The notes beneath the pieces were generated by a model. The model was not told the origin of the DNA. It was given only the letters and a program-made list of their open reading frames with translations, and searched no databases. The position numbers were made by a program, and so were the translations under genes. Below are positions 1 to 64,000 of a stretch of DNA of 64,000 nucleotides, one piece after another; the stretch's first letter is position 1; every line of letters begins with the position of its first letter. The DNA is from Oceaniferula marina (GTDB lineage Bacteria > Verrucomicrobiota > Verrucomicrobiia > Verrucomicrobiales > Akkermansiaceae). Location of the stretch: positions 62,001 through 126,000 of the forward strand of contig NZ_JACBAZ010000006.1 in assembly GCF_013391475.1 (NCBI RefSeq), given 5' to 3'.

Positions 1-2
1 AT

Positions 3-908
3 ATCGTCATCCCGATTCTGGAGAATAAATGTTACAACTGCCACGGGCCGAAAAAAAGCAAAGGGCGGCTACGCATGGACAGCTATGAAGCGATGCTTGA
101 AGGAGGGGATGAGGGACCGTGTCTGGTGCCCGGCGATCCTAAGAAAAGCTTGATGATTGAGCTGATCCATCTTCCGGAAGATGATGAGTTCCGCATGCCA
201 CCCGAGGATAAACCTCAATTGACCGATGCCGAAACCAAGGTGATCACCTGGTGGGTCGAAATGGGAGCTCCCCAGCAGACGAAATTAGAATCCTTGGAAT
301 TGCCCGACCCCGTTCGCTCGGCTTTACAGCAGTTGTTTGGAGCGAAGGCAGATAAGCCGTCTGGCAAACCAGCAGCAACAAAGCCGGATGCCGACGCTCC
401 CGACCCCGCACAAATCAAACAAAAGTACGCCGAGACGGTAGCCAAGCTTCAGCAGAAGTTCCCTGGGAGCCTGACCTGGCTATCCCGGGGGGATGCCCAC
501 TTGTCATTGAACGTTGCCAGTGTCCGCGAGCGTTTCAACGATGAGGATTTGGCCTTGTTTCGAGACCTTGCTCCGCTCCTGTCCCGGGTGGATTTGACGG
601 CGGCCTCGATCAGTGACGATTCAGCCCCTATCCTGGCATCGATGATTTCGCTGACATCCTTGCGACTGTCGGAAACCAAGGTGAGTGACCAGACGGTAGC
701 GGCGCTGACCGGCTTGAAGCAGTTGGAGTCCTTGAGCCTTTATGGCACGGAGGTCAGTGACCAAGGTGTGATGCAGCTCGCTGCGATGACACAGCTGAAA
801 CATCTTTATCTTTGGCAAAGCAAGGTGACCCATGATGGGATACAGGCCTTGCAGGCGAAGCTTCCCGATTGCGAAATCTCCATCGGAAGTCAAAGCCCCC
901 AACCTTAG
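3..908 (+). CDS. PSCyt1-type c-type cytochrome with leucine-rich repeats (5' truncated)
   Basis: The reading frame is open from base 3, so the true start lies before the window; 301 residues are visible. Close to the start is a haem-attachment motif CYNCH (visible residues 10-14), followed by the GRLRMDS and RMPPEDKPQLT segments typical of the Planctomycetes-type cytochrome c domain PSCyt1. A Lys/Pro/Ala-rich linker (about residues 115-140) leads to leucine-rich repeats of ribonuclease-inhibitor type (LTSLRLSETKVSD, LESLSLYGTEVSD, LKHLYLWQSKVT). It is probably exported and surface- or periplasm-located. PSCyt1-LRR proteins are common in Verrucomicrobia beside polysaccharide-degradation genes; their electron partner is unknown. 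Two more secreted genes follow on the same strand, so this may be an operon. The family call is firm, the function is not. Confidence 0.85.
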   Translation: MVIPILENKCYNCHGPKKSKGRLRMDSYEAMLEGGDEGPCLVPGDPKKSLMIELIHLPEDDEFRMPPEDKPQLTDAETKVITWWVEMGAPQQTKLESLELPDPVRSALQQLFGAKADKPSGKPAATKPDADAPDPAQIKQKYAETVAKLQQKFPGSLTWLSRGDAHLSLNVASVRERFNDEDLALFRDLAPLLSRVDLTAASISDDSAPILASMISLTSLRLSETKVSDQTVAALTGLKQLESLSLYGTEVSDQGVMQLAAMTQLKHLYLWQSKVTHDGIQALQAKLPDCEISIGSQSPQP

Positions 909-928
909 TTTTTACATTCAGATCAAGT

Positions 929-1948
929 ATGAAACCTCTACAACCCCTCGCAGCTTTTCTCCTATTTGTACCTAGTAGCCTGATTGCCCATGAAGGCAAG
1001 CATGACGCTCCGGCAAAGCCAGCTCTGGACACCCCGGTGTTGACCGGTAACGGTGAACATCGCTTTATGACCGCCCCCCGTTGGGCAAAGATGCCGGACG
1101 GTCGTTCCATTGGACCGACGCACGGAGGCGTGGCTGTCGGACCTCAAGGGAACATCTACGTTAGCACGGATGCGAAACATGCCCTCTGTGTGTTTCGCCC
1201 TGACGGATCCCATTTGAAAAATATCGCGCCAGATTGTGTTGGCCTGCATTCCTTGGTGATGCATGAACAGGGAGGGAAACATTTTCTCTATGGCGCGCAC
1301 CTGAAAGGCAAGAGGGTGGTGAAGCTGGATCTCGATGGGAAGCTCATCATGAGTCTGCCAGCGCCGGGAAGTGATGATGTTCCAGGCGGTTTCAAGGGCG
1401 TGACCGCCGTTGCTGTTGCTCCGGACGATTCGATCTATGTCGCCGTCGGATACGGGTCGAATTTGATTCATAAGTTTTCGCCAGAAGGAAAACTGATCAA
1501 AAGCATCGGGGGCAAAGGAGGTGGAGAAGGAAAGTTTAAAACCTGCCACGGACTGGCTGTGGATTTGCGATTTGGAGCCCCTCGCTTGTTAGTGGCGGAT
1601 CGGGAGAACCGGCGTTTGGTTCACCTGGACCTCGAGGGCAATTGGCTGGGGGTGTATGCTTCCCATTTGCGCCGTCCCTGTGCCATCGATTTCCACGGTG
1701 AGTATTGTGCCGTGGCAGAGCTGGAGGGGCGGGTCACCATTCTTTCGAAACAGGGAGCTCCCTTGGCTTTTCTCGGTGATAACCCAAACCGGAAGCAGTG
1801 GGCAAAATTTCCAGTCCCGGTAGCGAACTGGCAGGAGGGGGTGTTTACCGCGCCTCATGGCTTGGCCTATGACGCCGAAGGTCGTCTCTACGTGCAGGAT
1901 TGGAATGCCACCGGCCGGGTCACCAAACTGGTGCCGGTTGAACGATAG
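929..1948 (+). CDS. Secreted NHL-repeat / six-bladed beta-propeller protein
   Basis: The 339-residue product begins MKPLQPLAAFLLFVPSSLIA, a good Sec signal peptide. An in-frame ATG at 869 would add 20 residues and overlap the previous gene, so the ATG at 929 is preferred. The mature part contains repeated blade-like segments such as GGVAVGPQGNIYVSTDAKH, VAVAPDDSIYVAVGYGSN and HGLAYDAEGRLYVQDWN, the pattern of NHL/SMP-30-like propellers. Conserved His and Asp residues (HEGKHD, THGG, FKTCHGLAVD) could bind metal, but no catalytic set is recognisable. It lies 20 bp after the cytochrome-LRR gene and 3 bp before a second haem protein, so the three were probably transcribed together. Substrate unknown. 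Confidence 0.8.
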   Translation: MKPLQPLAAFLLFVPSSLIAHEGKHDAPAKPALDTPVLTGNGEHRFMTAPRWAKMPDGRSIGPTHGGVAVGPQGNIYVSTDAKHALCVFRPDGSHLKNIAPDCVGLHSLVMHEQGGKHFLYGAHLKGKRVVKLDLDGKLIMSLPAPGSDDVPGGFKGVTAVAVAPDDSIYVAVGYGSNLIHKFSPEGKLIKSIGGKGGGEGKFKTCHGLAVDLRFGAPRLLVADRENRRLVHLDLEGNWLGVYASHLRRPCAIDFHGEYCAVAELEGRVTILSKQGAPLAFLGDNPNRKQWAKFPVPVANWQEGVFTAPHGLAYDAEGRLYVQDWNATGRVTKLVPVER

Positions 1949-1951
1949 AAG

Positions 1952-3271
1952 ATGAGAGCATTTTGGGTCAGTGGCAAGCGGCAGAGGGCTTGGCCCTGCC
2001 TGTTCCTGATCCGGGGCTTCTTGATATTGGCCGGGGTAAGCGCCTGTGGCCAGGCTGCTGAGTTATGGGAGCTGCCACCTTTACGCTACTCCCAGACAAA
2101 GCCGAACGACCCGCTTGCTCGCTTGGTTGCCGATGTGCAGGCTGGGAAAAAATCGTTGCCAGTCAAGGATACCAAGTCGCTATTGTTAGCCTTGTTGCGA
2201 GAGCTTGATATTCCGGTGGAATCCCAGGTGCTTGTTTTTTCCAAAACGAGTAAACAAGTTTCACTGATCAGTCCGGGGAATCCGAGGGCGATTTATTTTT
2301 CCGATAATGCCTACCTTGCCTGGGTTCCCGGCGGAAGTATTGAGGCGATTGTGCATGATCCGGTCTTAGGCCCCGTCTTTTATGAGGTGATGCCTTCCGC
2401 AGAGGATGGGCATATCAGCCTGCAGCGGTCGGGGAGTTGCCTGGCATGCCATATCCACCAAGGAGGAAGCCTCGGGCTGACCCTGAGGTCGACCAAGACC
2501 GCTCGATCCGGAACTCCGGGAGCGGTGGTGGATCACGCTGTGAACCACCGGACTCCTTACCAAAAACGTTGGGGGGGATGGTATGTGACCGGTCGCTTGG
2601 ATGGAATGAAGCACTTGGGGAATTGGGCTGGAGGACAAGCGCTGGATCTTGATCGGCAAGTGCCGGCTGGTCGCTATCCTCACGCCGGCAGTGATGTGTT
2701 GGCTCTGATGTTACTGGACCACCAAGCCCGGATGTATAGTTTGTTGGTCAGGGCGAAAATGCACTATCAGAGAGCCTTGTGGCTGGAGAAGGCGCTGGCC
2801 CATCAGGGAGGAAGTGCCCCCGGGGGAGAGACCAGTGCTTCGGCTCGTTTGGCGGATAGGATGGCGGAGGAAATTCTGAGCTGTTTGCTTTTTGCCAATG
2901 AGGCGGAGTTGCCGGGTGACGGCGTACAGGCTTCGGCTTCCTTTCAGCGGGCTTTTCAAGGTCAGGGTCGGCTTCCAGCAGGCAATCAAGAGGCTGTAGC
3001 AAGCCCGACTTTTTCGCTCAGGGATCTGAGGTTATACAAGCGTATTTTCAAGTACCGCTGCTCCTACATGATTTATTCTGATGGTTTCCGGGATTTGCCT
3101 GCGGAGCTTAAGTCGCGGGTGATGAGTCGACTCTATCAAGTGCTCGAGGGCAAGGATACCAGTGGCGCATATGATTACCTTGGCGCACGGGAGCGGAGCC
3201 GGATTTTACAGATATTGAATCAGACGCTTGTCGATGAGGATGAGGCGGCGGATGAGGCAGTGGATAAGTGA
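1952..3271 (+). CDS. Exported CxxCH (single-haem) protein of unknown function
   Basis: 439 residues starting 3 bp after the preceding stop, which suggests translational coupling. The N-terminus has a basic stretch (MRAFWVSGKRQR), a hydrophobic core and a VSAC sequence that could serve as a lipobox or an ordinary signal cleavage region. One haem-attachment motif, CLACH, lies at about residues 163-167 inside a conserved-looking block (SGSCLACHIHQG, then RTPYQKRWGGWYVTG). The remainder is helical and charged, with no domain I can name. It resembles cytochrome-c-like proteins seen beside PSCyt genes in Verrucomicrobia and Planctomycetes. A role in periplasmic electron transfer is inferred from the haem motif alone. 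Confidence 0.75.
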   Translation: MRAFWVSGKRQRAWPCLFLIRGFLILAGVSACGQAAELWELPPLRYSQTKPNDPLARLVADVQAGKKSLPVKDTKSLLLALLRELDIPVESQVLVFSKTSKQVSLISPGNPRAIYFSDNAYLAWVPGGSIEAIVHDPVLGPVFYEVMPSAEDGHISLQRSGSCLACHIHQGGSLGLTLRSTKTARSGTPGAVVDHAVNHRTPYQKRWGGWYVTGRLDGMKHLGNWAGGQALDLDRQVPAGRYPHAGSDVLALMLLDHQARMYSLLVRAKMHYQRALWLEKALAHQGGSAPGGETSASARLADRMAEEILSCLLFANEAELPGDGVQASASFQRAFQGQGRLPAGNQEAVASPTFSLRDLRLYKRIFKYRCSYMIYSDGFRDLPAELKSRVMSRLYQVLEGKDTSGAYDYLGARERSRILQILNQTLVDEDEAADEAVDK

Positions 3272-3279
3272 TGGGGGGA

Positions 3280-6057
3280 TTAGGCATCAACAAAAAGGAT
3301 GTCCTTGCGTCGTGATTCGGGGGTGACTTTGAGGTGTTTCATTTTTCCTTTATGAATCGATCCCTCGATGATGGTGTTGTATGGGGCGTGGAGCTTGAAT
3401 GTGCAGTTCCAGTCTGCGGGGAGGGCAGGATTGAGGAAGATTTTTCGCGAATACGGGTCCGGCTGCATGATCATGGATTGAACGGCCTTCATCATCACGC
3501 CACCATGATCCTGATCCGGAGTCCAATCGTAGTTAGGTCCCCAGAAGGCGGGAAATCGACAACTCTTATCATAATTCTTGCAGCGCTTTACGAGGTAGTC
3601 GCGCGATTCCTCCCGCAGGCCGAGATAGGTCATAAAGAGGTTGTCTTGCCTCCATCCGGAGGTCCCTTTGTCCCAGCGGTGTTGCAGAGCATTCAATCCA
3701 AGGGCTGCGTTGCCTTTTTCGAATGAGCAAAGTCTGAATGGAAAAACAGCGTAGAGTTCTGGGTTTTCCACATTGCGTTTGCTGGCAAAGCGGGTGGCCG
3801 GAGCCAAGGCCGATTTCTCACCAATTTGACGGATGGGTAGCGGGGCTAGCTTACTTTGGAATTTACGGTAAAACGCACGATGCTCGTTGTTGAGGGTATT
3901 TGTCGGCAGGGAAAGAAGACGCTGGGTGATGGCGTGAAGTCCCGCCACCTCAGGCATCGGGTTGGTGCAGTCCCACCAGGTTTCACATGCCATCGACGGG
4001 TGCATGACCAGTTCTCCCTGCTTGTTGGTTTCGTAATGTTGGTCAAAGAATTGAACCACCTCATAGGCAAGCGGTAGGATCTTTTGTTTGAGGAACTCAT
4101 CATCTTGGGTGTGGTCGAAGTAGTCGAGCATCATAAAGACAAGTTCGGGGCCAGCCACCCATTCCCACTTGTGCCAGCCGCTTTCTTGTAGTTTGTCTTT
4201 TCGTTCTTCGAAGGGTTGCCAGCCATAAGTCTGGGTGAACGTAGCTCCCCAGAAGTAGGTGCATTCCGAAAAGAAGGCTCCTCCATGTCCAAGGTATTTT
4301 TGGGTTCGGAACTTGTTGAGTTGAAAACAGTCCTCGGCATACATCTTGAACAAGGGCTGGAGTAGATCGAAGTCCCCGGATGCATACATACTCAAATACG
4401 GGAGGCGGGTATTTTGCCACCAAAATCCCGGGCCCCACCGACGATAATCAGGGTCACCCTTGAACGGAACGGTGAAAAGCGATCCGTTAAATTTGATCGG
4501 GTGCTTGCCCCGACCGGCACAGGCGTCGATAAAACGTTGCAGGGCATAGCTCTGGGATACCAGGCGGGCGTCATTTGTTTGCTCGAGTGTTGCCTGGTCA
4601 ACTTGCTTACCATCCAGATAGAGTGCGATTTCGGCATTCTTTTCGTCGAAACGAACCGCAATGTGGTGCCATGTTCCAGGGGTGAGGCAGTCTTTTTGTT
4701 TTAAGATGCTATTGCCGTTGATGAGGCGCAGGCTCTTTCCCGGATAGGTATCCAAGAGAAAGCCATCGCTGCCGCCGGGTGTGATGTTATCGATAATTCT
4801 GCCCGTGCCCGCCCCGGCTTGAATCCAGGTTTCGAGCGTGAATGAGCCAGTCAGCTCTTTGTTGCTGATTCCTTCGAGGGTTCCTCCAAGAGGGGGATTT
4901 GTGACCGAGACGAGTGCCTTGGCTTGGGCTCGTTGGGTGTGCTGTTTGGCGGCTGCTAGCTGGCGGATTTGATCTTCTGGCAGGGCATGTGGGATGAGGC
5001 TGACTCTGCCAACTTTACCATCGAAGCGGTTGTGTCCGGCTTGATCCGCTCCGAGTTTCACTGGATGTTGATTGACGGGGCTTAGTCGCTTGGGACTGGT
5101 GTCTGCTGTTGCGAGGTGGATCCAGCTGCGCGACCAGAATGAGCTCCACCATGTTAGGTGATCTTTTTTTCGTTGATCCAGCGTTAGTTTTTGGATGTCT
5201 TGGGCCATACCTTGGATCTTGCCGAGCCATTGCTTTGGGGTCGATGGTTGCTGGGTGAGCAGCGTGACCGAGAGCTGGCTGTTGGTCTTGGGTGGTATGA
5301 CGAGCGTTGTGTCGTTTACCCGTTTGCCATCCGGGCTGGTGATCAGCCCTCCAAACGTCCGGTGCAGAATCGGGTCCTCTTTAAGGTATTCCGACAGCCC
5401 TTGCAGGCGGTTCGACATCTCAAAGCCGTCGGATTTGAGATTGTGGTGGTACCAGGCGACCTGATTGGTGAGGCCGGGGACAATGGTGTCGGGTTCGATG
5501 ATCACTTCTTTTGCCAGCTTGTTTTTTTGAGATCGCTTTTCCTGAAGGTCACTGACCTGGCCAAGAGGGTAGGCTTTTTTCTCTGTTCGCCAGAGCTCCA
5601 GCTTGGCGGTCATTTTAAGTGGCTGTGAGCTATTTTGTTCGATCTGAATGTTCGGGTTGTTGGCATCGATCCATACCGATAGCTTGGTTTGTTGCTCGGG
5701 TCTGTTGGAGGTGATCGTGATGCACCCTTGTTGCAGGTCGAGCCTCTGGTTGAAGGTGTCACCAGGTTTGAAGATGGCGGGATCGCAGGTGACTCTGATT
5801 TTGCCTACTTTCAGGAGTCGGCCGTTGTCTCCCCAGGCATCGGATTTACTGATGTAGAGTAGGAGGTCGCCGTTGGGTTCAACCCAGACGTTGGCTCCGA
5901 TGTCACCATTTCCAATGGGCATACTGCCTGATGCGTTCGCACTTGGGCTATCCCAAACGACATCATAGTTGGGCGTGTTTTGATCAGGAGCAGCGCTAAG
6001 GGTGCCACCGAGAATCAGGGGCAGGCAGGGGAGCAAAGAGAATAATTTTTTCGTCAT
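3280..6057 (-). CDS. DUF5703 / GH95-like glycoside hydrolase with LamG insertion
   Basis: 925 residues with a Sec signal (MTKKLFSLLPCLPLILGGTLSA). The N-terminal domain opens with YDVVWDSPSANASGSMPIGNGDIGANVWV, the signature of DUF5703 and of the N-terminal domain of GH95-type fucosidases. At about residues 335-510 sits a concanavalin/LamG-like segment (GSFTLETWIQAGAGTGRIID, GTWHHIAVRFDEKNAEIALYLDGKQV). After it comes an (alpha/alpha)6-barrel-like part (RRWGPGFWWQNTRLPYLSMYASGDFD, HPSMACETWWDCTNP). The barrel and N-terminal domain thus appear separated by an inserted sugar-binding module. It is probably periplasmic or secreted and acts on a plant or algal polysaccharide; the substrate cannot be read from sequence. 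It is divergent from an AraC regulator 144 bp away, which may control it. Confidence 0.8.
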   Translation of the reverse strand: MTKKLFSLLPCLPLILGGTLSAAPDQNTPNYDVVWDSPSANASGSMPIGNGDIGANVWVEPNGDLLLYISKSDAWGDNGRLLKVGKIRVTCDPAIFKPGDTFNQRLDLQQGCITITSNRPEQQTKLSVWIDANNPNIQIEQNSSQPLKMTAKLELWRTEKKAYPLGQVSDLQEKRSQKNKLAKEVIIEPDTIVPGLTNQVAWYHHNLKSDGFEMSNRLQGLSEYLKEDPILHRTFGGLITSPDGKRVNDTTLVIPPKTNSQLSVTLLTQQPSTPKQWLGKIQGMAQDIQKLTLDQRKKDHLTWWSSFWSRSWIHLATADTSPKRLSPVNQHPVKLGADQAGHNRFDGKVGRVSLIPHALPEDQIRQLAAAKQHTQRAQAKALVSVTNPPLGGTLEGISNKELTGSFTLETWIQAGAGTGRIIDNITPGGSDGFLLDTYPGKSLRLINGNSILKQKDCLTPGTWHHIAVRFDEKNAEIALYLDGKQVDQATLEQTNDARLVSQSYALQRFIDACAGRGKHPIKFNGSLFTVPFKGDPDYRRWGPGFWWQNTRLPYLSMYASGDFDLLQPLFKMYAEDCFQLNKFRTQKYLGHGGAFFSECTYFWGATFTQTYGWQPFEERKDKLQESGWHKWEWVAGPELVFMMLDYFDHTQDDEFLKQKILPLAYEVVQFFDQHYETNKQGELVMHPSMACETWWDCTNPMPEVAGLHAITQRLLSLPTNTLNNEHRAFYRKFQSKLAPLPIRQIGEKSALAPATRFASKRNVENPELYAVFPFRLCSFEKGNAALGLNALQHRWDKGTSGWRQDNLFMTYLGLREESRDYLVKRCKNYDKSCRFPAFWGPNYDWTPDQDHGGVMMKAVQSMIMQPDPYSRKIFLNPALPADWNCTFKLHAPYNTIIEGSIHKGKMKHLKVTPESRRKDILFVDA

Positions 6058-6064
6058 GGCTTGT

Positions 6065-6134
6065 GATGAGTATCAGATGAGTATGGCTTCAGTGATTATA
6101 CGTCTGTATTTCATAAGTATCATAGTGAATATCA
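6065..6134. promoter_or_regulatory. Candidate AraC-type operator repeats in divergent promoter region
   Basis: The 144-bp gap between the glycosidase-like gene (minus) and the AraC gene (plus) is AT-rich and holds a repeated motif close to RTGARTATCA. It occurs as gatgagtatca (6065-6075, followed by gatgagtat at 6076-6084), cataagtatca (6112-6122) and gtgaatatca (6125-6134). Direct repeats spaced about one or several helical turns in a divergent promoter are typical AraC-family half-sites. No convincing -35/-10 pair was identified. Confidence 0.3.
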
Positions 6135-6201
6135 CCTATTTTTTTGGACAAATCGCAGATTGTGTTCATTTTGACCTTGTTGTTACGTTTTGATGCATTG
6201 A

Positions 6202-7086
6202 ATGAAATTGGAAATAAGTCACTTAAGCATAGATACCTATGCCTTTGATAAGGTCGAGGTTGGGAAATGGTGGGATTTTAAAAATCACATCAGCCCATTT
6301 GCCCGCATTTTTCTGGTGGATGCAGGAAAGCAGGAGGTTTCTTTTCATGGGAAAACCTATCACCATCAGCGGGATAGTTTGGCTTTGATTCCTCCATACA
6401 CTCCGGTGGACTACTATTGTGCTGATGTTTGCAGTCAGTATTACTTCATTTTTACATGTCGGCTTGAGAATGGAAAAGACCTCTTCACCGACTGCCGGTT
6501 TCCGTATCTACTATCGGCTGACGCTTTGAGTCACGAGTTATGCCAGCATCTACATCGTCAATTGCCGGGGTTCGGGCTGAGCAATGTCGATGCGGATTCC
6601 GAAGATTTTAATCACATGATTTTCCGTTCGCAATTGGCGGGGCTGAGTTTACAACAAAAGCTGGTGCTACAGGGGACGGTGGGATTGCTGCTGTCGCGTT
6701 TTGCCGCTGATGCCCAGAGGAGTGAGCAGTTGATTCGGTTTTCGAAGTCGTTTCAGTTTATCGAAACCCACCTTGGTGAGGATTTGAGTCTGGCGGTGCT
6801 TGCAGATCTGGAGGGGGTGAGTAAGACGTATTTTTCAGATCAGTTTTATGAGCATTCGGGTGTCCGACCATCTGAGTATATCGCTCATAAAAGAGAAGTC
6901 AGAGCCCGCGAACTATTAGCCACCACTTTATTGAATATGAGTGAAATCGGTCATGCTATAGGCATTCCCGACCAGGCGTATTTCTGCCGATTCTTTAAAA
7001 AACGAACCGGCATCGCACCTAAAAAGTACCGTTTGGCGAACCTGATTGATGAGGGGGCCAAGGCCAGAGGTTTTCCTATCCGTTAG
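6202..7086 (+). CDS. AraC-family transcriptional regulator
   Basis: 294 residues. The N-terminal part (about 1-160) looks like an AraC-type cupin sensing domain (ARIFLVDAGKQEVSFHGKTY, DSLALIPPYTPVDYY). The C-terminal 100 residues hold the two helix-turn-helix units (LAVLADLEGVSKTYFSDQFYEH and MSEIGHAIGIPDQAYFCRFFKK) ending in the canonical GIAPKKYR. It presumably binds a sugar and activates the divergent DUF5703/LamG gene. The stop codon overlaps the stop of the convergent DUF1501 gene by four bases. No clear Shine-Dalgarno sequence precedes the ATG. Confidence 0.92.
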   Translation: MKLEISHLSIDTYAFDKVEVGKWWDFKNHISPFARIFLVDAGKQEVSFHGKTYHHQRDSLALIPPYTPVDYYCADVCSQYYFIFTCRLENGKDLFTDCRFPYLLSADALSHELCQHLHRQLPGFGLSNVDADSEDFNHMIFRSQLAGLSLQQKLVLQGTVGLLLSRFAADAQRSEQLIRFSKSFQFIETHLGEDLSLAVLADLEGVSKTYFSDQFYEHSGVRPSEYIAHKREVRARELLATTLLNMSEIGHAIGIPDQAYFCRFFKKRTGIAPKKYRLANLIDEGAKARGFPIR

Positions 7087-8570
7087 GATAGGATGCCGTG
7101 AACGACTTTTGATTTTTTGGTGATGTTACTCAGTCGTTGCTCTACACCCTGGGAGGGGTAGGTGAAATGGGTGTGGTCGAATCCGAGCTGGTGCAGCATG
7201 GTGGCGTGCAGGTCGTGAACGGACACCTTGTCGACGGTGGCCTCGTATCCGATAGGATCGGTTTCGCCGTAGGACATGCCGGGTTTGATTCCCCCTCCGG
7301 CCATCCAGACGGTGAAGGCTCCCGGGTTGTGGTCGCGACCGACAAATTTCATTTCCTGGCCGCCACGGTTTTCCCGCATCGGAGTGCGACCGAACTCGCC
7401 ACCCCAGACGACGAGGGTGTCTTCTAACATTCCTCGCTGTTTGAGGTCTTGGATCAAGCCGGCAATGGCTTTGTCGACATTCAGGCATTGTCGTTTGAAT
7501 CCGGAATTGATGGCTTCACTGGCGGCGGCCCCGTGGGAGTCCCAGCCCCAGTCGAAGAGTTGGATGTAGCGCACGCCACGTTCGGCGAGGCGGCGGGCTA
7601 ACAGGCAATTATTGGCGAAGCTTTCTTTTCCTGGTTTTGCTCCGTAAAGTTCTTTGATGTGTTCGGGTTCGGATTTGATATCGAAGGCATCTGAGGCCTT
7701 CATTTGCATTCGGTATGCCATTTCATACTGGGCGATGCGGGTCAGGGTTTCGGGGTCTCCTGATTCTTCGTAGGCGGTCTGGTTGATTTCGGTGATGGCG
7801 TCCAGGGCGCGCCGGCGCAGGGAGGAATCGATGCCTTTTGGGTTGGAGAGGTAGAGCACCGGATCACCTTCGGACCGGCATTGGACCCCCTGATAGACCG
7901 AGGGCAGGTAGCCGCTTCCCCAGACGGACTTGCCGGCCGAGGGAGTTTTTCCTCCTGAAACGAGGACCATGTATCCTGGCAGGTTCTGGTTGTCTGTCCC
8001 CAGGCCGTAGGTCACCCAGGATCCGATGGACGGGGCTCCAAGGTTCTGGCTGCCGGTATGCATCAGTAACTGGGCGGGGGCGTGGTTGAACTGATCCGTA
8101 TGCATGGATTTGATGATGCAGAGCTCATCGATGACTTTTTCCAAGTGAGGCATGCGGTCGGAGATCCACTGGCCGGATTCACCGGCACGGTGGAATGGAA
8201 ACTGCGCACCGAGCATTTTGGGCACGCCCTGGATGAAGGCGAATTTTTTCCCTTCAAGAAATTCTTTCGGGCACTCTTTGCCATCGAGTTTTTGCAGTTC
8301 CGGTTTGTAGTCGAAGAGTTCCAGTTGGCTCGGGGCTCCCGCCATGTGGAGGTAAATAACACGTTTGGCTTTAGGCGCAAAATGGGGCACGGTGGGCGCC
8401 AGCGGGGTGGTGGGGTCACGGACAATCCCGTGGTCTTCAGAAATCCCCCATGCCTTTCCCATGACGGAAGACAGCCACATGCCTCCGAGGCCCGTGGTGC
8501 AGTTTTTGAGAAAATGTCGACGCGTCTTGAGTTGAAGGCCGTCGTGATGAAGCTGTTGGAAAAGGTTCAC
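7083..8570 (-). CDS. DUF1501 domain protein with twin-arginine signal
   Basis: DUF1501 proteins are alkaline-phosphatase/sulfatase-superfamily-like exported proteins, abundant in Planctomycetes and Verrucomicrobia. They nearly always pair with PSCyt1/DUF1549/DUF1553 proteins, as here. The TRRHFLKN motif followed by a Gly-rich hydrophobic stretch is a Tat signal. Family motifs are visible: RVIYLHMAGAPSQLELFDYKP, HTDQFNHAPAQLLMHTGS, GWDSHG, WGGEFGRTP and GRDHNPGAFTVWMAGGGI. I chose the GTG at 8570 (495 residues), because it places the twin arginines 16-17 residues in, as in relatives. An ATG at 8630 would give 515 residues and overlap the upstream gene by 38 bp. The biochemical activity of the family is not settled. 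Confidence 0.88.
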   Translation of the reverse strand: MNLFQQLHHDGLQLKTRRHFLKNCTTGLGGMWLSSVMGKAWGISEDHGIVRDPTTPLAPTVPHFAPKAKRVIYLHMAGAPSQLELFDYKPELQKLDGKECPKEFLEGKKFAFIQGVPKMLGAQFPFHRAGESGQWISDRMPHLEKVIDELCIIKSMHTDQFNHAPAQLLMHTGSQNLGAPSIGSWVTYGLGTDNQNLPGYMVLVSGGKTPSAGKSVWGSGYLPSVYQGVQCRSEGDPVLYLSNPKGIDSSLRRRALDAITEINQTAYEESGDPETLTRIAQYEMAYRMQMKASDAFDIKSEPEHIKELYGAKPGKESFANNCLLARRLAERGVRYIQLFDWGWDSHGAAASEAINSGFKRQCLNVDKAIAGLIQDLKQRGMLEDTLVVWGGEFGRTPMRENRGGQEMKFVGRDHNPGAFTVWMAGGGIKPGMSYGETDPIGYEATVDKVSVHDLHATMLHQLGFDHTHFTYPSQGVEQRLSNITKKSKVVHGILS

Positions 8571-8592
8571 GGATAAAGTTGTCGGGTGGAGG

Positions 8593-11466
8593 TTATTTGG
8601 TGAGTGCCTCGTCGGTGTTGAGGATGGCATTGGCGCAGAGCACGAGTGCTGCCTGCTCCGGAGTCGTGGCTAGCTGTTTGCTGAGCTCAGGTTGAGTTTG
8701 ATAGATGGCGAGCGATTCACGATAGAGGGTGAGCAGGCTCTTGACCACCTTCGGCGATGGAGCCTCACTGTTGATGAGTTGAACTGCGTAGACGAGTTGT
8801 TGTTCTGGTGTGGCGCCACCGGAGGTGGTCATTTTGTTTGCCAGTGCCTGGGCGCACTCGAGGTAGGCGGGGTCGTTCATGGTGACCAGCGCCTGGAGCG
8901 GGGTGTTGGTTGCGATCCGTCGTGGCGTGCAGATCTCGCGGCTGGAGGCATCAAAGGTGAGCAGGCTGGGGTAGGGGCTGGTTCGGCGCCAGTAGGTGTA
9001 GAGTGCGCGACGGTGCTGCTGACCACCGGTTGATGTTTTCCACTTGGCGCCACTGTAGACGGTTTGCCAGACGCCTTTGGGTTGGGGAGGCATCACCGAG
9101 GGGCCGTAGAGGTTCCGGTTGAGCAGTCCTGATCCAAGCAGCGCCTGGTCCCGGATCATTTCGGCGCTGAGGCGGGTGCGTGGCCCTCGGGCGAGTAAGC
9201 GGTTGCGGGGGTCTTTTTGGGTGAGTGTGGTTGTGCTTTGATGGCTCTGCCGGTATGTGGAGGAAAGCACGATCTCTCTGAGCATCTTCTTGAGGCTCCA
9301 GTCGTGCTCACGTTGAAGCCGTAAGGCGAGGTGATCGAGCAATTCGGGATGGCTTGGTGCCTGTCCGGAGGATCCAAAGTCTCCGAGGGTTTCAACGATG
9401 CCGGTTCCGAAACATTCATGCCACAGGCGGTTGACGATCACGCGGGCTGTCAGTGGGTTGTCCGGGCTGGTCAACCATTGGGCCATTCCCAGTCGGTTGT
9501 TGCTGTTTTCTTTTGGCATGGCATTAAAGATCAATGGCACGCCGGGTTTAAGCACTTGTTCTTTTGAGCTGAAGCTTCCCCGGGCGAAGAGTCTGGTTTC
9601 GCGCATAGCGGACTGGGGCCGGTCCTGCATCACCGGGATGGTGGTTCCTCCGAATTTATTGCGTTGTTTGTTGAGGGTGTGATATGCCTTCCACTGGCTT
9701 GCCCGTTCGGGGTCTTGCACGATTTGAGTCCAGAGAGGGTTGTTGGTGTATTCCCATTGGAACCGTCGCAGTGTTACGGCCTGGTTTCCTGTCGTTGAGG
9801 CTTTGTGTTGGATGCTGAGGTGCAGTTGGCTGCCGGCCGGGGCCACGATGGCCACGGCAGGGACAAAGGTGGCCCGGCGTGTTTTGAACAGTTTCGGGTA
9901 GGCCCCGACACCTGGGGCACCGGGCGATAATGAAGCCATCGGGTCATAAGGGCCGGTCAAGCTGTCGGCAAACACTTCCTTGAACGGAATGGTTTCGGAT
10001 TTGCCGTCCGGGTGCTCAAGCGTGGCCGTCAGCCGGGAAAGGACGGACCCTCGAAAGGGTGATTGTTTTGGGTCCGCATCATCGGGGTAAATGGTCAGTC
10101 GGAGGGCCGTAAAATCTTCCCCGGGGAAGCTTAGTTTGAATTGGGTGCCTACGGACTGCGTTCCGGTTGCTTGAATGATGCCACCCGCTTCGTGGCTCAA
10201 GCCCCCATGGGTGGATGAGGAACGGGTGGGGGACAGAGCGGTCCACTGCGCATCCACGTGTAGGTGGGGGCTGCCCGCATGATTGAGCGACTGGCGGATG
10301 GATCGGATTTGCCGGCTGAGCTGGGTTGCCTCGGCCGCAGCCTTGGCATCTCCCGGGAGCCTGATGGTTGGGTGCTCGCTATTCAGGTCGGCATCTTCGG
10401 TGTTATTAAAAAATGCGGCAAATCGATAGTAGTCCTCTTGCCGTATGGGGTCGTATGGGTGGTCGTGGCATTGGGCGCAGGCAAAGGTGGATGCCTGCCA
10501 TACGGTCCAGGTGGTATTCACCCGGTCGAGTAGGGCGTTCAGGCGGAATTCCTCATCATCGGTGCCTCCTTCTTCGTTGGTCTGGGTGTTGCGGTGGAAC
10601 ATGGTGGCGACGAGATCCTGCCATTGAGGATCGGGAAGTAGGTCGCCTGCCAGCTGTTTGCGGGTAAAATCGTCAAAGGGCATGTCCTCGTTAAAGGAAC
10701 GAATCAGCCAGTCCCGGTAGGGCCACATATCGCGGTGGCCATCTTTTTCGTAGCCTTTGGAATCGGCATAACGGGCGAGGTCCATCCACATCGAAGCCAT
10801 GCGTTCCCCGTAGTGGGGGGAGGCCAGCAAACGTTCGACCGCATGATGGTAAGCTTTTTCTCCTTGGCTTGAAGTTTCCTCCTCGAAGCGGGATAGTTCA
10901 TCGAGTGTCGGTGGAAGTCCGGTCAGGTCGAAGCTGGCGCGGCGCAGCCACTCCTGAGGTGAAGCTGTGGGTGAGGGGGCGAGTTGCTCCTTGTCGAGTC
11001 GAGCCAAAACGAAGGCGTCCATCGGCATGCTCGGCCATTCCGGGTTGGAAAGGGTCTTGGGTTGCTTATCCTTGAGTGGGACAAAGGCCCAGTGTTCTTG
11101 CCATTGGGCTCCCTGCCGGACCCACTCGCTGAGGAGTTTGATTTTTTTCTCGGATAAGGGGACGGGGTGCTCTTTGGGTGGCGGCATACGGTCATCCGGA
11201 TCCTTGGTGGTAAGCCGCCTGATCATCTCTGATGCTTCCGGCTTGCCCGGGACAATGATGGTCTTGCCTGATTTGCCTTTTCCCAGCGCTTGTTGCCGGT
11301 AGATGAAGGAAACCTCACCCGCTTGTTTTACCCCCCCATGGCAGGTGGTGCAGTGCTCCACCAGAATGGGCCTGATGTCCCGGTTGAATTCGAGGGGTTC
11401 CGCAATGGCGGCGTGGAGGCTGATCAGGCTGACAGCCGCCATGGGGGTTGTGTTGGCGATCGACAT
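8593..11466 (-). CDS. PSCyt1-DUF1549-DUF1553 secreted cytochrome protein
   Basis: 957 residues. After a short signal-like N-terminus, the haem motif CTTCH (about residues 38-42) belongs to a PSCyt1 domain (FNRDIRPILVEHC, DDRMPPPKEHPVPLS). DUF1549 (PSCyt2) follows (WPSMPMDAFVLARLD, ASFDLTGLPPTLDEL, GERMASMWMDLARYADSKGYEKDG), with a second CAQCH haem-type motif (FACAQCHDHPYDPI). A beta-rich spacer precedes the C-terminal DUF1553 (PSD1; RVIVNRLWHECFGTGIVETLGDFG, TPLQALVTMNDPAYLECAQAL). It lies directly upstream of the DUF1501 gene on the same strand, the usual two-gene arrangement. These proteins are large and exported; roles in sulfated-polysaccharide or complex-carbon use have been suggested but not proven. 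Confidence 0.92.
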   Translation of the reverse strand: MSIANTTPMAAVSLISLHAAIAEPLEFNRDIRPILVEHCTTCHGGVKQAGEVSFIYRQQALGKGKSGKTIIVPGKPEASEMIRRLTTKDPDDRMPPPKEHPVPLSEKKIKLLSEWVRQGAQWQEHWAFVPLKDKQPKTLSNPEWPSMPMDAFVLARLDKEQLAPSPTASPQEWLRRASFDLTGLPPTLDELSRFEEETSSQGEKAYHHAVERLLASPHYGERMASMWMDLARYADSKGYEKDGHRDMWPYRDWLIRSFNEDMPFDDFTRKQLAGDLLPDPQWQDLVATMFHRNTQTNEEGGTDDEEFRLNALLDRVNTTWTVWQASTFACAQCHDHPYDPIRQEDYYRFAAFFNNTEDADLNSEHPTIRLPGDAKAAAEATQLSRQIRSIRQSLNHAGSPHLHVDAQWTALSPTRSSSTHGGLSHEAGGIIQATGTQSVGTQFKLSFPGEDFTALRLTIYPDDADPKQSPFRGSVLSRLTATLEHPDGKSETIPFKEVFADSLTGPYDPMASLSPGAPGVGAYPKLFKTRRATFVPAVAIVAPAGSQLHLSIQHKASTTGNQAVTLRRFQWEYTNNPLWTQIVQDPERASQWKAYHTLNKQRNKFGGTTIPVMQDRPQSAMRETRLFARGSFSSKEQVLKPGVPLIFNAMPKENSNNRLGMAQWLTSPDNPLTARVIVNRLWHECFGTGIVETLGDFGSSGQAPSHPELLDHLALRLQREHDWSLKKMLREIVLSSTYRQSHQSTTTLTQKDPRNRLLARGPRTRLSAEMIRDQALLGSGLLNRNLYGPSVMPPQPKGVWQTVYSGAKWKTSTGGQQHRRALYTYWRRTSPYPSLLTFDASSREICTPRRIATNTPLQALVTMNDPAYLECAQALANKMTTSGGATPEQQLVYAVQLINSEAPSPKVVKSLLTLYRESLAIYQTQPELSKQLATTPEQAALVLCANAILNTDEALTK

Positions 11467-11529
11467 GGATTTCCTCTAATACAGCGAGGACGAATGATTC
11501 TTTCAAATCGTGACGCGGAAATAGCGGGG

Positions 11530-11566
11530 AAAAAAATACCCCGACTCTCGCAAAAGAGCCGGGGTG
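11530..11566 (-). terminator. Rho-independent terminator after PEP-CTERM gene 1
   Basis: On the minus strand the arms CCCCGGCTCT and AGAGTCGGGG form a stem (one mismatch) around the short loop TTTGCG, followed by TATTTTTTTC. It lies about 40 bp beyond the stop of the first PEP-CTERM gene. Confidence 0.8.
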
Positions 11567-11604
11567 AACACGAAACAGAGTGTTAAGGTAGAAAAGGACT
11601 GTGA

Positions 11605-12240
11605 TTACTTCCTGCGACGCAGGATCAGAGCCAGTCCGCCAAGTCCGAGCAGCGCTGCGGAGGATGGCTCGGGAACGGCAGGTCCGGTTGTGATCACCAT
11701 ACGAGTGTCCCATCCAGCCGATGCTGGATTGCCACTGCTATCTAGAAGGTTGCCTCCTGTCAGTGCCGCAGCATCGTTGATCAATCCAGGGCGGAGAAAG
11801 GTAAAGTCTCCCGCTGTGTCTGTTGTGGAATAGCGTATGGAGTAAACTTTTGAACTGTCGAGGTTTTCCAAGGCTGTAACACCACTGAAAAGCCAAGCAT
11901 CATCGGCGTCATCACCAATGATTCCATCAACTCTCACTGTGAAGTCGACCGTATTCGTGGACGATCCCAAGAATGTATTGCCATCATAAATGTTTGCATA
12001 GACTGCAGTTTGGGCAGTCGTGTAGTCACTAGTACTCCACTTTGCTATTTCGATGGTTTGAAGTGCAAATGGGTTCGAGAGGGCGTCCCCAGTAGTCACG
12101 AAGTCGCTGTCACTGGCCGTGAAGGTTTGTCCTCCATAACTGCCAGTGCCATCATTGGTCCCGTCGTATGTTAGCGTCGTAGCAGCGGATGCAGCTATGC
12201 TGCTGGCAGCAAATACTGCGAGTGTATGTGTCAATTTCAT
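11605..12240 (-). CDS. PEP-CTERM sorted exported protein 1
   Basis: 211 residues from the ATG at 12240 (MKLTHTLAVFAASSIAASAA, a clean signal peptide). A longer frame starting at 12309 adds 23 residues without signal character and is rejected. The body is beta-rich and Thr/Asp-rich (GGQTFTASDSDFVTTGDAL, VYANIYDGNTFLGSSTNTVDF) with no named domain. It ends in the PEP-CTERM tail: a PEPSS motif, a Gly/Leu transmembrane helix and RRRK. Such proteins are exported and processed by an exosortase, usually for a surface or extracellular matrix. Its 3' end is almost identical at DNA level to those of the next two genes. Confidence 0.85.
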   Translation of the reverse strand: MKLTHTLAVFAASSIAASAATTLTYDGTNDGTGSYGGQTFTASDSDFVTTGDALSNPFALQTIEIAKWSTSDYTTAQTAVYANIYDGNTFLGSSTNTVDFTVRVDGIIGDDADDAWLFSGVTALENLDSSKVYSIRYSTTDTAGDFTFLRPGLINDAAALTGGNLLDSSGNPASAGWDTRMVITTGPAVPEPSSAALLGLGGLALILRRRK

Positions 12241-12359
12241 GCGTTTGTTTGGGTTGCTATTTGGGTGGATGAGAGATTCGAGTCGAGATGCGTAAGCAGT
12301 CTCATTCATCAGACAAGCTATTTTATGAAAGAATCGGGGCGATTTGACAAAGGAATAGT

Positions 12360-12382
12360 AAAGGTTTCAGGATGATACCTTT
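12360..12382. promoter_or_regulatory. Conserved palindrome upstream of PEP-CTERM gene 1
   Basis: An inverted repeat AAAGGT-N11-ACCTTT with central TCAGGAT lies about 120 bp upstream of the first PEP-CTERM start. A closely related palindrome occupies a similar position upstream of the second gene. It is probably an operator for a dimeric regulator, inferred only from conservation between these two sites. Confidence 0.4.
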
Positions 12383-12426
12383 GGTGGCGGTTCGGGATGG
12401 GTTTTGGCTGGGGGGGGCGTGTGGCA

Positions 12427-12458
12427 GAAAAAAGCCGACCCTGTGACAGGGTCGGCTG
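12427..12458 (-). terminator. Rho-independent terminator after PEP-CTERM gene 2
   Basis: On the minus strand a perfect 10-bp stem AGCCGACCCT/AGGGTCGGCT with loop GTCAC is followed by a run of T (TTTTTTCTG). It lies about 33 bp after the stop of the second PEP-CTERM gene. Confidence 0.88.
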
Positions 12459-12490
12459 CTTGAAATGGTTTGCTTGAATTTGATTTCAGC

Positions 12491-13315
12491 TCACTTGCGG
12501 CGACGCAGAATCAGTGCCAGTCCACCAAGTCCGAGCAGCGCTGCGGAGGATGGTTCGGGAACGGGAGCAAAAGCTCCGCTTGCGTCCAAGACCATATAAT
12601 CCAGTTCAAAATCTCCGGAAAGGCCACTGGAGTAATCTCCAAAAAAGGTGCTTGATGGGTTGCCGAGGTCTGTTGATGCGGCAATGCCGCTTCCTCCTGC
12701 GTTCATTAGAACTCCATCTCGGTAAAAGAATAACTCTTCAGCTGTGCCATCGTAGGCAATGCGCCATGTATGAAAGCCCAAATTGCTGGCGGTCATTGCT
12801 TCAGGTGTAAATATAGTGCTTGCATCAATGCCTCCTTGGAAATGCATTCCAGTGCGTTCAAGTTCGAGCTGAAGACGACCCCCTGTCGTATCATTGACCC
12901 CAAATTCTGGGGCGATGCCAAAAACACCACGAGATCCTTCCGTGCCCGTATTGAGCATATTTAGCCCAAACTCAAGAGTCCAACTTGCGTTTGAGCTTTC
13001 AAGACTGGCAGCTCGTGATGGAGAGTCTCCGTAATCCCAACGCAGCAGATATCCGTCAGACTGGGTCGCAGCTTTGACTTTCGTTGGGTCAACATTAGTC
13101 GTTCCCGATTCGTGGAAGTCTTTGGTTCCATTTCCATCAACATCAACATTTGCTTGATTATTGATGGGGTTAATTTCCATTCCCCAGACATATCCCCCAT
13201 TGACTACTCCTGTGAAGTCCAAACCTGAACCTGTGTAATCCTTGGTTGATGTTAACGCCGCATTCGCAGCTACAATTGAAGCGACTAATGCCGCGAAAGT
13301 ATATGTTATTTTCAT
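12491..13315 (-). CDS. PEP-CTERM sorted LamG-like exported protein 2
   Basis: 274 residues with signal peptide MKITYTFAALVASIVAANA and a PEP-CTERM tail (PEPSSAALLGLGG, then a basic end). The middle (about residues 90-235) has a concanavalin/LamG-like pattern: SNASWTLEFGLNM, RLQLELERTGMHFQGG, GFHTWRIAYDGTAEELFFYRDG and a terminal FELDYMVL strand. This suggests a carbohydrate-binding jelly-roll displayed at the cell surface. It is flanked by its own terminator and by an upstream palindrome shared with gene 1, so it is probably a separate transcription unit within the three-gene series. Confidence 0.85.
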   Translation of the reverse strand: MKITYTFAALVASIVAANAALTSTKDYTGSGLDFTGVVNGGYVWGMEINPINNQANVDVDGNGTKDFHESGTTNVDPTKVKAATQSDGYLLRWDYGDSPSRAASLESSNASWTLEFGLNMLNTGTEGSRGVFGIAPEFGVNDTTGGRLQLELERTGMHFQGGIDASTIFTPEAMTASNLGFHTWRIAYDGTAEELFFYRDGVLMNAGGSGIAASTDLGNPSSTFFGDYSSGLSGDFELDYMVLDASGAFAPVPEPSSAALLGLGGLALILRRRK

Positions 13316-13452
13316 GATTGGATTTTATTTTGGGTCGCTATGTTGCTATCGGGAAGTTGTGTTGTTCCCTCGCGTTCGAGATAGATGGGGTTGTGATCTG
13401 ACGAAGCTCACCCTCATTCTATACCTGAGTGGAAATTCTCAAGATTAACTTG

Positions 13453-13474
13453 AAGGTATCAGGATAATACCTTT
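13453..13474. promoter_or_regulatory. Conserved palindrome upstream of PEP-CTERM gene 2
   Basis: A perfect inverted repeat AAGGTAT-N7-ATACCTT lies about 140 bp upstream of the second PEP-CTERM gene. Its centre (TCAGGAT) and outer arms match the palindrome upstream of gene 1 at 12360. No matching site was found upstream of the third gene. Confidence 0.42.
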
Positions 13475-13501
13475 TGTCTGCAAAGTTTGCTTTGCCTGGA
13501 G

Positions 13502-13537
13502 AAAAGGAAAAGCCGACCCCCTTGAGAGGGCCGGCTG
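13502..13537 (-). terminator. Rho-independent terminator after PEP-CTERM gene 3
   Basis: On the minus strand a GC-rich stem AGCCGGCCCT.../...GGGGTCGGCT with one imperfection is followed by TTTCCTTTTC. It is positioned about 32 bp after the third PEP-CTERM stop and resembles the other two terminators in this series. Confidence 0.78.
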
Positions 13538-13568
13538 TACTGAGTTGGATCAAATGTTGTTTCCTCGA

Positions 13569-14159
13569 TTACTTGCGGCGGCGCAGGATCAGGGCGAGTC
13601 CGCCAAGTCCGAGCAGGACTGCTGAGGATGGCTCGGGGACAGTTGTGATTTGAGAAGCCATTGTGTGGCTTCCGCTAAATGCAAGGCTTCCTCCATTGAA
13701 CGCACTCTGCTCGGAGTTGCCGGTGTTTAGTCTTACACCAGTTTCTACAGCTACAGGGACTGCTCCTGCAGAATCCGAAGTGAAGGTGAAGAGGTAGCGT
13801 TGATTGTCCTTGAGGGTCTCATTGCTGAATGTCCACAAGGCAAAGCCTCCGTTGACATCCATGTCTTGAGCGTTGGTTGAGATTCCAACCAAGGTTCCAG
13901 GCGTCCAGGTTTGGCCGTTTGCAGCGTTATTTTCATAGACTGCGAGGTAGATACCAGTTCCTGTGGCACTTGATGGGCGGTTGTCGACCCGAATGGTTGA
14001 AAGTAAATTATCACTTCCTAGAGTTGCTGTCATCCATGTTTGTCCCGAGTTTGCGGCGAAGCCTGCTTGGTCATCTCTAGGTGTTGTATCAAAGATCACC
14101 GCGGCTTGTGTCGTGATAGCGCTGGCCGCGAGGGCCGTTAGAGCTAATTTCATGTTCAT
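13569..14159 (-). CDS. PEP-CTERM sorted exported protein 3
   Basis: 196 residues. The N-terminus MNMKLALTALAASAITTQAA is a signal peptide and the C-terminus is the same PEP-CTERM tail as in the two neighbours. The body is a single beta-rich domain (QAGFAANSGQTWMTATLGSDN, GTGIYLAVYENNAANGQTW, RYLFTFTSDSAGAVPVAVETGV) of the choice-of-anchor kind often found on such proteins. It shares a general body plan with gene 1 (sandwich domain plus tail), so the series may have arisen by duplication and divergence while the tail was kept nearly identical. Function unknown; surface location inferred from the tail. Confidence 0.83.
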   Translation of the reverse strand: MNMKLALTALAASAITTQAAVIFDTTPRDDQAGFAANSGQTWMTATLGSDNLLSTIRVDNRPSSATGTGIYLAVYENNAANGQTWTPGTLVGISTNAQDMDVNGGFALWTFSNETLKDNQRYLFTFTSDSAGAVPVAVETGVRLNTGNSEQSAFNGGSLAFSGSHTMASQITTVPEPSSAVLLGLGGLALILRRRK

Positions 14160-14400
14160 TGTTATGTTTGTTTGGGTTTTCGTTAGTCAATGGTGCTGAG
14201 CACTTGATTAAAAAGAGCTAGGAGATAACTTATGTTATAAAAATCGGCAGAAGTCACGTAAAAACTTGGGTTTTTCACGCTGTTGGATTGAACGTGTATG
14301 ATTGGTGGGGATGATGATGGCTGGGAGTATGATGGGGTGGGGTGGACGTCGGTACATTTTCCTTGGTTTCGTGATTTGAAAATCGGCTGAGTCGTGCAAG

Positions 14401-15372
14401 ATGATCGCGATGTCGGATTTGCCTCGATACCCATTGATTTTCAACCCGAACGCACGCAGCCAGCGAGGACGCAGGACCTTGCGATTCCTGATGGCGAATG
14501 CCCAGAATTTTGCCCTGTATGCCAGTCGAAGTTTGGATGACGCCCGGGAATTGACCGAGAAGTTCGTCAAGGATGGTGAACCGGTGGTGGTAGCCGCTGG
14601 CGGGGACGGCACTTTGAACGGGGTGGTGCAGGCGCTGGCGGGAACCGAGACGGCTCTCGGCGTGTTGCCTGCGGGGACGATGAATGTGTTTGCCCGGGAG
14701 TTAGGTTTGCCATTTAACAGCCTGAAAAAATCGCTGGATGTGCTGAATGCCGGATACATTAAAGAAGTGGATTTGTTTGAGGCCAACGGCCATGCCTTCA
14801 TGCAGATGGCGGGGGTTGGCTTTGATGCCCAGGTGATTGAAGAAACCCCCTGGGAGAGTAAAAAGGTATTCGGGCCGATGGCCTATTTGATGTCGGCTGT
14901 CAGGGTGCTGGGTGATACGCCTCCGAAGATGAAGGTGACCTGTGATGATGGGCGGGTTGAGGAAGGTGTTTGTGTGTTGGCGGGTAACGGTTCTCTTTAT
15001 GGCGGGCAGATCAAGCTGTTCAATAAAGCGGATAATTGTGATGAGATGCTGGATGTGCTGGTCTTTACCGAGGCTGGTTACAAGTTGGTGACGGATTCAC
15101 TGAAGGGATTGGCGACTGGGGAGATGGGGTCTGACCGCTCGTCGGTGAATTACCTGCAGGCCAGGAGTTTTCGAATTGAGTGTGACCGGGATGTTCCGAT
15201 GGAGGCGGATGGGGAGTTGATTGGCAGGGTGCGGGATGTGACGCTGGCGCCGGCGAAACGTAAGCTGCGGGTGGTGGCTCCGGAGAATATGAAAAACGGT
15301 CTGTTTTCTTCGATGATGAAAGCCTTGTTGAATGGTCCTCGTAGGAATGTGGATCTCGGCGAGCAGATTTAA
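14401..15372 (+). CDS. YegS/diacylglycerol-kinase-like lipid kinase
   Basis: 323 residues; an ATG at 14410 is an equally possible start. The DAGK catalytic pattern is clear: PLIFNPNARSQRG near the N-terminus, then the nucleotide-binding AAGGDGTLNGVVQAL and GVLPAGTMNVFAREL. The C-terminal beta-sandwich domain follows (FMQMAGVGFDAQVIEET, VLAGNGSLYGGQIKLFNKA, VPMEADGEL). Enzymes of this family phosphorylate diacylglycerol or related lipids at the inner membrane; which lipid cannot be told from sequence. It is followed after 76 bp by a SanA-like gene on the same strand; both relate to the envelope. Confidence 0.88.
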   Translation: MIAMSDLPRYPLIFNPNARSQRGRRTLRFLMANAQNFALYASRSLDDARELTEKFVKDGEPVVVAAGGDGTLNGVVQALAGTETALGVLPAGTMNVFARELGLPFNSLKKSLDVLNAGYIKEVDLFEANGHAFMQMAGVGFDAQVIEETPWESKKVFGPMAYLMSAVRVLGDTPPKMKVTCDDGRVEEGVCVLAGNGSLYGGQIKLFNKADNCDEMLDVLVFTEAGYKLVTDSLKGLATGEMGSDRSSVNYLQARSFRIECDRDVPMEADGELIGRVRDVTLAPAKRKLRVVAPENMKNGLFSSMMKALLNGPRRNVDLGEQI

Positions 15373-15448
15373 GTTTGTCTGGTGAATGCGCCGGGAAGTC
15401 GTGCGAATCGTGCAGGTTCGAAGGACCAACAGAAGCTAGGAGTAAACG

Positions 15449-16147
15449 ATGGGGAAAAAGGAAGGAGGCTCAAGAGCGAAACAGAAGCTGAAAGCGGGGT
15501 GGTGGCGCTGGCTGAAGCTCGCGGTGTGGTTGTTTTTTTTACTGATGCTGTCCTGTTTTGCTTTTGTCTGGTTCGCCAATTACGAGGCGAGTCGTGCGGG
15601 GAAGGACGTGCTCTATGATTCGGTGGATGAGATTCCCCACCGGCGGGCGGGATTGGTGTTCGGTTGCTCCGAGAAGCTTGGTTCGAGGGACAATCTGTAT
15701 TTTAAGTATCGGATCGAAGCGGCTGCGGCCCTGTGGAAGGCTGGGAAAGTCGATTGCTTGATCGTGTCGGGCGATAACCGGGAGAAGTATTACAACGAGC
15801 CGGTGGCCATGCGTCGTGCGCTGGTCAGGGCAGGCGTTCCATTTCGTAAAATTGCCTGTGATTATGCCGGCTTGCGCACTTTGGATTCCGTGGTGCGAGC
15901 GAAAAAAATCTTTGGTTTGAATGAACTGACCTTGGTGAGTCAGAAGTTTCAGAATGAACGTGCGGCTTATATTGCCCAGGCACATGGGATGGATGTGATT
16001 GGTTACAATGCACAGGACGTCGAAGGCTATGCGGCCCGGAAAACGGAAGACCGCGAGGTGTTAGCCCGGGTCAAAATGTGGCTGGATGTGAACGTCACCG
16101 ATAAACAACCCCGACATTTGGGCGAGATGGTGCCATTGCCAGAATAG
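15449..16147 (+). CDS. SanA/YdcF-like (DUF218) membrane protein
   Basis: 232 residues preceded by a good Shine-Dalgarno sequence (AGGAG about 7 bases before the ATG). A basic N-terminus and one transmembrane helix (about residues 22-44) precede a DUF218 domain: RAGLVFGCSEKLGSRDNLYFKYRIEAAAALWKAGKVDCLIVSGDN, EPVAMRRALVRAGVP, DYAGLRTLDSVVRAKKIFG, LTLVSQKFQNERAAYIA. SanA in enterobacteria affects envelope permeability and vancomycin resistance at high temperature; its biochemical role is unclear. The gene ends just before a REP array that separates it from a convergent gene. Confidence 0.87.
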   Translation: MGKKEGGSRAKQKLKAGWWRWLKLAVWLFFLLMLSCFAFVWFANYEASRAGKDVLYDSVDEIPHRRAGLVFGCSEKLGSRDNLYFKYRIEAAAALWKAGKVDCLIVSGDNREKYYNEPVAMRRALVRAGVPFRKIACDYAGLRTLDSVVRAKKIFGLNELTLVSQKFQNERAAYIAQAHGMDVIGYNAQDVEGYAARKTEDREVLARVKMWLDVNVTDKQPRHLGEMVPLPE

Positions 16148-16155
16148 GGCTGGGT

Positions 16156-16720
16156 GGAGAGCGGGCCAAGCCTGTCGACCGATTAAAAATCGGTCCTACG
16201 GTGTGAAGTAGGGCAGGTTTTTCAACCTGCCGGCAACCATGGGGCCGGGCTGAGGGGGTGGAGAGCGGGCCAAGTCTGTCGACCGATTAGAAATCGGTCC
16301 TACGGGGTGAGGTAGGGCAGGTTTTTCAACCTGCCGGCAACCATGGGGCCGAGCTGAGGGGGTGGAGAGCGGGCCAAGTCTGTCGACCGATTAGAAATCG
16401 GTCCTACGGTGTGAAGTAGGGCAGGTTTTTCAACCTGCCGGCAACCATGGGGCAGGGCTGAGGAGGTGGAGAGCGGGCCAAGCCTGTCGACCGATTAAAA
16501 ATCGGTCCTACGGTGTGAAGTAGGGCAGGTTTTCCAACCTGCCGGCAACCATGGGGCAGGGCTGAGAGGGTGGATAGCGGGCCAAGCCTGTCGACCGATT
16601 AGAAATCGGTCCTACGGTGTGAAGTAGGGCAGGTTTTCCAACCTGCCGGCAACCATGGAGGCAGGGCTGAGGGGGTGGAGAGCTGGCCAAGTCTGTCGAC
16701 CGATTAGAAATCGGTCCTAC
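16156..16720. repeat. REP/BIME array A (six plus five GTAG palindromes, 104-105 bp period)
   Basis: Five full 104-105 bp units and a partial sixth fill the gap between convergent genes. Six copies of one 26-nt palindrome start at 16174, 16278, 16382, 16486, 16590 and 16695 (stem GACCGATT/AATCGGTC read on the minus strand). They alternate with five copies of a second palindrome in opposite orientation, starting at 16208, 16312, 16416, 16520 and 16624 (stem GGCAGGTT/AACCTGCC). Each palindrome carries GTAG at its 5' base in its own orientation, the hallmark of REP sequences mobilised by REP-associated tyrosine transposases; paired inverted REPs form BIMEs. No such transposase gene lies in the window. 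The array probably also acts as a bidirectional transcription barrier. Confidence 0.85.
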
Positions 16721-17583
16721 CTGGATGGATCAGGGGCACTGCTCGCTTTTTGGAGCTCGAAGAGGGCTTTGGCCATGGCCTTTCCCAAGGCAAGTTGCCC
16801 TTGGGCGTTGTAGTGTACGGTGTCGGCTTTGAGTGGCCAGTCGGCGCTATCGATGACTTGGATCCGTGTGTGTTTGAGGGCTTGAAGTTCGGCTCGGATT
16901 TCCTTGCGGTGGGTGAAGCGATCTTTGGCTGGTTCGTGGGGCAGCACCTGGGGCAGAGCCATTGGTAGCATTGGGCAGTCCATATCTTCGGCGATCCGTT
17001 GTCGTAAATGAAGGATGCTTTTGGCGTATTGGCTGGCGGAAATTTCGTGTTTGCTGTCTTGTTCCCCCTGCACCCAGACAAAACCTTTGATGACCGGGGT
17101 GTGCCCTTGCTTTTTCAGGTTTTCGACCCCTTGTTGGAATCGCTTGATCATGGCGCGGTAGAGCGTGCCTTGGTTCGGGTCTTGGTCGGATAGACCTGGA
17201 TAGAAATTGCGCCTTTTCGGAGTGGGGACTCCTCCTTGCCAGCGGTTGCCATTCCAGCCGTGGTGCAGTGGCATGCCACTGGCTGCATATTTGATGATGT
17301 GGACCGATTGATCGTGCTGACTCATCCACCGGGCAAATCCGATTTCGGGGCCAAACTCACCTTTGCGGTGGGAGGTTTTAGTCGTTCCCGGTGTGATCGG
17401 GGTAAAGGAGGTTCCATTGAAGAAACGGGCGTTGGGAATGGCTTTTTTGTCCTCTTGTCCGAGCTCGGCAATTTTTCCGATGCCTTGCATGTTCGACTGC
17501 CCACCGAAGAGGTAGACGTCGACGGGGGCCGCCGTCGACAGAAGACAGGTGGCGGTGAAGAAAAGAAGGAATGGTTTGATCAT
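16717..17583 (-). CDS. Sialate O-acetylesterase-like SGNH esterase
   Basis: 288 residues with signal peptide MIKPFLLFFTATCLLSTAA. Immediately after it is VYLFGGQSNMQGIG, containing the nucleophile Ser of the SASA/CE6 (DUF303) family. GFVWVQGEQDS in the middle and DTVHYNAQGQLALG near the C-terminus (Asp and His of the triad) complete the pattern. The enzyme is probably periplasmic and removes O-acetyl groups from a sugar or polysaccharide. The TAG stop at 16717-16719 is itself the GTAG head of the last REP palindrome, so the repeat array abuts, and slightly enters, the coding region. The gene lies beside the polysaccharide region. Confidence 0.85.
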   Translation of the reverse strand: MIKPFLLFFTATCLLSTAAPVDVYLFGGQSNMQGIGKIAELGQEDKKAIPNARFFNGTSFTPITPGTTKTSHRKGEFGPEIGFARWMSQHDQSVHIIKYAASGMPLHHGWNGNRWQGGVPTPKRRNFYPGLSDQDPNQGTLYRAMIKRFQQGVENLKKQGHTPVIKGFVWVQGEQDSKHEISASQYAKSILHLRQRIAEDMDCPMLPMALPQVLPHEPAKDRFTHRKEIRAELQALKHTRIQVIDSADWPLKADTVHYNAQGQLALGKAMAKALFELQKASSAPDPSR

Positions 17584-17598
17584 ATCGTCAGCAGTGGA

Positions 17599-18654
17599 TT
17601 AGACATTCATGAGGAAATCGCAGAGCTGGGAGGCCTCGCGCTCGATGGTGTAATGTTCTTCTACCCGCTTACGGCCGGCTTGTCCCATTTCTATCAATTG
17701 TTCGGGCTTGGCCATCATTTCATCCAGTTTTTCCTGCGTGGCCGCCAGATCACCGCATGGGACGATGTGGCCGTCAATGCCATCCCGGACGACATCTTTC
17801 CACGCTCCGGCCTCAGAGGCCAGAACCGCGGCTTCGCTCGCCATCGCTTCCGGAACGGTAAGCCCAAACCCTTCATTGCGGCTTAAGGCTGCGACGAGGG
17901 TCATGGCGCGGAACAGCTTGGGTAGTTCGGAGAAAGGTTGCTTACCGATAAAAAGGATTCGGTCGGTGAGGCCGGCTTGATCGATCTGAGCTTGGAGTTT
18001 GTCCTGGAAACTTTGGTGGTCAGGCGTGGTTTCCCCACAAATAATCACGGTGAAGTCCGGGTGTTTTTTGAGTAAGGGAATCGCCGCCTCAACGAGAAGG
18101 TCGACGCCTTTTTGGTGTCTGACCCGGCCAAAGATGCCGATGCCATATTTTCCGGGGTACCCGAGTTCTTGCCAGAGAGCTTCCCGGTTCTCACTGGGGC
18201 TGTATGTGCTGAGGTCAATGCCGTGGGGGACGATGATATCCGGGCCGCCTTGGATGTATGAGGCTGCAGCGGTTCCTGTGCTGATAATGGCATCGGACTG
18301 CCGAATGAGATAACGGGTAATCCAGCTGTGTTGTCTTTGGGCTGTGGAGGTGAAAACGATTTTGAGTTTAGCTCTGAACACCTTTTTGAGGATGAGCGCC
18401 TGAATCACTTCGTCGTTTCTGCGGGCGTGAAAAACGCGCCATCGGCCATCGGGGAGAGGTTTTTTGCAGATTTGAATTAGCTGAGAGAAGCTGACGCAAG
18501 TGACATCATCCGGTAGATGGTGTTTGCCGAGAACCGCGACCTTGACCAGATTTTTTTGAATACGCAGGACCTGGAGCATGGTTGAGGTGACTCCGGAAAA
18601 GCGTGAGTTCGAGTTGCCGAGGATGAGCTCGGTTTCGGAAAGGTCGTTGGGCAT
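17599..18654 (-). CDS. Glycosyltransferase family 4
   Basis: 351 residues from the ATG at 18654 (MPNDLSETELILGNSNSRFSGV). A frame beginning at 18864 would add 70 residues of low-complexity sequence overlapping the upstream gene and is rejected. The GT-B fold C-terminal domain is clear: IGIFGRVRHQKGVDLLVEAA, FIGKQPFSELPKLFRAM and the EX7E region SRNEGFGLTVPEAMASEAAVLASEAG. It is probably a cytoplasmic or membrane-peripheral enzyme adding a sugar to LPS core or O-antigen. It lies 94 bp downstream of another glycosyltransferase on the same strand. Confidence 0.88.
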   Translation of the reverse strand: MPNDLSETELILGNSNSRFSGVTSTMLQVLRIQKNLVKVAVLGKHHLPDDVTCVSFSQLIQICKKPLPDGRWRVFHARRNDEVIQALILKKVFRAKLKIVFTSTAQRQHSWITRYLIRQSDAIISTGTAAASYIQGGPDIIVPHGIDLSTYSPSENREALWQELGYPGKYGIGIFGRVRHQKGVDLLVEAAIPLLKKHPDFTVIICGETTPDHQSFQDKLQAQIDQAGLTDRILFIGKQPFSELPKLFRAMTLVAALSRNEGFGLTVPEAMASEAAVLASEAGAWKDVVRDGIDGHIVPCGDLAATQEKLDEMMAKPEQLIEMGQAGRKRVEEHYTIEREASQLCDFLMNV

Positions 18655-18748
18655 GATGAAATGGATTGGGGAACCACGGATCTGACGAATCGATCGAATG
18701 GATGTTAAATCAGTATGGAACCACGGAACACACGGAAGGTGCGGGGAT

Positions 18749-19864
18749 TTAAGGTTGAGAGCTGAGAAGGTGTTGCAGGGTTTTTGGGAAGTGTTGATTG
18801 AAGTGTTGGTCGTTTTCTTCGAACCAGGCCCGGGCCGCGTCTCCATATTGTTTTTTCTTATCAACGGGCATCATGAGAAGCTCCTGGATGTTTTTTTCCA
18901 GCTTGTCCGGGTCAATATGAAAATTGGTTCCGAGGTGACGGGGCTCTGAGTGGGAGTAGGGCACGGTGATGCCACGTTCCGGGGTGACCAGTTCGTTCAT
19001 CGGCGGGCCGTCGGTGGTGACGACCACCGCCTGGCAGCTCATGGCTTCAACGATATAGTGCCCCCATCCTTCGGAGAGTGAGGTGCAGAGGTGAACCCCG
19101 TGGCGGTTGAGGTGGCGTTTGATTTCCTTGTGCGGGATATACTCTGTGATCAATCGGACGTTGGCTGGCACTTGGTCGGGAGCATTTTCCCGGCATTGGA
19201 CGATCGTTAGCTCTGGCCATTCGGGGTGTTTGTTCCAGAGATCGAGCACGGTTTCAGTGCCTTTCAGCGTGCTACGTCCAGCGAGGTGGAAAAACGATTG
19301 ATAGTCGGGCCGGATGTTCTGGTCGTTGAGGTCGGTGGAGGTGAAGCCGATGTGCTGGCAGGGGTAACCGCGCCCGGAAAAAATGTCCTCGGCATGGCGG
19401 CTTTTGCAGAGGATGTGGTCGATACGGGAGAGATGCTTGAGATGCCGTTCCGGGAATCGTTCTTGGTTGGGGATCAGGAGGTTGGTTCTGGCGCTGCCGA
19501 ACCAGCGGGGGAAAACGCGCTCAAGGAAGATATTGGCTGCGAAGCGGGGTTTCCCGGGGAAATACCTGCGCAGCGGAGAGATCTCCCGGCAGTGTGAGAT
19601 GAGCACCTCATATCCGGCCTTGCTGAGGGCCGCGTGGATTAAATCGACATCGCGATCGAGTCCCACACCATTGGTGCGGGCGATGAGGTTGATGGTTTGG
19701 GCGCAGGAAGACAAGGGGATGGGAGTGCGTGAGCTGAGGGTTGGGGCTGAGGGGGGGAGCTGAGAATGGGGGGCGCGGGGTGTCTGGCTTGTGTGCCGTG
19801 AATCTTCGCGTAATCTCGGAGGTTTGGCAATGGGAAAGCGAGGGCTGGTCTTGTCATCTGTCAC
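18749..19864 (-). CDS. Glycosyltransferase (GT4-like)
   Basis: 371 residues if started at the ATG at 19864. The first 50 or so residues are Pro/Ser/Arg-rich and unlike a glycosyltransferase, so the true start may be an internal TTG giving MSSCAQTINLIARTNGVGLD. Evidence for the fold: LIARTNGVGLDRDVDLIHAAL near the N-terminus, FFHLAGRSTLKGTETVLDLW at the nucleotide-binding domain, and CTSLSEGWGHYIVEAMSCQAVVVTTDGPPMNELV at the donor site (EX7E-like). It probably acts in surface glycan assembly with the GT4 gene that follows. The acceptor cannot be predicted. Confidence 0.8.
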   Translation of the reverse strand: MTDDKTSPRFPIAKPPRLREDSRHTSQTPRAPHSQLPPSAPTLSSRTPIPLSSCAQTINLIARTNGVGLDRDVDLIHAALSKAGYEVLISHCREISPLRRYFPGKPRFAANIFLERVFPRWFGSARTNLLIPNQERFPERHLKHLSRIDHILCKSRHAEDIFSGRGYPCQHIGFTSTDLNDQNIRPDYQSFFHLAGRSTLKGTETVLDLWNKHPEWPELTIVQCRENAPDQVPANVRLITEYIPHKEIKRHLNRHGVHLCTSLSEGWGHYIVEAMSCQAVVVTTDGPPMNELVTPERGITVPYSHSEPRHLGTNFHIDPDKLEKNIQELLMMPVDKKKQYGDAARAWFEENDQHFNQHFPKTLQHLLSSQP

Positions 19865-20086
19865 CTAAGCCGATTCATAGAAATCGGACTCAAACAAAGC
19901 GCATATTTTTCTGGTGGATGCCGGAGATCTGCCCCAGCATGTTGCCTGAACGGCTTCCGGGAGCTTTTATGTGATCTGTCGTGAAGTTCAGGCATGCATG
20001 AATCTTTAGAAGCAAATGAAGTGGCGCTACGCGTCCGGCAATGAGATCGCATTGCTTGAATATGAATTTGAATCCCGTAGAGAGGT

Positions 20087-20860
20087 ATGAGTGAAACACC
20101 CAAAATTTCTTGTATTATCAGCACCTACTCGGACTCCGATCTGGTGGAGAAAAAAATCCATGAGATTCGTCAGCAAAGTTGGTTTGATCAGGCTGAGTTT
20201 CTTTTTGTCGAGACCGCTTCGCCCGAACGGGAGCGGGAGTTGATTGCTCCCTACACTGAGCAGTTTTCCAACATTCGCTTGGTGACATCGGATGAGCGTA
20301 AGACCTTGTATGAGGCGTGGAATATGGGGTGGGACGCAGCCAGCGCGGACATCGTTTGTTATTCCAATATGGATGATGCCATGCACCCCCGCTTGTTGGA
20401 GACGGTGGTAGCCGAGATGGATGCGCATCCTGATTGGGATTTGTGTTCCGTGTTGATTGCCAGTCAGAAAAGTCAGTCTCCCGGTGAGCCGGATAGTTTT
20501 TCTCCGGAGCGTATGAAGCAGCTTAAAATCGGTCGGCGCCCCGGTCCGTTTTCAGCTTGGCGCAAGCGCTTGCAAGGGAAAATGGGGCAGTTCGATGGCC
20601 GTTACCGGATTATTGGAGATAAGGATTTTTGGTCGCGGGCGATGGACCCGGCGGTTGTGGTCGGGGTGATCCCCAAGGTGATGTATCTCTACTCGATTGC
20701 TGATAGTCAGTTGTCGAAGCGGGAGAACAAGGATGATGAATTGCTTTACGCGAAGGAAAAAGGGGTTGATCTGTTATGGCACCCCGGAGTGGTCAAACCG
20801 ATGCTTTGGCACCGACGCTGGTTCAAGTGGTTTCCCGGCCGTTATTTGATGGACGAATAG
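20087..20860 (+). CDS. Glycosyltransferase family 2
   Basis: 257 residues, preceded by GAGAGG just before the ATG. The GT-A nucleotide-binding start is PKISCIISTYSDSDLVEKKI, with the donor/metal motif region DIVCYSNMDDAMHPRLLETV (DD at about residues 98-99) and a C-terminal acceptor region (YRIIGDKDFWSRAM). It is a soluble enzyme with no transmembrane segments, typical for transfer of a single sugar to LPS or capsule. It is followed by two sulfotransferase-like genes on the same strand (gaps of 71 and 34 bp), which suggests that glycosylation and sulfation of one product are co-expressed. Confidence 0.88.
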   Translation: MSETPKISCIISTYSDSDLVEKKIHEIRQQSWFDQAEFLFVETASPERERELIAPYTEQFSNIRLVTSDERKTLYEAWNMGWDAASADIVCYSNMDDAMHPRLLETVVAEMDAHPDWDLCSVLIASQKSQSPGEPDSFSPERMKQLKIGRRPGPFSAWRKRLQGKMGQFDGRYRIIGDKDFWSRAMDPAVVVGVIPKVMYLYSIADSQLSKRENKDDELLYAKEKGVDLLWHPGVVKPMLWHRRWFKWFPGRYLMDE

Positions 20861-20931
20861 ACGATTGTGAAGGATGGTAAATTTCCCCACTTGGTATCGT
20901 GTCGGGTGGAGACAGCCCTGAAGAAAAAGAG

Positions 20932-21654
20932 ATGAATTTAAGTGATGCTATTGAAACCTTCCGCCTGCGTCGGAAGCTCCAACGTGAAAAACCGCATATC
21001 TGGCGTATTCCCTCGGTGAATGTCGGGATGATTCAAAACTACAAAGTGGGTTCCCGATCCTTGCGTTTGGCCGTTGCCCGACACTTGTTGCAGTCGGACG
21101 AAGGCGAAGAGGATATTGCGTATGACCAACTAAGTGATTCCCGGGTCAAAGAACTGGATAAGAAGTATTCCGGGTTTTACGCATTGGATTCGGTTCGTCA
21201 GCAGTTTCCGGAGATGTTTTTATTTACCTTTGTCCGTCATCCATTGAGTCGGCTTCATTCCTGTTATGTGAACAAGCTGGTGGATGCCAAGAGATACGGG
21301 GTGAAGAACCAGTTTAAAAACTGGGGGGTGGATTATAATACAAGCTTCGATGAGTTTGTCCGGATGGTGGCGGATACGCCGGATGGTGCTTCCGATCGTC
21401 ATTTTCGTTCCCAGAGTTGGTTTGTTAGCGTGGATGGGAAGCTGGTTGCCGATTACATTGGCAAGTTGGAATCGTTTAAACAAGACTGGCAGGTTCTGGC
21501 GGATCGCTTCGGCTTCCCCGAACTGCCGCATAAAAACAAATCGAGCAAATCCAAGGTGCATTTCAGTGAACACTACAGCAAGGAGATTTACGAACTGGCC
21601 GTCGAGCGGTACCGGCAGGATATCGAACTGTTGGGGTATGAGGATGAGGTGTAA
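20932..21654 (+). CDS. Sulfotransferase family 2-like protein
   Basis: 240 residues from the ATG at 20932, which follows a purine-rich AAGAAAAAGAG; a GTG at 20899 would add 11 residues. The 5'-phosphosulfate binding region is atypical (IQNYKVGSRSLRLAVARH). The 3'-phosphate binding segment is good: FLFTFVRHPLSRLHSCYVNKL. Later regions (SDRHFRSQSWFVS, DYIGKLESFKQDWQVLADRFG, HYSKEIYELAVERYRQDIELLGYE) match membrane-type carbohydrate sulfotransferases (Sulfotransfer_2). It would use PAPS to sulfate a sugar of the surface glycan. The gene next to it encodes a second member of the same family. Confidence 0.83.
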   Translation: MNLSDAIETFRLRRKLQREKPHIWRIPSVNVGMIQNYKVGSRSLRLAVARHLLQSDEGEEDIAYDQLSDSRVKELDKKYSGFYALDSVRQQFPEMFLFTFVRHPLSRLHSCYVNKLVDAKRYGVKNQFKNWGVDYNTSFDEFVRMVADTPDGASDRHFRSQSWFVSVDGKLVADYIGKLESFKQDWQVLADRFGFPELPHKNKSSKSKVHFSEHYSKEIYELAVERYRQDIELLGYEDEV

Positions 21655-21688
21655 TTGGTTGTTTTATGATGTGGAGTGAGGACTTGTT

Positions 21689-22390
21689 ATGAAAGAGATA
21701 ATTCGAGTCGCCCGTTGGAGAGTGGGTAAAAAAATCGGTTCCCGGTCCATGATGGAGAAGGTGGCCCCCCACTATTACCAGTATGCTAAAGAGCGGATCG
21801 CCTGCGATTGCTCCAAATGCAAGTGCCCGGCTCAATCCGCATGCTCGTATAGTTTTGTTTACATCGATGAGCGATCAAAATTGATGTATTTTGATGTGCC
21901 CAAAGCTGCATCAACAACGATCCGCAAGGCCTTTTTCAAAAATAAGGCAATGGCCTCGTTGCGCAACCCCAGGAAAGAACTCGATCAATATTATAAGTTT
22001 ACCTTTGTTCGAAACCCTTGGGATCGAATGGTTTCGAACTGGAAGATGTTTACCACCCAACCCTCACGCATGAAGCAGTTGGAAGTGATGACGAATGCCG
22101 ACCTGAGTGATTTTGAATCCTTTGTTTCCTTTGCTATCGATTGCCCCAACCACCATTGGCAACCCCAGGCATTGTTCACCCCTGAACCATTGGACTTTGT
22201 CGGTAAACTCGAATCGTTTGATGAAGACATGAACCGCCTCTTGTCTCATTTGGGAAGGACGCCTTTGGCGTTGGGGAAGCAAAACTCGACACGTAGGAAA
22301 GGATACCGAGATTACTATTCTCCGACCCTGGTGGAAGTCGTAGCCGATTATTACCGGCGCGATATTGAGTCTTTTGGGTACGAGTTTTGA
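21689..22390 (+). CDS. Sulfotransferase family 2-like protein
   Basis: 233 residues; a GGAGTGAGG sequence precedes the ATG. The PAPS-binding loop is MYFDVPKAASTTIRKAFF and the 3'-phosphate motif FTFVRNPWDRMVSNWKMF. The C-terminal FVGKLESFDEDMNRLLSHLG and YYSPTLVEVVADYYRRDIESFGYEF match the family end. A Cys cluster (CDCSKCKCPAQSAC, about residues 38-51) sits between the N-terminus and the P-loop; it could bind a metal and is not usual for the family. It lies 34 bp downstream of another sulfotransferase and probably shares its transcript. Confidence 0.87.
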   Translation: MKEIIRVARWRVGKKIGSRSMMEKVAPHYYQYAKERIACDCSKCKCPAQSACSYSFVYIDERSKLMYFDVPKAASTTIRKAFFKNKAMASLRNPRKELDQYYKFTFVRNPWDRMVSNWKMFTTQPSRMKQLEVMTNADLSDFESFVSFAIDCPNHHWQPQALFTPEPLDFVGKLESFDEDMNRLLSHLGRTPLALGKQNSTRRKGYRDYYSPTLVEVVADYYRRDIESFGYEF

Positions 22391-22396
22391 TCGTAA

Positions 22397-22921
22397 TTAA
22401 AACAGACCGAATTTTCTTTTTCTGACCTTGCCTGCGTTGGCATCTCTGAGTTCCGGCATGAAGTCTGATTCGACTCCGAGGAATTGATAGAGGTTTTGCA
22501 AGTAGTCGGCTCCGAGAAACATAAAGCTTTCGTAGGACCAAATAAAATACGGGATATCACCATGCATGACTTCCAGCATGATGTTTTTTGCCGTTTGTGA
22601 TTCCGTGGCCGACTGGGAAAATGGTTTTCTCCAGCGTTGATAGCGGGAAAGGTGTGAGATGGTGATATCTCTTGTTGTTAGGATGAAGTAGAGGTCGTAT
22701 TCCTCTTCGTGCTCCTTGATCCATGATGAGACATCAGGGAATTTTGGATTTTTTCCGTATGGTAGTGAGCGGTGGCAGACTTTGTGTGTGCCTGAGTCGT
22801 TCCAGGCGCCGCCGTCCCAAGCCTTAAAATCTGAGATGCCCAAGGCATGAGAGCAGACTTTGGCGATGAGTTTACTGCCTGAGCTTTCCGGGCCGATGAT
22901 GAATACGCATTTGTTCTTCAT
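22397..22921 (-). CDS. Small P-loop sulfotransferase-like protein
   Basis: 174 residues, short for a sulfotransferase. A P-loop-like start (CVFIIGPESSGSKLIAKVCSHAL), a LYFILTTRDITISHLSRYQRW segment resembling the 3'-phosphate site, and an end LYQFLGVESDFMPELRDANAGK resembling sulfotransferase C-termini support the call. It is convergent with the preceding sulfotransferase gene (6 bp apart) and precedes a 670-bp gap. A kinase-like P-loop protein is the alternative. It lacks a typical N-terminal acceptor region, so its activity is uncertain. Confidence 0.65.
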   Translation of the reverse strand: MKNKCVFIIGPESSGSKLIAKVCSHALGISDFKAWDGGAWNDSGTHKVCHRSLPYGKNPKFPDVSSWIKEHEEEYDLYFILTTRDITISHLSRYQRWRKPFSQSATESQTAKNIMLEVMHGDIPYFIWSYESFMFLGADYLQNLYQFLGVESDFMPELRDANAGKVRKRKFGLF

Positions 22922-23594
22922 GGTGAAATCATTGGGAGCTGGTTTTTGTGAGTTCAGAGGTGTTCATTTGTCCCGGGGCAGGAGTTGAGTTTTTTGAAAA
23001 AACGTAAACTGACTGTTGGGTTGCCTTTGCTCTTGCCGATAGCAGCATTTTTTTTGAGCTTTTGCAAGCGGTTGGCAAAGATGTTGAGCTTGGACCGTTG
23101 AATGAAAAGATGGTTTGAGATTCGGGGAAGGGAAAAGGCAGAGGAAATTGTATGAGTATGGGTATGGCTGGACTTGTGGGGGGCGTGTGTGTGGGGTCGC
23201 GTGGGGCTCACCAACGAGAAAGTTCACGCGGTCTATTTAGCTCGGAGTTTCATGATGGTGAGTCGGAATGCTTGATCGGGGCGTTTGGGGGCGTTCCTCA
23301 TTCGTCCGGGGGGGCTTTAGCTTTGGATATGTTGTGGGCAAAGAAATGTCATGGTCTGAGGCCTCAAGTAAATCGTAAAATAGGAGTGAAGGAGGATCTA
23401 TTGCATTGATGGGGGCGATTTCTCTGTGATTGAAGTAGATTCATTTTCATTGCTTGAAGCATACCCGTCAATGACGATGGGCAGCACGGATGATGAGCCC
23501 GATCGTGCTATTCCCTTGACGCTCGGCGGCATGGCTGAAAAGCTGGGGCCCGCGGACCTCACAGGATCCGGATTGATCAACTCAAAAGAAAAAG
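22922..23594. other. 673-bp intergenic gap with no supported gene
   Basis: Short open frames occur on both strands (for example 22954-23214 minus and 23152-23409 plus), but none has a start with ribosome-binding site, a recognisable domain or convincing codon use. A strong AAGGAGG at 23389-23395 is followed only by a six-codon frame (ATG at 23408). The final part probably carries the promoter of the outer-membrane protein gene; no clear -35/-10 pair was found. Confidence 0.5.
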
Positions 23595-24521
23595 ATGATG
23601 AAAATTACCTATGTAAAAGTAGCGGCCTCGATGATGGCATCTGGTGTGATGTCGGTATCTGCCGGGTCTGGTGACTCAGCCAAAGGTGGGCTCTCAGGCA
23701 AGGAAGTGGTATGTGTGGTTCCCGAGCTGCCTGCATGTTCCCAACGTCAGATTCAGCCGCTTTTTTCCCGCTATGCCCAGACCACGAAGAAGTGGACCTT
23801 GCGCGGGAGTTACCGCTCTTTCAAGGATACCGAGCTTCAGGAAATTGAGAAATTCGATGGCTCCGGTGTGGATCTTGAGTTGACGGCTCCATTGAGTGAG
23901 CGTTGGCAGTTGCGCCTTTATTATCCTGTGTATACCGAAGGGGACGCTCAGGAGATTGCGACCGGTGATCCGGTGGACGTGGATGGCGATGGCGGTACAC
24001 TCGACTACCCCAGCTTGATTCTGGATTATCAGTTCAAGCAGGCCAGTGCCCCGGGTGAGTTCAACCTCGCAGCTTACCTCGGTATGGGTTACGCTCTGGA
24101 TCATCTGGATTCCGAGAATCAGATCACGGGGACACATGACCGGATCAACCACCGTGGATCGGCCGCGCTGTTCGGAGTGAAGGCGGACAAGCAGCTGGAC
24201 CATTGCTGGACCTTTATCGGTAACCTTGGTGGCCGTTATTATTGGGATTCCGATGATATTCACCCGAATGAAGGGTCCGATCAGTTTTTCCTGCTCGATG
24301 CGTCAGTTGCGTTTGTCTACGCTCCCCGGGATGCGTGGATTTACCCGATGATTGAGTTGTTTTACCAAGGAAGCTTCAGTGATTACAACAGCCTGCAAGT
24401 GGTTCCCCAAGTGATCGTGCCGATTGGCGAACATGTGGATGTGAATGCGGGGGTTAGTGTTGGGCTTCTTGATGACGGACCTGAAACCGACGCCCGGGTT
24501 CAGATGACCGTAAGGTTTTAA
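23595..24521 (+). CDS. Outer-membrane beta-barrel protein (porin-like)
   Basis: 308 residues. The signal peptide is MMKITYVKVAASMMASGVMSVSAG. Alternating amphipathic strands are visible throughout (LELTAPLSERWQLRLYYPVY, PGEFNLAAYLGMGYALDHL, DAWIYPMIELFYQGSF, HVDVNAGVSVGLLDDGPE). The protein ends in VQMTVRF, a C-terminal Phe preceded by alternating hydrophobic residues, the usual recognition signal for the BAM complex. An Asp-rich turn (DPVDVDGDGGTLDYP) could bind calcium. It is probably a channel or transporter of the outer membrane; substrate unknown. It sits within the LPS region and is followed by a kinase gene. Confidence 0.78.
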   Translation: MMKITYVKVAASMMASGVMSVSAGSGDSAKGGLSGKEVVCVVPELPACSQRQIQPLFSRYAQTTKKWTLRGSYRSFKDTELQEIEKFDGSGVDLELTAPLSERWQLRLYYPVYTEGDAQEIATGDPVDVDGDGGTLDYPSLILDYQFKQASAPGEFNLAAYLGMGYALDHLDSENQITGTHDRINHRGSAALFGVKADKQLDHCWTFIGNLGGRYYWDSDDIHPNEGSDQFFLLDASVAFVYAPRDAWIYPMIELFYQGSFSDYNSLQVVPQVIVPIGEHVDVNAGVSVGLLDDGPETDARVQMTVRF

Positions 24522-24539
24522 TTCCGCGCCCGGTATGAT

Positions 24540-24571
24540 CCGGAAGCAGGGGTGGCCTCTCTTGCTTCCGG
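24540..24571 (+). other. Inverted repeat after porin-like gene
   Basis: A 9-bp inverted repeat CCGGAAGCA/TGCTTCCGG with a 14-base loop lies 19 bp after the stop. No T-run follows, so it is at best a weak terminator or an mRNA-stabilising hairpin. Confidence 0.3.
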
Positions 24572-24604
24572 CGGTGCCGGCACAATACATCCTCTGACGT
24601 CGAT

Positions 24605-26029
24605 ATGAGCGCTGTTGGCGATAATCGTTTTGGCGGTATCCATCCGGGGGATGTTTTACAGCTTGATATCCAGGAGACGGTACATGCCGATTTTCTGGGG
24701 AAGATGGATGTCACCTTTCTCAGTCTGCTGCGTTATTTGCCCGGACGGCGTTCAGTATGGAAAGCCCGCTGTGAGTTTGGGGAATTGTTCATCAAGGTCT
24801 TTTTTCCACATCCCAAACAGGATCGGGATGTGGGGCGGGAGTGGCGGCACTCGATTCGATTGCATGATGCGGAGATGCCGATGGCCGAGCCTTATTTTTT
24901 GGCCCGTGGTGGTGAGGGCTGCTCCATTCTGGGTTTTGCGTATTTGGAAGGAGGAGTCACGCTTGATGCTTTGGCAAGCTTAGCTTGGCAGGACGCGGAC
25001 CGGAGTGATGTTTATCGCCAGTTGTTGGATTTGCATTCGCGCATGTTCGCTGCAGGAATCTATCAAGAAGATAATCATTTGGGGAATTACTTTTGGCATC
25101 AGGGGGAGGTCAGGCTTCTGGATGCCGCTACCTGTTGTTTTGTGGATCCTCCTGTGGATGGGGGGCGTCTTCGGGAGAATCTATCTTTGCTGCTTGCGAA
25201 TATCCCGCTGCCGGACAGGCGATGTGTTGACTCCTTGATCGCGAATAGCGACTTAAGGCAAGCCGGAGTTGGGGGGCGAGAGGCGTCGCGGGCGATTCAA
25301 ACACGCTTGCGGAAATATTATCGCAAGACGCGGAGGTCTTGTTCGGAATTTGAACTCCTTCGGGAGGGGGCAGAGTCTTGGTTGCTTTGCCGGGATCTGG
25401 AACCTGAGTTGAGGGAACAAGTGCTTTCTGGCATGGATGCTTTGTTTGCTGGAGGTACTTGGTTGAAGGATGGAAATACCTGCTCGGTTGTTGAAGTCGA
25501 GGTGAAAGGAAGGTCATACATTGTCAAACGCTACAACCGTAAACCCTGGTTGTATCGACTCCTGCATTGCCTTGCCACGCCCCGGGCATTGGAAAGTTGG
25601 AGTAACGGCCATGTGTTGCGCTTGTTTGGTATTGCGACTCCTCGGCCGTTGGCTTGTGGGGTGATTCGCTCCGGAGGACTACCGGAGCTTGCTTATCTGG
25701 TGATGGAAAAGGTGGAAGGCCCTCCATTGTGGGATCTGCCAGAGGATGAGTTGATGGAGCAAGGGAGTGGTCTGGCTCAGCAATTCGGGCAGCTGTTATG
25801 GAGTTTGGATACCTTGCAGGCGACGCATGGCGATATGAAAGGAAGTAATCTGGTCGTGGATCAACGAGATGTGCTGACCTTGATCGACCTCGACGGGACG
25901 AGATTTTACTGCACGGCATCCAAACATAGGAAAAAGCGGGACAAGGACATAAGACGCTTTTTACGGAACTGGGACAAGATGCCCGAAGTTCGGAACATGT
26001 TCAGTCGCGTGATCGACGCCGTGGATTAA
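24605..26029 (+). CDS. Tandem LPS-kinase (Kdo/WaaP-like) fusion protein
   Basis: 474 residues, about twice the length of a Kdo kinase or WaaP, because two protein-kinase-like domains are joined. Domain 1 (about 1-260) has a candidate ATP-binding Lys (LFIKVFF, K64), a catalytic-loop-like YQEDNHLGNYFW (D156) and a metal-binding Asp in VRLLDAATCCF (D173). Domain 2 (about 285-474) has SYIVKRYNRKPW (K308), THGDMKGSNLVV (H408, D410) and LTLIDLDGTRF (D428). Both halves therefore keep the residues expected for activity. It would phosphorylate LPS-core heptose or Kdo on the cytoplasmic face. It is convergent with another kinase gene. Confidence 0.78.
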   Translation: MSAVGDNRFGGIHPGDVLQLDIQETVHADFLGKMDVTFLSLLRYLPGRRSVWKARCEFGELFIKVFFPHPKQDRDVGREWRHSIRLHDAEMPMAEPYFLARGGEGCSILGFAYLEGGVTLDALASLAWQDADRSDVYRQLLDLHSRMFAAGIYQEDNHLGNYFWHQGEVRLLDAATCCFVDPPVDGGRLRENLSLLLANIPLPDRRCVDSLIANSDLRQAGVGGREASRAIQTRLRKYYRKTRRSCSEFELLREGAESWLLCRDLEPELREQVLSGMDALFAGGTWLKDGNTCSVVEVEVKGRSYIVKRYNRKPWLYRLLHCLATPRALESWSNGHVLRLFGIATPRPLACGVIRSGGLPELAYLVMEKVEGPPLWDLPEDELMEQGSGLAQQFGQLLWSLDTLQATHGDMKGSNLVVDQRDVLTLIDLDGTRFYCTASKHRKKRDKDIRRFLRNWDKMPEVRNMFSRVIDAVD

Positions 26030-26077
26030 GCATCGGAAAAAAGTCCATATTCCGGTGGTGCTTGAGCGGGGGGGGGC

Positions 26078-26881
26078 TTACTTGCGGGTCGCAGCGATCT
26101 TCCTTGCGATGGCTTTGGCCTCGGGCGTCAGTTTGTCGATGCCGAGGTATTGTTTGAGGAACCAGAGGCAATCCCGGGCAGGCCATTGCCGGATTCGACG
26201 GAACATTTTTTCGAGATCGTTTTTAATCAGTTTGGGCGATTTGGGGCCCGGGGATTTGGTGCGTTCCAAGTCGATCAGGCAGGCATTGTATGATTCCGGC
26301 AGTTGAGGCCGGCCCTCGACGATGGGAATGTTGAGGTAGATATGTCGACCGTAGAGAGCGTTGTGGATCAAGCCGGCGCGATGCATGGTTTTGACGACCT
26401 TGACAACGGCTTGAAGCATCGCAAGCCGGTCTTTTCGGCTTGGCCATTGCGTGGCTTCGAAGCTCTTGATCAATGTATCGACAGGGGACATGCCCTTGAG
26501 CTCTTCTGAGACAATAATGCACTGCTTGTCTCCATTCACCTTGCGTGTTGCGAAGTGGATGATTTTCATCGTAGGCACCCCCGCCTCCTGAAGTTTCAGA
26601 TAGTTTTGGTATTCGATTTCAAAGGTGCAGATCCGCCGCAACTTGAGTAGCGTGTTATTGGGGAAGTGGTTTTGTTGGCGCTTGAGATAAACGGTGCGCC
26701 CGTCCGGGAGTTCGATTCTGGAGACATGGCTCCAGGAGGTGTTGGCGTCGGGTCCCCGGAAGTTTCCTACCTCCACCAGGTTTTGCTCAGCGTTCCACCA
26801 GTCATCGAAGCTGGCGTAGCCTGCGTCGATGAGGCCGGCCGACCATTCGGGGTGGGTGTAGCTGTCAGGTGTGCTGGGCAT
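26078..26881 (-). CDS. InaA/LPS-kinase-like protein
   Basis: 267 residues with the layout of the lipopolysaccharide kinase/InaA family: GRTVYLKRQQNH (candidate ATP Lys, K67), QCIIVSEELKGMSPVDTLI as hinge region, and MHRAGLIHNALYGRHIYLN in place of the catalytic loop. ACLIDLERTKSP (D204) is the metal-binding Asp. The usual catalytic Asp of the HxD motif is absent (HNAL, residues 163-166), so it is either an InaA-type variant or an inactive pseudokinase. WaaP-type enzymes keep HRD at this point, as in the gene at 37500. It lies convergent to the tandem-kinase gene. Confidence 0.82.
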   Translation of the reverse strand: MPSTPDSYTHPEWSAGLIDAGYASFDDWWNAEQNLVEVGNFRGPDANTSWSHVSRIELPDGRTVYLKRQQNHFPNNTLLKLRRICTFEIEYQNYLKLQEAGVPTMKIIHFATRKVNGDKQCIIVSEELKGMSPVDTLIKSFEATQWPSRKDRLAMLQAVVKVVKTMHRAGLIHNALYGRHIYLNIPIVEGRPQLPESYNACLIDLERTKSPGPKSPKLIKNDLEKMFRRIRQWPARDCLWFLKQYLGIDKLTPEAKAIARKIAATRK

Positions 26882-26972
26882 GCAAACAGTTTGAAGTAGG
26901 TGAATTGGCTATGCAACAGCAAAGAATGAGGAGAAAGCGACTGAGCTATGTCTGGACGGCTTATCGTTGCTT

Positions 26973-27179
26973 ATACCATTCTCCCAGTTAAATTGGCAGA
27001 ATGGTTTGAGTTTAAGATGATGAGTCAGTCAGCAAGCTGAATGGCAAGGGGGCACTGAGTCTTTTAGATTTTACCGTTGTTGCGCGTCAGTTGCATAGCC
27101 CGCTATGCGCCTTCCTTGCGCCTAGTTAAAATCGAAAACCTTCAGTGCCATTCGGCCAATTTAACTGATCAAATGGTAT
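26973..27179. mobile_element. 207-bp MITE with long terminal inverted repeats
   Basis: The ends are near-perfect inverted repeats: ATACCATT-N5-AGTTAAATTGG on the left and, read in reverse, ATACCATTTGATCAGTTAAATTGGCC on the right (26 bases, positions 27154-27179). Inner arms GAATGGC...GGCACTGAG and CAGTGCCATTC extend the palindrome, with an apparent hairpin core (AGCCCGCTATGC). There is no coding capacity. The right end lies inside the 3' end of the neighbouring glycosyltransferase gene and supplies its last codons and stop. A much shorter sequence with the same ends is at 51942-51978. Confidence 0.75.
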
Positions 27180-28086
27180 TATTCAAGAATTTTGCAAGTC
27201 GCTTCAGGCCAAGCTTTCTGTATAGTTTCCTTTTCCGTTTCATGTTGTTTCTCCAGCGGGCATTGGCTTTGACGATTCTGGGGTCGAGTTCCGGATTTTT
27301 TACGAAGCTAAAGCCGTCGGTTTGTTGCCATAGTTCTTTATGATGAAATTCGGAGCTATTGCCACAATGCACCCCGGTGCCATCGTGTCCAATATTCTGC
27401 ACCAGGCTTTGTTTCGGATACACTGTGACGGTGCTGTTTAAATACTGGGCATACATCGCCCTGATGTCCAAGGCGTTGATTTTTCCGGAGGCTTCTCGTT
27501 TGACCATGCCTTCGAGGTCTCTGCCATTTTGAATCAACCGTGCCCTGTCGAGGGTTTCGAGGGCGTTGGACGGGATGGCTTTGATTTTATCAAAGTTGCT
27601 CGCGGTGATGCCGAAGCCCCAGGCTGAAAACCGGCTAAGGATAAAGGCGTCACTTTGTGACCTCACCTTGAGAGGGGGGGCATATCCACAAATGCTGAGA
27701 ACCTGCGGGTCATCTTTGTAGAACTCCAGAGCCTCGTTCATGTAGCACAAAAAACCAGGTGCCGTAACGATGTCATCTTCGAGCCAGATGAGTTTCCCAT
27801 ATTCGTCGAGCAGTTGGCGCATGCCGCCTCGATTGTTTTTGATGCGGTTGTTTTTTGTTCGTGCCACAATGGTTACCGATTCAAATCCATCAATGGTTTC
27901 AAGATAGGAACGTAAGGTCGAGACAGCGTTCTCGTCTCCCTCCATGGGAGCGTCAGAAAAAATATATAACTTACTTTGCTTCGCCAGCGTGTTTTGGGAA
28001 AGGGCCTCGATAGTTTGTTTCAGATGGGTCAAGCGAGTGTAGGTCGACACTCCGATCGGAGCGAGTGTGTAATGGTCGTGATTCAT
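27169..28086 (-). CDS. GT2-like / GNT-I-like glycosyltransferase
   Basis: 305 residues from the ATG at 28086 (MNHDHYTLAPIGVSTYTRLTHLKQTIEAL); a longer frame from 28149 overlaps the upstream gene and is not preferred. The GT-A fold is indicated by APIGVSTYTR, the donor/metal motif GKLIWLEDDIVTAPGFLCYMNEAL (EDD) and RFSAWGFGITA further on. The last residues NTI and the TGA stop come from the terminal repeat of a MITE, so the original C-terminus has probably been altered. It is the last gene of the rmlB operon on the minus strand, 31 bp after a sulfotransferase. Confidence 0.82.
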   Translation of the reverse strand: MNHDHYTLAPIGVSTYTRLTHLKQTIEALSQNTLAKQSKLYIFSDAPMEGDENAVSTLRSYLETIDGFESVTIVARTKNNRIKNNRGGMRQLLDEYGKLIWLEDDIVTAPGFLCYMNEALEFYKDDPQVLSICGYAPPLKVRSQSDAFILSRFSAWGFGITASNFDKIKAIPSNALETLDRARLIQNGRDLEGMVKREASGKINALDIRAMYAQYLNSTVTVYPKQSLVQNIGHDGTGVHCGNSSEFHHKELWQQTDGFSFVKNPELDPRIVKANARWRNNMKRKRKLYRKLGLKRLAKFLNNTI

Positions 28087-28117
28087 GATAGATCTGGCTC
28101 CCTCTCGGAAGGGGGGG

Positions 28118-29158
28118 TTAGGCTGAAACTTGATGCTGGTATTTCTCAATGGCGGATCTCAGAGCATATTCGTCATCGTTGTTGAGGCGGACTTGCTCTC
28201 TGTGGTCGAAGCGTTGTACGGGGGTTGCCGGCATATCGAGCGGGCAGCCTAAATCCTGATATTTTTGGTGGATGGTGGATAGGATGGCCTCGGGCGACTG
28301 GCAGAGGCTGAGATAGTCGATTTCGATGCTTCTTGATTGCGGGACAAGTTGCATTCCCATTGATACGGCGTGATGGGTATATACGGCTTGTGCGGCTGCT
28401 TGCTCAATGGCGCCGAGCTCGGCCAGTTCCGGGTATTCAGGAGGTTTGAATGACCACCATGTTTTACGGTTTCCGTAGTAGTGCACACGTGATTCAAGAA
28501 TGGATTGGGCGACGGAGAATAAATCTCGACGAATATGGGTGAAGACAAAGCGCTCGCTGATGTTTAAGAGGTAATCAATATGCCAGTTCATCAACATTCC
28601 TTTCATGACGAGAGGTTTGCCAAGCGACGACTCCATGGACGCCAGTCCTTGGAGGAATGCGTCGCTGTCGACACTGTGAAGTTGAGAGTCATCGAGCTTT
28701 TGGATTTCTCCAAAATGGAAGAATCGGCGCCAATAGTACCAGAATTCACTGGGAGCGAGAGCCCCTTTGACCCGACCTAGTTGGGATTCGAACTCGAGCT
28801 GTTGAGTTTTGATTCCCATTTGATCTTCTTTGTCGTAGTCGACCAAGGCTTTCTGGACCTCACAACCAAAGGCGGGGTTTCCGTAAAACCGAGCAATCAG
28901 GTTGGATGGGTAACCGAAACACCCCAACCGGGACAAATTCTGCATCAGCAATGTCGAACCGGATCGAGGGCAGCCCATGATGAGCATCAAGGGCATTTGG
29001 GGGCGGGTGGCTGGGTTGAGTTCCGTACCTGTAATACACTGGTTTATTCGAGAGAGTGTGGTTTCCAGGTTTTCACTTTTTCGAAACTTTTCTGTCAGGT
29101 CTGTCATGGCCGGTAATGTGTTGATCTCTCTTTCGTTGTGCTGCAATACCTGTTTCAT
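28118..29158 (-). CDS. PAPS-dependent sulfotransferase
   Basis: 346 residues. The 5'-phosphosulfate loop is LMLIMGCPRSGSTLLMQNLSRL and the 3'-phosphate region RFVFTHIRRDLFSVAQSILESR, both at expected spacing for Sulfotransfer_1/3 proteins. SIEIDYLSLCQSPEAILSTIHQKY matches the later conserved helix. Its ATG overlaps the stop of the upstream DegT-like gene (29155-29158, ATGA type), so translation is coupled. It is part of the rmlB-rmlA-vioA-like operon, which implies sulfation of the glycan containing the dTDP-derived amino sugar. Confidence 0.88.
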   Translation of the reverse strand: MKQVLQHNEREINTLPAMTDLTEKFRKSENLETTLSRINQCITGTELNPATRPQMPLMLIMGCPRSGSTLLMQNLSRLGCFGYPSNLIARFYGNPAFGCEVQKALVDYDKEDQMGIKTQQLEFESQLGRVKGALAPSEFWYYWRRFFHFGEIQKLDDSQLHSVDSDAFLQGLASMESSLGKPLVMKGMLMNWHIDYLLNISERFVFTHIRRDLFSVAQSILESRVHYYGNRKTWWSFKPPEYPELAELGAIEQAAAQAVYTHHAVSMGMQLVPQSRSIEIDYLSLCQSPEAILSTIHQKYQDLGCPLDMPATPVQRFDHREQVRLNNDDEYALRSAIEKYQHQVSA

Positions 29159-30183
29159 CCTTGTGATGAGATGAAGATTTGAGTCATTTTTTTGAGTCCG
29201 GTGTCGGATAAACGCTGGTCACAGAGTATGGTCATGATCTGATCGCTCAGATGCTGGGATTCCGTAAAATGTTTGGGCACTCTGTTATCAATGGGCCAGT
29301 GGACTGGGCAAAAAATACGAGAGCGATACATTTGCTCTAAGACTTGTTCTCTCTTGTTTGTGATGAGGGGAAACCCGAGGGGGACGACTTCTTCGGGTAA
29401 TTCTTTGAAGATCGCCCAGTCTGACAAGTCATTGAGGAGCTGCTTGTATCTTTGCCTGCGGGCCTTGGCAATGCTCTTGTAATCGAAGCCCCCCTTGAGC
29501 AGGGCGTAACTGTAATCCGTCATCTTATAGCTGCCAAGTGGGTGGAGTTCTTCAGCGGCTTGATAACTATCGTACCAGTTGATTTTTCCAAACTGATCAA
29601 AACGGGTTTTGAGGTCATAGGCTTTGTATGAAGCCATGATAAAATCGGCTGGAGCCTCTTGTAGTCGGACGTCTGAAAAACCGTGGTTTTTATGGCTTGT
29701 CAAAATGCCGCCATCCGGGACACCCACGGTTTTTCTGGGGCTATAGAGAGTGAAGTCAGCATAGGGGCGCTCAAAGGTAGAGAGCAGTGCTTGGGACGCG
29801 TCTTGCAGGATGGTGGCCCCACGTTCTGAGACGGCCTGCAAAGACGTAGTGTCGGATGGAAACCCAAAGTAATCGATAAAGATGACGAGATCCTTTTTGT
29901 TGATGTGTTTGACCCACTTCAAGTCGTGCGTTTTTAATCTGCCATCTACCGGGTAAAAGGAGATTTCGGTGTGTTTGGGAATGGCCGAGGTGATGGAGTT
30001 GCATAAAAAAGAGGGAAGCCACACTTTTTTTGGACGAGAGAGGTTGCAGAGGAGCCGGATCCCGGATCTGGCATTGATGAGCCTGAGATGCGCTTGCTGC
30101 AAAAAGGGTGGGGGCGGCTGCGGGCTGAAATTCAAGCCTTCATTGCCGAACATTCCTCCGATGATTTCTTCAGTGTAGGCCAT
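29155..30183 (-). CDS. DegT/DnrJ/EryC1-like PLP enzyme
   Basis: 342 residues. Pattern of the sugar-aminotransferase fold: RSGIRLLCNLSRPKKVWLPSFLCNSIT at the cofactor phosphate site, TILQDASQALLS (PLP-ring Asp), and FTLYSPRKTVGVPDGGIL with a Lys at the place of the Schiff-base lysine. The C-terminal small domain is shortened compared with classical members (about 370 residues). It may be an aminotransferase of a nucleotide sugar or a divergent relative. It lies 25 bp after the WbqC-like gene and overlaps the sulfotransferase gene by 4 bp. Confidence 0.78.
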   Translation of the reverse strand: MAYTEEIIGGMFGNEGLNFSPQPPPPFLQQAHLRLINARSGIRLLCNLSRPKKVWLPSFLCNSITSAIPKHTEISFYPVDGRLKTHDLKWVKHINKKDLVIFIDYFGFPSDTTSLQAVSERGATILQDASQALLSTFERPYADFTLYSPRKTVGVPDGGILTSHKNHGFSDVRLQEAPADFIMASYKAYDLKTRFDQFGKINWYDSYQAAEELHPLGSYKMTDYSYALLKGGFDYKSIAKARRQRYKQLLNDLSDWAIFKELPEEVVPLGFPLITNKREQVLEQMYRSRIFCPVHWPIDNRVPKHFTESQHLSDQIMTILCDQRLSDTGLKKMTQIFISSQG

Positions 30184-30208
30184 AGAACAAATGTTTTTAC
30201 GAGGGGGA

Positions 30209-30928
30209 CTATGTGAGTGAGTAATCCCTCAGGAAAGGGCGTATCGCCGCGGGGGAATGATTCATCATGAGATCGATGATGGATAAGCCGGAGACGAAAC
30301 TGGGATGACCTGCTTGAGTATACCTTGGAAGCGTTGGCTCCAGAAAATACAGGTGTATGCCATGTTCGGCGAATGCGTCTTTGGTATAGAGCGATTGTCC
30401 ACCAAGGGGGTTGATGTATGTTTTTGATTTCTCCCTCAAGCAAATATCAATGAGACGGTCCTGACGTTCCATTTCTTTATTGTTGTAGATGCTTGATGAG
30501 GGGATGAGCTCGGTTCGGATCCCCAAGTAGTTTGTGATCACCCGAAGCTGATGGGTTAACAGCTCGCTGAGTTTGGATGATGGGCAATCAAAAGCCGTTT
30601 GGATGAGATCGTTGACCTCGTTGAAGTAAGGGGCTTTTCCATAGGCCATTTGCAGTGTTCGGTGGGTTTTTGTAAGCCAGAGGTCTGTGTTTGCTAGCTC
30701 AATGGTTTTGATGTCTGTGAATGATCTTTTGCCTTGGATCGGCAGGGTGATCAGCAGTTCTTTGCCGTTGACCAAAATGCGGTTGCGGTTGATCCATCCG
30801 GATTTGATGTAGTGGACATCATCGTAAATGACAAACTTATCAACGGCTGCGATCAGTTGGAAGTAGCCGAGATAAGGAAAAAAATACGGCTGCATGATGG
30901 CAATGCTTGGGCCCGTCACTGTGTTCAT
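30209..30928 (-). CDS. WbqC-like family protein
   Basis: 239 residues. The family start is very clear: SIAIMQPYFFPYLGYFQLIAAVDKFVIYDDVHYIKSGWINRNRI, then LLITLPIQGKRSFTDIKTIEL and INPLGGQSLYTKDAFAEHGI. WbqC proteins occur in O-antigen clusters beside amino-sugar aminotransferase genes. Their exact reaction is not established; modification (perhaps acylation) of the amino sugar has been proposed. Here it is placed 18 bp after the VioA-like transaminase, supporting a role in that branch. Confidence 0.9.
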   Translation of the reverse strand: MNTVTGPSIAIMQPYFFPYLGYFQLIAAVDKFVIYDDVHYIKSGWINRNRILVNGKELLITLPIQGKRSFTDIKTIELANTDLWLTKTHRTLQMAYGKAPYFNEVNDLIQTAFDCPSSKLSELLTHQLRVITNYLGIRTELIPSSSIYNNKEMERQDRLIDICLREKSKTYINPLGGQSLYTKDAFAEHGIHLYFLEPTLPRYTQAGHPSFVSGLSIIDLMMNHSPAAIRPFLRDYSLT

Positions 30929-30946
30929 GGAAAAAGGTTTTTTTTG

Positions 30947-32035
30947 TTAACCGAGGGTGTTGAGGATGATTTGCGAGATGTTTTCGACTTCATCCAAGGA
31001 GAGATCGTGATAGAGAGGCAGGCAGAGGATGCGATTGGCTACGTCACTTGCTACGGGTGTTTCCTGAGCTGTTACATAGGGAAGAGCGTCGAGGCTGGGG
31101 TAGAAATAACGACGAGGGAAAATTTGTTGGGATGCCAAGGCTGAGGTAATCGTCTTTAGATCTTCGACCGATGGGAGGATGATCGGATAGTATGCTGCAT
31201 TCTGAGTTGCCTTGGCGTTCCACTCAGGCATGGCGATCGACTCGGATGGTTTAAGGAATGAGTGATACTTTTCCACCCTCCGGTGACGTTCGGCAATGAT
31301 TTCAGGTATACGCCCGTGAAGGCACAAGCCCATGGCGGCATGAAGCTCTGACATTTTGGCGTTGATGCCGAGACCTTGGAAGGCCTCCGGGCCGTCAAAG
31401 CCAAAGTTCCGCATGTAGGACAATTTATGGGCCAGTGCATCATCATTGGTGGCGAGCGCTCCTCCTTCGACACTGTGAAAGAGTTTGGTTGCATGCATAC
31501 TGAGAACGGAGACATCACCGTATTGCATGACGTTTTTCCCTGCTAACTCGACCCCGTAGGCGTGAGCGGCATCGTAGATGACAGGGACGTTCCATTTTTT
31601 TGAAATGCTGTCGATCGCTTTGACGTCACACGGGTTGCCAAACACATGGGTGGCAACAATCGCGGAGACACGATCGTGCATTTGCTGCTCGATGAGTTCG
31701 GGGTCGATGCACAGGGTGGCTGGATCGATGTCGGCAAAGCGGGCTTTGCATCCCTCCCACGCAATCGTGGACGTGGTGGCAATGAAAGAGAAGGGGGTGG
31801 TGACGATTTCGCCTTGGAGTCCAAGCGCCTTGATGGCAAGTTGCAGGGCAAGGGTGGCATTGGCCACCAGAAGAACATGCTTTACCCCGAATTCACGGGC
31901 CAGATCCTCTTCGAGTTGCTTTAAGCATGGGCCATTGTTGGTGAGGTGGCCTCGTTGCCAGATCCCTTCGAGTTGTTTGACGTAGTCCTGGAGTGGGGGA
32001 AGGGCTGATTGGGTGACATGGATGGGCTCGCGCAT
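30947..32035 (-). CDS. VioA-like dTDP-4-keto-6-deoxyglucose aminotransferase
   Basis: 362 residues from the ATG at 32035 (MREPIHVTQSALPPLQDYV). This N-terminus and the following IWQRGHLTNNGPCLKQLEE recall VioA-type enzymes more than FdtB or ArnB. PLP-site motifs are clear: VANATLALQLAIKALGL, VPVIYDAAHAYGVEL and VSVLSMHATKLFHSVEGGAL with the Schiff-base Lys. VioA converts dTDP-4-keto-6-deoxy-D-glucose, the RmlB product, to dTDP-4-amino-4,6-dideoxy-D-glucose using glutamate. rmlA and rmlB lie directly upstream and no rmlC or rmlD is present, which fits. A start at 32131 would extend into a degenerate stretch and is rejected. Confidence 0.85.
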   Translation of the reverse strand: MREPIHVTQSALPPLQDYVKQLEGIWQRGHLTNNGPCLKQLEEDLAREFGVKHVLLVANATLALQLAIKALGLQGEIVTTPFSFIATTSTIAWEGCKARFADIDPATLCIDPELIEQQMHDRVSAIVATHVFGNPCDVKAIDSISKKWNVPVIYDAAHAYGVELAGKNVMQYGDVSVLSMHATKLFHSVEGGALATNDDALAHKLSYMRNFGFDGPEAFQGLGINAKMSELHAAMGLCLHGRIPEIIAERHRRVEKYHSFLKPSESIAMPEWNAKATQNAAYYPIILPSVEDLKTITSALASQQIFPRRYFYPSLDALPYVTAQETPVASDVANRILCLPLYHDLSLDEVENISQIILNTLG

Positions 32036-32066
32036 GGTGCAGACGGCGATACAATCATAATCCGGG

Positions 32067-32301
32067 GAATTAGGCAACCGTATCAGCGAGGGACCTGGGT
32101 GGGTGGTAGAAGCCGGCACGGCCAAACTCATTGGCTGTCATGAGATCGTGTCCAGAATTGACCATACCCAGATCGAAACATTCGAGTTCGGGGGGGCACT
32201 CCGCGGGGTTTCATTTCCTGCGCTAGCTTTAGGATGCGTCTGGCGCATTGACCGAAGCCGATCGAGGGGAGTTCAATGAACTCAACGTCAGGGAGCCCGT
32301 G
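32067..32301 (-). pseudogene. Degenerate coding remnant between rmlA and the VioA-like gene
   Basis: On the minus strand a stop-free stretch reads PDVEFIELPSIGFGQCARRI, then LKLAQEMKPRGVPP. At a run of seven C (plus-strand G-run near 32190) the frame must shift by one base to continue as ELECFDLGMVNSGHDL, MTANEFGRAGFYH, PPRSLADTVA and stop. The composition looks protein-like, and the opening resembles the beginning of FdtA/WxcM-type sugar isomerases (VEFIELPSIG), but no complete gene or start remains. It may be a decayed or partly deleted gene of the operon, or chance. Confidence 0.3.
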
Positions 32302-32311
32302 TCAGGCAGGG

Positions 32312-33190
32312 TTAAGAACGGTTGTTTTCAGTGAGAAGGTTTTTGAGGTAGTGGGCATAGGAGGAACTTCCCATTGTCGATGCGGCTTGCTCAACTTGTG
32401 CTTCATTCATCCATTGATTGGCGAGCGCGATTTCTTCCAAGCAGGCTATTTTAAGCCCTTGGCGTTTCTCAACTGTTTGGACAAAATGGGAGGCTTCCAA
32501 AAGGCTGTCGTGCGTTCCGGTGTCGAGCCATGCAAAGCCCCGACCCAGGAGCTGGACGTTCAGAGTGTCGTTGGCAAGGTAGGCTTGGTTGATGCTGGTG
32601 ATTTCCAGCTCTCCTCTTGCGGAAGGGCGTATGGTCTTTGCTATATCAATGACATCATTGTCATAAAAGTAGAGCCCCGTGACTGCATAGTTTGATTTCG
32701 GGTGTTCGGGTTTTTCCTCGATCGATATCGCCTTTTTGTTTTGATCAAACTCGACGACTCCGAAGCGGCTAGGGTCGGTGACTTGGTATCCGAAAACCGT
32801 TGCTCCGGAGTCTCTGTTAGCCACTCTTTGCAGCATTGGGGTAAAGCCGGTTCCGAAGAACAGGTTGTCGCCTAGCACGAGACAAACTTGGTCGGCTCCA
32901 ATAAATTCCTCCCCGATGAGGAACGCCTCGGCGAGTCCATTCGGTTGGGCTTGGGTGGCATAACTGAGGTTGATCCCAAAGCGTTTGCCGGTGCCTAACA
33001 CTCTCTGGAAAGCATCCTGATCGTGTGGCGTTGTGATAATCATGATGTCGCGGATGCCTGCGAGCATGAGAACGGAGAGGGGATAGTAAATGAGGGGTTT
33101 GTCATAGACGGGAAGGAGCTGTTTGGACACCCCTCTCGTCACCGGGAATAATCGTGTTCCTGTGCCTCCTGCTAAAATGATACCTTTCAT
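32312..33190 (-). CDS. rmlA: Glucose-1-phosphate thymidylyltransferase
   Basis: 292 residues from the ATG at 33190 ([20 protein letters not shown]), the usual RmlA length. Signature and active-site segments are complete: [92 protein letters not shown]. It makes dTDP-glucose from dTTP and glucose-1-phosphate in the cytoplasm, the first step toward dTDP-deoxy and amino sugars. The gene follows rmlB by 38 bp. Between it and the next operon gene is a 276-bp stretch with a decayed frame. Confidence 0.96.
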
Positions 33191-33228
33191 GATGTCGATG
33201 CTTGTTTTATCTGCGGGGTTCTCTTGTT

Positions 33229-34320
33229 TTAGTCGCAGGAACCTTGCCCTAGCCGTTCTCTTTGATAGCTGCCATCCTGAACCCTCTGACACCATTCGCT
33301 GTGTGACAGATACCAGTCGATGGTTTTGAGAATCCCGGAATCGAATGATTCCTGAGGTTCCCAATTCAGAGACTGTTTGATTTTAGAGGCGTCGATAGCA
33401 TAGCGGACGTCATGTCCGGGGCGGTCATCGACATATGTGATCAGCTCCTTGAAGTCTTTGATGCCGTTTGGTTTTCTTTCGATTTTGCCATTCAGGATGT
33501 CGCAGATGGTTCGCACGACATCGATATTGGTTTTCTCGTTATGGCCTCCTATGTTGTACGTCTGGCCGATGGCTCCTTCTATTAACACCTTTATCAGGGC
33601 TTGAGCATGATCGTCGACGTAAAGCCAGTCCCGCACCTGGCTACCGTTTCCGTATACGGGCAGGGCGAGTCCCTCCAATGCATTGAGGATCATCAGGGGA
33701 ATGAGTTTTTCCGGGAACTGGTAGGGGCCGTAGTTGTTGGAACAATTGGTGATGACGGTTGGTAATCCAAAAGTCCGATGCCAGGATCTGACCAAGTGGT
33801 CGGAAGATGCCTTGCTCGCGGAATAGGGTGAGCTCGGGTCGTAGGGGCTTTCTTCGGTGAAAAAACCACTGGCTCCGAGGTCCCCATAGACTTCATCGGT
33901 AGAGACGTGGTGGAATCTGAATCCGTCTTTGTTTGGTTGAGCCTTTTTGCCGGCCTCGTTGGCTGGCAGGGATTGCCAGTAGGCAAGAGCTGCCTGAAGC
34001 AGGGTGTAGGTCCCGAGCACATTGGTTTGGATGAATTCGCCTGGGCCGTCAATCGAGCGGTCAACATGGGATTCCGCCGCCAGATGCATCATGGCATGGG
34101 GTCGATGCTCTCTGAATACCCGTTTGATTTCGACGGCGTCACAGATATCGACTTGCTCGAAGGTGTAGCGAGGGTTGGCGCTGACCTCAGAGAGGGAGTC
34201 CAGATTCCCGGCGTAGGTTAATTTATCGACGTTGATGACTTGCCAGTCCGAGTGCTGGATCAGATGGCGAATAACGGCGGATCCTATAAACCCAGCTCCT
34301 CCAGTTACAATGATTTTCAT
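33229..34320 (-). CDS. rmlB: dTDP-glucose 4,6-dehydratase
   Basis: 363 residues from the ATG at 34320 ([20 protein letters not shown]); an ATG 39 bases further upstream is less likely because the Rossmann fold starts here. Motifs: NAD-binding [34 protein letters not shown] (catalytic Thr-Asp-Glu), [15 protein letters not shown] (YxxxK), [18 protein letters not shown] and [13 protein letters not shown]. It converts dTDP-glucose to dTDP-4-keto-6-deoxyglucose, here probably the substrate of the VioA-like enzyme. It is the first gene of the minus-strand operon; the divergent gene is a sulfotransferase. Confidence 0.97.
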
Positions 34321-34469
34321 AGCGTTGCGACCCGGCACAGCGGGAAGGATTTGTAACATTTGTCTTTAACTTGGGAAGTCATATTTTAAGCTATTCTTTT
34401 GGCTGCCGTGACTTATAACGGGGGGGGCTCTGGTGTGTGACGAGAGCCTGATGCCAATTCATCCGGGTT

Positions 34470-35456
34470 ATGAAAGAGAAACGATCAGCCGCTCAGCCAC
34501 TATTTATTTTTTCGCAACCTCGGTCCGGTTCAACTTTGCTTCAGAAAATATTGGCGACGAGTGACGACATTGCCACCGTGTCCGAACCATGGCTCATGCT
34601 GCCTCTTTTCAGTTATGACGAGCGGATGCTTATGTGTTCTGCCTACTCGGTGAAGGGATACCGGAAAGCGGTAAGGGACATACTGGGCAGCCTTCCCTGT
34701 GGGGAGGATGATCTTTTTGCTGCCTCAAGAGCATATGGTGAACACCTCTACGGTTTGTTAGCTGGTGAGGGACGGTATTTCTTGGATAAAACGCCGCGTT
34801 ATCACATCATCAGTAGTCATCTGATGCGAACCTTCCCTGAGGCCAAATGTATCTTTTTGTGGCGTAATCCGCTGTCGGTGATGGCTTCCATTTCCAGAAC
34901 ATGGAAAAAAGGGCGTTGGACTTTTGCAGGTTACGAAATCGATTTGTATGAGGGGTTTGCCTCTTTGATCGAAAGCTATGAGGGTAATCAAGAACGCGTG
35001 CTAGCACTCCAATACGAGGACTTGGTTGCCGACCCGAACCGATGGCTGGGCAAAATTCAAACGTTTCTGGATCTACCTGAGGGGAGCTTCAAGCACGAAC
35101 TCTTTGGGGCGGTTGATTTGGGTGGCAAGATGGGGGATTCAACGGGAGCGAAGGAATACCAGAACACCTTGTCAGAAGATTCAACAGCGCGGTGGAAACA
35201 GGCTTTTCGGAGTCGTTACCGCAAAAAGATGGGGGCCGAGTATCTGCAATGGATCGGGGCTGAACGTCTCGAGACGATGGGCTACTCGCTGGATGAACTG
35301 ATGGAGCAACTCACTGCGGTGCCGGCTACGGGCCTTGGCGTGATGGATTATTTGGCCCATCACCGGGGAAAGCTAAAAGATCGATCACAATCGAGGCTGT
35401 CCAAGGCGATTGATCGATACAGGGGCAATGGCGGCAAGGCGGTTCGGTTGAATTAA
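34470..35456 (+). CDS. PAPS-dependent sulfotransferase
   Basis: 328 residues. The phosphosulfate loop PLFIFSQPRSGSTLLQKIL near the N-terminus, FLDKTPRYHIISSHLMRTFPEAKCIFLWRNPLSVMASI (3'-phosphate site) and VLALQYEDLVADPNRWLGKIQTFLDL place it in the Sulfotransfer_3 group. It starts 149 bp from the divergent rmlB gene and is followed 21 bp later by another sulfotransferase and then by waaG- and waaP-like genes on the same strand. This suggests sulfation of LPS core or O-antigen. No transmembrane segments, so probably cytoplasmic. Confidence 0.88.
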   Translation: MKEKRSAAQPLFIFSQPRSGSTLLQKILATSDDIATVSEPWLMLPLFSYDERMLMCSAYSVKGYRKAVRDILGSLPCGEDDLFAASRAYGEHLYGLLAGEGRYFLDKTPRYHIISSHLMRTFPEAKCIFLWRNPLSVMASISRTWKKGRWTFAGYEIDLYEGFASLIESYEGNQERVLALQYEDLVADPNRWLGKIQTFLDLPEGSFKHELFGAVDLGGKMGDSTGAKEYQNTLSEDSTARWKQAFRSRYRKKMGAEYLQWIGAERLETMGYSLDELMEQLTAVPATGLGVMDYLAHHRGKLKDRSQSRLSKAIDRYRGNGGKAVRLN

Positions 35457-35477
35457 TGATCATAGCAATGCAGGAAG

Positions 35478-36191
35478 ATGAGTAGAATGAAACGCTTAAA
35501 GAGGTTGGTGAGCTTGAAAAAGCGAACAAAGGTTTTTTGCATTGGATACAATAAAACGGGAACCACCACGGTTGAAAAGGTCTTGAAGAAGATGGGGTAT
35601 GTGATGCCCAAACAAACCATGCAAGAACGGCTGATTTCAGAGGATGTTTTTCGTGGAGATTACCGGAGCTTGAGAAAACTGTGCAAAAAATATGATGCCT
35701 TCCAGGATATGCCTTTTTCACAAGGTTCTGCCTATATTGCGGCGGATGCATTGTTTCCCGGGAGTCAGTTTATTCTGACGGTGCGGGATGCTGACGCTTG
35801 GTTTGACAGCTTGGTAAGGTTTCACCTGAAAGGGATCATGAAGCGGGCCGGGGTAGAAAAAATTGAAGATTTTAACGAAAACTCATTCAAGGATAAGGAG
35901 GTCTATCTCCATAAAAACTATTCCTATCAGGTGGTGAGAAGGCATGCTGTAACGGTTGAGAATCACGCTGTGCACTATGATTGGTCGCTTGTGTATAACA
36001 AGGAACATCGAGTTAGCCTCTACGAGGAGCGTAATCGGCAAATTTTGGAGTATTTTCAGAACCGTCCGGAACAGTTGTTGGTATTTGATGTGGAGAAAGA
36101 GAGCAATAACTCCCGAATGGTTGAATTTCTCGGGCTGCCAAGCTCCTTTATTGAGGATTTGCCTCATTTGAATCAATCCCGGCTGAGGTAG
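35478..36191 (+). CDS. Sulfotransferase-like protein
   Basis: 237 residues with AGGAAG just before the ATG. The P-loop-like VFCIGYNKTGTTTVEKVLKKMGY and FILTVRDADAWFDSLVRFH (3'-phosphate site) are those of the Sulfotransfer_4 (P-loop) family, and DAFQDMPFSQGSAYIAADALFPGSQ matches its typical middle. The C-terminal part (RNRQILEYFQNRPEQLLVFDVEKE, MVEFLGLPSSFIEDLPHLN) fits as well. It is 21 bp after another sulfotransferase gene and 135 bp before the WaaG-like gene. Confidence 0.85.
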   Translation: MSRMKRLKRLVSLKKRTKVFCIGYNKTGTTTVEKVLKKMGYVMPKQTMQERLISEDVFRGDYRSLRKLCKKYDAFQDMPFSQGSAYIAADALFPGSQFILTVRDADAWFDSLVRFHLKGIMKRAGVEKIEDFNENSFKDKEVYLHKNYSYQVVRRHAVTVENHAVHYDWSLVYNKEHRVSLYEERNRQILEYFQNRPEQLLVFDVEKESNNSRMVEFLGLPSSFIEDLPHLNQSRLR

Positions 36192-36326
36192 TTGGCCGTT
36201 CTCAGTCTTTGGTATTACCACGTATTCCATCCAGCTCATGGGTGGCGGTTTCCTTGTTTGGGTTCAGGGTGGACAGGGCGTGTTTGTTGGTTATGCTTCG
36301 AAAACCGCGACGGATTGGGCGCTGTT

Positions 36327-37466
36327 ATGAATCTGGCATTATTACTTCATCGTTATTTCCCTTACGGGGGCTTGCAGCGTGATTGTGTGAACCTGGCCAT
36401 TCGATTGATCGACTCGGGACATGAGGTATCGGTCGTTTGCCGATGTTGGGAGGGAGAGGTTCCGGAGGGGCTGATGGTGGAGGAGCTCGGGGCAAGAGGT
36501 CTGAGCAACCTTTCCATGGATCGTCATTTTGAGCAGGACGCGGAGGCCTGGTTGGCAGAGCACCCTCAGGATTGTGTGGTCGGGTTTAGCCGTTTGGCCT
36601 TAGCCATGGATTTTTATTATGCTGCTGACCCGTGTTATGCGCTACGCATCGCGAGAAACAAACCCCGGTGGTACCGGTTCAGCCGCCGTTATCGACATGG
36701 CGTTCAGCTTGAGTGGTTTTTGTTTTCTGCAGGAGGACCTAAAAACATCCTGATGCTGACCGATATGGAAGTCCCGGCGTATCAGAAGATTTACGGCACG
36801 GACCCGGAACGCTTGTTGGTCTTACCGCCCAGCATCCGGCGTCGCGCCTTGAAGATGGCGCAAAAACGGGAGCTTCGTAGCAAAATCCGCAAGCGCATGG
36901 ATTGGCCGGATGAAAGGAATGTCATCTTGCTCGTTGGGTCCGGCTTTGCCACCAAAGGCTTGGACCGGGCGATTCGGGCTGTGGCGTCGGTTTCAGCAGC
37001 TGAGGATGTGGTTTTGTATGTTGCCGGGTCTGGTAAGGACGCTCGTTACCGGGCGCTGGCCAAAGGCTGTGGCGTTCAGGATCGTGTGGTCTTTCTCGGC
37101 GGGCGTGATGATGCCTGGGAGTTGATGCTGGCAGCGGACCTGTTGATTCATCCGGCACGCAGTGAAAATACGGGAACGGTGTTGGTAGAAGCACTTAGTG
37201 CCGGAACCGGGGTGTTAACCACCGCGGCTTGTGGTTTTGCTTCCCATGTGGCGGCCTCGGGGGCAGGGACGGTTTTGATGCACCCCTTCGACCAGGCTGC
37301 CTTGGAGCGCGCGCTATCGGCCTTGTTGGCTGATTCTTGGGAAGGGCGGGCCGAAGCGGCGTTACGGTATGCTGCAGAGGAAGACCTCTATTCCGGTATG
37401 GATACGGCCCATCGCCATATTGAGGCGTTTTTAGCATCGCATGTTAAATCGGATGTCCATCCTTGA
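36327..37466 (+). CDS. waaG: WaaG-like LPS core glucosyltransferase (GT4)
   Basis: 379 residues from the ATG at 36327 (MNLALLLHRYFPYGGLQRDCVNLA); the open frame extends back to 36192 without a plausible N-terminus. The YFPYGGLQRD start, RLALAMDFYYAADPCYALRIA, FSRRYRHGVQLEWFLF, LMLTDMEVPAYQKIY and DLLIHPARSENTGTVLVEALSAGTGVLTTAACGFASHV parallel Escherichia coli WaaG along the whole length. WaaG adds the first glucose to heptose of the LPS outer core. The WaaP-like kinase follows directly, as in enteric core operons. The exact sugar transferred here is inferred. Confidence 0.87.
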   Translation: MNLALLLHRYFPYGGLQRDCVNLAIRLIDSGHEVSVVCRCWEGEVPEGLMVEELGARGLSNLSMDRHFEQDAEAWLAEHPQDCVVGFSRLALAMDFYYAADPCYALRIARNKPRWYRFSRRYRHGVQLEWFLFSAGGPKNILMLTDMEVPAYQKIYGTDPERLLVLPPSIRRRALKMAQKRELRSKIRKRMDWPDERNVILLVGSGFATKGLDRAIRAVASVSAAEDVVLYVAGSGKDARYRALAKGCGVQDRVVFLGGRDDAWELMLAADLLIHPARSENTGTVLVEALSAGTGVLTTAACGFASHVAASGAGTVLMHPFDQAALERALSALLADSWEGRAEAALRYAAEEDLYSGMDTAHRHIEAFLASHVKSDVHP

Positions 37467-37499
37467 CCTTGCGCTCCGTGCGGGTTGTGTTGGTTGCAG

Positions 37500-38342
37500 A
37501 TGATTGAGTTGGCGGACGAATTACGTGACCGGTTTCCCGGTTCAAGTGCCTTTGATCAGATCATGGATCTGGAGGGTGAGGTGTATCGTGCCAAGGAGGG
37601 GCGCCGGACTTTGATGTTTGAGCACCAGGGGCGGGAGTACTTTGCCAAAATCCACCGTGGCATTGGATGGCGTGAAATTTGGAAGAACCTGAGCCAACTC
37701 AAATGGCCGATCATCACGGCCTCGAATGAGTGGAAGGCGGTAGCATTGCTGGAGCGGTCTGGAGTCGAGACGGTGAAAATCGTAGGCAAAGGGGTGCGGG
37801 GCCTGAATCCAGCGAAGGTGCAATCGTTTGTGGTGATGCAGGCTCTGGATGAACGGATTGAGCTTGAGGATTTTTTTAAAGAGATGGGTGGAACTGGCGG
37901 TCCACGGCGTCTGGCATTGAAGCGGATGCTGCTTCGCAAGGTTGCCGATTCGGCTCGGCGTATGCATGCGGCGGGAATGAATCACCGTGATTTTTACCTG
38001 TGCCATTTCCATATTCAGAACCGGGACTGGTCACACTGGCGTCCGGGAGACGAGGTTCGACTGCCCTTGTTGGATTTGCATCGTGCCCAGATCCGGAGCA
38101 AGGTGCCGCGTCGTTGGCTGGTCAAAGACTTGGGGGCCTTGTTGTTTTCAGCAGTGGACTGCGGTTTTACGGACCGGGATATGGCTGCTTTTCTGAAGAT
38201 TTATATTGGTCCGAATTGGAAAGATCAACTGAGGAGTAACGCCGGCCTTTGGAGGTCCGTGCTCATTCGGGCTGGAAAATTTTACCAACGTCACCGGGGG
38301 AAAGCGATGGTTCTCCCCGGTATATTTGCTCACTTGAGGTAG
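37500..38342 (+). CDS. waaP: WaaP-like LPS core heptose kinase
   Basis: 280 residues from the ATG at 37500; a TTG at 37485 would add five. It closely follows WaaP: LEGEVYRAKEGRRTLMFEHQGREYFAKIHRGIGWREIWKNL (ATP-site Lys), MHAAGMNHRDFYLCHFHI (catalytic His-Arg-Asp) and LPLLDLHRAQIRSKVPRRWLVKDLGALLFSA. WaaP phosphorylates heptose I of the inner core, important for outer-membrane integrity. It follows waaG by 33 bp. Its 3' end overlaps by 13 bp the end of a convergent kinase-like gene. Confidence 0.9.
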   Translation: MIELADELRDRFPGSSAFDQIMDLEGEVYRAKEGRRTLMFEHQGREYFAKIHRGIGWREIWKNLSQLKWPIITASNEWKAVALLERSGVETVKIVGKGVRGLNPAKVQSFVVMQALDERIELEDFFKEMGGTGGPRRLALKRMLLRKVADSARRMHAAGMNHRDFYLCHFHIQNRDWSHWRPGDEVRLPLLDLHRAQIRSKVPRRWLVKDLGALLFSAVDCGFTDRDMAAFLKIYIGPNWKDQLRSNAGLWRSVLIRAGKFYQRHRGKAMVLPGIFAHLR

Positions 38343-38995
38343 CGGTTGACCTCGCTTTTGAATCTCTGCTGTTCGGTTTCGTCCAGTTGGAGGATTTTCA
38401 AGTAGCTGGATAGCAAGCTTGGTAGTCCGGCCTTTTTGATACGTTGCACGTCCTTGCGGTAACGCAGAGGAGTGGCCAGGTTGGCGGCTCGTCTCAACAT
38501 CGGCACTGGTTTTGCGTAGAATTTGACGTCGGTGAAATCAATCAAGCCGTATCCTTGCTGGTCTGGGAGCTGGATGATGTTCCCAAGATGCATGCCTCGG
38601 AACAGGATACCCTTCTGGTGCAGGTGGTGGATGAAGTGGCAGAGATCTCTGATATGGACCTGTTCGGGGGATTGTTTGAGTAACTCCCGGATGGATTGCC
38701 CGGGTAGGGATTGATAGGTGACAGCCCGGACGTGGCTACCGGCCAGGGCAATGTGTTTCAGGACACTTGGGGCCTGGATCTCGCGTTGGTCAAGTTCTTC
38801 GGCGTTATGAATAAAGCGTCCGCTGTAGGGCCGGAGCGTCGCCGACGACAGCCATTTTTTTTTGCGGGCCCATATCTTGGTTACCGTGTCATCCGGGTGG
38901 AGGACCACGGCTGGGTAGCCTCCTTTTTCATCGATTGCTTGGCCGTTGCGGCAAAGGGCATCGAAATCTTCCTGTGAATAGGTGACGGGCTGCAT
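38330..38995 (-). CDS. LPS-kinase-like protein with altered catalytic loop
   Basis: 221 residues. It resembles Kdo/toluene-tolerance type kinases in DDTVTKIWARKKKWLSS (candidate ATP Lys, K40), MHLGNIIQLPDQQGYGLIDFTDVKFY (metal Asp, D153) and the helix IRDLCHFIHHLHQKGI. The segment normally reading HGD is FRGMH (132-136), so the catalytic Asp is missing and activity is doubtful. It is the second gene of a two-gene minus-strand unit with the LpxL-type acyltransferase (11-bp gap) and is convergent with waaP. It may be a pseudokinase partner of one of the other kinases. Confidence 0.75.
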   Translation of the reverse strand: MQPVTYSQEDFDALCRNGQAIDEKGGYPAVVLHPDDTVTKIWARKKKWLSSATLRPYSGRFIHNAEELDQREIQAPSVLKHIALAGSHVRAVTYQSLPGQSIRELLKQSPEQVHIRDLCHFIHHLHQKGILFRGMHLGNIIQLPDQQGYGLIDFTDVKFYAKPVPMLRRAANLATPLRYRKDVQRIKKAGLPSLLSSYLKILQLDETEQQRFKSEVNRYLK

Positions 38996-39006
38996 GGCTG
39001 TCGGGC

Positions 39007-40386
39007 TTAAGCGTTGATGCCGAGGCTATCGAGAAAACCGGCCAAGCCCTGGGCATCGCCTTTATTGAAGGCTTTTGCTGTGAACGGGCTTTGAAATGGA
39101 CCGATGAGCGCAAAAATCCGTTTGATCTTTGCCTTGTGGAAGATGGTGGCACCTTCGGCGTTGGCGGTAAAGTCCAGAGCGCAGTCGGCGGGAGCCGCCT
39201 GATCGAGGTTATATTGTTCGATCTGATGCGCCAGTTTCGGGCTGGTGTCGCTCGCTCGAGCAAGGATGTGCGCATCTGCACAATCGAAGCCATGTTCTCC
39301 GACAGTGGTGAGGTGCAGGTCCGGGCGGTAGTTCTTTAACCGATTAAGTTGGTTGAGATGCTCTGTGTCGGATGGAGACAATGATCCGGTATAGACCAGG
39401 ACGCGAAACGGATGGGTTGCCGCAGAGCGCTGATGTCCGGTGCGTTTTTTCTGCAGGCCATCGATCTTTAGAGGGCGTTTGCGTCCGGTTTTCCAGTAGC
39501 CGTGCATCCAGAGGACATCGGCCGGATGGGCGGACATCGCCCGTTCATAGGCTTGGGCGCAGAGTGCGGTGATGTAGACCGTGTTGCTTTGCTTGTTTTC
39601 CGGGATGTCGAGCGCGGGGTAGACGGTGAACTTCCACTTGCCCGGGGCGATCGTCGAGACGGCAATCGGGACGATGGGAGCCCCGGTCCGGCGGTGCAGG
39701 ATCGCTGGAAGGTTGGTGAGTGAGGTTAATTTGCCGAACAAGGGGACGGCCAGACCATGAGCCCCCGCTTGTTGGTCGGCCAGAACGCCGAGGGATCCTC
39801 CTTCTTTGATGTGGGCGATGGGTTTGAAAAATCCGTCGCGGCGACTGAACACCTTGGTGCCCTGACTTCCCCGGCGGCGTCGGATCAGGGCGTCGATCAG
39901 CGGGTTGTTGATCGGTCGGTAGAGGGTTCCTGTAGGCTTGAGTTCCGGCAGGGCGAGGTGGGCCTGAGCGAGAAACTCCCAGTTTCCCATGTGGGAGAGC
40001 AGGCAGATGGTTCCCTTTTCAGATTTTCTGGTTTTGAGCAGGTGTTCTTCCCCGGTGATTTCGATGCTTTGCAGGATTTTTTCCGGGCTGAAGGTGGCGG
40101 TCCGGATACTGGCAATCAGGTTTGCCCCGGTTTGCATGAAGGTTTTCCGGGTCAGACGGCGAATGTCATCATGGCTCATGCTGTCCCCGAAGGCGATGCG
40201 GAGGTTGCGCGTAACGGTGGCACGCCGTTCTACCAGCAGGAGCGAACTTAGGTAGCCTAGTGCGGAGCCAGACCAGCAGACCCATTTCATCGGGAGAAGT
40301 GAGAGCAGGCATTCAAACAGTCGGTAGATAGCGTAGACCACATAGTCCGGGACGCTGGCTTTGGGCTGTTTGTTGTTTTCGCTCAT
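39007..40386 (-). CDS. LpxL-type lipid A acyltransferase with C-terminal GT9-like domain
   Basis: 459 residues from the ATG at 40386 (MSENNKQPKASVPDYVVYAIYR); normal LpxL/HtrB proteins have about 300. Residues 1-300 form the acyltransferase: an N-terminal membrane helix, the HX4E motif SHMGNWEFLAQ (H132, E137), LGVLADQQAGAHGLAVPLFGK and ADVLWMHGYWKTGRKRP. It would attach a secondary acyl chain to Kdo-lipid A at the inner membrane. Residues about 320-459 are extra and resemble the N-terminal half of heptosyltransferases (FRVLVYTGSLSPSDTEHLNQL, CALDFTANAEGATIFHKAKIKRIFALIGPF), but lack the second half, so they cannot be a complete GT9 enzyme. Confidence 0.84.
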   Translation of the reverse strand: MSENNKQPKASVPDYVVYAIYRLFECLLSLLPMKWVCWSGSALGYLSSLLLVERRATVTRNLRIAFGDSMSHDDIRRLTRKTFMQTGANLIASIRTATFSPEKILQSIEITGEEHLLKTRKSEKGTICLLSHMGNWEFLAQAHLALPELKPTGTLYRPINNPLIDALIRRRRGSQGTKVFSRRDGFFKPIAHIKEGGSLGVLADQQAGAHGLAVPLFGKLTSLTNLPAILHRRTGAPIVPIAVSTIAPGKWKFTVYPALDIPENKQSNTVYITALCAQAYERAMSAHPADVLWMHGYWKTGRKRPLKIDGLQKKRTGHQRSAATHPFRVLVYTGSLSPSDTEHLNQLNRLKNYRPDLHLTTVGEHGFDCADAHILARASDTSPKLAHQIEQYNLDQAAPADCALDFTANAEGATIFHKAKIKRIFALIGPFQSPFTAKAFNKGDAQGLAGFLDSLGINA

Positions 40387-40448
40387 GGGCTGGAGGAGAG
40401 TGCATGAAAATAGCAAGGATGCAAGTCATCCTGAATCTGGCTGTGCCT

Positions 40449-40660
40449 AGGGCTCCTCCATTAGGGAGATGATCTCGCTGATGCCTGCGGCGCTGACAGG
40501 ATTGTCAGGATTTTTTCAAGATTTTACAGGATTGTTAATTTTCGAAGATCAAGGCTTGTCCAAAACCGATCGCTTATTTCTTAAAAAATACTGTAAATCC
40601 TCTTCAATCATGTGACTCCTGTCAGCGCCGCAGGCTGTTAGCCCCTGGTGCATTCGCCCT
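40449..40660. mobile_element. Palindromic MITE-like element, copy 1 (212 bp)
   Basis: Imperfect ends AGGGC...CATTAGG and, read in reverse, AGGGC...CACCAGG enclose a perfect 19-bp inverted repeat (GCCTGCGGCGCTGACAGGA at 40483-40501 and its complement at 40617-40635). The AT-rich core has CAGGATT-type repeats. A second copy, clearly the same sequence with scattered differences, is at 62576-62788. No coding capacity. It sits between the lipid A gene start and the end of an ABC ATPase gene. Confidence 0.75.
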
Positions 40661-40707
40661 GCGGCTGTTCCTGAATGGGTGGGTCGACGTAATCGTTCGC
40701 TGTGAAT

Positions 40708-41514
40708 TTAGGCATCGACCGAGGGTAATGCGGGAACGGCATTCAGCAGCTTGCGGGTGTATGGATGCTCAGGGTGATTGAAAACCTGCTCGGCACCTCC
40801 GTATTCGACAATACCTCCTTGGTGCATAACCGCAATCCGGTCAGCGATGTAGCGGACCACCGATAAATCGTGGGAGATGAAAATCATGGTCAGCTGCAGC
40901 TCCCTGCTGAGCTGGATCAGGAGGTTCAGGATTTGGGATTGAATCGAGACATCAAGCGCACTGACCGGTTCGTCGGCAATGATGAGCTTGGGTTCGGGGG
41001 CGAGGGCTCTGGCGATGGCAATCCGTTGGCGTTGACCTCCGGAAAACTCGTGTGGATACTTGCGGGCGAACCTCCGGTCGAGCCCGACCCGTAGCATCAG
41101 TTGGTCGATGTGGTTCTGGAGTGCCTCTCCCTTGAGTTGGGGGTGACGTTGGCGGCATGCTTCAGCAAGGGTGCTGAAAACCGTCATCCTTGGGTTGAGC
41201 GAGGCGTAGGGGTCCTGGAAGATCATTTGAAAATCCAGTCGCTTTTGCCGGATTTGCCGTGCCGGCAGATCACTCAGGTTCTGGCCGTCGAGGGTGATGT
41301 TCCCCGCTGTAGCCGGGACCAGTTGCATGATGGTTCTGGATAGCGTGGATTTGCCACAGCCTGATTCTCCGACCAGTCCTAGGATCTCGCCTTGTTCCAG
41401 GCTCAAGGATACATTGTCGACAGCCTTGATCACATCCGCTTGCTTTTTTGGCTGGAAAATGCCCGACCCGGCGGAAAAATGGGTGCTGACGTTGTCGAGC
41501 TGTAGAAAAGGCAT
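40708..41514 (-). CDS. OppF/DppF-type ABC transporter ATPase (orphan)
   Basis: 268 residues. Walker A GLVGESGCGKSTLSR, Q-loop MIFQDPYASLNPRMTV, signature FSGGQRQRIAIARALA, Walker B KLIIADEPVSALDVSIQ and the H-loop IFISHDLSVVRYIADRIAVMHQG are intact. The C-terminal HPEHPYTRKLLNAVPAL is the extension that distinguishes OppF/DppF oligopeptide ATPases. No permease, binding protein or OppD-type gene lies nearby; the only neighbours are the MITE and divergent ftsK. It may energise a permease encoded elsewhere, or be a relic of a moved operon. Confidence 0.92.
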   Translation of the reverse strand: MPFLQLDNVSTHFSAGSGIFQPKKQADVIKAVDNVSLSLEQGEILGLVGESGCGKSTLSRTIMQLVPATAGNITLDGQNLSDLPARQIRQKRLDFQMIFQDPYASLNPRMTVFSTLAEACRQRHPQLKGEALQNHIDQLMLRVGLDRRFARKYPHEFSGGQRQRIAIARALAPEPKLIIADEPVSALDVSIQSQILNLLIQLSRELQLTMIFISHDLSVVRYIADRIAVMHQGGIVEYGGAEQVFNHPEHPYTRKLLNAVPALPSVDA

Positions 41515-41785
41515 GCCGCAGATTAGGTGAGCATCGGCAGATCGCCAAACTCGAAATAGATGAAAATCACGCCCATTAGCTAAGCTTTCCTGATAATTCA
41601 GATTATGGGGATTTGCCTTGCCAGATGCTTGATTTTAGGGGATGCTGGCCCGTCAGAACGTGATAGAATACACGGCTAGGCATGAGTGCGTTGATGGGTT
41701 TTGGGAGTAGTTCCGGACAGATGAGCGACTGATGATCCAGCGACCACGGGGAAGATACCAAGGATGACACCAAGGAGGATGACGT

Positions 41786-44359
41786 ATGGCGACGGCGCGT
41801 AATAAACCGAAAAATCAGAAAAGGGAACGGAGTCAGTGGCCGAACGAGGTGCTGGGAATTTTACTGTGTGGTGGAGGTTTGCTCTTGCTGCTTTCCTTGA
41901 TTTCCTTTGTTCCGGGTGATGTAAAGTTTCTTCCTTGGATGGGGGATGCCGGAGAAGCGGCGCAGAGTGAAGGTTGCTCCAACTGGATTGGACCGGTCGG
42001 GGTGTTTCTTGGTCAAATTACGTTTGTGACCTTTGGTGCAGCAGCCTATTTGGTGCCCTTGACGATGCTTTGGATGGGGGTGGCCAAGCTGGTCTTTGAT
42101 GCCCGGGCTTCATGGAGGACCTGGACGGGCTGCGGGGTGTTTATTCTCAGTGGTGCCGCCTTACTTGCGGTGCAGAGTTTATTTTTACAAGCCTGGTCGG
42201 AGGCCAATCACCTGAGTGGCCCTGGAGGGGTGGTGGGCTACGCCTTGGGAACCAAGTTTCTGGAAGCTCTGCTCAACAAACCAGGAGCCATTCTGGTTCT
42301 TGTCTGTGTGTATTTGGTCAGTTTGATTTTGTTGACGGGTTTACACCCGATCCAATTCTCGCGTTCATTGGTGACTTTTGCGGTTCGGTGGTGGCAGGGG
42401 CGTGGTGAGCGAAAGGTGGCCTCAGCCGAGAAAGCTGCGGCACGTGAAAAGCTGCGTCGTGAACGTGATCAGCAGTTGGCTCGCAAGCATCCGCTGTTCG
42501 ATGAGGATGAAATCGAGGCATCGCCCAAACCGAAAGCCCGTAAAAAAGCGGCGGCGAAGAAAGCCGCGAATAAAGCGGCCAATGAGGACAAAGACGATGA
42601 TAAGGAGGAAGATCCTCAGACTGAACTACCATTGAAGGTGACGCCGCCGCCGCAGGTGATTGACGCCTCCCAGCGCAGCCAGCACAAGTCGGTCCCCGGA
42701 GCCAAACCCTTTGCCAAAAAGAAATTGGACCACGGTGGTTTAAGCACCGAAGAATACGAAAACTACGAGCTTCCCGGGTTTGACTTGCTGAATGTCCCGG
42801 AAAATGCCGAGCCTGAAACCGAGGCGGACAAAGGCGAATTGGTGTCGGTTCAGAAAACGATCATCGACACCTTGAAGGCCTTTGGCGTTGAGGTGACGGC
42901 AGGAAATATTACGCGCGGCCCGACCATTACCCGGTATGAGGTCTACCCGAGTATGGGGTTGAGGGTGAGTCGGATCACCCAACTGGAAGCTGACCTTGCC
43001 CGGGCGACCAAGGCGGAGCGGATCAATATCCTGGCTCCGGTTCCGGGATCGGATACGGTGGGTATTGAGATTGCCAACAATGAGAAGGTGGCGGTTCCTC
43101 TGCACGACTTGCTGCACGATCCGGCATTCACAAGCTCGAAAAATAAGATTCCGTTGGCACTGGGTAAGGATGTCTACGGCAACACCGTGATCGGTGACCT
43201 GGCGGCGATGCCCCACCTTCTGGTGGCCGGTGCCACCGGCTCCGGTAAGTCGGTGTGTATCAACACGATTATTTCCAGTATTCTCTTTAAGTTCAGCCCG
43301 AATGAGCTGCGCTTCATCATGGTTGACCCGAAAGTGGTCGAAATGCAGATGTATAACACGCTGCCGCACCTGGCGGTTCCCGTGGTGACCGACCCCAATA
43401 AGGTGCTTGCCGCCTTGCGCTGGGTGGTCAATGAAATGGAACGCCGCTACCGGATTTTTGCCGATGTCGGCGTGCGGAATTTTGATGCCTTCAATAGCCG
43501 GGAGCTTCCCGAAAAAGAACAGCCGGAAGAACCAGCAGAGGGTGAGGAAGAGGATAAGCCGGAAGAAGAGGAAAGCTACGATCAGGAGCATATCGATTCG
43601 ATTGCCCAGGCTCTGACCGATGGCGAACTTGGCCCCCCTTCGCTGGATGGCTCGGACGACGATGACGAGGAAGAAGAAATCCCGGATCGGGTCCCTTATA
43701 TTGTCATCATTATTGATGAGTTGGCTGACCTGATGCAAACCGCTCCTGCGGACATGGAGATGTGCATTGCCCGGATCGCCCAGAAAGCCCGGGCTGCGGG
43801 GATCCATCTCATTATTGCCACCCAGACTCCGCGGGCCGATGTGGTCACCGGTATTATCAAGGCGAACATCCCCAGCCGGATTGCCTTCCAGGTTTCTTCC
43901 AAACTCGACAGCCGGGTGATCCTGGATGTGTCTGGTGCTGATAAGTTGGTGGGTAAGGGGGACATGCTTTACCTGCCACCTGGCTCTGCAAAGTTGGAGC
44001 GTGCCCAAGGTGCTTTTGTTTCCGATGATGAGGTCGAGGATCTGATTTCCTTCTGTTCAAACCAAGTGGATCAAAAATTCGAAGAAACCGTGCAGGCGAG
44101 CATCGAGAGTGGTGGTAGCGGCGGCGACGACGATGATAATGAGGTTTCTGATGCGGATGAGGAAATCATCGAAAAATGTCTCGAAGTGATCCGTCAGGAG
44201 AAAAAGGCGAGCACCTCCCTGCTTCAGCGTCGATTGCGTCTCGGCTACACCCGGGCCGCCCGGATGATGGATATTCTCGAAGACCGCGGCATCATTGGGC
44301 CCGGTGACGGTGCACGCCCACGTGAGATTTTGATCAACGTCGGCCAAGACGAACCGTGA
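41786..44359 (+). CDS. ftsK: DNA translocase FtsK
   Basis: 857 residues with a strong AAGGAGG eight bases before the ATG. Four transmembrane helices (about residues 25-190) are followed by a Lys/Ala-rich linker, then the motor: the alpha domain start (QKTIIDTLKAFGVEVTAGNITRGPTITRYEVYP), Walker A GATGSGKSVCINT (about 482-494) and Walker B VPYIVIIIDELADLM (about 637). The C-terminal gamma domain DEEIIEKCLEVIRQEKKASTSLLQRRLRLGYTRAARMMDILE recognises KOPS/SRS sequences. Between Walker A and B is a highly acidic insertion (about 577-633). It clears chromosome DNA at division and activates XerCD recombination at dif. Confidence 0.95.
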   Translation: MATARNKPKNQKRERSQWPNEVLGILLCGGGLLLLLSLISFVPGDVKFLPWMGDAGEAAQSEGCSNWIGPVGVFLGQITFVTFGAAAYLVPLTMLWMGVAKLVFDARASWRTWTGCGVFILSGAALLAVQSLFLQAWSEANHLSGPGGVVGYALGTKFLEALLNKPGAILVLVCVYLVSLILLTGLHPIQFSRSLVTFAVRWWQGRGERKVASAEKAAAREKLRRERDQQLARKHPLFDEDEIEASPKPKARKKAAAKKAANKAANEDKDDDKEEDPQTELPLKVTPPPQVIDASQRSQHKSVPGAKPFAKKKLDHGGLSTEEYENYELPGFDLLNVPENAEPETEADKGELVSVQKTIIDTLKAFGVEVTAGNITRGPTITRYEVYPSMGLRVSRITQLEADLARATKAERINILAPVPGSDTVGIEIANNEKVAVPLHDLLHDPAFTSSKNKIPLALGKDVYGNTVIGDLAAMPHLLVAGATGSGKSVCINTIISSILFKFSPNELRFIMVDPKVVEMQMYNTLPHLAVPVVTDPNKVLAALRWVVNEMERRYRIFADVGVRNFDAFNSRELPEKEQPEEPAEGEEEDKPEEEESYDQEHIDSIAQALTDGELGPPSLDGSDDDDEEEEIPDRVPYIVIIIDELADLMQTAPADMEMCIARIAQKARAAGIHLIIATQTPRADVVTGIIKANIPSRIAFQVSSKLDSRVILDVSGADKLVGKGDMLYLPPGSAKLERAQGAFVSDDEVEDLISFCSNQVDQKFEETVQASIESGGSGGDDDDNEVSDADEEIIEKCLEVIRQEKKASTSLLQRRLRLGYTRAARMMDILEDRGIIGPGDGARPREILINVGQDEP

Positions 44360-44405
44360 TATGGTAGGTTGGTGATCTGATGGGGAGCTGAATGAAATAC
44401 TCAAA

Positions 44406-45188
44406 TTGAATTCCATGAAGCTGCTTAAAATTTGTTTGATCGTTCTATCAGCAGGCTTGCTTTTCCTGTGGTTGGTGACACCTACGGTTCTGAAGTCGAA
44501 AAAATATTCTGCTCTTGCGACGAAAGTATATTATGCCAAGCAACTTCATCTGGCTTTATTCGAATTTGAGCAGGATCACGGCATGTTTCCCGGGGATGCG
44601 ACAGCTGTCGGTGAGTTGGCTGCTTTTCGGGGTGATCACTCCAACGATTATTTGGGGCAGTTGATAGCCGCAGGTTATTACGAGGACAGTGGGAAATGCC
44701 AGTTTGTAAGCAATAGTAGCTCTCATCTCGGCATTGCCCCCGGATCTGGTAAATTCGAAGCTGGCGAGTGTGGGTTTTCCTACATCAAAAATCAGAAGAT
44801 AGACTATGACGATGGATCAACCTCCAGGCCTTTGTTGCTGGCGTCGATGACGGGAGAGGGGACGAAATTTGATCCGAAGGCCTATCGCGGAAGATCTGTA
44901 GTGCTTCGCATCGATGGATCTGTCAAGCAGTTGAGAATCGATCCCAGCGGAGAAGCTGTGTTGAAAAACAAATCTTTATTTGATTCGGGAGAAGATACGA
45001 TTTGGGGTGAGCGTGGCTTTGATTCCGCATCCTTGGTTCATCCCATGCCCTGCCGTCCTGATTGGGTTCAAAGAGCTCGAGGATGGTGGAAGTGGTTTGG
45101 CTTACTGGCCGTTTTCTTGGCTTTTGCGCTCATCTGCTGGTGGCAACGCAGGGGGAAGTCAGAGAAAAAATCGACAAAATCTGAATAA
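44406..45188 (+). CDS. Pseudopilin-like membrane protein
   Basis: 260 residues. One N-terminal transmembrane helix (LLKICLIVLSAGLLFLWLVTP), a helix continuing from it (YYAKQLHLALFEFEQDHGMFPGD), and a globular part with GGECGFSYIK-like and AYRGRSVVLRIDGSVKQL segments resemble the type II secretion pseudopilin-like proteins common in Verrucomicrobia. A second transmembrane helix lies near the C-terminus (WFGLLAVFLAFALICWW) and is followed by a basic tail, which is unusual for a pseudopilin. No secretion genes lie nearby. It starts 46 bp after ftsK but may have its own promoter. Confidence 0.65.
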   Translation: MNSMKLLKICLIVLSAGLLFLWLVTPTVLKSKKYSALATKVYYAKQLHLALFEFEQDHGMFPGDATAVGELAAFRGDHSNDYLGQLIAAGYYEDSGKCQFVSNSSSHLGIAPGSGKFEAGECGFSYIKNQKIDYDDGSTSRPLLLASMTGEGTKFDPKAYRGRSVVLRIDGSVKQLRIDPSGEAVLKNKSLFDSGEDTIWGERGFDSASLVHPMPCRPDWVQRARGWWKWFGLLAVFLAFALICWWQRRGKSEKKSTKSE

Positions 45189-45252
45189 AAACCAAGGGGC
45201 TGCGTCGAAGTAGGCGATGCAAAGATGTCATTTTTGGTTTAGACTCAGAGAG

Positions 45253-45516
45253 ATGAAAACGATACCCAAAACCCTTTTTATTGGATCGTCCATGGTGTTG
45301 GCCTTGGGATTGAGCAGTTGTACCACCACCTATGATGCGCATGGGCGGCCGGTGGAGACGATTGATCCGGGCGCTGCGGTGGTCGGAGCCTTGGCGATCG
45401 GAGCGATTGGCTACGCAATCGGTGAAAACAACAGCCACGATCATCACAAACACTACAAGCATGGCCACCACCGCCCCCCGCACCACGGGCACCACGGGCA
45501 CCACCGCCGGCGCTAA
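45253..45516 (+). CDS. Small His-rich lipoprotein
   Basis: 87 residues from the ATG at 45253 (MKTIPKTLFIGSSMVLALGLSSC, lipobox LGLSSC). After a short linker comes a Gly/Ala membrane-like stretch (GAAVVGALAIGAIGYAIG, a glycine-zipper pattern) and a C-terminus made mostly of His, Gly, Pro and Arg (DHHKHYKHGHHRPPHHGH and beyond). The His-rich end suggests binding of nickel, zinc or copper in the periplasm, but no metal-transport gene is nearby. The glycine-zipper stretch recalls small lipoproteins of the outer membrane. Confidence 0.7.
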   Translation: MKTIPKTLFIGSSMVLALGLSSCTTTYDAHGRPVETIDPGAAVVGALAIGAIGYAIGENNSHDHHKHYKHGHHRPPHHGHHGHHRRR

Positions 45517-45790
45517 GTTCGGGGATTTTTTCGTGTGAGCGTTTTTGTGCGAAAGGGGGGGGATCGATTGGGCGCTTCTAAGCGGACACATAATACCACT
45601 CCGCAAAACAGACGAGACGATTGATCGTTGTTGAGGTATGTGGAAAAGCACTACGTGGTCCATGAGAATTCCGGATGAATGACTCCTTTGGCTTTGTTTC
45701 TCCTTAGTCATGGTGCCCGCACCATTCCTTCGTCGCGCCTTACCAAAGAACTCATTCATCTCGGCTATCGTCCCGTCTGTTTTACTACTT

Positions 45791-45798
45791 GGTATAAT
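45791..45798 (+). promoter_or_regulatory. Extended -10 promoter for scpA
   Basis: TATAAT (45793-45798) preceded by TGG (extended -10 form TGnTATAAT) lies 41 bases before the scpA GTG start. No strong -35 box is visible, which is tolerable with an extended -10. The rest of the 323-bp gap from 45517 holds nothing else I can support. Confidence 0.5.
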
Positions 45799-45839
45799 TT
45801 CCTCGCATCCGGGCGAAGGATCGCGTAACGATTTCCTCC

Positions 45840-46577
45840 GTGGAAGAAGCCGACTACAAAGTAAGGCTCGATATTTTCGAGGGGCCGTTGGATCTATTGC
45901 TCTACCTGATCAAAAAGGATGAGGTGGATATCCAGAGTATTTCGATCGAGCGCATTACCAAGCAGTATCTGGATTACATCGATACCTTCAAGATGCTGAA
46001 TATCGATCTGGCCTCCGAGTTCATCGTGATGGCTGCCAACCTGATGTATATCAAGAGTCGGACCTTGCTGCCGAAGGCCGAGCAGCCACCCGAGGAGGAT
46101 GTCGAGGAGGACGACCCTCGTTGGGAGTTGATCCGGCAATTGATCGAATACAAAAAATTCAAGGATGCCGCCGGGTTTTTATCGCGTAAGGAGACCGAGC
46201 AGGAGGATTATTTCGCCCATGTCCCCGAAAAAGAAGCTCCTGTTCCAGATGACGAGGTGGAGCCGCTGCCGGATGTAAATATCTTTGATCTGATCCGGGC
46301 GTTTCAGAATGTGCTCAAACGATTTGAGGAATCGACCGATCTTGGTGAAATCGTTGATGAACGCTATACGGTGGCCGATAAGATCGAGTATTTGCTCGGT
46401 GAGCTCAAACCGGGCAAGAGCCTGAAGTTCTACTCTTTGTTTGAGCAATCCACATCGAAGGCCGAGGTGATTGTCACGTTTATGGCCTTGCTGGAGCTGA
46501 TGAAGATGAACCAGTTCCGCATTCGTCAGGATCAGATTCTGGGTGAAATCGAAGTGCAACGTTCCGATTTGACCTGA
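45840..46577 (+). CDS. scpA: Segregation and condensation protein A
   Basis: 245 residues from a GTG start at 45840. The ScpA (kleisin) N-terminus is very clear: YKVRLDIFEGPLDLLLYLIKKDEVDIQSISIERITKQYLDYI, followed by LASEFIVMAANLMYIKSRTLLPK. The C-terminal winged-helix region includes KAEVIVTFMALLELMKMNQFRIRQ. ScpA bridges the SMC heads in the condensin complex that organises the chromosome. The partner scpB is not within the window: the next plus-strand gene encodes a lipoprotein. ScpB must therefore be elsewhere. Confidence 0.94.
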   Translation: MEEADYKVRLDIFEGPLDLLLYLIKKDEVDIQSISIERITKQYLDYIDTFKMLNIDLASEFIVMAANLMYIKSRTLLPKAEQPPEEDVEEDDPRWELIRQLIEYKKFKDAAGFLSRKETEQEDYFAHVPEKEAPVPDDEVEPLPDVNIFDLIRAFQNVLKRFEESTDLGEIVDERYTVADKIEYLLGELKPGKSLKFYSLFEQSTSKAEVIVTFMALLELMKMNQFRIRQDQILGEIEVQRSDLT

Positions 46578-46606
46578 TCCCGGATCTTTGAAACCTACTT
46601 TTTGTT

Positions 46607-46945
46607 ATGCTTGATTCCCGATTATTACTTCTTTGTCTGGCGGGGCTGCTGGCGGTGAGTTGCTCGACGTCGAACCACGGTAGTTTTATTTCTTCGACCT
46701 ACATTGATCAAAAGAAAGCCAAAGGCGCCTCCTTGGGGGCCGTCACCGGGGAGTCAAAGCAGACTTGGGTGCTGTATGTGTTTCCACGAGGCGAATCTCC
46801 GTCGACACGTGAGGCGATCGAGGACGCGAAGTCAAAGCGGCCAGGCACTCAATACTTGTCGGACGTGACGATCGATGACCAGATGCTATGGGGGATTGGT
46901 TTTTCCGAGCAGATCATCCGGGTTGAGGCTGAGGCCCACCGCTAA
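46607..46945 (+). CDS. Small lipoprotein, weakly TRL-like
   Basis: 112 residues with a lipoprotein signal (LLLLCLAGLLAVSCSTSN; lipobox LAVSC). The mature part has G-S-F-I-S, SLGAVTGESKQTWVLYVFPRG, STREAIEDAKSK and LSDVTIDDQMLWGIG, a layout like the TRL (tRNA-associated locus) proteins, though not closely. It starts 29 bp after scpA and is convergent with polA. Function unknown. Confidence 0.7.
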   Translation: MLDSRLLLLCLAGLLAVSCSTSNHGSFISSTYIDQKKAKGASLGAVTGESKQTWVLYVFPRGESPSTREAIEDAKSKRPGTQYLSDVTIDDQMLWGIGFSEQIIRVEAEAHR

Positions 46946-46962
46946 GGGGCTGCAGTGTCGGA

Positions 46963-49797
46963 TTAATGCGCCTGCAGCCAGTTGTTGCCGGTTCCGATGT
47001 CCACTTTGCATGGGATGTCGAATGGCAGTGGTAGCGCGTGTTCCATGGTGTGGATGATTTGGGGCACAAGACGATCCTTCTCACTGAGGTCGAGGTCGAA
47101 GAGTAATTCGTCATGCACCTGGAGCAGCATTTTCGATTTGGCCTGCTCTTTGTCCAGCAGTTCGCTGACCTGGATCATGGCCAGTTTGATCATATCGGCT
47201 GCCGACCCCTGGACCGGGGCGTTGATGGCGGCTCGTTCAGCCCCTTTGCGCAGCATGCCATTGCGGGAGTCGATGTTGCGGATGTAGCATTTTCTTCCTG
47301 TGATGGTTTCGATGTAGCCGTGATCTACTGCAAATTCGACGGTGCTCTCCATGTAGTCCTTGATCCCAGGGTATTGCTTAAAGTAGGTTTCGATGATTTC
47401 ACTCGCTTCCGTTCTGGCGATACCCAGCCGCTGGGAGAGACCGAAGGCGGAAATGCCGTAGATGATGCCGAAGTTGACCATCTTGGCACTGCGGCGCTGC
47501 TCAGAGCTCACTTGGTCAATTTCGACATCAAACACCTTGGCTGCCGTGGCCGAGTGGATGTCGAGATCGTTTTTGATCGCTTGGATCATGGACTCATCAC
47601 CAGACAGGGCGGCCATCACCCGGAGTTCCACCTGTGAGTAGTCGGCGGCCAGCAGGGTGTGCTTGGCGTCGCGAGGAACAAAGGCTTTGCGGATTTCTCG
47701 CCCGGCTTCACTGCGAACCGGGATGTTTTGCAGGTTCGGATCGCTGGAGGCGAGTCGGCCGGTGGAGGCTAACAGTTGGTGAAAGTGGGTGTGCACCCGG
47801 TTGGTGCGCTGGGAGACGTGGTTAGGTAGGGCGTCGACGTAAGTGGATTTGAGTTTGCTGGCTTCACGGTATTCCAGAATATCGGCAACAATCGGATGTT
47901 TGGGGGCGAGGGCGGCCAGCGTTTGCTCATCGGTTTTAAACTGCCCGGTTTTGGTTTTTTTGGGTTTTTCAACCAGCTGCATTTCACCGAAAAGGATTTC
48001 ACCGAGTTGTTTCGGAGAGTTGAGGTTGAATGCTTTGCCTGCAGCTTCGGTGATGTCTTCGGTAAGGCCGGTGATGCGTTTTCCCAAGCTGTCGCCGATG
48101 GCTTTGAGTGCGACGATATCAAGAGCGATCCCCTCATTTTCCATCGCGGTGAGGACTGGGATCAGTGGGGCTTCGATGTTTTGATAGATGGCTTCCTGCT
48201 CGATTTTTTCAAGCCACGGGCGCAACTTTTCAGCAATTTGCAAGGTGACGTCGGCATCTTCGGCGGCATACTCGGCGAGCGCTTCTACCGGGATCAGGCT
48301 CATGTTGAGCTCTTTCTTTTTCCCCTTCTTTTTCTTTGGTTTTGGTTCCTCTTCGCTCGCAAAGAGGTCCTTTTCAGGCTCTTTGCATTGTTCGGCCAGT
48401 TGTTCAAGTTTGACCGGGGTGTAGCCTAACATGGCTTCGGAGACGAAGTCCATATTGTGACGTCGGTCGGGGTAAACCAGTGAGTGCACCAGCATGGTGT
48501 CGTAGAAGGGGCCGGAAACCTCGCATCCATGCATGGCGAGGACGGAGAGGTCGAATTTCAGATTGTGTCCGATTTTTTCGAGTTTTGTCTGGAAGACAAG
48601 TTTCAGTTTTTCGAGCACCATCACGAGTTTCAGTGGGCTGCCGGGACCGGTGTGCACGTAGTATCCTTCATGGGCTTTGACGGAAAAGGCGATGCCCAGG
48701 ATATCACAGCTCCGAGGGTCGAGTGAGGTGGTTTCCAGGTCGAAACAATAGCGGTTCGCGATGGAAAGTTTTTTGGTCAGGGAGTCGAGCGCCTGGACGC
48801 TGTCGACCAGGTGATACTGGTGCGGTACGTCGTCGATGGTTTTTAGCTGGGGAGCTTCCGTCGGCTCGCTGTCGGTGTCATCTGTTGAGCTTTCGTTTGT
48901 TTGGTGTCCCCGGCCCGCGGTGAAGTCCGCCCCGTAGAGGCGCTTGCCAATGGCGTTGAATTCCAGTTCGGTGAGTAGGGACTTCACTTTGGCATCATCC
49001 CGGTTGCCGAGGGCAAGATCGTTCCAGTGCACGTCCACCGGGGCATCGAGCATGATGGTCACCAGCTTTTTGGAGAGCAGTGCCTGCTCGCGGAAGTTTT
49101 CCAGATTTTCTTTTTGTTTGCCTTTGAGCTGATCTGTCGAATCGAGGATGTTTTCCATCGAACCGAATTGTTTGATCAATTTTTTGGCTGTTTTTTCACC
49201 GATGCCAGGAACGCCGGGGATGTTGTCGGAGGCGTCCCCCCAGAGTCCGAGGATGTCGATGACTTGTTTCGGGCTTTCGATCTCCCATTGTTGGTTGATG
49301 GCGGCGACGTCGAGAAGTTCGTGGTTTCCTCCCTGCCTTCCCGGTTTCCACATCGTGGTGGTTTCGGTGACAAGCTGGGCAAAATCCTTGTCCGGGGTCA
49401 CCATGTAGGTGTGGATGTTGCCAGCTTCATCGGCGCGGTGGGCGAGTGTGCCGATGATGTCGTCGGCTTCGTAGCCCGGGACTTCGAGCACGGGAATGCC
49501 GAGTGCCCGGCAGAGCTGTTTGACGTAGGGGATGGCTGCGGCGAGTTCTTCGGGCATGGCATCGCGCTGTGCCTTGTATTCAGGGAAAATTTCGTGCCGG
49601 GGAGTGGGCTCCTTGGTATCGAATGCGACGCCGATATGGCTGGCCCCCTGGTTGTCAATGAGGTCGAGCAGGGTGTTGGTAAATCCAAAGACCGCTGAGG
49701 TATTGATGCCCTTGCTGGTCAGGATCGGGTTACGGATCAGGGCGAAGTGCGCGCGATAGACCAGGGCCATCCCGTCGAGAAGAAAAAGTTTATGCAT
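46963..49797 (-). CDS. polA: DNA polymerase I
   Basis: 944 residues, all three domains present. The 5'-3' exonuclease is at about 1-290 (LFLLDGMALVYRAHFAL, GYEADDIIGTLAHRAD, LWGDASDNIPGVPGIGEKTA). The 3'-5' exonuclease is at about 330-540 and keeps its acidic residues (RYCFDLETTSLDPRSCDILG, GHNLKFDLSVLAMHG, EYAAEDADVTLQIAEKL). The polymerase follows (LAADYSQVELRVMAALSGDE, FGIIYGISAFGLSQRLGI, LLQVHDELLFDL). A Lys/Glu-rich insertion (KPKKKKGKKKELN) sits within the 3'-5' exonuclease region. It is used in Okazaki-fragment processing and repair. Confidence 0.97.
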   Translation of the reverse strand: MHKLFLLDGMALVYRAHFALIRNPILTSKGINTSAVFGFTNTLLDLIDNQGASHIGVAFDTKEPTPRHEIFPEYKAQRDAMPEELAAAIPYVKQLCRALGIPVLEVPGYEADDIIGTLAHRADEAGNIHTYMVTPDKDFAQLVTETTTMWKPGRQGGNHELLDVAAINQQWEIESPKQVIDILGLWGDASDNIPGVPGIGEKTAKKLIKQFGSMENILDSTDQLKGKQKENLENFREQALLSKKLVTIMLDAPVDVHWNDLALGNRDDAKVKSLLTELEFNAIGKRLYGADFTAGRGHQTNESSTDDTDSEPTEAPQLKTIDDVPHQYHLVDSVQALDSLTKKLSIANRYCFDLETTSLDPRSCDILGIAFSVKAHEGYYVHTGPGSPLKLVMVLEKLKLVFQTKLEKIGHNLKFDLSVLAMHGCEVSGPFYDTMLVHSLVYPDRRHNMDFVSEAMLGYTPVKLEQLAEQCKEPEKDLFASEEEPKPKKKKGKKKELNMSLIPVEALAEYAAEDADVTLQIAEKLRPWLEKIEQEAIYQNIEAPLIPVLTAMENEGIALDIVALKAIGDSLGKRITGLTEDITEAAGKAFNLNSPKQLGEILFGEMQLVEKPKKTKTGQFKTDEQTLAALAPKHPIVADILEYREASKLKSTYVDALPNHVSQRTNRVHTHFHQLLASTGRLASSDPNLQNIPVRSEAGREIRKAFVPRDAKHTLLAADYSQVELRVMAALSGDESMIQAIKNDLDIHSATAAKVFDVEIDQVSSEQRRSAKMVNFGIIYGISAFGLSQRLGIARTEASEIIETYFKQYPGIKDYMESTVEFAVDHGYIETITGRKCYIRNIDSRNGMLRKGAERAAINAPVQGSAADMIKLAMIQVSELLDKEQAKSKMLLQVHDELLFDLDLSEKDRLVPQIIHTMEHALPLPFDIPCKVDIGTGNNWLQAH

Positions 49798-49827
49798 GAA
49801 AAGTGGATGAGTGTTGATGATGCGGAG

Positions 49828-51303
49828 CTAAGGCATAGGAGAATACGACCAGTGGATTTCAGCAACAGGATCGCTTTCTTGAAAAAGATCGAAAGCGGTT
49901 GAGCTGACAACTGGGCTATTATTGTTATCTATTCTGTAGCGTACAGGTTTCCCTGTGATGATATCAATTGGAATTTCCGGAAGATATGCCGGTGATAATT
50001 GGCGGAGATTGTCTGGGTAGCTTTGATTTTTGAGCCGAAAACGTTCAATGGCTATGGCCGTGCGCATATTATTTATATGAGCTTGACGGTTGATGGCGGC
50101 TTTGACGTAGGTCGTTAATGCAGCCGAATAATCGAGGAGGCGAGCCTTTTCTGGATTCCGAATTTGATCCACTTGAGGTTTGAGGATGGTGCGTGCTCGT
50201 TGACCATTTGGATACAACATAATACCAACCAAGGCTTTCATGTGTTTGAGGTTGTGCTCAATCCAAAACCCGCCTGGGTGTTCGGGTTTGTCGAAAAAGT
50301 CGTCCCAAGTGTTTGGTTCTTTGAGGTCAATGCTTTCTAAGCTCATGAAAGGCGGCTCCATATATTTAGGGGTGTTCTTTAGAAGCTCTGTATTCGCAAA
50401 GAAAACGGTGACCTCACAGCGTATGGCATCAAGTGCGAGTGCGTTCAGGTCGACAGTTGAGAGCTTTTCATCAATTTTGGAAAGCTCGTCATCTGAGAAG
50501 GCGTGTCTGGACAGACCCTCCCAAACGGTTTTTTCAATATCGAAATACGAAAATATAGTATGTGTTAGGCCTATGAAGGTGTGATATTTGCTGGTATGGG
50601 ACGCTAGGCGAAGCATTGCTTGGACGTCCTCCTGTGCTTGTTTAGTATCGCCGATAGCCATACGGAGAATTGCACGTCTGGCCAGTAAACTTGAGCAGTG
50701 GATGTTTATGTTAGAGGAGCTTGCTCGGTTGTGCAACGAGTTGTTTGATTCGGGCATTTTGGATGCTTCCGAAATTGCATTGAGGCGTTGGTCGTAAATT
50801 GCAATATGCTTTAAGCACTGCTGGGCCGCTGACTTTTCAGGTAAGCCCGGTTGTGGTGGATCCAACCACTCTGAAATCCGCGATGGATATCCCTTTGTGT
50901 CGTTATGAGCATCTTGCGTAGCGAAAAAAACATCGTCGTTACAGTTCAGTCCTTGGATATCATCGCGATGGATTGCGCTGAGGGGGGGGCTATGAATTTT
51001 GTTGAGTTCGGCAACGTAGGCTGGATGTGCGTAGAAATTATCTTTCTCGGAAACTGGTGGTGAAAAAAAGGAGTCTAGATCTGAAATCTCGCTTTTTGCT
51101 TCCCAAGATTTACGAAATGAATGGTAATTTTCCAGAGCTTTTGCATTAACGCTTTCCCGCTCTTTTTTGACCTTGGCCTTTTCGATGCTGATATAGAGCG
51201 CAGGAAGGGAGCCCAGCAAAAACACTCCAAATGTGAGAAACATCCACTTGTGCCTCCACAAGGAGGTTTGGCGGAGTTTGACCAAAAATGTCGGGATGCG
51301 CAT
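49828..51303 (-). CDS. Membrane-anchored protein of unknown function
   Basis: 491 residues. A single N-terminal transmembrane helix (WMFLTFGVFLLGSLPALYISI) with a positive cytoplasmic end is followed by a coiled helix and a large, mostly helical extracytoplasmic domain. Helical-repeat-like stretches occur at about residues 205-260 (ARRAILRMAIGDTKQAQEDVQAML). The C-terminal third (NNMRTAIAIERFRLKNQSYPDNLRQLSPAYLPEIPIDIITGKPVRYRI) resembles the tail of Planctomycetes/Verrucomicrobia proteins related to pseudopilins. It has lower GC content than its neighbours, a hint of separate origin. No function can be assigned. Confidence 0.7.
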   Translation of the reverse strand: MRIPTFLVKLRQTSLWRHKWMFLTFGVFLLGSLPALYISIEKAKVKKERESVNAKALENYHSFRKSWEAKSEISDLDSFFSPPVSEKDNFYAHPAYVAELNKIHSPPLSAIHRDDIQGLNCNDDVFFATQDAHNDTKGYPSRISEWLDPPQPGLPEKSAAQQCLKHIAIYDQRLNAISEASKMPESNNSLHNRASSSNINIHCSSLLARRAILRMAIGDTKQAQEDVQAMLRLASHTSKYHTFIGLTHTIFSYFDIEKTVWEGLSRHAFSDDELSKIDEKLSTVDLNALALDAIRCEVTVFFANTELLKNTPKYMEPPFMSLESIDLKEPNTWDDFFDKPEHPGGFWIEHNLKHMKALVGIMLYPNGQRARTILKPQVDQIRNPEKARLLDYSAALTTYVKAAINRQAHINNMRTAIAIERFRLKNQSYPDNLRQLSPAYLPEIPIDIITGKPVRYRIDNNNSPVVSSTAFDLFQESDPVAEIHWSYSPMP

Positions 51304-51442
51304 GTGTGAATGGTTAATTTGGTCGGTTGCGGTGTGTGCAACGGAGTTTATATCAAAGGACTGAAGTTAGCCGCAAAATGTATGTTTTTGTCTGAAGCCT
51401 GTGAGTTTCATAGGTCCTATTTACCCGATAAAGAATCTGTCA

Positions 51443-51883
51443 TTAAGAACTGATCCCCTGGGTTCGAGCTTCTACGGCGAGTTGGAAGGCCTCGCGGTCG
51501 CCGTGGCGTTTGATGGAAAATTTGACGCAACGTCGTTGGCCGGGGGCGGGGGACCAGGTGGCTTGCCAGAACTGGTAGGTGGTGCCGTTATTACTGACGA
51601 CGGTGATTTTCGAGACGCCGACCACTCCGGAGCTATTGCGCTGTGAGCGTTCACAGATGCGGGTGCTGGCACGGTTGGCGAGTTCGTCGATCAAGGCATC
51701 CCTCCACTGGCGGGCAGCCTGCAGTGCTTGTTGGGGTCCTCCGTGTGGTCGATCGGCAAAAAATTTCCCGTATTTGATCCCCCGGCGTTGCATGCGAACT
51801 TGCCAGCCGTGAGTGCCGGCACTCGGAAGGTCGATCCGGGCGATGGCGTAGTTGGGGGGCGTATGTTTACGCGGTGCGGGCAT
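51443..51883 (-). CDS. AP2-like DNA-binding domain protein
   Basis: 146 residues with two segments of AP2/integrase-DNA-binding type. The first is YAIARIDLPSAGTHGWQVRMQRRGIKYGKFFADRPHGGPQQALQAARQWRDALI. The second is SGVVGVSKITVVSNNGTTYQFWQATWSPAPGQRRCVKFSIKRHGDREAFQLAVEAR. Each has the three-strand-plus-helix pattern (W or Y in strand, aligned basic residues, A-x-x-A-R helix). Bacterial AP2 domains usually belong to HNH endonucleases; none is here, so this is probably a stand-alone DNA-binding protein. Unlike many mobile AP2-HNH proteins it is flanked by housekeeping genes. Confidence 0.72.
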   Translation of the reverse strand: MPAPRKHTPPNYAIARIDLPSAGTHGWQVRMQRRGIKYGKFFADRPHGGPQQALQAARQWRDALIDELANRASTRICERSQRNSSGVVGVSKITVVSNNGTTYQFWQATWSPAPGQRRCVKFSIKRHGDREAFQLAVEARTQGISS

Positions 51884-51941
51884 GGGAAAACTATGGAGGG
51901 GGGAGCTTGAAGTTTCAAGTTTTCAGTTTCATCAGGAGGTA

Positions 51942-51978
51942 ATACCGTTCTCCCGACAGCCCACCACTCAAACGGTAT
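51942..51978. repeat. 37-bp palindrome with MITE-like ends
   Basis: The ends ATACCGTTCTCCC and CTCAAACGGTAT are inverted repeats around a short GC-rich loop. They match the outer ends of the 207-bp MITE at 26973 (ATACCATTCTCCC and ATCAAATGGTAT), except that one base pair has changed on both sides (A-T to G-C). It lies about 47 bp upstream of the RlmI-like gene and may be a minimal derivative of that element or a solo hairpin terminator. Confidence 0.55.
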
Positions 51979-52024
51979 AAGTCGATGCTTGCATCTTGAT
52001 TGGGCGCGTGTCTAGGGTCTGCGC

Positions 52025-53197
52025 ATGGCAGGAATCATCATCAAACCGCGCGCACGTGTATTTCACGGACACGACTGGGTGTATGGATCGGAAATCAAGA
52101 AGACGTTCGGAGATCCTCAACCCGGTGATGTGATTTCGCTCAAGGATTTTCGGGATCGTCCGCTTGGGACGGCTATCTACAACCCGGAGTCCCAGATTGT
52201 CGCCCGGAGAATCTCTCGCAGAAAACAGAAACTCGATCGCGAGTTTTTACTACGTCGGATCGGGCAGGCGATTGAGTTACGCGAGCGTTCCGGGTTGGAC
52301 CCACGTCTGGCACGTATTGTTTGGAGTGAGTCGGACGGTTTGCCAGGAGTGATTGTCGACCGCTATGGAGACCACCTTGTGCTGCAAACGCTGACCTTGG
52401 CCATGTCGTTACATCGCCAGGAAATTGTCGATGTGTTGGTAGAGCTCCTTTCCCCGGCGTCGGTGATCCTGAGAAATGATTCTCCGATGCTGGTAGCCGA
52501 GGGGATTGAGCAGGAAACGTTGATGATGTATGGCGAACGGCCGGATACCTTTGTGGTGGAAGCCCCCAGCGTCGAAGGGGGGGTGAAATTTGAAATTGAC
52601 CTGATGGATGGCCAGAAAACCGGGCTTTACCTGGATCAGCTCGATGCTCACCGTGAGATTGCCAAGTTGGCCAAAGGGAAACGGGTCCTCGATTGTTTTT
52701 GTAACCAGGGTGGATTTGCCCTGGCCTGCGCTAAAGCCGGGGCCGCGAGTGTTACGGCCGTGGATTCTTCCGAGTCTGCCATTGAGGCGACCCGGCGGAA
52801 TGCTGAGCTCAATGGGGTGGAGGTAAATGCGGTTCAGCACAACGCCTTTGATTTTCTGAAGCATTGCGAAGACCAGTATGATTTGGTCATTCTGGACCCA
52901 CCTTCTTTTACCAAAAATAAAAAGAGCCTGAATAATGCGATGCGCGGATATAAGGAGATCCACTTGCGCGGGATCAAGCTGCTTGATCGCGATGGTATTC
53001 TTGCAAGCTACTGTTGTTCTCATCACGCGAGCCGGGAGCTCTTTTTACAGAATATCGTATCGGCATCGGTCGATGCCAAACGGAGCTTGCGGCTGATCGC
53101 GAGCCATGGACAGCGGCTGGACCACCCGGTTCTGCCTGCGATTCCAGAGACCGAGTATCTCAAGGGTTTTGTGCTTCAGCTTGTGCCATCAAGATAA
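52025..53197 (+). CDS. rlmI: RlmI-like 23S rRNA (cytosine-C5) methyltransferase
   Basis: 390 residues. The N-terminal PUA domain (AGIIIKPRARVFHGHDWVYGSEI, GDVISLKDFRDRPLGTAIYNP) is followed by an RNase-H-like linking region (ESDGLPGVIVDRYGDHLVLQTL). The Rossmann methyltransferase has the SAM loop KRVLDCFCNQGGFALACAKAGA and motif IV YDLVILDPPSFTKNKKSL, then LLDRDGILASYCCSHH. This is the RlmI/RlmK-like class that methylates cytosine 1962 of 23S rRNA; relatives of other specificity exist, so the symbol is approximate. It stands alone between divergent and convergent neighbours. Confidence 0.88.
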   Translation: MAGIIIKPRARVFHGHDWVYGSEIKKTFGDPQPGDVISLKDFRDRPLGTAIYNPESQIVARRISRRKQKLDREFLLRRIGQAIELRERSGLDPRLARIVWSESDGLPGVIVDRYGDHLVLQTLTLAMSLHRQEIVDVLVELLSPASVILRNDSPMLVAEGIEQETLMMYGERPDTFVVEAPSVEGGVKFEIDLMDGQKTGLYLDQLDAHREIAKLAKGKRVLDCFCNQGGFALACAKAGAASVTAVDSSESAIEATRRNAELNGVEVNAVQHNAFDFLKHCEDQYDLVILDPPSFTKNKKSLNNAMRGYKEIHLRGIKLLDRDGILASYCCSHHASRELFLQNIVSASVDAKRSLRLIASHGQRLDHPVLPAIPETEYLKGFVLQLVPSR

Positions 53198-53210
53198 AGG
53201 AGGGGAGGAT

Positions 53211-53627
53211 TTAGGGTGCCAGCCAAGCGAAGGTGCTGGTATTGCGGAGCACCGTGAACAGGGCGATGATTGCGATTCCTGCCCAAAACCAGCGGGGGGA
53301 AACCCCGGACAGATTCGGAGCGGGACGACCCAGCACGGTGAGGCTGATGATCAGATAGAGTGATCCGACTCCGAAAAGTATCACCCCAATCGCCAGCATG
53401 GGGTTCCATTGCATGGCTTCGGTGAGTTCTCCTCGCGCGAGGGCTCCCGCACAGCGGGTTCCTCCACACCCCGGGCAGAACCAGCCGGTCCAACGGCGGA
53501 TGGCACATTCTATCCCGTGGCCGCCGAGCCAGCTCGAGAGGGTGTAGAAAAAAGAGGTGAAGCCGCAGGCTGCCAATGGCAGCAGGAGTGGCCAGAGCTG
53601 TCGCGCGCGGGTGGCCATGACGGTCAA
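53211..53627 (-). CDS. DUF2752 membrane protein
   Basis: 138 residues with three hydrophobic segments and the DUF2752 signature WFCPGCGGTRCAGALARGEL. The family is small, integral in the membrane and of unknown function. It lies 18 bp after the GYF/DUF4190 gene on the same strand; such pairs recur in several Gram-negative groups. Gene end is 13 bp from the convergent RlmI gene. Confidence 0.85.
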   Translation of the reverse strand: MTVMATRARQLWPLLLPLAACGFTSFFYTLSSWLGGHGIECAIRRWTGWFCPGCGGTRCAGALARGELTEAMQWNPMLAIGVILFGVGSLYLIISLTVLGRPAPNLSGVSPRWFWAGIAIIALFTVLRNTSTFAWLAP

Positions 53628-53645
53628 ATGACTTCGGGGGGGGAT

Positions 53646-54200
53646 TTAATACGAGTGGCGGCTCATGTCTGCAAATGCCAGCGCGATGGCTATGATCATG
53701 AACAGTTGAAATGCGATGCCGAGATAGCCACAGACGAGGCCGGCGATGGCCATGCCTTTTCCTTGGATCGGAACCACGCTGTGTTTGATTTTTTTCAGGG
53801 ACATGTGGCCGCAAATGACGGCGGGGATGCCAAATAATGCCCACACGTAGCAGGCGACAATGGCCAGAATTCCGCAGACCAAGGCTGCGATTGAGAGTCC
53901 GTCTGTCGGGATCGGTGATCCAGCGTATGGAGCCTGACCGGCGTAGCTTTGCGGACTCCCGTATGGGTTGGTTGAGGGACGGCTTGATGGAGCGGGCTGG
54001 GCAGGGATGCCAGCGCTTCCACTACTTGCAAATGCGTGTTGGAATTCGGGCACTGCGTTGACTGGTGCCCAGTCAGGCATGCCTTCGCACCAGACGATGG
54101 TTTTGGCATCGATTTGGCCCGAGTTGATGAGCGTGTGGATTTCCGGATCGGAAACCGGGCCGTGCTGGGTACCGTCTTTGCCGTAAAACCAGTCCGCCAT
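53646..54200 (-). CDS. GYF_2 / DUF4190 membrane protein
   Basis: 184 residues. The N-terminal GYF_2 domain is WFYGKDGTQHGPVSDPEIHTLINSGQIDAKTIVWCEGMPDWAPV. A Pro/Ser/Gly-rich linker follows (about residues 60-98). DUF4190 follows with two hydrophobic helices (LSIAALVCGILAIVACYVWALFGIPAVICGHMSL, GMAIAGLVCGYLGIAFQLFMII). GYF-type domains bind Pro-rich peptides, so the protein may tether or sense something at the membrane. It lies 20 bp downstream of fabI. Confidence 0.87.
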   Translation of the reverse strand: MADWFYGKDGTQHGPVSDPEIHTLINSGQIDAKTIVWCEGMPDWAPVNAVPEFQHAFASSGSAGIPAQPAPSSRPSTNPYGSPQSYAGQAPYAGSPIPTDGLSIAALVCGILAIVACYVWALFGIPAVICGHMSLKKIKHSVVPIQGKGMAIAGLVCGYLGIAFQLFMIIAIALAFADMSRHSY

Positions 54201-54220
54201 GATACTTTGGGGGAGGGGTT

Positions 54221-54997
54221 TTACATGGCGACGATTTCGTAGCCGCCGTCCACGTAGAGCACCTGTCCGGTGATGGATGCGGATCCGTCACTTGCGAGGA
54301 AGACGCCGGTGCAACCGAGTTCTTCGGGCGTGCAGGTGCGGCCCATGGGTGCGTGATCTTCGTAATACTTGAAGAGTTTGCCAAAGTCTGAAACGCCACG
54401 TCCGGCGAGGGTTTGCACTGGGCCTGCGGAGATGCAGTTGACCCGGATGTTCTTGCGGCCAAGGTCGGCAGCAAGGTAGCGGGTGCTGGCCTCAAGGCTG
54501 GCTTTGGCCACACCCATGACGTTGTAGTTAGGCACCACCTTGACGGCACCGTAGAAGCTCATGGCAATGATGCTGCCGCCGTCGGGCATCATTTTTTCAG
54601 CGCGCTGGGAGATGGCGACCAGAGAGTAGGCAGACACATCGTGGGCGATGGCGTAGGCCTCACGCGAGGTCTTGACAAAACTTTCCTGGAGAGCCTCTTT
54701 TGGAGCAAAGGCAACCGAGTGAAGGACCAGATCGATTTTGTCGGTGTGTTTTTTGACATTTTCGAAAAAGCTGTCGATTTCCTCGTCGCTGGTGACGTCG
54801 CATGGGTAGACTGGAGTGTCTTCACCGAAGGTCGTGGCGAGTTGTTCTACATTTTTTTGCAATCGGTCCCCTGCATAGTTGAAAATCAGCTTGGCTCCTG
54901 CATCTGCCCAGGCCTTGGCAATCGCCCATGCGATACTGCGTTTGTTTGCTACGCCGAAAACAACGGCCGTTTTGCCTGCTAATGGTTGGTCGCTCAT
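54221..54997 (-). CDS. fabI: Enoyl-[acyl-carrier-protein] reductase (NADH)
   Basis: 258 residues from the ATG at 54997 (MSDQPLAGKTAVVFGVANKRSIAWAIAKAWADAGA), the NAD-binding start of FabI. The active site is NYNVMGVAKASLEASTRYLA (Tyr and Lys). The conserved stretch preceding it reads SFYGAVKVVPNY, so the first Tyr found in E. coli FabI (SYLG) is Phe-Tyr here. DLGRKNIRVNCISAGPVQTLAGRG and CTPEELGCTGVFLASDGSASITGQVLYVDGG complete it. It reduces enoyl-ACP in fatty acid elongation in the cytoplasm. An extra 14-residue extension is possible but unlikely. Confidence 0.95.
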   Translation of the reverse strand: MSDQPLAGKTAVVFGVANKRSIAWAIAKAWADAGAKLIFNYAGDRLQKNVEQLATTFGEDTPVYPCDVTSDEEIDSFFENVKKHTDKIDLVLHSVAFAPKEALQESFVKTSREAYAIAHDVSAYSLVAISQRAEKMMPDGGSIIAMSFYGAVKVVPNYNVMGVAKASLEASTRYLAADLGRKNIRVNCISAGPVQTLAGRGVSDFGKLFKYYEDHAPMGRTCTPEELGCTGVFLASDGSASITGQVLYVDGGYEIVAM

Positions 54998-55144
54998 ACG
55001 CGCGCGATCATTGATGAAAGGTCGCCCGGATGCAACCATGAATTTATCCCACAGGGGGCAAAATAGGTAATTTTTTTTCGAGCTTCGCTTGTCCCGGGCC
55101 GAAATGAGGATTCCTCACGCTTGTAGCGGCTTTGTCTTCAGCCA

Positions 55145-56008
55145 TTATTGTCCGTATTCGGTTGGCGGAATGTAGCCCAGTTCAGCGATAAAGGCATCCA
55201 TCGAATTCAGGGTGATTTCGAAGTGCTCCGGGCTGACATTGAAGTTGAAAAAGCTGTGGTTGCAGGCGTCGAAATCGATCAGGTCGCAGCGGTTGCGTTT
55301 GCGTTTCATCATTCGGACAAACTCCACAATCATATAGTGGGGCGCGACGGTGTCGACTTTGCCGTGAATCATCAGGGTGGGGGGAAGCTTGCGGCGAACG
55401 TTGTGGTAGGGGTTGAGTTTCGAACTGACCTTGGCGTTGGGGAACCGTTGGTGGTCGACATTTCGCCGGTTGGTATGGACAAAGGAACTGACTCCGATCA
55501 CCGCTTGCGGCCTCGGGTCGTAGCCATCGACGACCTCCAGTTTTTTTCGCATGGCGAGTGAAAGGGCCATATGGGCTCCTCCTGCGGACCCGGCCGCAAC
55601 GATGCGCTTGGGGTCAATTCCAAGTTCCTGATGGTTGTGGCGGAGCCAGAGCATCGCCATCTGGGCATCATCAAAGGCGTCGTCCGGGGTGGATTGGTGT
55701 ACTGCGCTGACCCGGTATTCCACCACAATGGCGACCATGCCGCGGCTGGCGAAGTGCATGGCATGGGGGGAGAACTGGGTGACCATACTGACATCCCAGA
55801 GGCCTCCGTGAAAAAACAAGATGGCAGGTTTCAGTTCTCCGGATTGGTCATCCTGTTGACTGTTGGGTTTACTGTCCTCCGGGTAAAAGCAGTAGGCGTG
55901 AAGATCAATACCGTCTTCGGACTGATAGATGTGGGGGTAGGCTCCGTTGAGCAACTCGAGTTTGCGTTCGGCGCTCAGCGGGGTGGTAGGTTGGGGAAGG
56001 ACGTTCAT
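55145..56008 (-). CDS. Alpha/beta hydrolase (HSL-type)
   Basis: 287 residues from the ATG at 56008 (MNVLPQPTTPLSAERKLELL). Oxyanion-hole motif ILFFHGGLWDVSM, nucleophile elbow RIVAAGSAGGAHMALSLAM (Ser in GSAGG), acid/base region PPTLMIHGKVDTVAPHYMIVEF (Asp) and DACNHSFFNF (His) make a full triad. There is no signal peptide, so it is probably cytoplasmic. Substrate unknown, perhaps a sugar ester. It is divergent from a secreted protein gene 78 bp away. Confidence 0.88.
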   Translation of the reverse strand: MNVLPQPTTPLSAERKLELLNGAYPHIYQSEDGIDLHAYCFYPEDSKPNSQQDDQSGELKPAILFFHGGLWDVSMVTQFSPHAMHFASRGMVAIVVEYRVSAVHQSTPDDAFDDAQMAMLWLRHNHQELGIDPKRIVAAGSAGGAHMALSLAMRKKLEVVDGYDPRPQAVIGVSSFVHTNRRNVDHQRFPNAKVSSKLNPYHNVRRKLPPTLMIHGKVDTVAPHYMIVEFVRMMKRKRNRCDLIDFDACNHSFFNFNVSPEHFEITLNSMDAFIAELGYIPPTEYGQ

Positions 56009-56086
56009 GCACAGATTGCCGGGTGGAGGACAAGCTTGTCTGAAAAAGTGTTTGCCCTCTGCTGGATTTATTGTCCAATGGAAATC

Positions 56087-56992
56087 ATGAAAAGCATGCA
56101 ATTATTTCTTTTGCTGTCGATGGTGCTGGTCTCATTTTCCGCCACACCGAGTGCTCGCGCCCAATCACCGACGGATCCCAAACTGACCAAAGCGCTTCAG
56201 GATGTCTATGCCTACTGGCGTGATGCGATGAAAAAAAAGAATCATGCAGCCTGGAAGCAGATCACCGCCAGTCATCGCCAGATGGCGATCAAAAACCGGA
56301 TTATGTCGGAGCGGGGTCGCTTTCCCCAGGATGTGTTTCGGGTGCCGGGGACGCCTCCTGCCGCCGCCAGTTTAAAGTTATTGAGGTCCCGTTATAAGGG
56401 GATGACGGCGAAACAGGTGTATTTTGGTAAGGTAGATTTTGGGGTGGGTGGAGCTCCTTCTGACAATTTGTTAGTGCTTAGTTTTGTTTATGAATCCGGC
56501 GGATGGAAATACGACAGTGCGGAGTTTGTCAATTTAGGTGGACTCAAGGATGTGAGAACCCAGTTGATGTCTGGCAATTTGAAGTATGTCGACGGAGAAG
56601 CTTTTTTACCTGACGGTAAGGTGCCAGTGAAGCCGATGGAAGTGGGGATGGCGAAGTACATTGCAAAAGTGTACACCTACTGCCCCGGCAGGGAAGTCAG
56701 GGCGAGCGTGAATAAGATCAGCAAGCACCGATTTCAGAATGACACGCGCTCCGAGGTGGTGATTGGAGGGGTGCGTGATGGGATGAATGAGATCCAGTTC
56801 TGGATCAAGGATCTGCCGGGATACAAAGGGGACGACCCTTTGACGGTGCGGGTGTATATTTTTCCCCAAGTAGAAGGACACAAGCCGGTCAAGGTGTTCC
56901 AGTATCAGACGATCAAGGGGGAGAAGCCCAAGCTGACGGCCAAAGAGATGTTTAATATCGGCCCGGATGATGTGAAGCGGATCGGGCGTTAG
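56087..56992 (+). CDS. Secreted protein of unknown function
   Basis: 301 residues from the ATG at 56087; the frame is open much further upstream (to 55571), but only across the antisense of the hydrolase. The N-terminus MKSMQLFLLLSMVLVSFSATPSARA is a signal peptide. A mostly helical part (LTKALQDVYAYWRDAMKKKNHAAWKQITASHRQMAIKNRI) is followed by a beta-rich half (VNKISKHRFQNDTRSEVVIGGVRDGMNEIQFWIKDLPGYKGDDPLTVRVYIFP). It is probably periplasmic. I recognise no family. It ends before a REP array. Confidence 0.75.
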   Translation: MKSMQLFLLLSMVLVSFSATPSARAQSPTDPKLTKALQDVYAYWRDAMKKKNHAAWKQITASHRQMAIKNRIMSERGRFPQDVFRVPGTPPAAASLKLLRSRYKGMTAKQVYFGKVDFGVGGAPSDNLLVLSFVYESGGWKYDSAEFVNLGGLKDVRTQLMSGNLKYVDGEAFLPDGKVPVKPMEVGMAKYIAKVYTYCPGREVRASVNKISKHRFQNDTRSEVVIGGVRDGMNEIQFWIKDLPGYKGDDPLTVRVYIFPQVEGHKPVKVFQYQTIKGEKPKLTAKEMFNIGPDDVKRIGR

Positions 56993-57033
56993 GAGAAGGA
57001 GGTTCTTTGTCTAAAAGGAGAGGATCCCAACGT

Positions 57034-57641
57034 GTGGGCACTGCGTTCCCAAGCTTGCCGACAGATTGAAAATCTGTCCTACTTTGGGTGCGTGAAGGTA
57101 GGACAGGATTGCATCCTGTCGGCCTCCCAAGGAATGATCAGGCTGTGGGCACTGCGTTCCCAAGTTTGCCGACAGATTGAAAATCCGTCCTACTTTGGGT
57201 GTGTGAAGGTAGGACAGGATTGCATCCTGTCGGCCTCCCAAGGAATGATCAGGCTGTGGGCACTGCGTTCCCAAGTTTGCCGACAGATTGAAAAATCCGT
57301 CCTACTTTGGGTGTGTGAAGGTAGGACAGGATTGGATCCTGTCGGCCTCCCAAGGAATGATCAGGCTGTGGGCACTGCGTTCCCAAGTTTGCCGACAGAT
57401 TGAAAAATCCGTCCTACTTTGGGTGTGTGAAGGTAGGACAGGATTGTATCCTGTCGGCCTCCCAAGGAATGATCAGGCTGTGGGCACTGCGTTCCCAAGT
57501 TTGCCGACAGATTGAAAAATCTGTCCTACTCTGGGTGTGTGAAGGTAGGACAGGATTGGATCCTGTCGGCCTCCGAAGGAATGATCAGGCTGTGAGCACT
57601 GTGTTCCCAAGTTTGCCGACAGATTGAAAATCTGTCCTACC
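57034..57641. repeat. REP/BIME array B (six plus five GTAG palindromes, 111-112 bp period)
   Basis: Five 111-112 bp units plus a partial sixth lie between convergent genes. Six 26-27-nt palindromes start at 57057, 57168, 57279, 57391, 57503 and 57615 (stem GACAGATT/AATCTGTC read on the minus strand, with single-base changes in copies 2-4). They alternate with five in the opposite orientation starting at 57098, 57209, 57321, 57432 and 57544 (stem GACAGGAT/ATCCTGTC). Each palindrome has GTAG at its 5' base, as in REP elements. Layout and orientation match array A at 16156, but stem sequences differ with compensating changes. Confidence 0.85.
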
Positions 57642-57653
57642 TTGCGTGACGGG

Positions 57654-59045
57654 TTAAAGCCCGCTGACGACTTCGTCGATGCTGGCTTTGGCGTCGCCAA
57701 AGAGCATGCGGGTGTTTTCTTTGAAGAATAGTGGGTTTTCAACTCCGGCGTAACCGGTGGCCATGCTGCGCTTAAGCACAATCACTTCTTTGGCATTCCA
57801 GACCTGAAGCACCGGCATGCCTGCGATCGGGCTGTCGGGCTCGTCTTCGGCTGATGGGTTGACGATATCGTTGGCCCCAATAACCATAACCACGTCGGTT
57901 TCGGGGAAGTCATCATTGATTTCTTCCATCTCAAGCACGATGTCGTAGGGAAGTTTGGCTTCTGCCAACAACACGTTCATGTGGCCGGGCATCCGTCCGG
58001 CAACCGGGTGGATGGCGAAGCGGACGTTGACACCTTGGTCGCGAAGCTTCTGGGTCATTGAAGCAACGGCTTGCTGGGCCTGGGCGACGGCCATGCCATA
58101 GCCGGGAACGATCACCAGCGATTTTGAGTTGTTGAGCAACTCGGAGGTGTCGGCCGCGGTGATGGCAACGGCTTCACCCTGTTCTTCGCCATCGGCGGAT
58201 TTGGTGGCTTTTTTCGTGCCAAAGCCGCCGAGGATCACGCTGAGGAACTTGCGGTTCATGGCTCGGCACATGATGATCGAGAGGATGGCACCGCTGGACC
58301 CGACCAGGGCTCCGGTCACAATCAGGAGGTCGTTGGAGAGCATGAAGCCGGTGGCGGCTGCAGCCCAGCCCGAGTAGCTGTTAAGCATGGAGATCACCAC
58401 GGGCATGTCGGCTCCGCCGATGGCGGCCACCATGTGAATGCCAAAGAGCAGCGCGAGCACCGTCATGATTGCCAGTGGCATCATGCCAGCATCAATGCTG
58501 CCGGCTTGGACAAACATCACTCCGAGTAAGATACAGGCGATCAGGATCAGGATGTTGAGCAGATGCCGGGCGGGGAGCAGGAGTGGTCGGCCACCGATCT
58601 TGCCGCTGAGCTTGCCAAAGGCAACGACCGATCCGGTAAACGTGACCGCGCCGATCAGGATGCCGAGGTAGATTTCGACGTCGTGGATGGCTTTTTCCGC
58701 ACCACTTAACGGATGGGAGGTATCCAGGAAGGTTCCGAATCCGACGAGCACGGCGGCCAGTCCGACAAAGCTGTGCAGCATGGCAACGAGTTCGGGCATG
58801 GCGGTCATTTTGACCCGGGCCGCGAGCAGGGCTCCGATCACCGCACCGATGACAATGACGATGGCGATAATGTGGAAGTTGCCGACCGAGGCGTTGAACA
58901 GGGTGGCTCCAACGGCGAGGATCATGCCGATGATGCCGTAGAAGTTTCCTCGCCGGGCTTTTTCCTGATCACTCAAGCCACCAAGGCTGAGGATGAACAG
59001 GATGCTGGCAACGATGTAACATGAGGTAGTGATTCCTTCAGACAT
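57654..59045 (-). CDS. pntB: NAD(P) transhydrogenase subunit beta
   Basis: 463 residues. The membrane domain has nine or so hydrophobic helices ([65 protein letters not shown]). The soluble dIII binds NADP(H): [72 protein letters not shown] and [21 protein letters not shown]. It works with PntA to make NADPH at the expense of the proton gradient. Start of the adjoining REP array is 13 bp beyond its stop. Confidence 0.96.
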
Positions 59046-59090
59046 AGTAGTATAGAGTAAAAAGTAGAGAGTGGGAAGGTTGAGGGGGGC

Positions 59091-60632
59091 TTAGTCTTTG
59101 CGGAACATGTCGAGCATCCGGTGGGTGACCAGGAATCCTCCGAAGATGTTGATGGAGGTGATGAGAATGGCGATGGAGGCGAGCACCACGATGATGCCAT
59201 TGCTGTTTCCGACCTGAAGCAGGGCCCCCAGCACAATGATGCTACTGATGGCGTTGGTAACACTCATCAGCGGGGTGTGCAGGGCGGCTGTCACATTCCA
59301 GATCACTTGCCAACCAACAAAGCAGGCGAGCACAAAGACGGTGAAGTGACCCATGAAGTCGGATGGAGCGACGCTGCCGACTCCGAGGATCAGGGCCGCG
59401 ACGATACCGAGTCCGAGCAGGGTTCCGAGGCCCTTTTTCGGCTCGGGTTCAGGTGTGGGCACTGGAGCTGGTTCTTCTTTTTTCGCTGCCGGTGGAGCGG
59501 CACTGATTTTTGGGGCTGGCGGTGGCCAGGTGATTTGTCCTTCTTTGATGACGGTGGTGCCGCGGATGACCTCGTCTTCGAAGTTCAGGTCGATGTTGCC
59601 ATCTTTCTCCGGGGTCAGTTCATCAAAGAGGTGGCCGATGTTGTTGGCGTAGAGTTGGCTCGACTGGCCGGACATGCGGCTGGGTAAGTCGGTGTAGCCG
59701 ATCAGGCTGATGCCGTGTTTGACTGCGATTTCACCCGGCTCGGTGAGTTCGCAGTTTCCTCCTTGCTCGGCGGCAAGGTCGACAATGACGCTGCCGGACT
59801 TCATGGATTTCACCATTTCGGCGGTGATCAGCTTGGGGGCTGGCTTGCCGGGGATCAGAGCGGTGGTGATGATGATGTCCACTTCTTTGGCTTGCTCGGC
59901 AAAGAGCGCCATTTCGGCTTCGATGAACTCCTTGCTCATCACCTTGGCGTAGCCGCCTTCTCCGCTGCCGTCCTCTTCAAAGTCAAGGTAGAGGAATTCC
60001 CCGCCCATGCTGACCACTTGGTCGGCAACTTCCGGGCGGGTATCAAAGGCACGAACGATGGCTCCCAGGCTGGAAGCCGCTCCGATGGCGGACAGTCCTG
60101 CCACACCGGCCCCGATGACCATGACTTTGGCGGGTGGCACTTTACCTGCGGCTGTGATTTGGCCGGTAAAGAAGTGACCGAAGTTGTTACCCGCCTCGAT
60201 CACTGCACGGTAACCGGCGATGTTAGCCATGGATGAGAGAGCGTCGAGCTTTTGTGCCCGGGAGATGCGGGGGACACAATCCATGGAGAGCACATTGGCG
60301 CCTTGTTCGGCGAGTTGTTTGAGTTGTTCCTGGTTTTGGGCGGGCCAAAAGAAGCTGATCAGGGTTTTCCCCTTGGTGAGCAAGGCAGCCTCCATGGATT
60401 CGGGTGGGCGAACCTTGATGATAATGTCAGATTGTTGCCAGACTTGGGCGGTGTCGGCCAGGGTTTCAGCTCCGGCGGCTTTCCAGTCGGCGTCGCTGAT
60501 ATGGGCGGACTCGCCGGCTCCAGACTCGACCACGACCTCGTATCCGAGTTTGATGAGCTTTTCGACCAGCACGGGGGATCCGGCGACTCGCTTTTCACCG
60601 GGGAAGATTTCCTTTGGGATGCCAATTTTCAT
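59091..60632 (-). CDS. pntA: NAD(P) transhydrogenase subunit alpha (fused)
   Basis: 513 residues from the ATG at 60632 ([20 protein letters not shown]); frames reaching further upstream have no support. The N-terminal dI domain binds NAD(H): [52 protein letters not shown] Pro/Ala/Glu-rich linker (about 370-410) leads to the membrane domain ([42 protein letters not shown]). The single-chain form (alpha1 and alpha2 together) is as in E. coli. pntB follows 45 bp later on the same strand. Confidence 0.96.
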
Positions 60633-60862
60633 AATTTGTTCCAGATCACTAGCCAAAAGCGTAATTGCGGGCAAGACCAAACAGAATATGTGTTTAGATA
60701 AGCAAGACACGGGCATTCGGGGCGAGGAATACCGAGGGGGAGCTGTTGGATCGGCAGGATCTGTGTCAGTAGTCGATCGAGCTGAGCAATTTTGCTTGTG
60801 CCCGTGGGTGTGGCTGTCAGTCTTGGGAAAGCTTTAGTCAGCACTTTTTCATAGGTTTTATT

Positions 60863-62554
60863 ATGCTCTATCAACGATTTTTTGCGTTCCTTGGTCTCCT
60901 CGTTTCTCTTCCCATGATGGTTGGTTCGGCTTCCGCCGGGCAGGAAGATGCGATTTCATCTCAGCTGAATGGTGCCATGAGGCCGGTGGCTGATTTTCTG
61001 GAGACGATTATTTTCTTTTCCGTTAAGGTGTTAGGTCAATCGTTGCCGATTGTACTCGTGGTCTTGGGCGGCACGGCTATTTTTCTGACGCTGCGATTCA
61101 AGTTTCTCAACATTCGTGCGATTGGTCTGGCTTATCGGACGGTGAAGGGGAAGTACACGGACGAGGATGCACCGGGGCAAATCACTCATTTTCAGGCGCT
61201 GACTGCGGCTTTGTCGGCGACGGTGGGCTTGGGAAATATTGCGGGAGTGGCGATGGCGGTGAGCGTCGGAGGTCCCGGAGCGACATTCTGGATGATTTTG
61301 ATGGGGCTGTGCGGCATGACGACCAAGTTCTGTGAGTGTACACTCGGGGTTAAATATCGGAAAATTGATGACCATGGTCGGGTTCACGGTGGTGGGATGT
61401 ATTACCTGAGCCAGGGCTTGAAGGAAAAAGGCTTGGGCGGATTGGGTAAGGTCTTGGCAGTGTTTTTTGCGGTGATGTGTATCGGCAGTGCGATTGGCGC
61501 AGGGAACATGTTTCAGGTGAATCAGGCAGCCTCTCAGATGAGCGATGCTTTTGGTATTTTTCAGGGGAGCAAGTTGGGATTCGGCTTGATTGTTGCGGTG
61601 ATTGTGGGGCTTGTGATCATCGGTGGGATTGTGGTGATCGCCCGGGTGACCTCCTTTTTGATTCCTCTGATGTGTGGCATGTATGTGTTGGTGGCTTTTG
61701 CGATTATTGCGACGCACCTTGACGATGTTGGCGATGCTTTTTCCCAGATCATTACCGGGGCCTTTAGTCCGATGGCTGTTGGCGGAGGCTTTATCGGTGT
61801 GCTCATTCAAGGAATTCAGCGTGCGGCTTTTTCGAATGAGGCGGGGATTGGATCGTCTCCGATTGCCCACTCGGCGGTGAAAACGAGGAAGCCAGCCAGT
61901 GAAGGATTGGTGGCCTTGCTCGAGCCATTCACCGACACGGTGGTGGTTTGCACGATGACAGCCTTGGTGATTATTATGACCGGGATGTGGAAGGTGGATG
62001 CGATTGTCAAAAAAGACGCCACGCCCTTGTTTGTCGAGCCCGGGGTTGAGCAAGTAGTGAAACAAGTATCCGAGGGCGATGAGTTACGACTGCTTGGCTT
62101 GTCAGAGGATGAAAAATTTGGAGAAGTCTGGGAAGAGGGGCGTGAAAAGTCGATGTGGGTGACCATGACGGATGTGGATAAGGTCGAGGGGATTGGAAAA
62201 ACGTCGCGCGCATTTGGAGAGAAGTATGCCTGGTTCCCGAAGCTTCTGGCGGTTGCCGTTTTATTGTTTGCCTTTTCGACGATGATTTCCTGGTCTTATT
62301 ATGGAGAGCAGGCGGTGATTTACCTCTGTGGGGGACCTCATGAGATGGCGATTCTTATCTATAAGCTGCTTTTTTGTGGATTTGTGGTGGTGGGGGCGGT
62401 CACCTCGCTGTCGAACGTCATCCGGGTATCGGATGCGATGCTTTTTGCGATGGTGATTCCGAACATGATTGGCCTTTATGTGCTTTTACCGGTGGTCAGG
62501 AATGAGTTGGCGGACTTCCGCAAACATGTGGCGGAGATCGAAGGCAAAGAATAG
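60863..62554 (+). CDS. AGCS-family sodium:alanine/glycine symporter
   Basis: 563 residues; typical AGCS proteins have about 450-480. A signal-like N-terminus and an N-terminal extension are followed by the family's core: LTAALSATVGLGNIAGVAMAVSVGGPGATFWMILMGLCGMTTKFCECTLGVKYR, IGAGNMFQVNQAASQM, QRAAFSNEAGIGSSPIAHSAVK, VVCTMTALVIIMTG, FAFSTMISWSYYGEQAVIYL. A charged insertion at about residues 373-450 (LFVEPGVEQVVKQVSEGDELRLLGLSEDEKFGEVWEEGREKS) precedes the last helices. It takes up small neutral amino acids with sodium. The divergent pnt operon starts 230 bp away. Confidence 0.93.
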   Translation: MLYQRFFAFLGLLVSLPMMVGSASAGQEDAISSQLNGAMRPVADFLETIIFFSVKVLGQSLPIVLVVLGGTAIFLTLRFKFLNIRAIGLAYRTVKGKYTDEDAPGQITHFQALTAALSATVGLGNIAGVAMAVSVGGPGATFWMILMGLCGMTTKFCECTLGVKYRKIDDHGRVHGGGMYYLSQGLKEKGLGGLGKVLAVFFAVMCIGSAIGAGNMFQVNQAASQMSDAFGIFQGSKLGFGLIVAVIVGLVIIGGIVVIARVTSFLIPLMCGMYVLVAFAIIATHLDDVGDAFSQIITGAFSPMAVGGGFIGVLIQGIQRAAFSNEAGIGSSPIAHSAVKTRKPASEGLVALLEPFTDTVVVCTMTALVIIMTGMWKVDAIVKKDATPLFVEPGVEQVVKQVSEGDELRLLGLSEDEKFGEVWEEGREKSMWVTMTDVDKVEGIGKTSRAFGEKYAWFPKLLAVAVLLFAFSTMISWSYYGEQAVIYLCGGPHEMAILIYKLLFCGFVVVGAVTSLSNVIRVSDAMLFAMVIPNMIGLYVLLPVVRNELADFRKHVAEIEGKE

Positions 62555-62575
62555 GAGGCCGGCGAGGGGGCTGTC

Positions 62576-62788
62576 AGGGCTCCTGCATTAGGTAGATTAT
62601 CTGGGTGATGCCTGCGGCGCTGACAGGATTGTCAGGATTTTTTTTAATCTTTTACAGGATTTTTAATTTTCAAAGATCAAGGTTTGCCCAAAACCTATAG
62701 CTCACTTCTAAAAAAAACCTGTAGACCCTCTACAATCATGTGAGTCCTGTCAGCGCCGCAGGCTGTTAGCTCCTAGTGTATTCGCCCT
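62576..62788. mobile_element. Palindromic MITE-like element, copy 2 (213 bp)
   Basis: Same layout as copy 1: imperfect AGGGC ends (62576 and 62788), the perfect 19-bp inverted repeat GCCTGCGGCGCTGACAGGA (62610-62628 and complement 62745-62763) and an AT-rich core with CAGGATT repeats. It lies between the symporter gene and the NdpA-like gene. Sequence differences from copy 1 are scattered, most in the centre, as expected for old copies. Confidence 0.75.
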
Positions 62789-62891
62789 GAGGGGGCGGTC
62801 TTTCTTTTTTCCACTCAATCGACTGAAAAACGCTGGACAATGGTGACCGGTTTTGGCGATCTTCTGCGCTCGCTGAGAGCGACTGCACACC

Positions 62892-63947
62892 ATGACCCAT
62901 ACGTTGAATTTTAAACGCGCGAAGTTGACCACCCTGACCTTGGCTCAGGTGGGGAACTCCCTCCGATCCGAACCCTTACGCACCTCCAATGAACTGTGCC
63001 GTTTCTCAAATGACGATACCGGGGTGCTGACCTTGTCTTTTTTGAAACCCTTCCGGAATTTGGAGCGTCGGGCCTTAAGTCATGATTCCTCCTTGGACTT
63101 GAACGAGGTGTATCGCTACGCAACAGAGATTTTCAAAGATCCGGAGGAGTTGTTGAACCACGGGCGGAAGATTGCGAGGCACTTATATAAAACCTCGAAA
63201 CACCCGAACATCAAGGCTGGAGACCTGTGTATTGCATTGATCGATGATGTATTGGTCAATGGTGAGCCATTACGGGCACTGAGTATTATCAAGTCGGAAA
63301 GCCGGGTTCCTTTTCTCGAGGTGTCCGACAGTGAAGGGAATCTGCAGCTCATCACCCATCGGGGGATTTCTCCTGAAAAAATTGACAAAGGTTGCCTGAT
63401 CGTTAACTGCGATGCCGAAGGGGGGTTTTTAGTCTATACCTTCGACAAGGCGAGTTCGGATGCTCATTTTTGGATGCGGGACTTTCTTGGTGTAAAGTAT
63501 CGTAAGGACAACGATTATGTGACGAAGCGATATGCGGATATGGCGGTGGATTTCGCCAAGGAAGGTTTACCTGAGGATATGGAGGCCGAAAAAAAGTGCC
63601 GGGTAGCCAACCGCGCAATGAATTATTTTGAGGAACGCGATGAATTTGACCTCAAGGGATTCCGTGAAGAGGCTTTGCAGGAGCCGGAGATCATTGAGCA
63701 GTTTGATGAGTTTCGCGGCAAGCAGGATGAGGATGATGGTGAGCCATTGCCCGAATCCTTTGAAATCGATAAAAAAATTGCGAAGAAATCGAGTAACCGC
63801 TACCGCAGCACGATCAAATTGGATTCCGGAGTGAATATTAGCTTTGCCCCTGCCTTCAAGGAAGCCGACGAGGATGTGATCGAGCGTGGAGAGGACAGCC
63901 AAAGGCAGAAAAAGTGGATTAAAATCTACTACGAAGAGGAGATTTGA
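62892..63947 (+). CDS. YejK/NdpA-type nucleoid-associated protein
   Basis: 351 residues. FLKPFRNLERRALSHDSSLDLNEVYRYATEIF and HGRKIARHLYKTSKHPNIKAGDLCIALIDDVLVNGEPLRALSIIKSESR match the first part of the 37-kDa nucleoid-associated protein family; SDAHFWMRDFLGVKYRKDNDYVTKRYADMAVDFAKE and the acidic end (EQFDEFRGKQDEDDGE) the second. The C-terminal part (SSNRYRSTIKLDSGVNISF, WIKIYYEEEI) is typical too. Such proteins associate with the chromosome; some clade members occur in defence or mobile contexts, for which there is no sign here. Confidence 0.82.
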   Translation: MTHTLNFKRAKLTTLTLAQVGNSLRSEPLRTSNELCRFSNDDTGVLTLSFLKPFRNLERRALSHDSSLDLNEVYRYATEIFKDPEELLNHGRKIARHLYKTSKHPNIKAGDLCIALIDDVLVNGEPLRALSIIKSESRVPFLEVSDSEGNLQLITHRGISPEKIDKGCLIVNCDAEGGFLVYTFDKASSDAHFWMRDFLGVKYRKDNDYVTKRYADMAVDFAKEGLPEDMEAEKKCRVANRAMNYFEERDEFDLKGFREEALQEPEIIEQFDEFRGKQDEDDGEPLPESFEIDKKIAKKSSNRYRSTIKLDSGVNISFAPAFKEADEDVIERGEDSQRQKKWIKIYYEEEI

Positions 63948-63965
63948 GGATCTTTTCACTCAAGG

Positions 63966-63990
63966 TGCCTGGTCGGCCAGGCAGATTTTC
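63966..63990 (+). terminator. Possible terminator after the NdpA-like gene
   Basis: A perfect 7-bp stem TGCCTGG/CCAGGCA with loop TCGG lies 18 bp beyond the stop and is followed by GATTTTC. The T-run is short, so termination is plausible but not certain. Confidence 0.5.
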
Positions 63991-64000
63991 TACAAAAAGG

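Follow-up and report, generated by a model that had tools for sequence, protein, structure and literature searches.

Array B occupies positions 57033-57648 of a window of 64,000 nucleotides from Oceaniferula marina (the whole stretch of DNA that was analysed). It is very probably a tandem, BIME-2-like cluster of a GTAG-family REPIN that a RAYT-like transposase most likely mobilises or once mobilised and that subsequently grew in place. The unit that is conserved and dispersed in this genome is a pair of REPs with outward-facing GTAG ends, a REPIN of about 96 bp with a conserved core, and not the pair whose GTAG ends face inward.

Structure of array B and its surroundings

TRF finds a 112-bp period with 5.5 copies over 57033-57648 (period 111-112 overall). 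The hairpin scan recovers six minus-strand and five plus-strand GTAG palindromes between 57060 and 57640, each with an 8-bp stem and a loop of 3-4 nt, which confirms the six plus five palindromes of the preliminary description. Because the outward dimer is the conserved unit, arrays A and B are each read as a half element followed by five whole ones. The features are as follows.

57033..57648, no strand: array B, tandem REPIN cluster, half element plus five (TRF, hairpin scan, element definition)
57033..57082, no strand: leading half-REPIN of B, one minus-strand REP with about 27 of 50 core bases (boundary by eye)
57083..57097, no strand: first of five inter-element linkers of B, 15 bp (the earlier "spacer")
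57098..57193, no strand: REPIN 1 of B, GTAG ends outward, 96 bp (hairpin scan, dimer analysis, fold)
57209..57305, no strand: REPIN 2 of B (hairpin scan, dimer analysis)
57321..57417, no strand: REPIN 3 of B (hairpin scan, dimer analysis)
57433..57529, no strand: REPIN 4 of B (hairpin scan, dimer analysis)
57545..57640, no strand: REPIN 5 of B, outer GTAG end 13 bp from the end of pntB
55571..56992, plus strand: left neighbour of B, 473-aa ORF without a Pfam family, convergent with pntB (ORF list, Pfam search)
57654..59045, minus strand: right neighbour of B, pntB, NAD(P) transhydrogenase beta subunit (PF02233, 663.5 bits)
16152..16720, no strand: array A, half element plus five REPINs, period 104, linker 8 bp (TRF, hairpin scan)

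The true start of the left-neighbour ORF may lie later, its main match beginning at residue 139-157 in several same-genus genomes. Both arrays sit between convergent ORFs, and array A, also 5.5 copies by TRF, has the same 6 + 5 palindromes in the same orientation order, so that the position and shared layout described earlier stand. In every one of the 22 copies that make up A and B, GTAG lies directly 5' of the 8-bp palindrome. Across the window there are 23 GTAG-hairpins, 22 of them within the two arrays; averaged over all 256 tetramers the number is 3.19, a mean that takes in GTAG itself and the tetramers overlapping it.

In three same-genus genomes (G009, G011 and G007), pntB (82-86% identity) is likewise convergent with the ortholog of B's left neighbour, and REPs of B's family are absent from this syntenic site in all three. 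The gap between the two genes is about 15-45 bp there, as estimated from tblastn ends, versus 661 bp here; the G007 and G011 assemblies are fragmented and 81% and 83% complete, respectively. Since the same neighbours occur without the array in three genomes of the genus, the simplest reading suggests insertion of array B in the present lineage rather than loss in the others. For array A there is no clean empty site because a search with its right neighbour yielded nothing clearly orthologous in the other genomes of the genus (best match 33%). Its left gene has matches in 11 other genus genomes, with no REP downstream in 10 of the 11 (the G005 stretch covers 99 bases only) and one REPIN in G003. 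This sole clear REPIN in G003 (L247, G003:C81) follows the ortholog of A's left gene (window 15449-16147) at a distance of about 125 nt, and a similar stretch in G010 is without a REPIN. The G003 REPIN may reflect a shared insertion site, a hotspot or coincidence.

A host regulatory structure, that is, a bidirectional transcript end or RNA-stability element held at a set copy number between convergent genes, is a very unlikely explanation of array B. The convergent placement of A and B and the stable hairpins (z below -4.6, folded as DNA) are what it would predict. However, three same-genus genomes have this gene pair without the array, copy number varies widely among clusters, and both an Rfam family and an intrinsic terminator were rejected as identities: the Rfam search (E up to 0.1) gave no match, and a consensus scan of 56900-57750 gave no hairpin followed by a T run.

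The conserved unit

The REP sample comprised 149 hairpins from the window and 40 fetched stretches, of which 142 were kept and seven dropped for another start or stem length. Outward dimers, a plus REP followed by a minus REP within a start-to-start limit of 60-115 bp, number 51 and account for 102 of the 142 kept REPs. Their length is 93-104 bp in 50 of 51 and their cores are conserved, whereas the inward gaps, where GTAG ends face in, range from 8 to 85 bp and differ array by array. The earlier proposal that a pair of palindromes moves as a unit was therefore right in kind but had picked the wrong pair. Similarly, the GTCCTAC...GTGAAG stretch between two GTAG ends exists (8 bp in A, 15 bp in B), but it is the linker between elements and not a spacer within the conserved one.

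Sequence conservation beyond the stem lies mainly on the inner side, with G, then G or A, then C, and a G at +10 in 134 of 142 REPs, and upstream of GTAG it fades past three bases. Folded as single-stranded DNA, the REPIN at 57098-57193, the one that was folded, forms a single long hairpin (-22.3 kcal/mol, z -4.64), so that this inverted doublet of constrained length folds as one. The inward pair at 57060-57120 forms two separate hairpins, better than its shuffles (DNA folding, -12.6 kcal/mol, z -4.67). The outward element of about 96 bp also occurs singly, both in the present genome and in three same-genus genomes. The idea that every half-REPIN ends at the dyad midpoint was abandoned, as the share of core bases varies (read by eye, 25/49 in A and 27/50 in B; about 29/47 in L067, about 33/55 in L064 and 14/58 in L076).

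Copy number and probable growth of the clusters

About a dozen tandem REPIN clusters are found in the genome. Elements per cluster, read by eye and counted with the degenerate REPs from the covariance model, are listed below.

Array A: 5.5
Array B: 5.5
L076: 5.5
L064: 2.5 and 2.5
L067: 4.5
L072: 5
L069: about 7-8 (N gap)
L082: 4
L095: 3-4
L097: 5
L099: at least 2 (contig end)
L096: four minus REPs, partners hardly recognisable

With 2.5 to about 7-8 elements per cluster, the matching copy number of A and B means little, and the earlier argument that identical copy number implies maintenance is not supported, L076 having 5.5 as well. Mean element identity is 95% within A and 97% within B versus 67% between them, and the two arrays therefore probably grew locally and separately.

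Clusters at separate loci can nonetheless be alike: the best pair of elements reaches 96% between L072 and L082, which have 60-nt linkers, 98% between L095 and L097, and 90% between L064 and L069. In each case the linker, judged by eye, appears to be common too. Because separate clusters appear to have element and linker in common, copying between loci may have involved more than a single unit at a time. This bears on an unlikely but distinct alternative, in which the array moved as an array: the RAYT would excise a REPIN plus linker as a single-stranded circle, rolling-circle copying would follow, and tandem multimers would be inserted. The three sets of clusters with shared element and linker speak for such a transfer, as does L079, where the B unit recurs in a 1.5-unit form and the 15-nt linker is related in sequence. 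On the other hand, none of the dimers compared comes close to A (best 72%), B's nearest relatives are one single dimer and one 1.5-unit copy, and the same pattern would arise if units were duplicated locally and a few of them then copied. If array transfer were true, the arrays themselves, and not only single REPINs, would be mobile in this lineage.

Stem pairing and covariation

The stems of A and B had been said to differ with both arms changed together. This holds for the consensus stems but not for every copy, as three of the six minus stems of B carry a one-sided change (GACGGATT versus AATCTGTC) that leaves a G.T pair. Among 61 distinct REPs of the present genome, 480 of 488 stem cells pair (98.4%), a figure that exaggerates pairing, because the scan let through no hairpin with more than one mismatch and so favoured paired copies. 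Ten degenerate REPs, found by the covariance model only (E < 0.001, cluster loci), lie outside this sample. Two-sided changes occupy 51 cells at four of the eight stem pairs. The covariation score is 0.339 versus 0.106 after shuffling and was reached by 0 of 500 shuffles, as was the percentage paired, the shuffle controls ignoring relatedness among REPs. Neither the number of pairs with two-sided change (reached by 194 of 500 shuffles) nor the further pair types (494 of 500) rises above the shuffles. When 31 REPs of G007, eight of G013 and two of G003, all from a set of chosen stretches and locus L105, were compared, a fifth stem pair proved two-sided in G007, from G-C to A-T or C-G.

Maintenance of stem pairing is supported by these comparisons. 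Template-switch correction of palindromes would yield the same pattern without selection, and the pairing data do not separate the two. The preliminary description had placed hairpin pairing under selection; pairing is indeed kept beyond what any shuffle reached, but template-switch correction would fit equally well.

REPs across the genome and the genus

When the 5.07-Mb genome was searched by blastn with the B unit, 92 matches were returned (E up to 10), and a pattern search allowing up to one mismatch gave 40 matches versus two for the reversed control pattern. Of 40 stretches fetched, 39 around REP-like matches and one around a Y1_Tnp gene, the hairpin scan found GTAG palindromes in 32 and none in eight. 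The closest dispersed relatives of the B unit noted are at L071 (88%) and at C3:201136-201243 within L079 (87% over 108 bp).

With a covariance model built from the 61 distinct REPs and matches counted at E up to 1, there are at least 150 matches in the present genome, 64 in G007 (49 at E 9e-7 or better), 29 in G013 (eight at E 1.2e-7 or better, the others weak) and one to four apiece in the remaining 11 genomes of the genus. At least some of the weak G013 matches come from a second GTAG family. Outward dimers are present in 14 of 16 chosen G007 stretches, in two length classes of 95-98 and 70-74 bp; tandem arrays are absent from these 16 stretches of a fragmented assembly. In G013, two of three stretches hold single outward dimers of 97 bp and the third a tandem array of the second family, and the G003 stretch holds one outward dimer of 71 bp. 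The other GTAG repeat family at L236 (G013:C9:177573-178241) forms a tandem array of four outward pairs with a period of about 176.

The family is thus high-copy, dispersed and mostly extragenic: by a crude ORF call, 38 REP clusters comprise 17 between convergent genes, 15 between co-oriented genes, two between divergent genes, two inside ORFs and two at contig edges. At L064 3512-4039 a reading frame passes through a REP. GTAG supplies a TAG stop codon to the right neighbour of array A (16717-16719), to the RAYT-like gene (L064 2600-2602) and at L071 (offset only).

The same dispersal bears on a CRISPR-like or satellite repeat unrelated to REPs, which is almost certainly not what array B is. 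It would account for the regular period and the palindromes and for nothing further. The CRISPR-like identity was rejected since linkers and cores are repeated and not unique, and the palindrome also occurs singly across the genome and flanks a transposase gene.

A RAYT-like transposase

Three Y1_Tnp genes were found in the genome, and one of them (G000:C2:332099-332740; L064 2600-3241) is flanked on each side by a five-REP cluster. Its product scores 40 bits against PF01797 (Y1_Tnp; cut-off 23) and 66.6 bits (E 2.2e-18) against NCBIfam REP_Tyr_transpos, below the cut-off of 80. By context and motifs the protein is classed as RAYT-like, outside the REP_Tyr_transpos equivalog. The motifs are MPNHVHLLV and KKYIKHNP, of which we take HVH and the tyrosine to be the HuH and catalytic residues. 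Comparison with the PDB gave weak matches only, including TnpArep 4er8 (E 0.11).

The REPs beside the gene (GACAGGTT, GACAGCTT) belong to the same family, with stems unlike those of A and B, and this enzyme is accordingly a candidate mover of the two arrays. Its closest relative, in G013 (54%), has an outward dimer on each side with stems of their own, three of four perfectly paired and one with a G.T pair. A 40% relative occurs in a Pirellulaceae MAG (a single locus from a contig scan). The link between RAYT presence and REP number across genomes is not clean: REPs abound in G007, yet a search of its assembly, 81% complete, turned up no close RAYT, and G011 combines a 39% relative of the RAYT with only two weak matches to the REP model. 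At L001 1203-1941, an IS200-like transposase gene (1405-1941) follows short tandem repeats with a repeated HPTPDTR-type frame.

Proposed origin of array B

In the preferred reading, that of a mobilised and locally grown REPIN cluster, the REPIN would be a non-autonomous element of about 96 bp in which two inverted REPs, their GTAG ends pointing outward, enclose a conserved core. The RAYT-like HuH transposase (L064 2600-3241) most likely moves, or once moved, REPINs as single-stranded hairpins. One REPIN, or a three-REP version, would have been inserted downstream of pntB, and slippage, or unequal recombination among direct copies, would then have lengthened the array on the spot. Pairing within the hairpins would persist because the transposase reads folded single strands, and array B, past the ends of two convergent genes, is probably near neutral in place.

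Comparison with known systems

Nearly every feature of array B is already present in the papers on REPINs and GTAG repeats, and the cluster is real but ordinary. In the available part of the work on Pseudomonas fluorescens SBW25, the REPIN is described as an inverted REP doublet that is the replicating unit and folds as one long hairpin (PMC3116915). The SBW25 elements and B are alike, as far as that account goes, in the inverted doublet unit, compensatory hairpin changes and clusters beside RAYT genes; the present genome differs in having its own GTAG stem sequences and somewhat longer clusters of up to about 7-8 elements (PMC3116915).

The GTAG REP families, as portrayed in excerpts of PMC3733652, share a GTAG tag, stems mostly of 6-9 bp and subfamilies with alternative complementary stems. 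Their dimers are reiterated in tandem with flanking DNA and lie between convergent or unidirectional genes, and the repeats supply TAG stop codons and flank RAYT genes. The same excerpts name O. terrae, of the Verrucomicrobia, as highly enriched in GTAG repeats. The present REPs have in common with these families the tag, alternative stems, tandem dimers, placement preference, TAG stops and the flanking of a RAYT-like gene (at L064), a likeness to GTAG-1 to GTAG-24 that concerns described features and not consensus sequences (PMC3733652).

Array B also resembles the BIME-2 of enterobacteria and REPtrons, within the descriptions drawn on, in that REP and inverted REP alternate in tandem (PMC2817692, PMC8266576); in B the spacing is regular. 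The perfect 8-bp stem with a 3-4 nt loop is unlike the bulged REP of E. coli and resembles the REP of S. maltophilia, an 8-bp perfect palindrome with a 3-nt loop, as given in the same partial sources (PMC2817692, PMC8266576).

What array B and its relatives add is a REPIN/RAYT-like system that is well resolved and includes about a dozen tandem clusters. The SBW25 paper, in the part available, leaves cluster formation to a second mechanism (PMC3116915). Clusters that appear to share element and linker at different loci amount to a natural experiment on the growth and spread of REPIN clusters.
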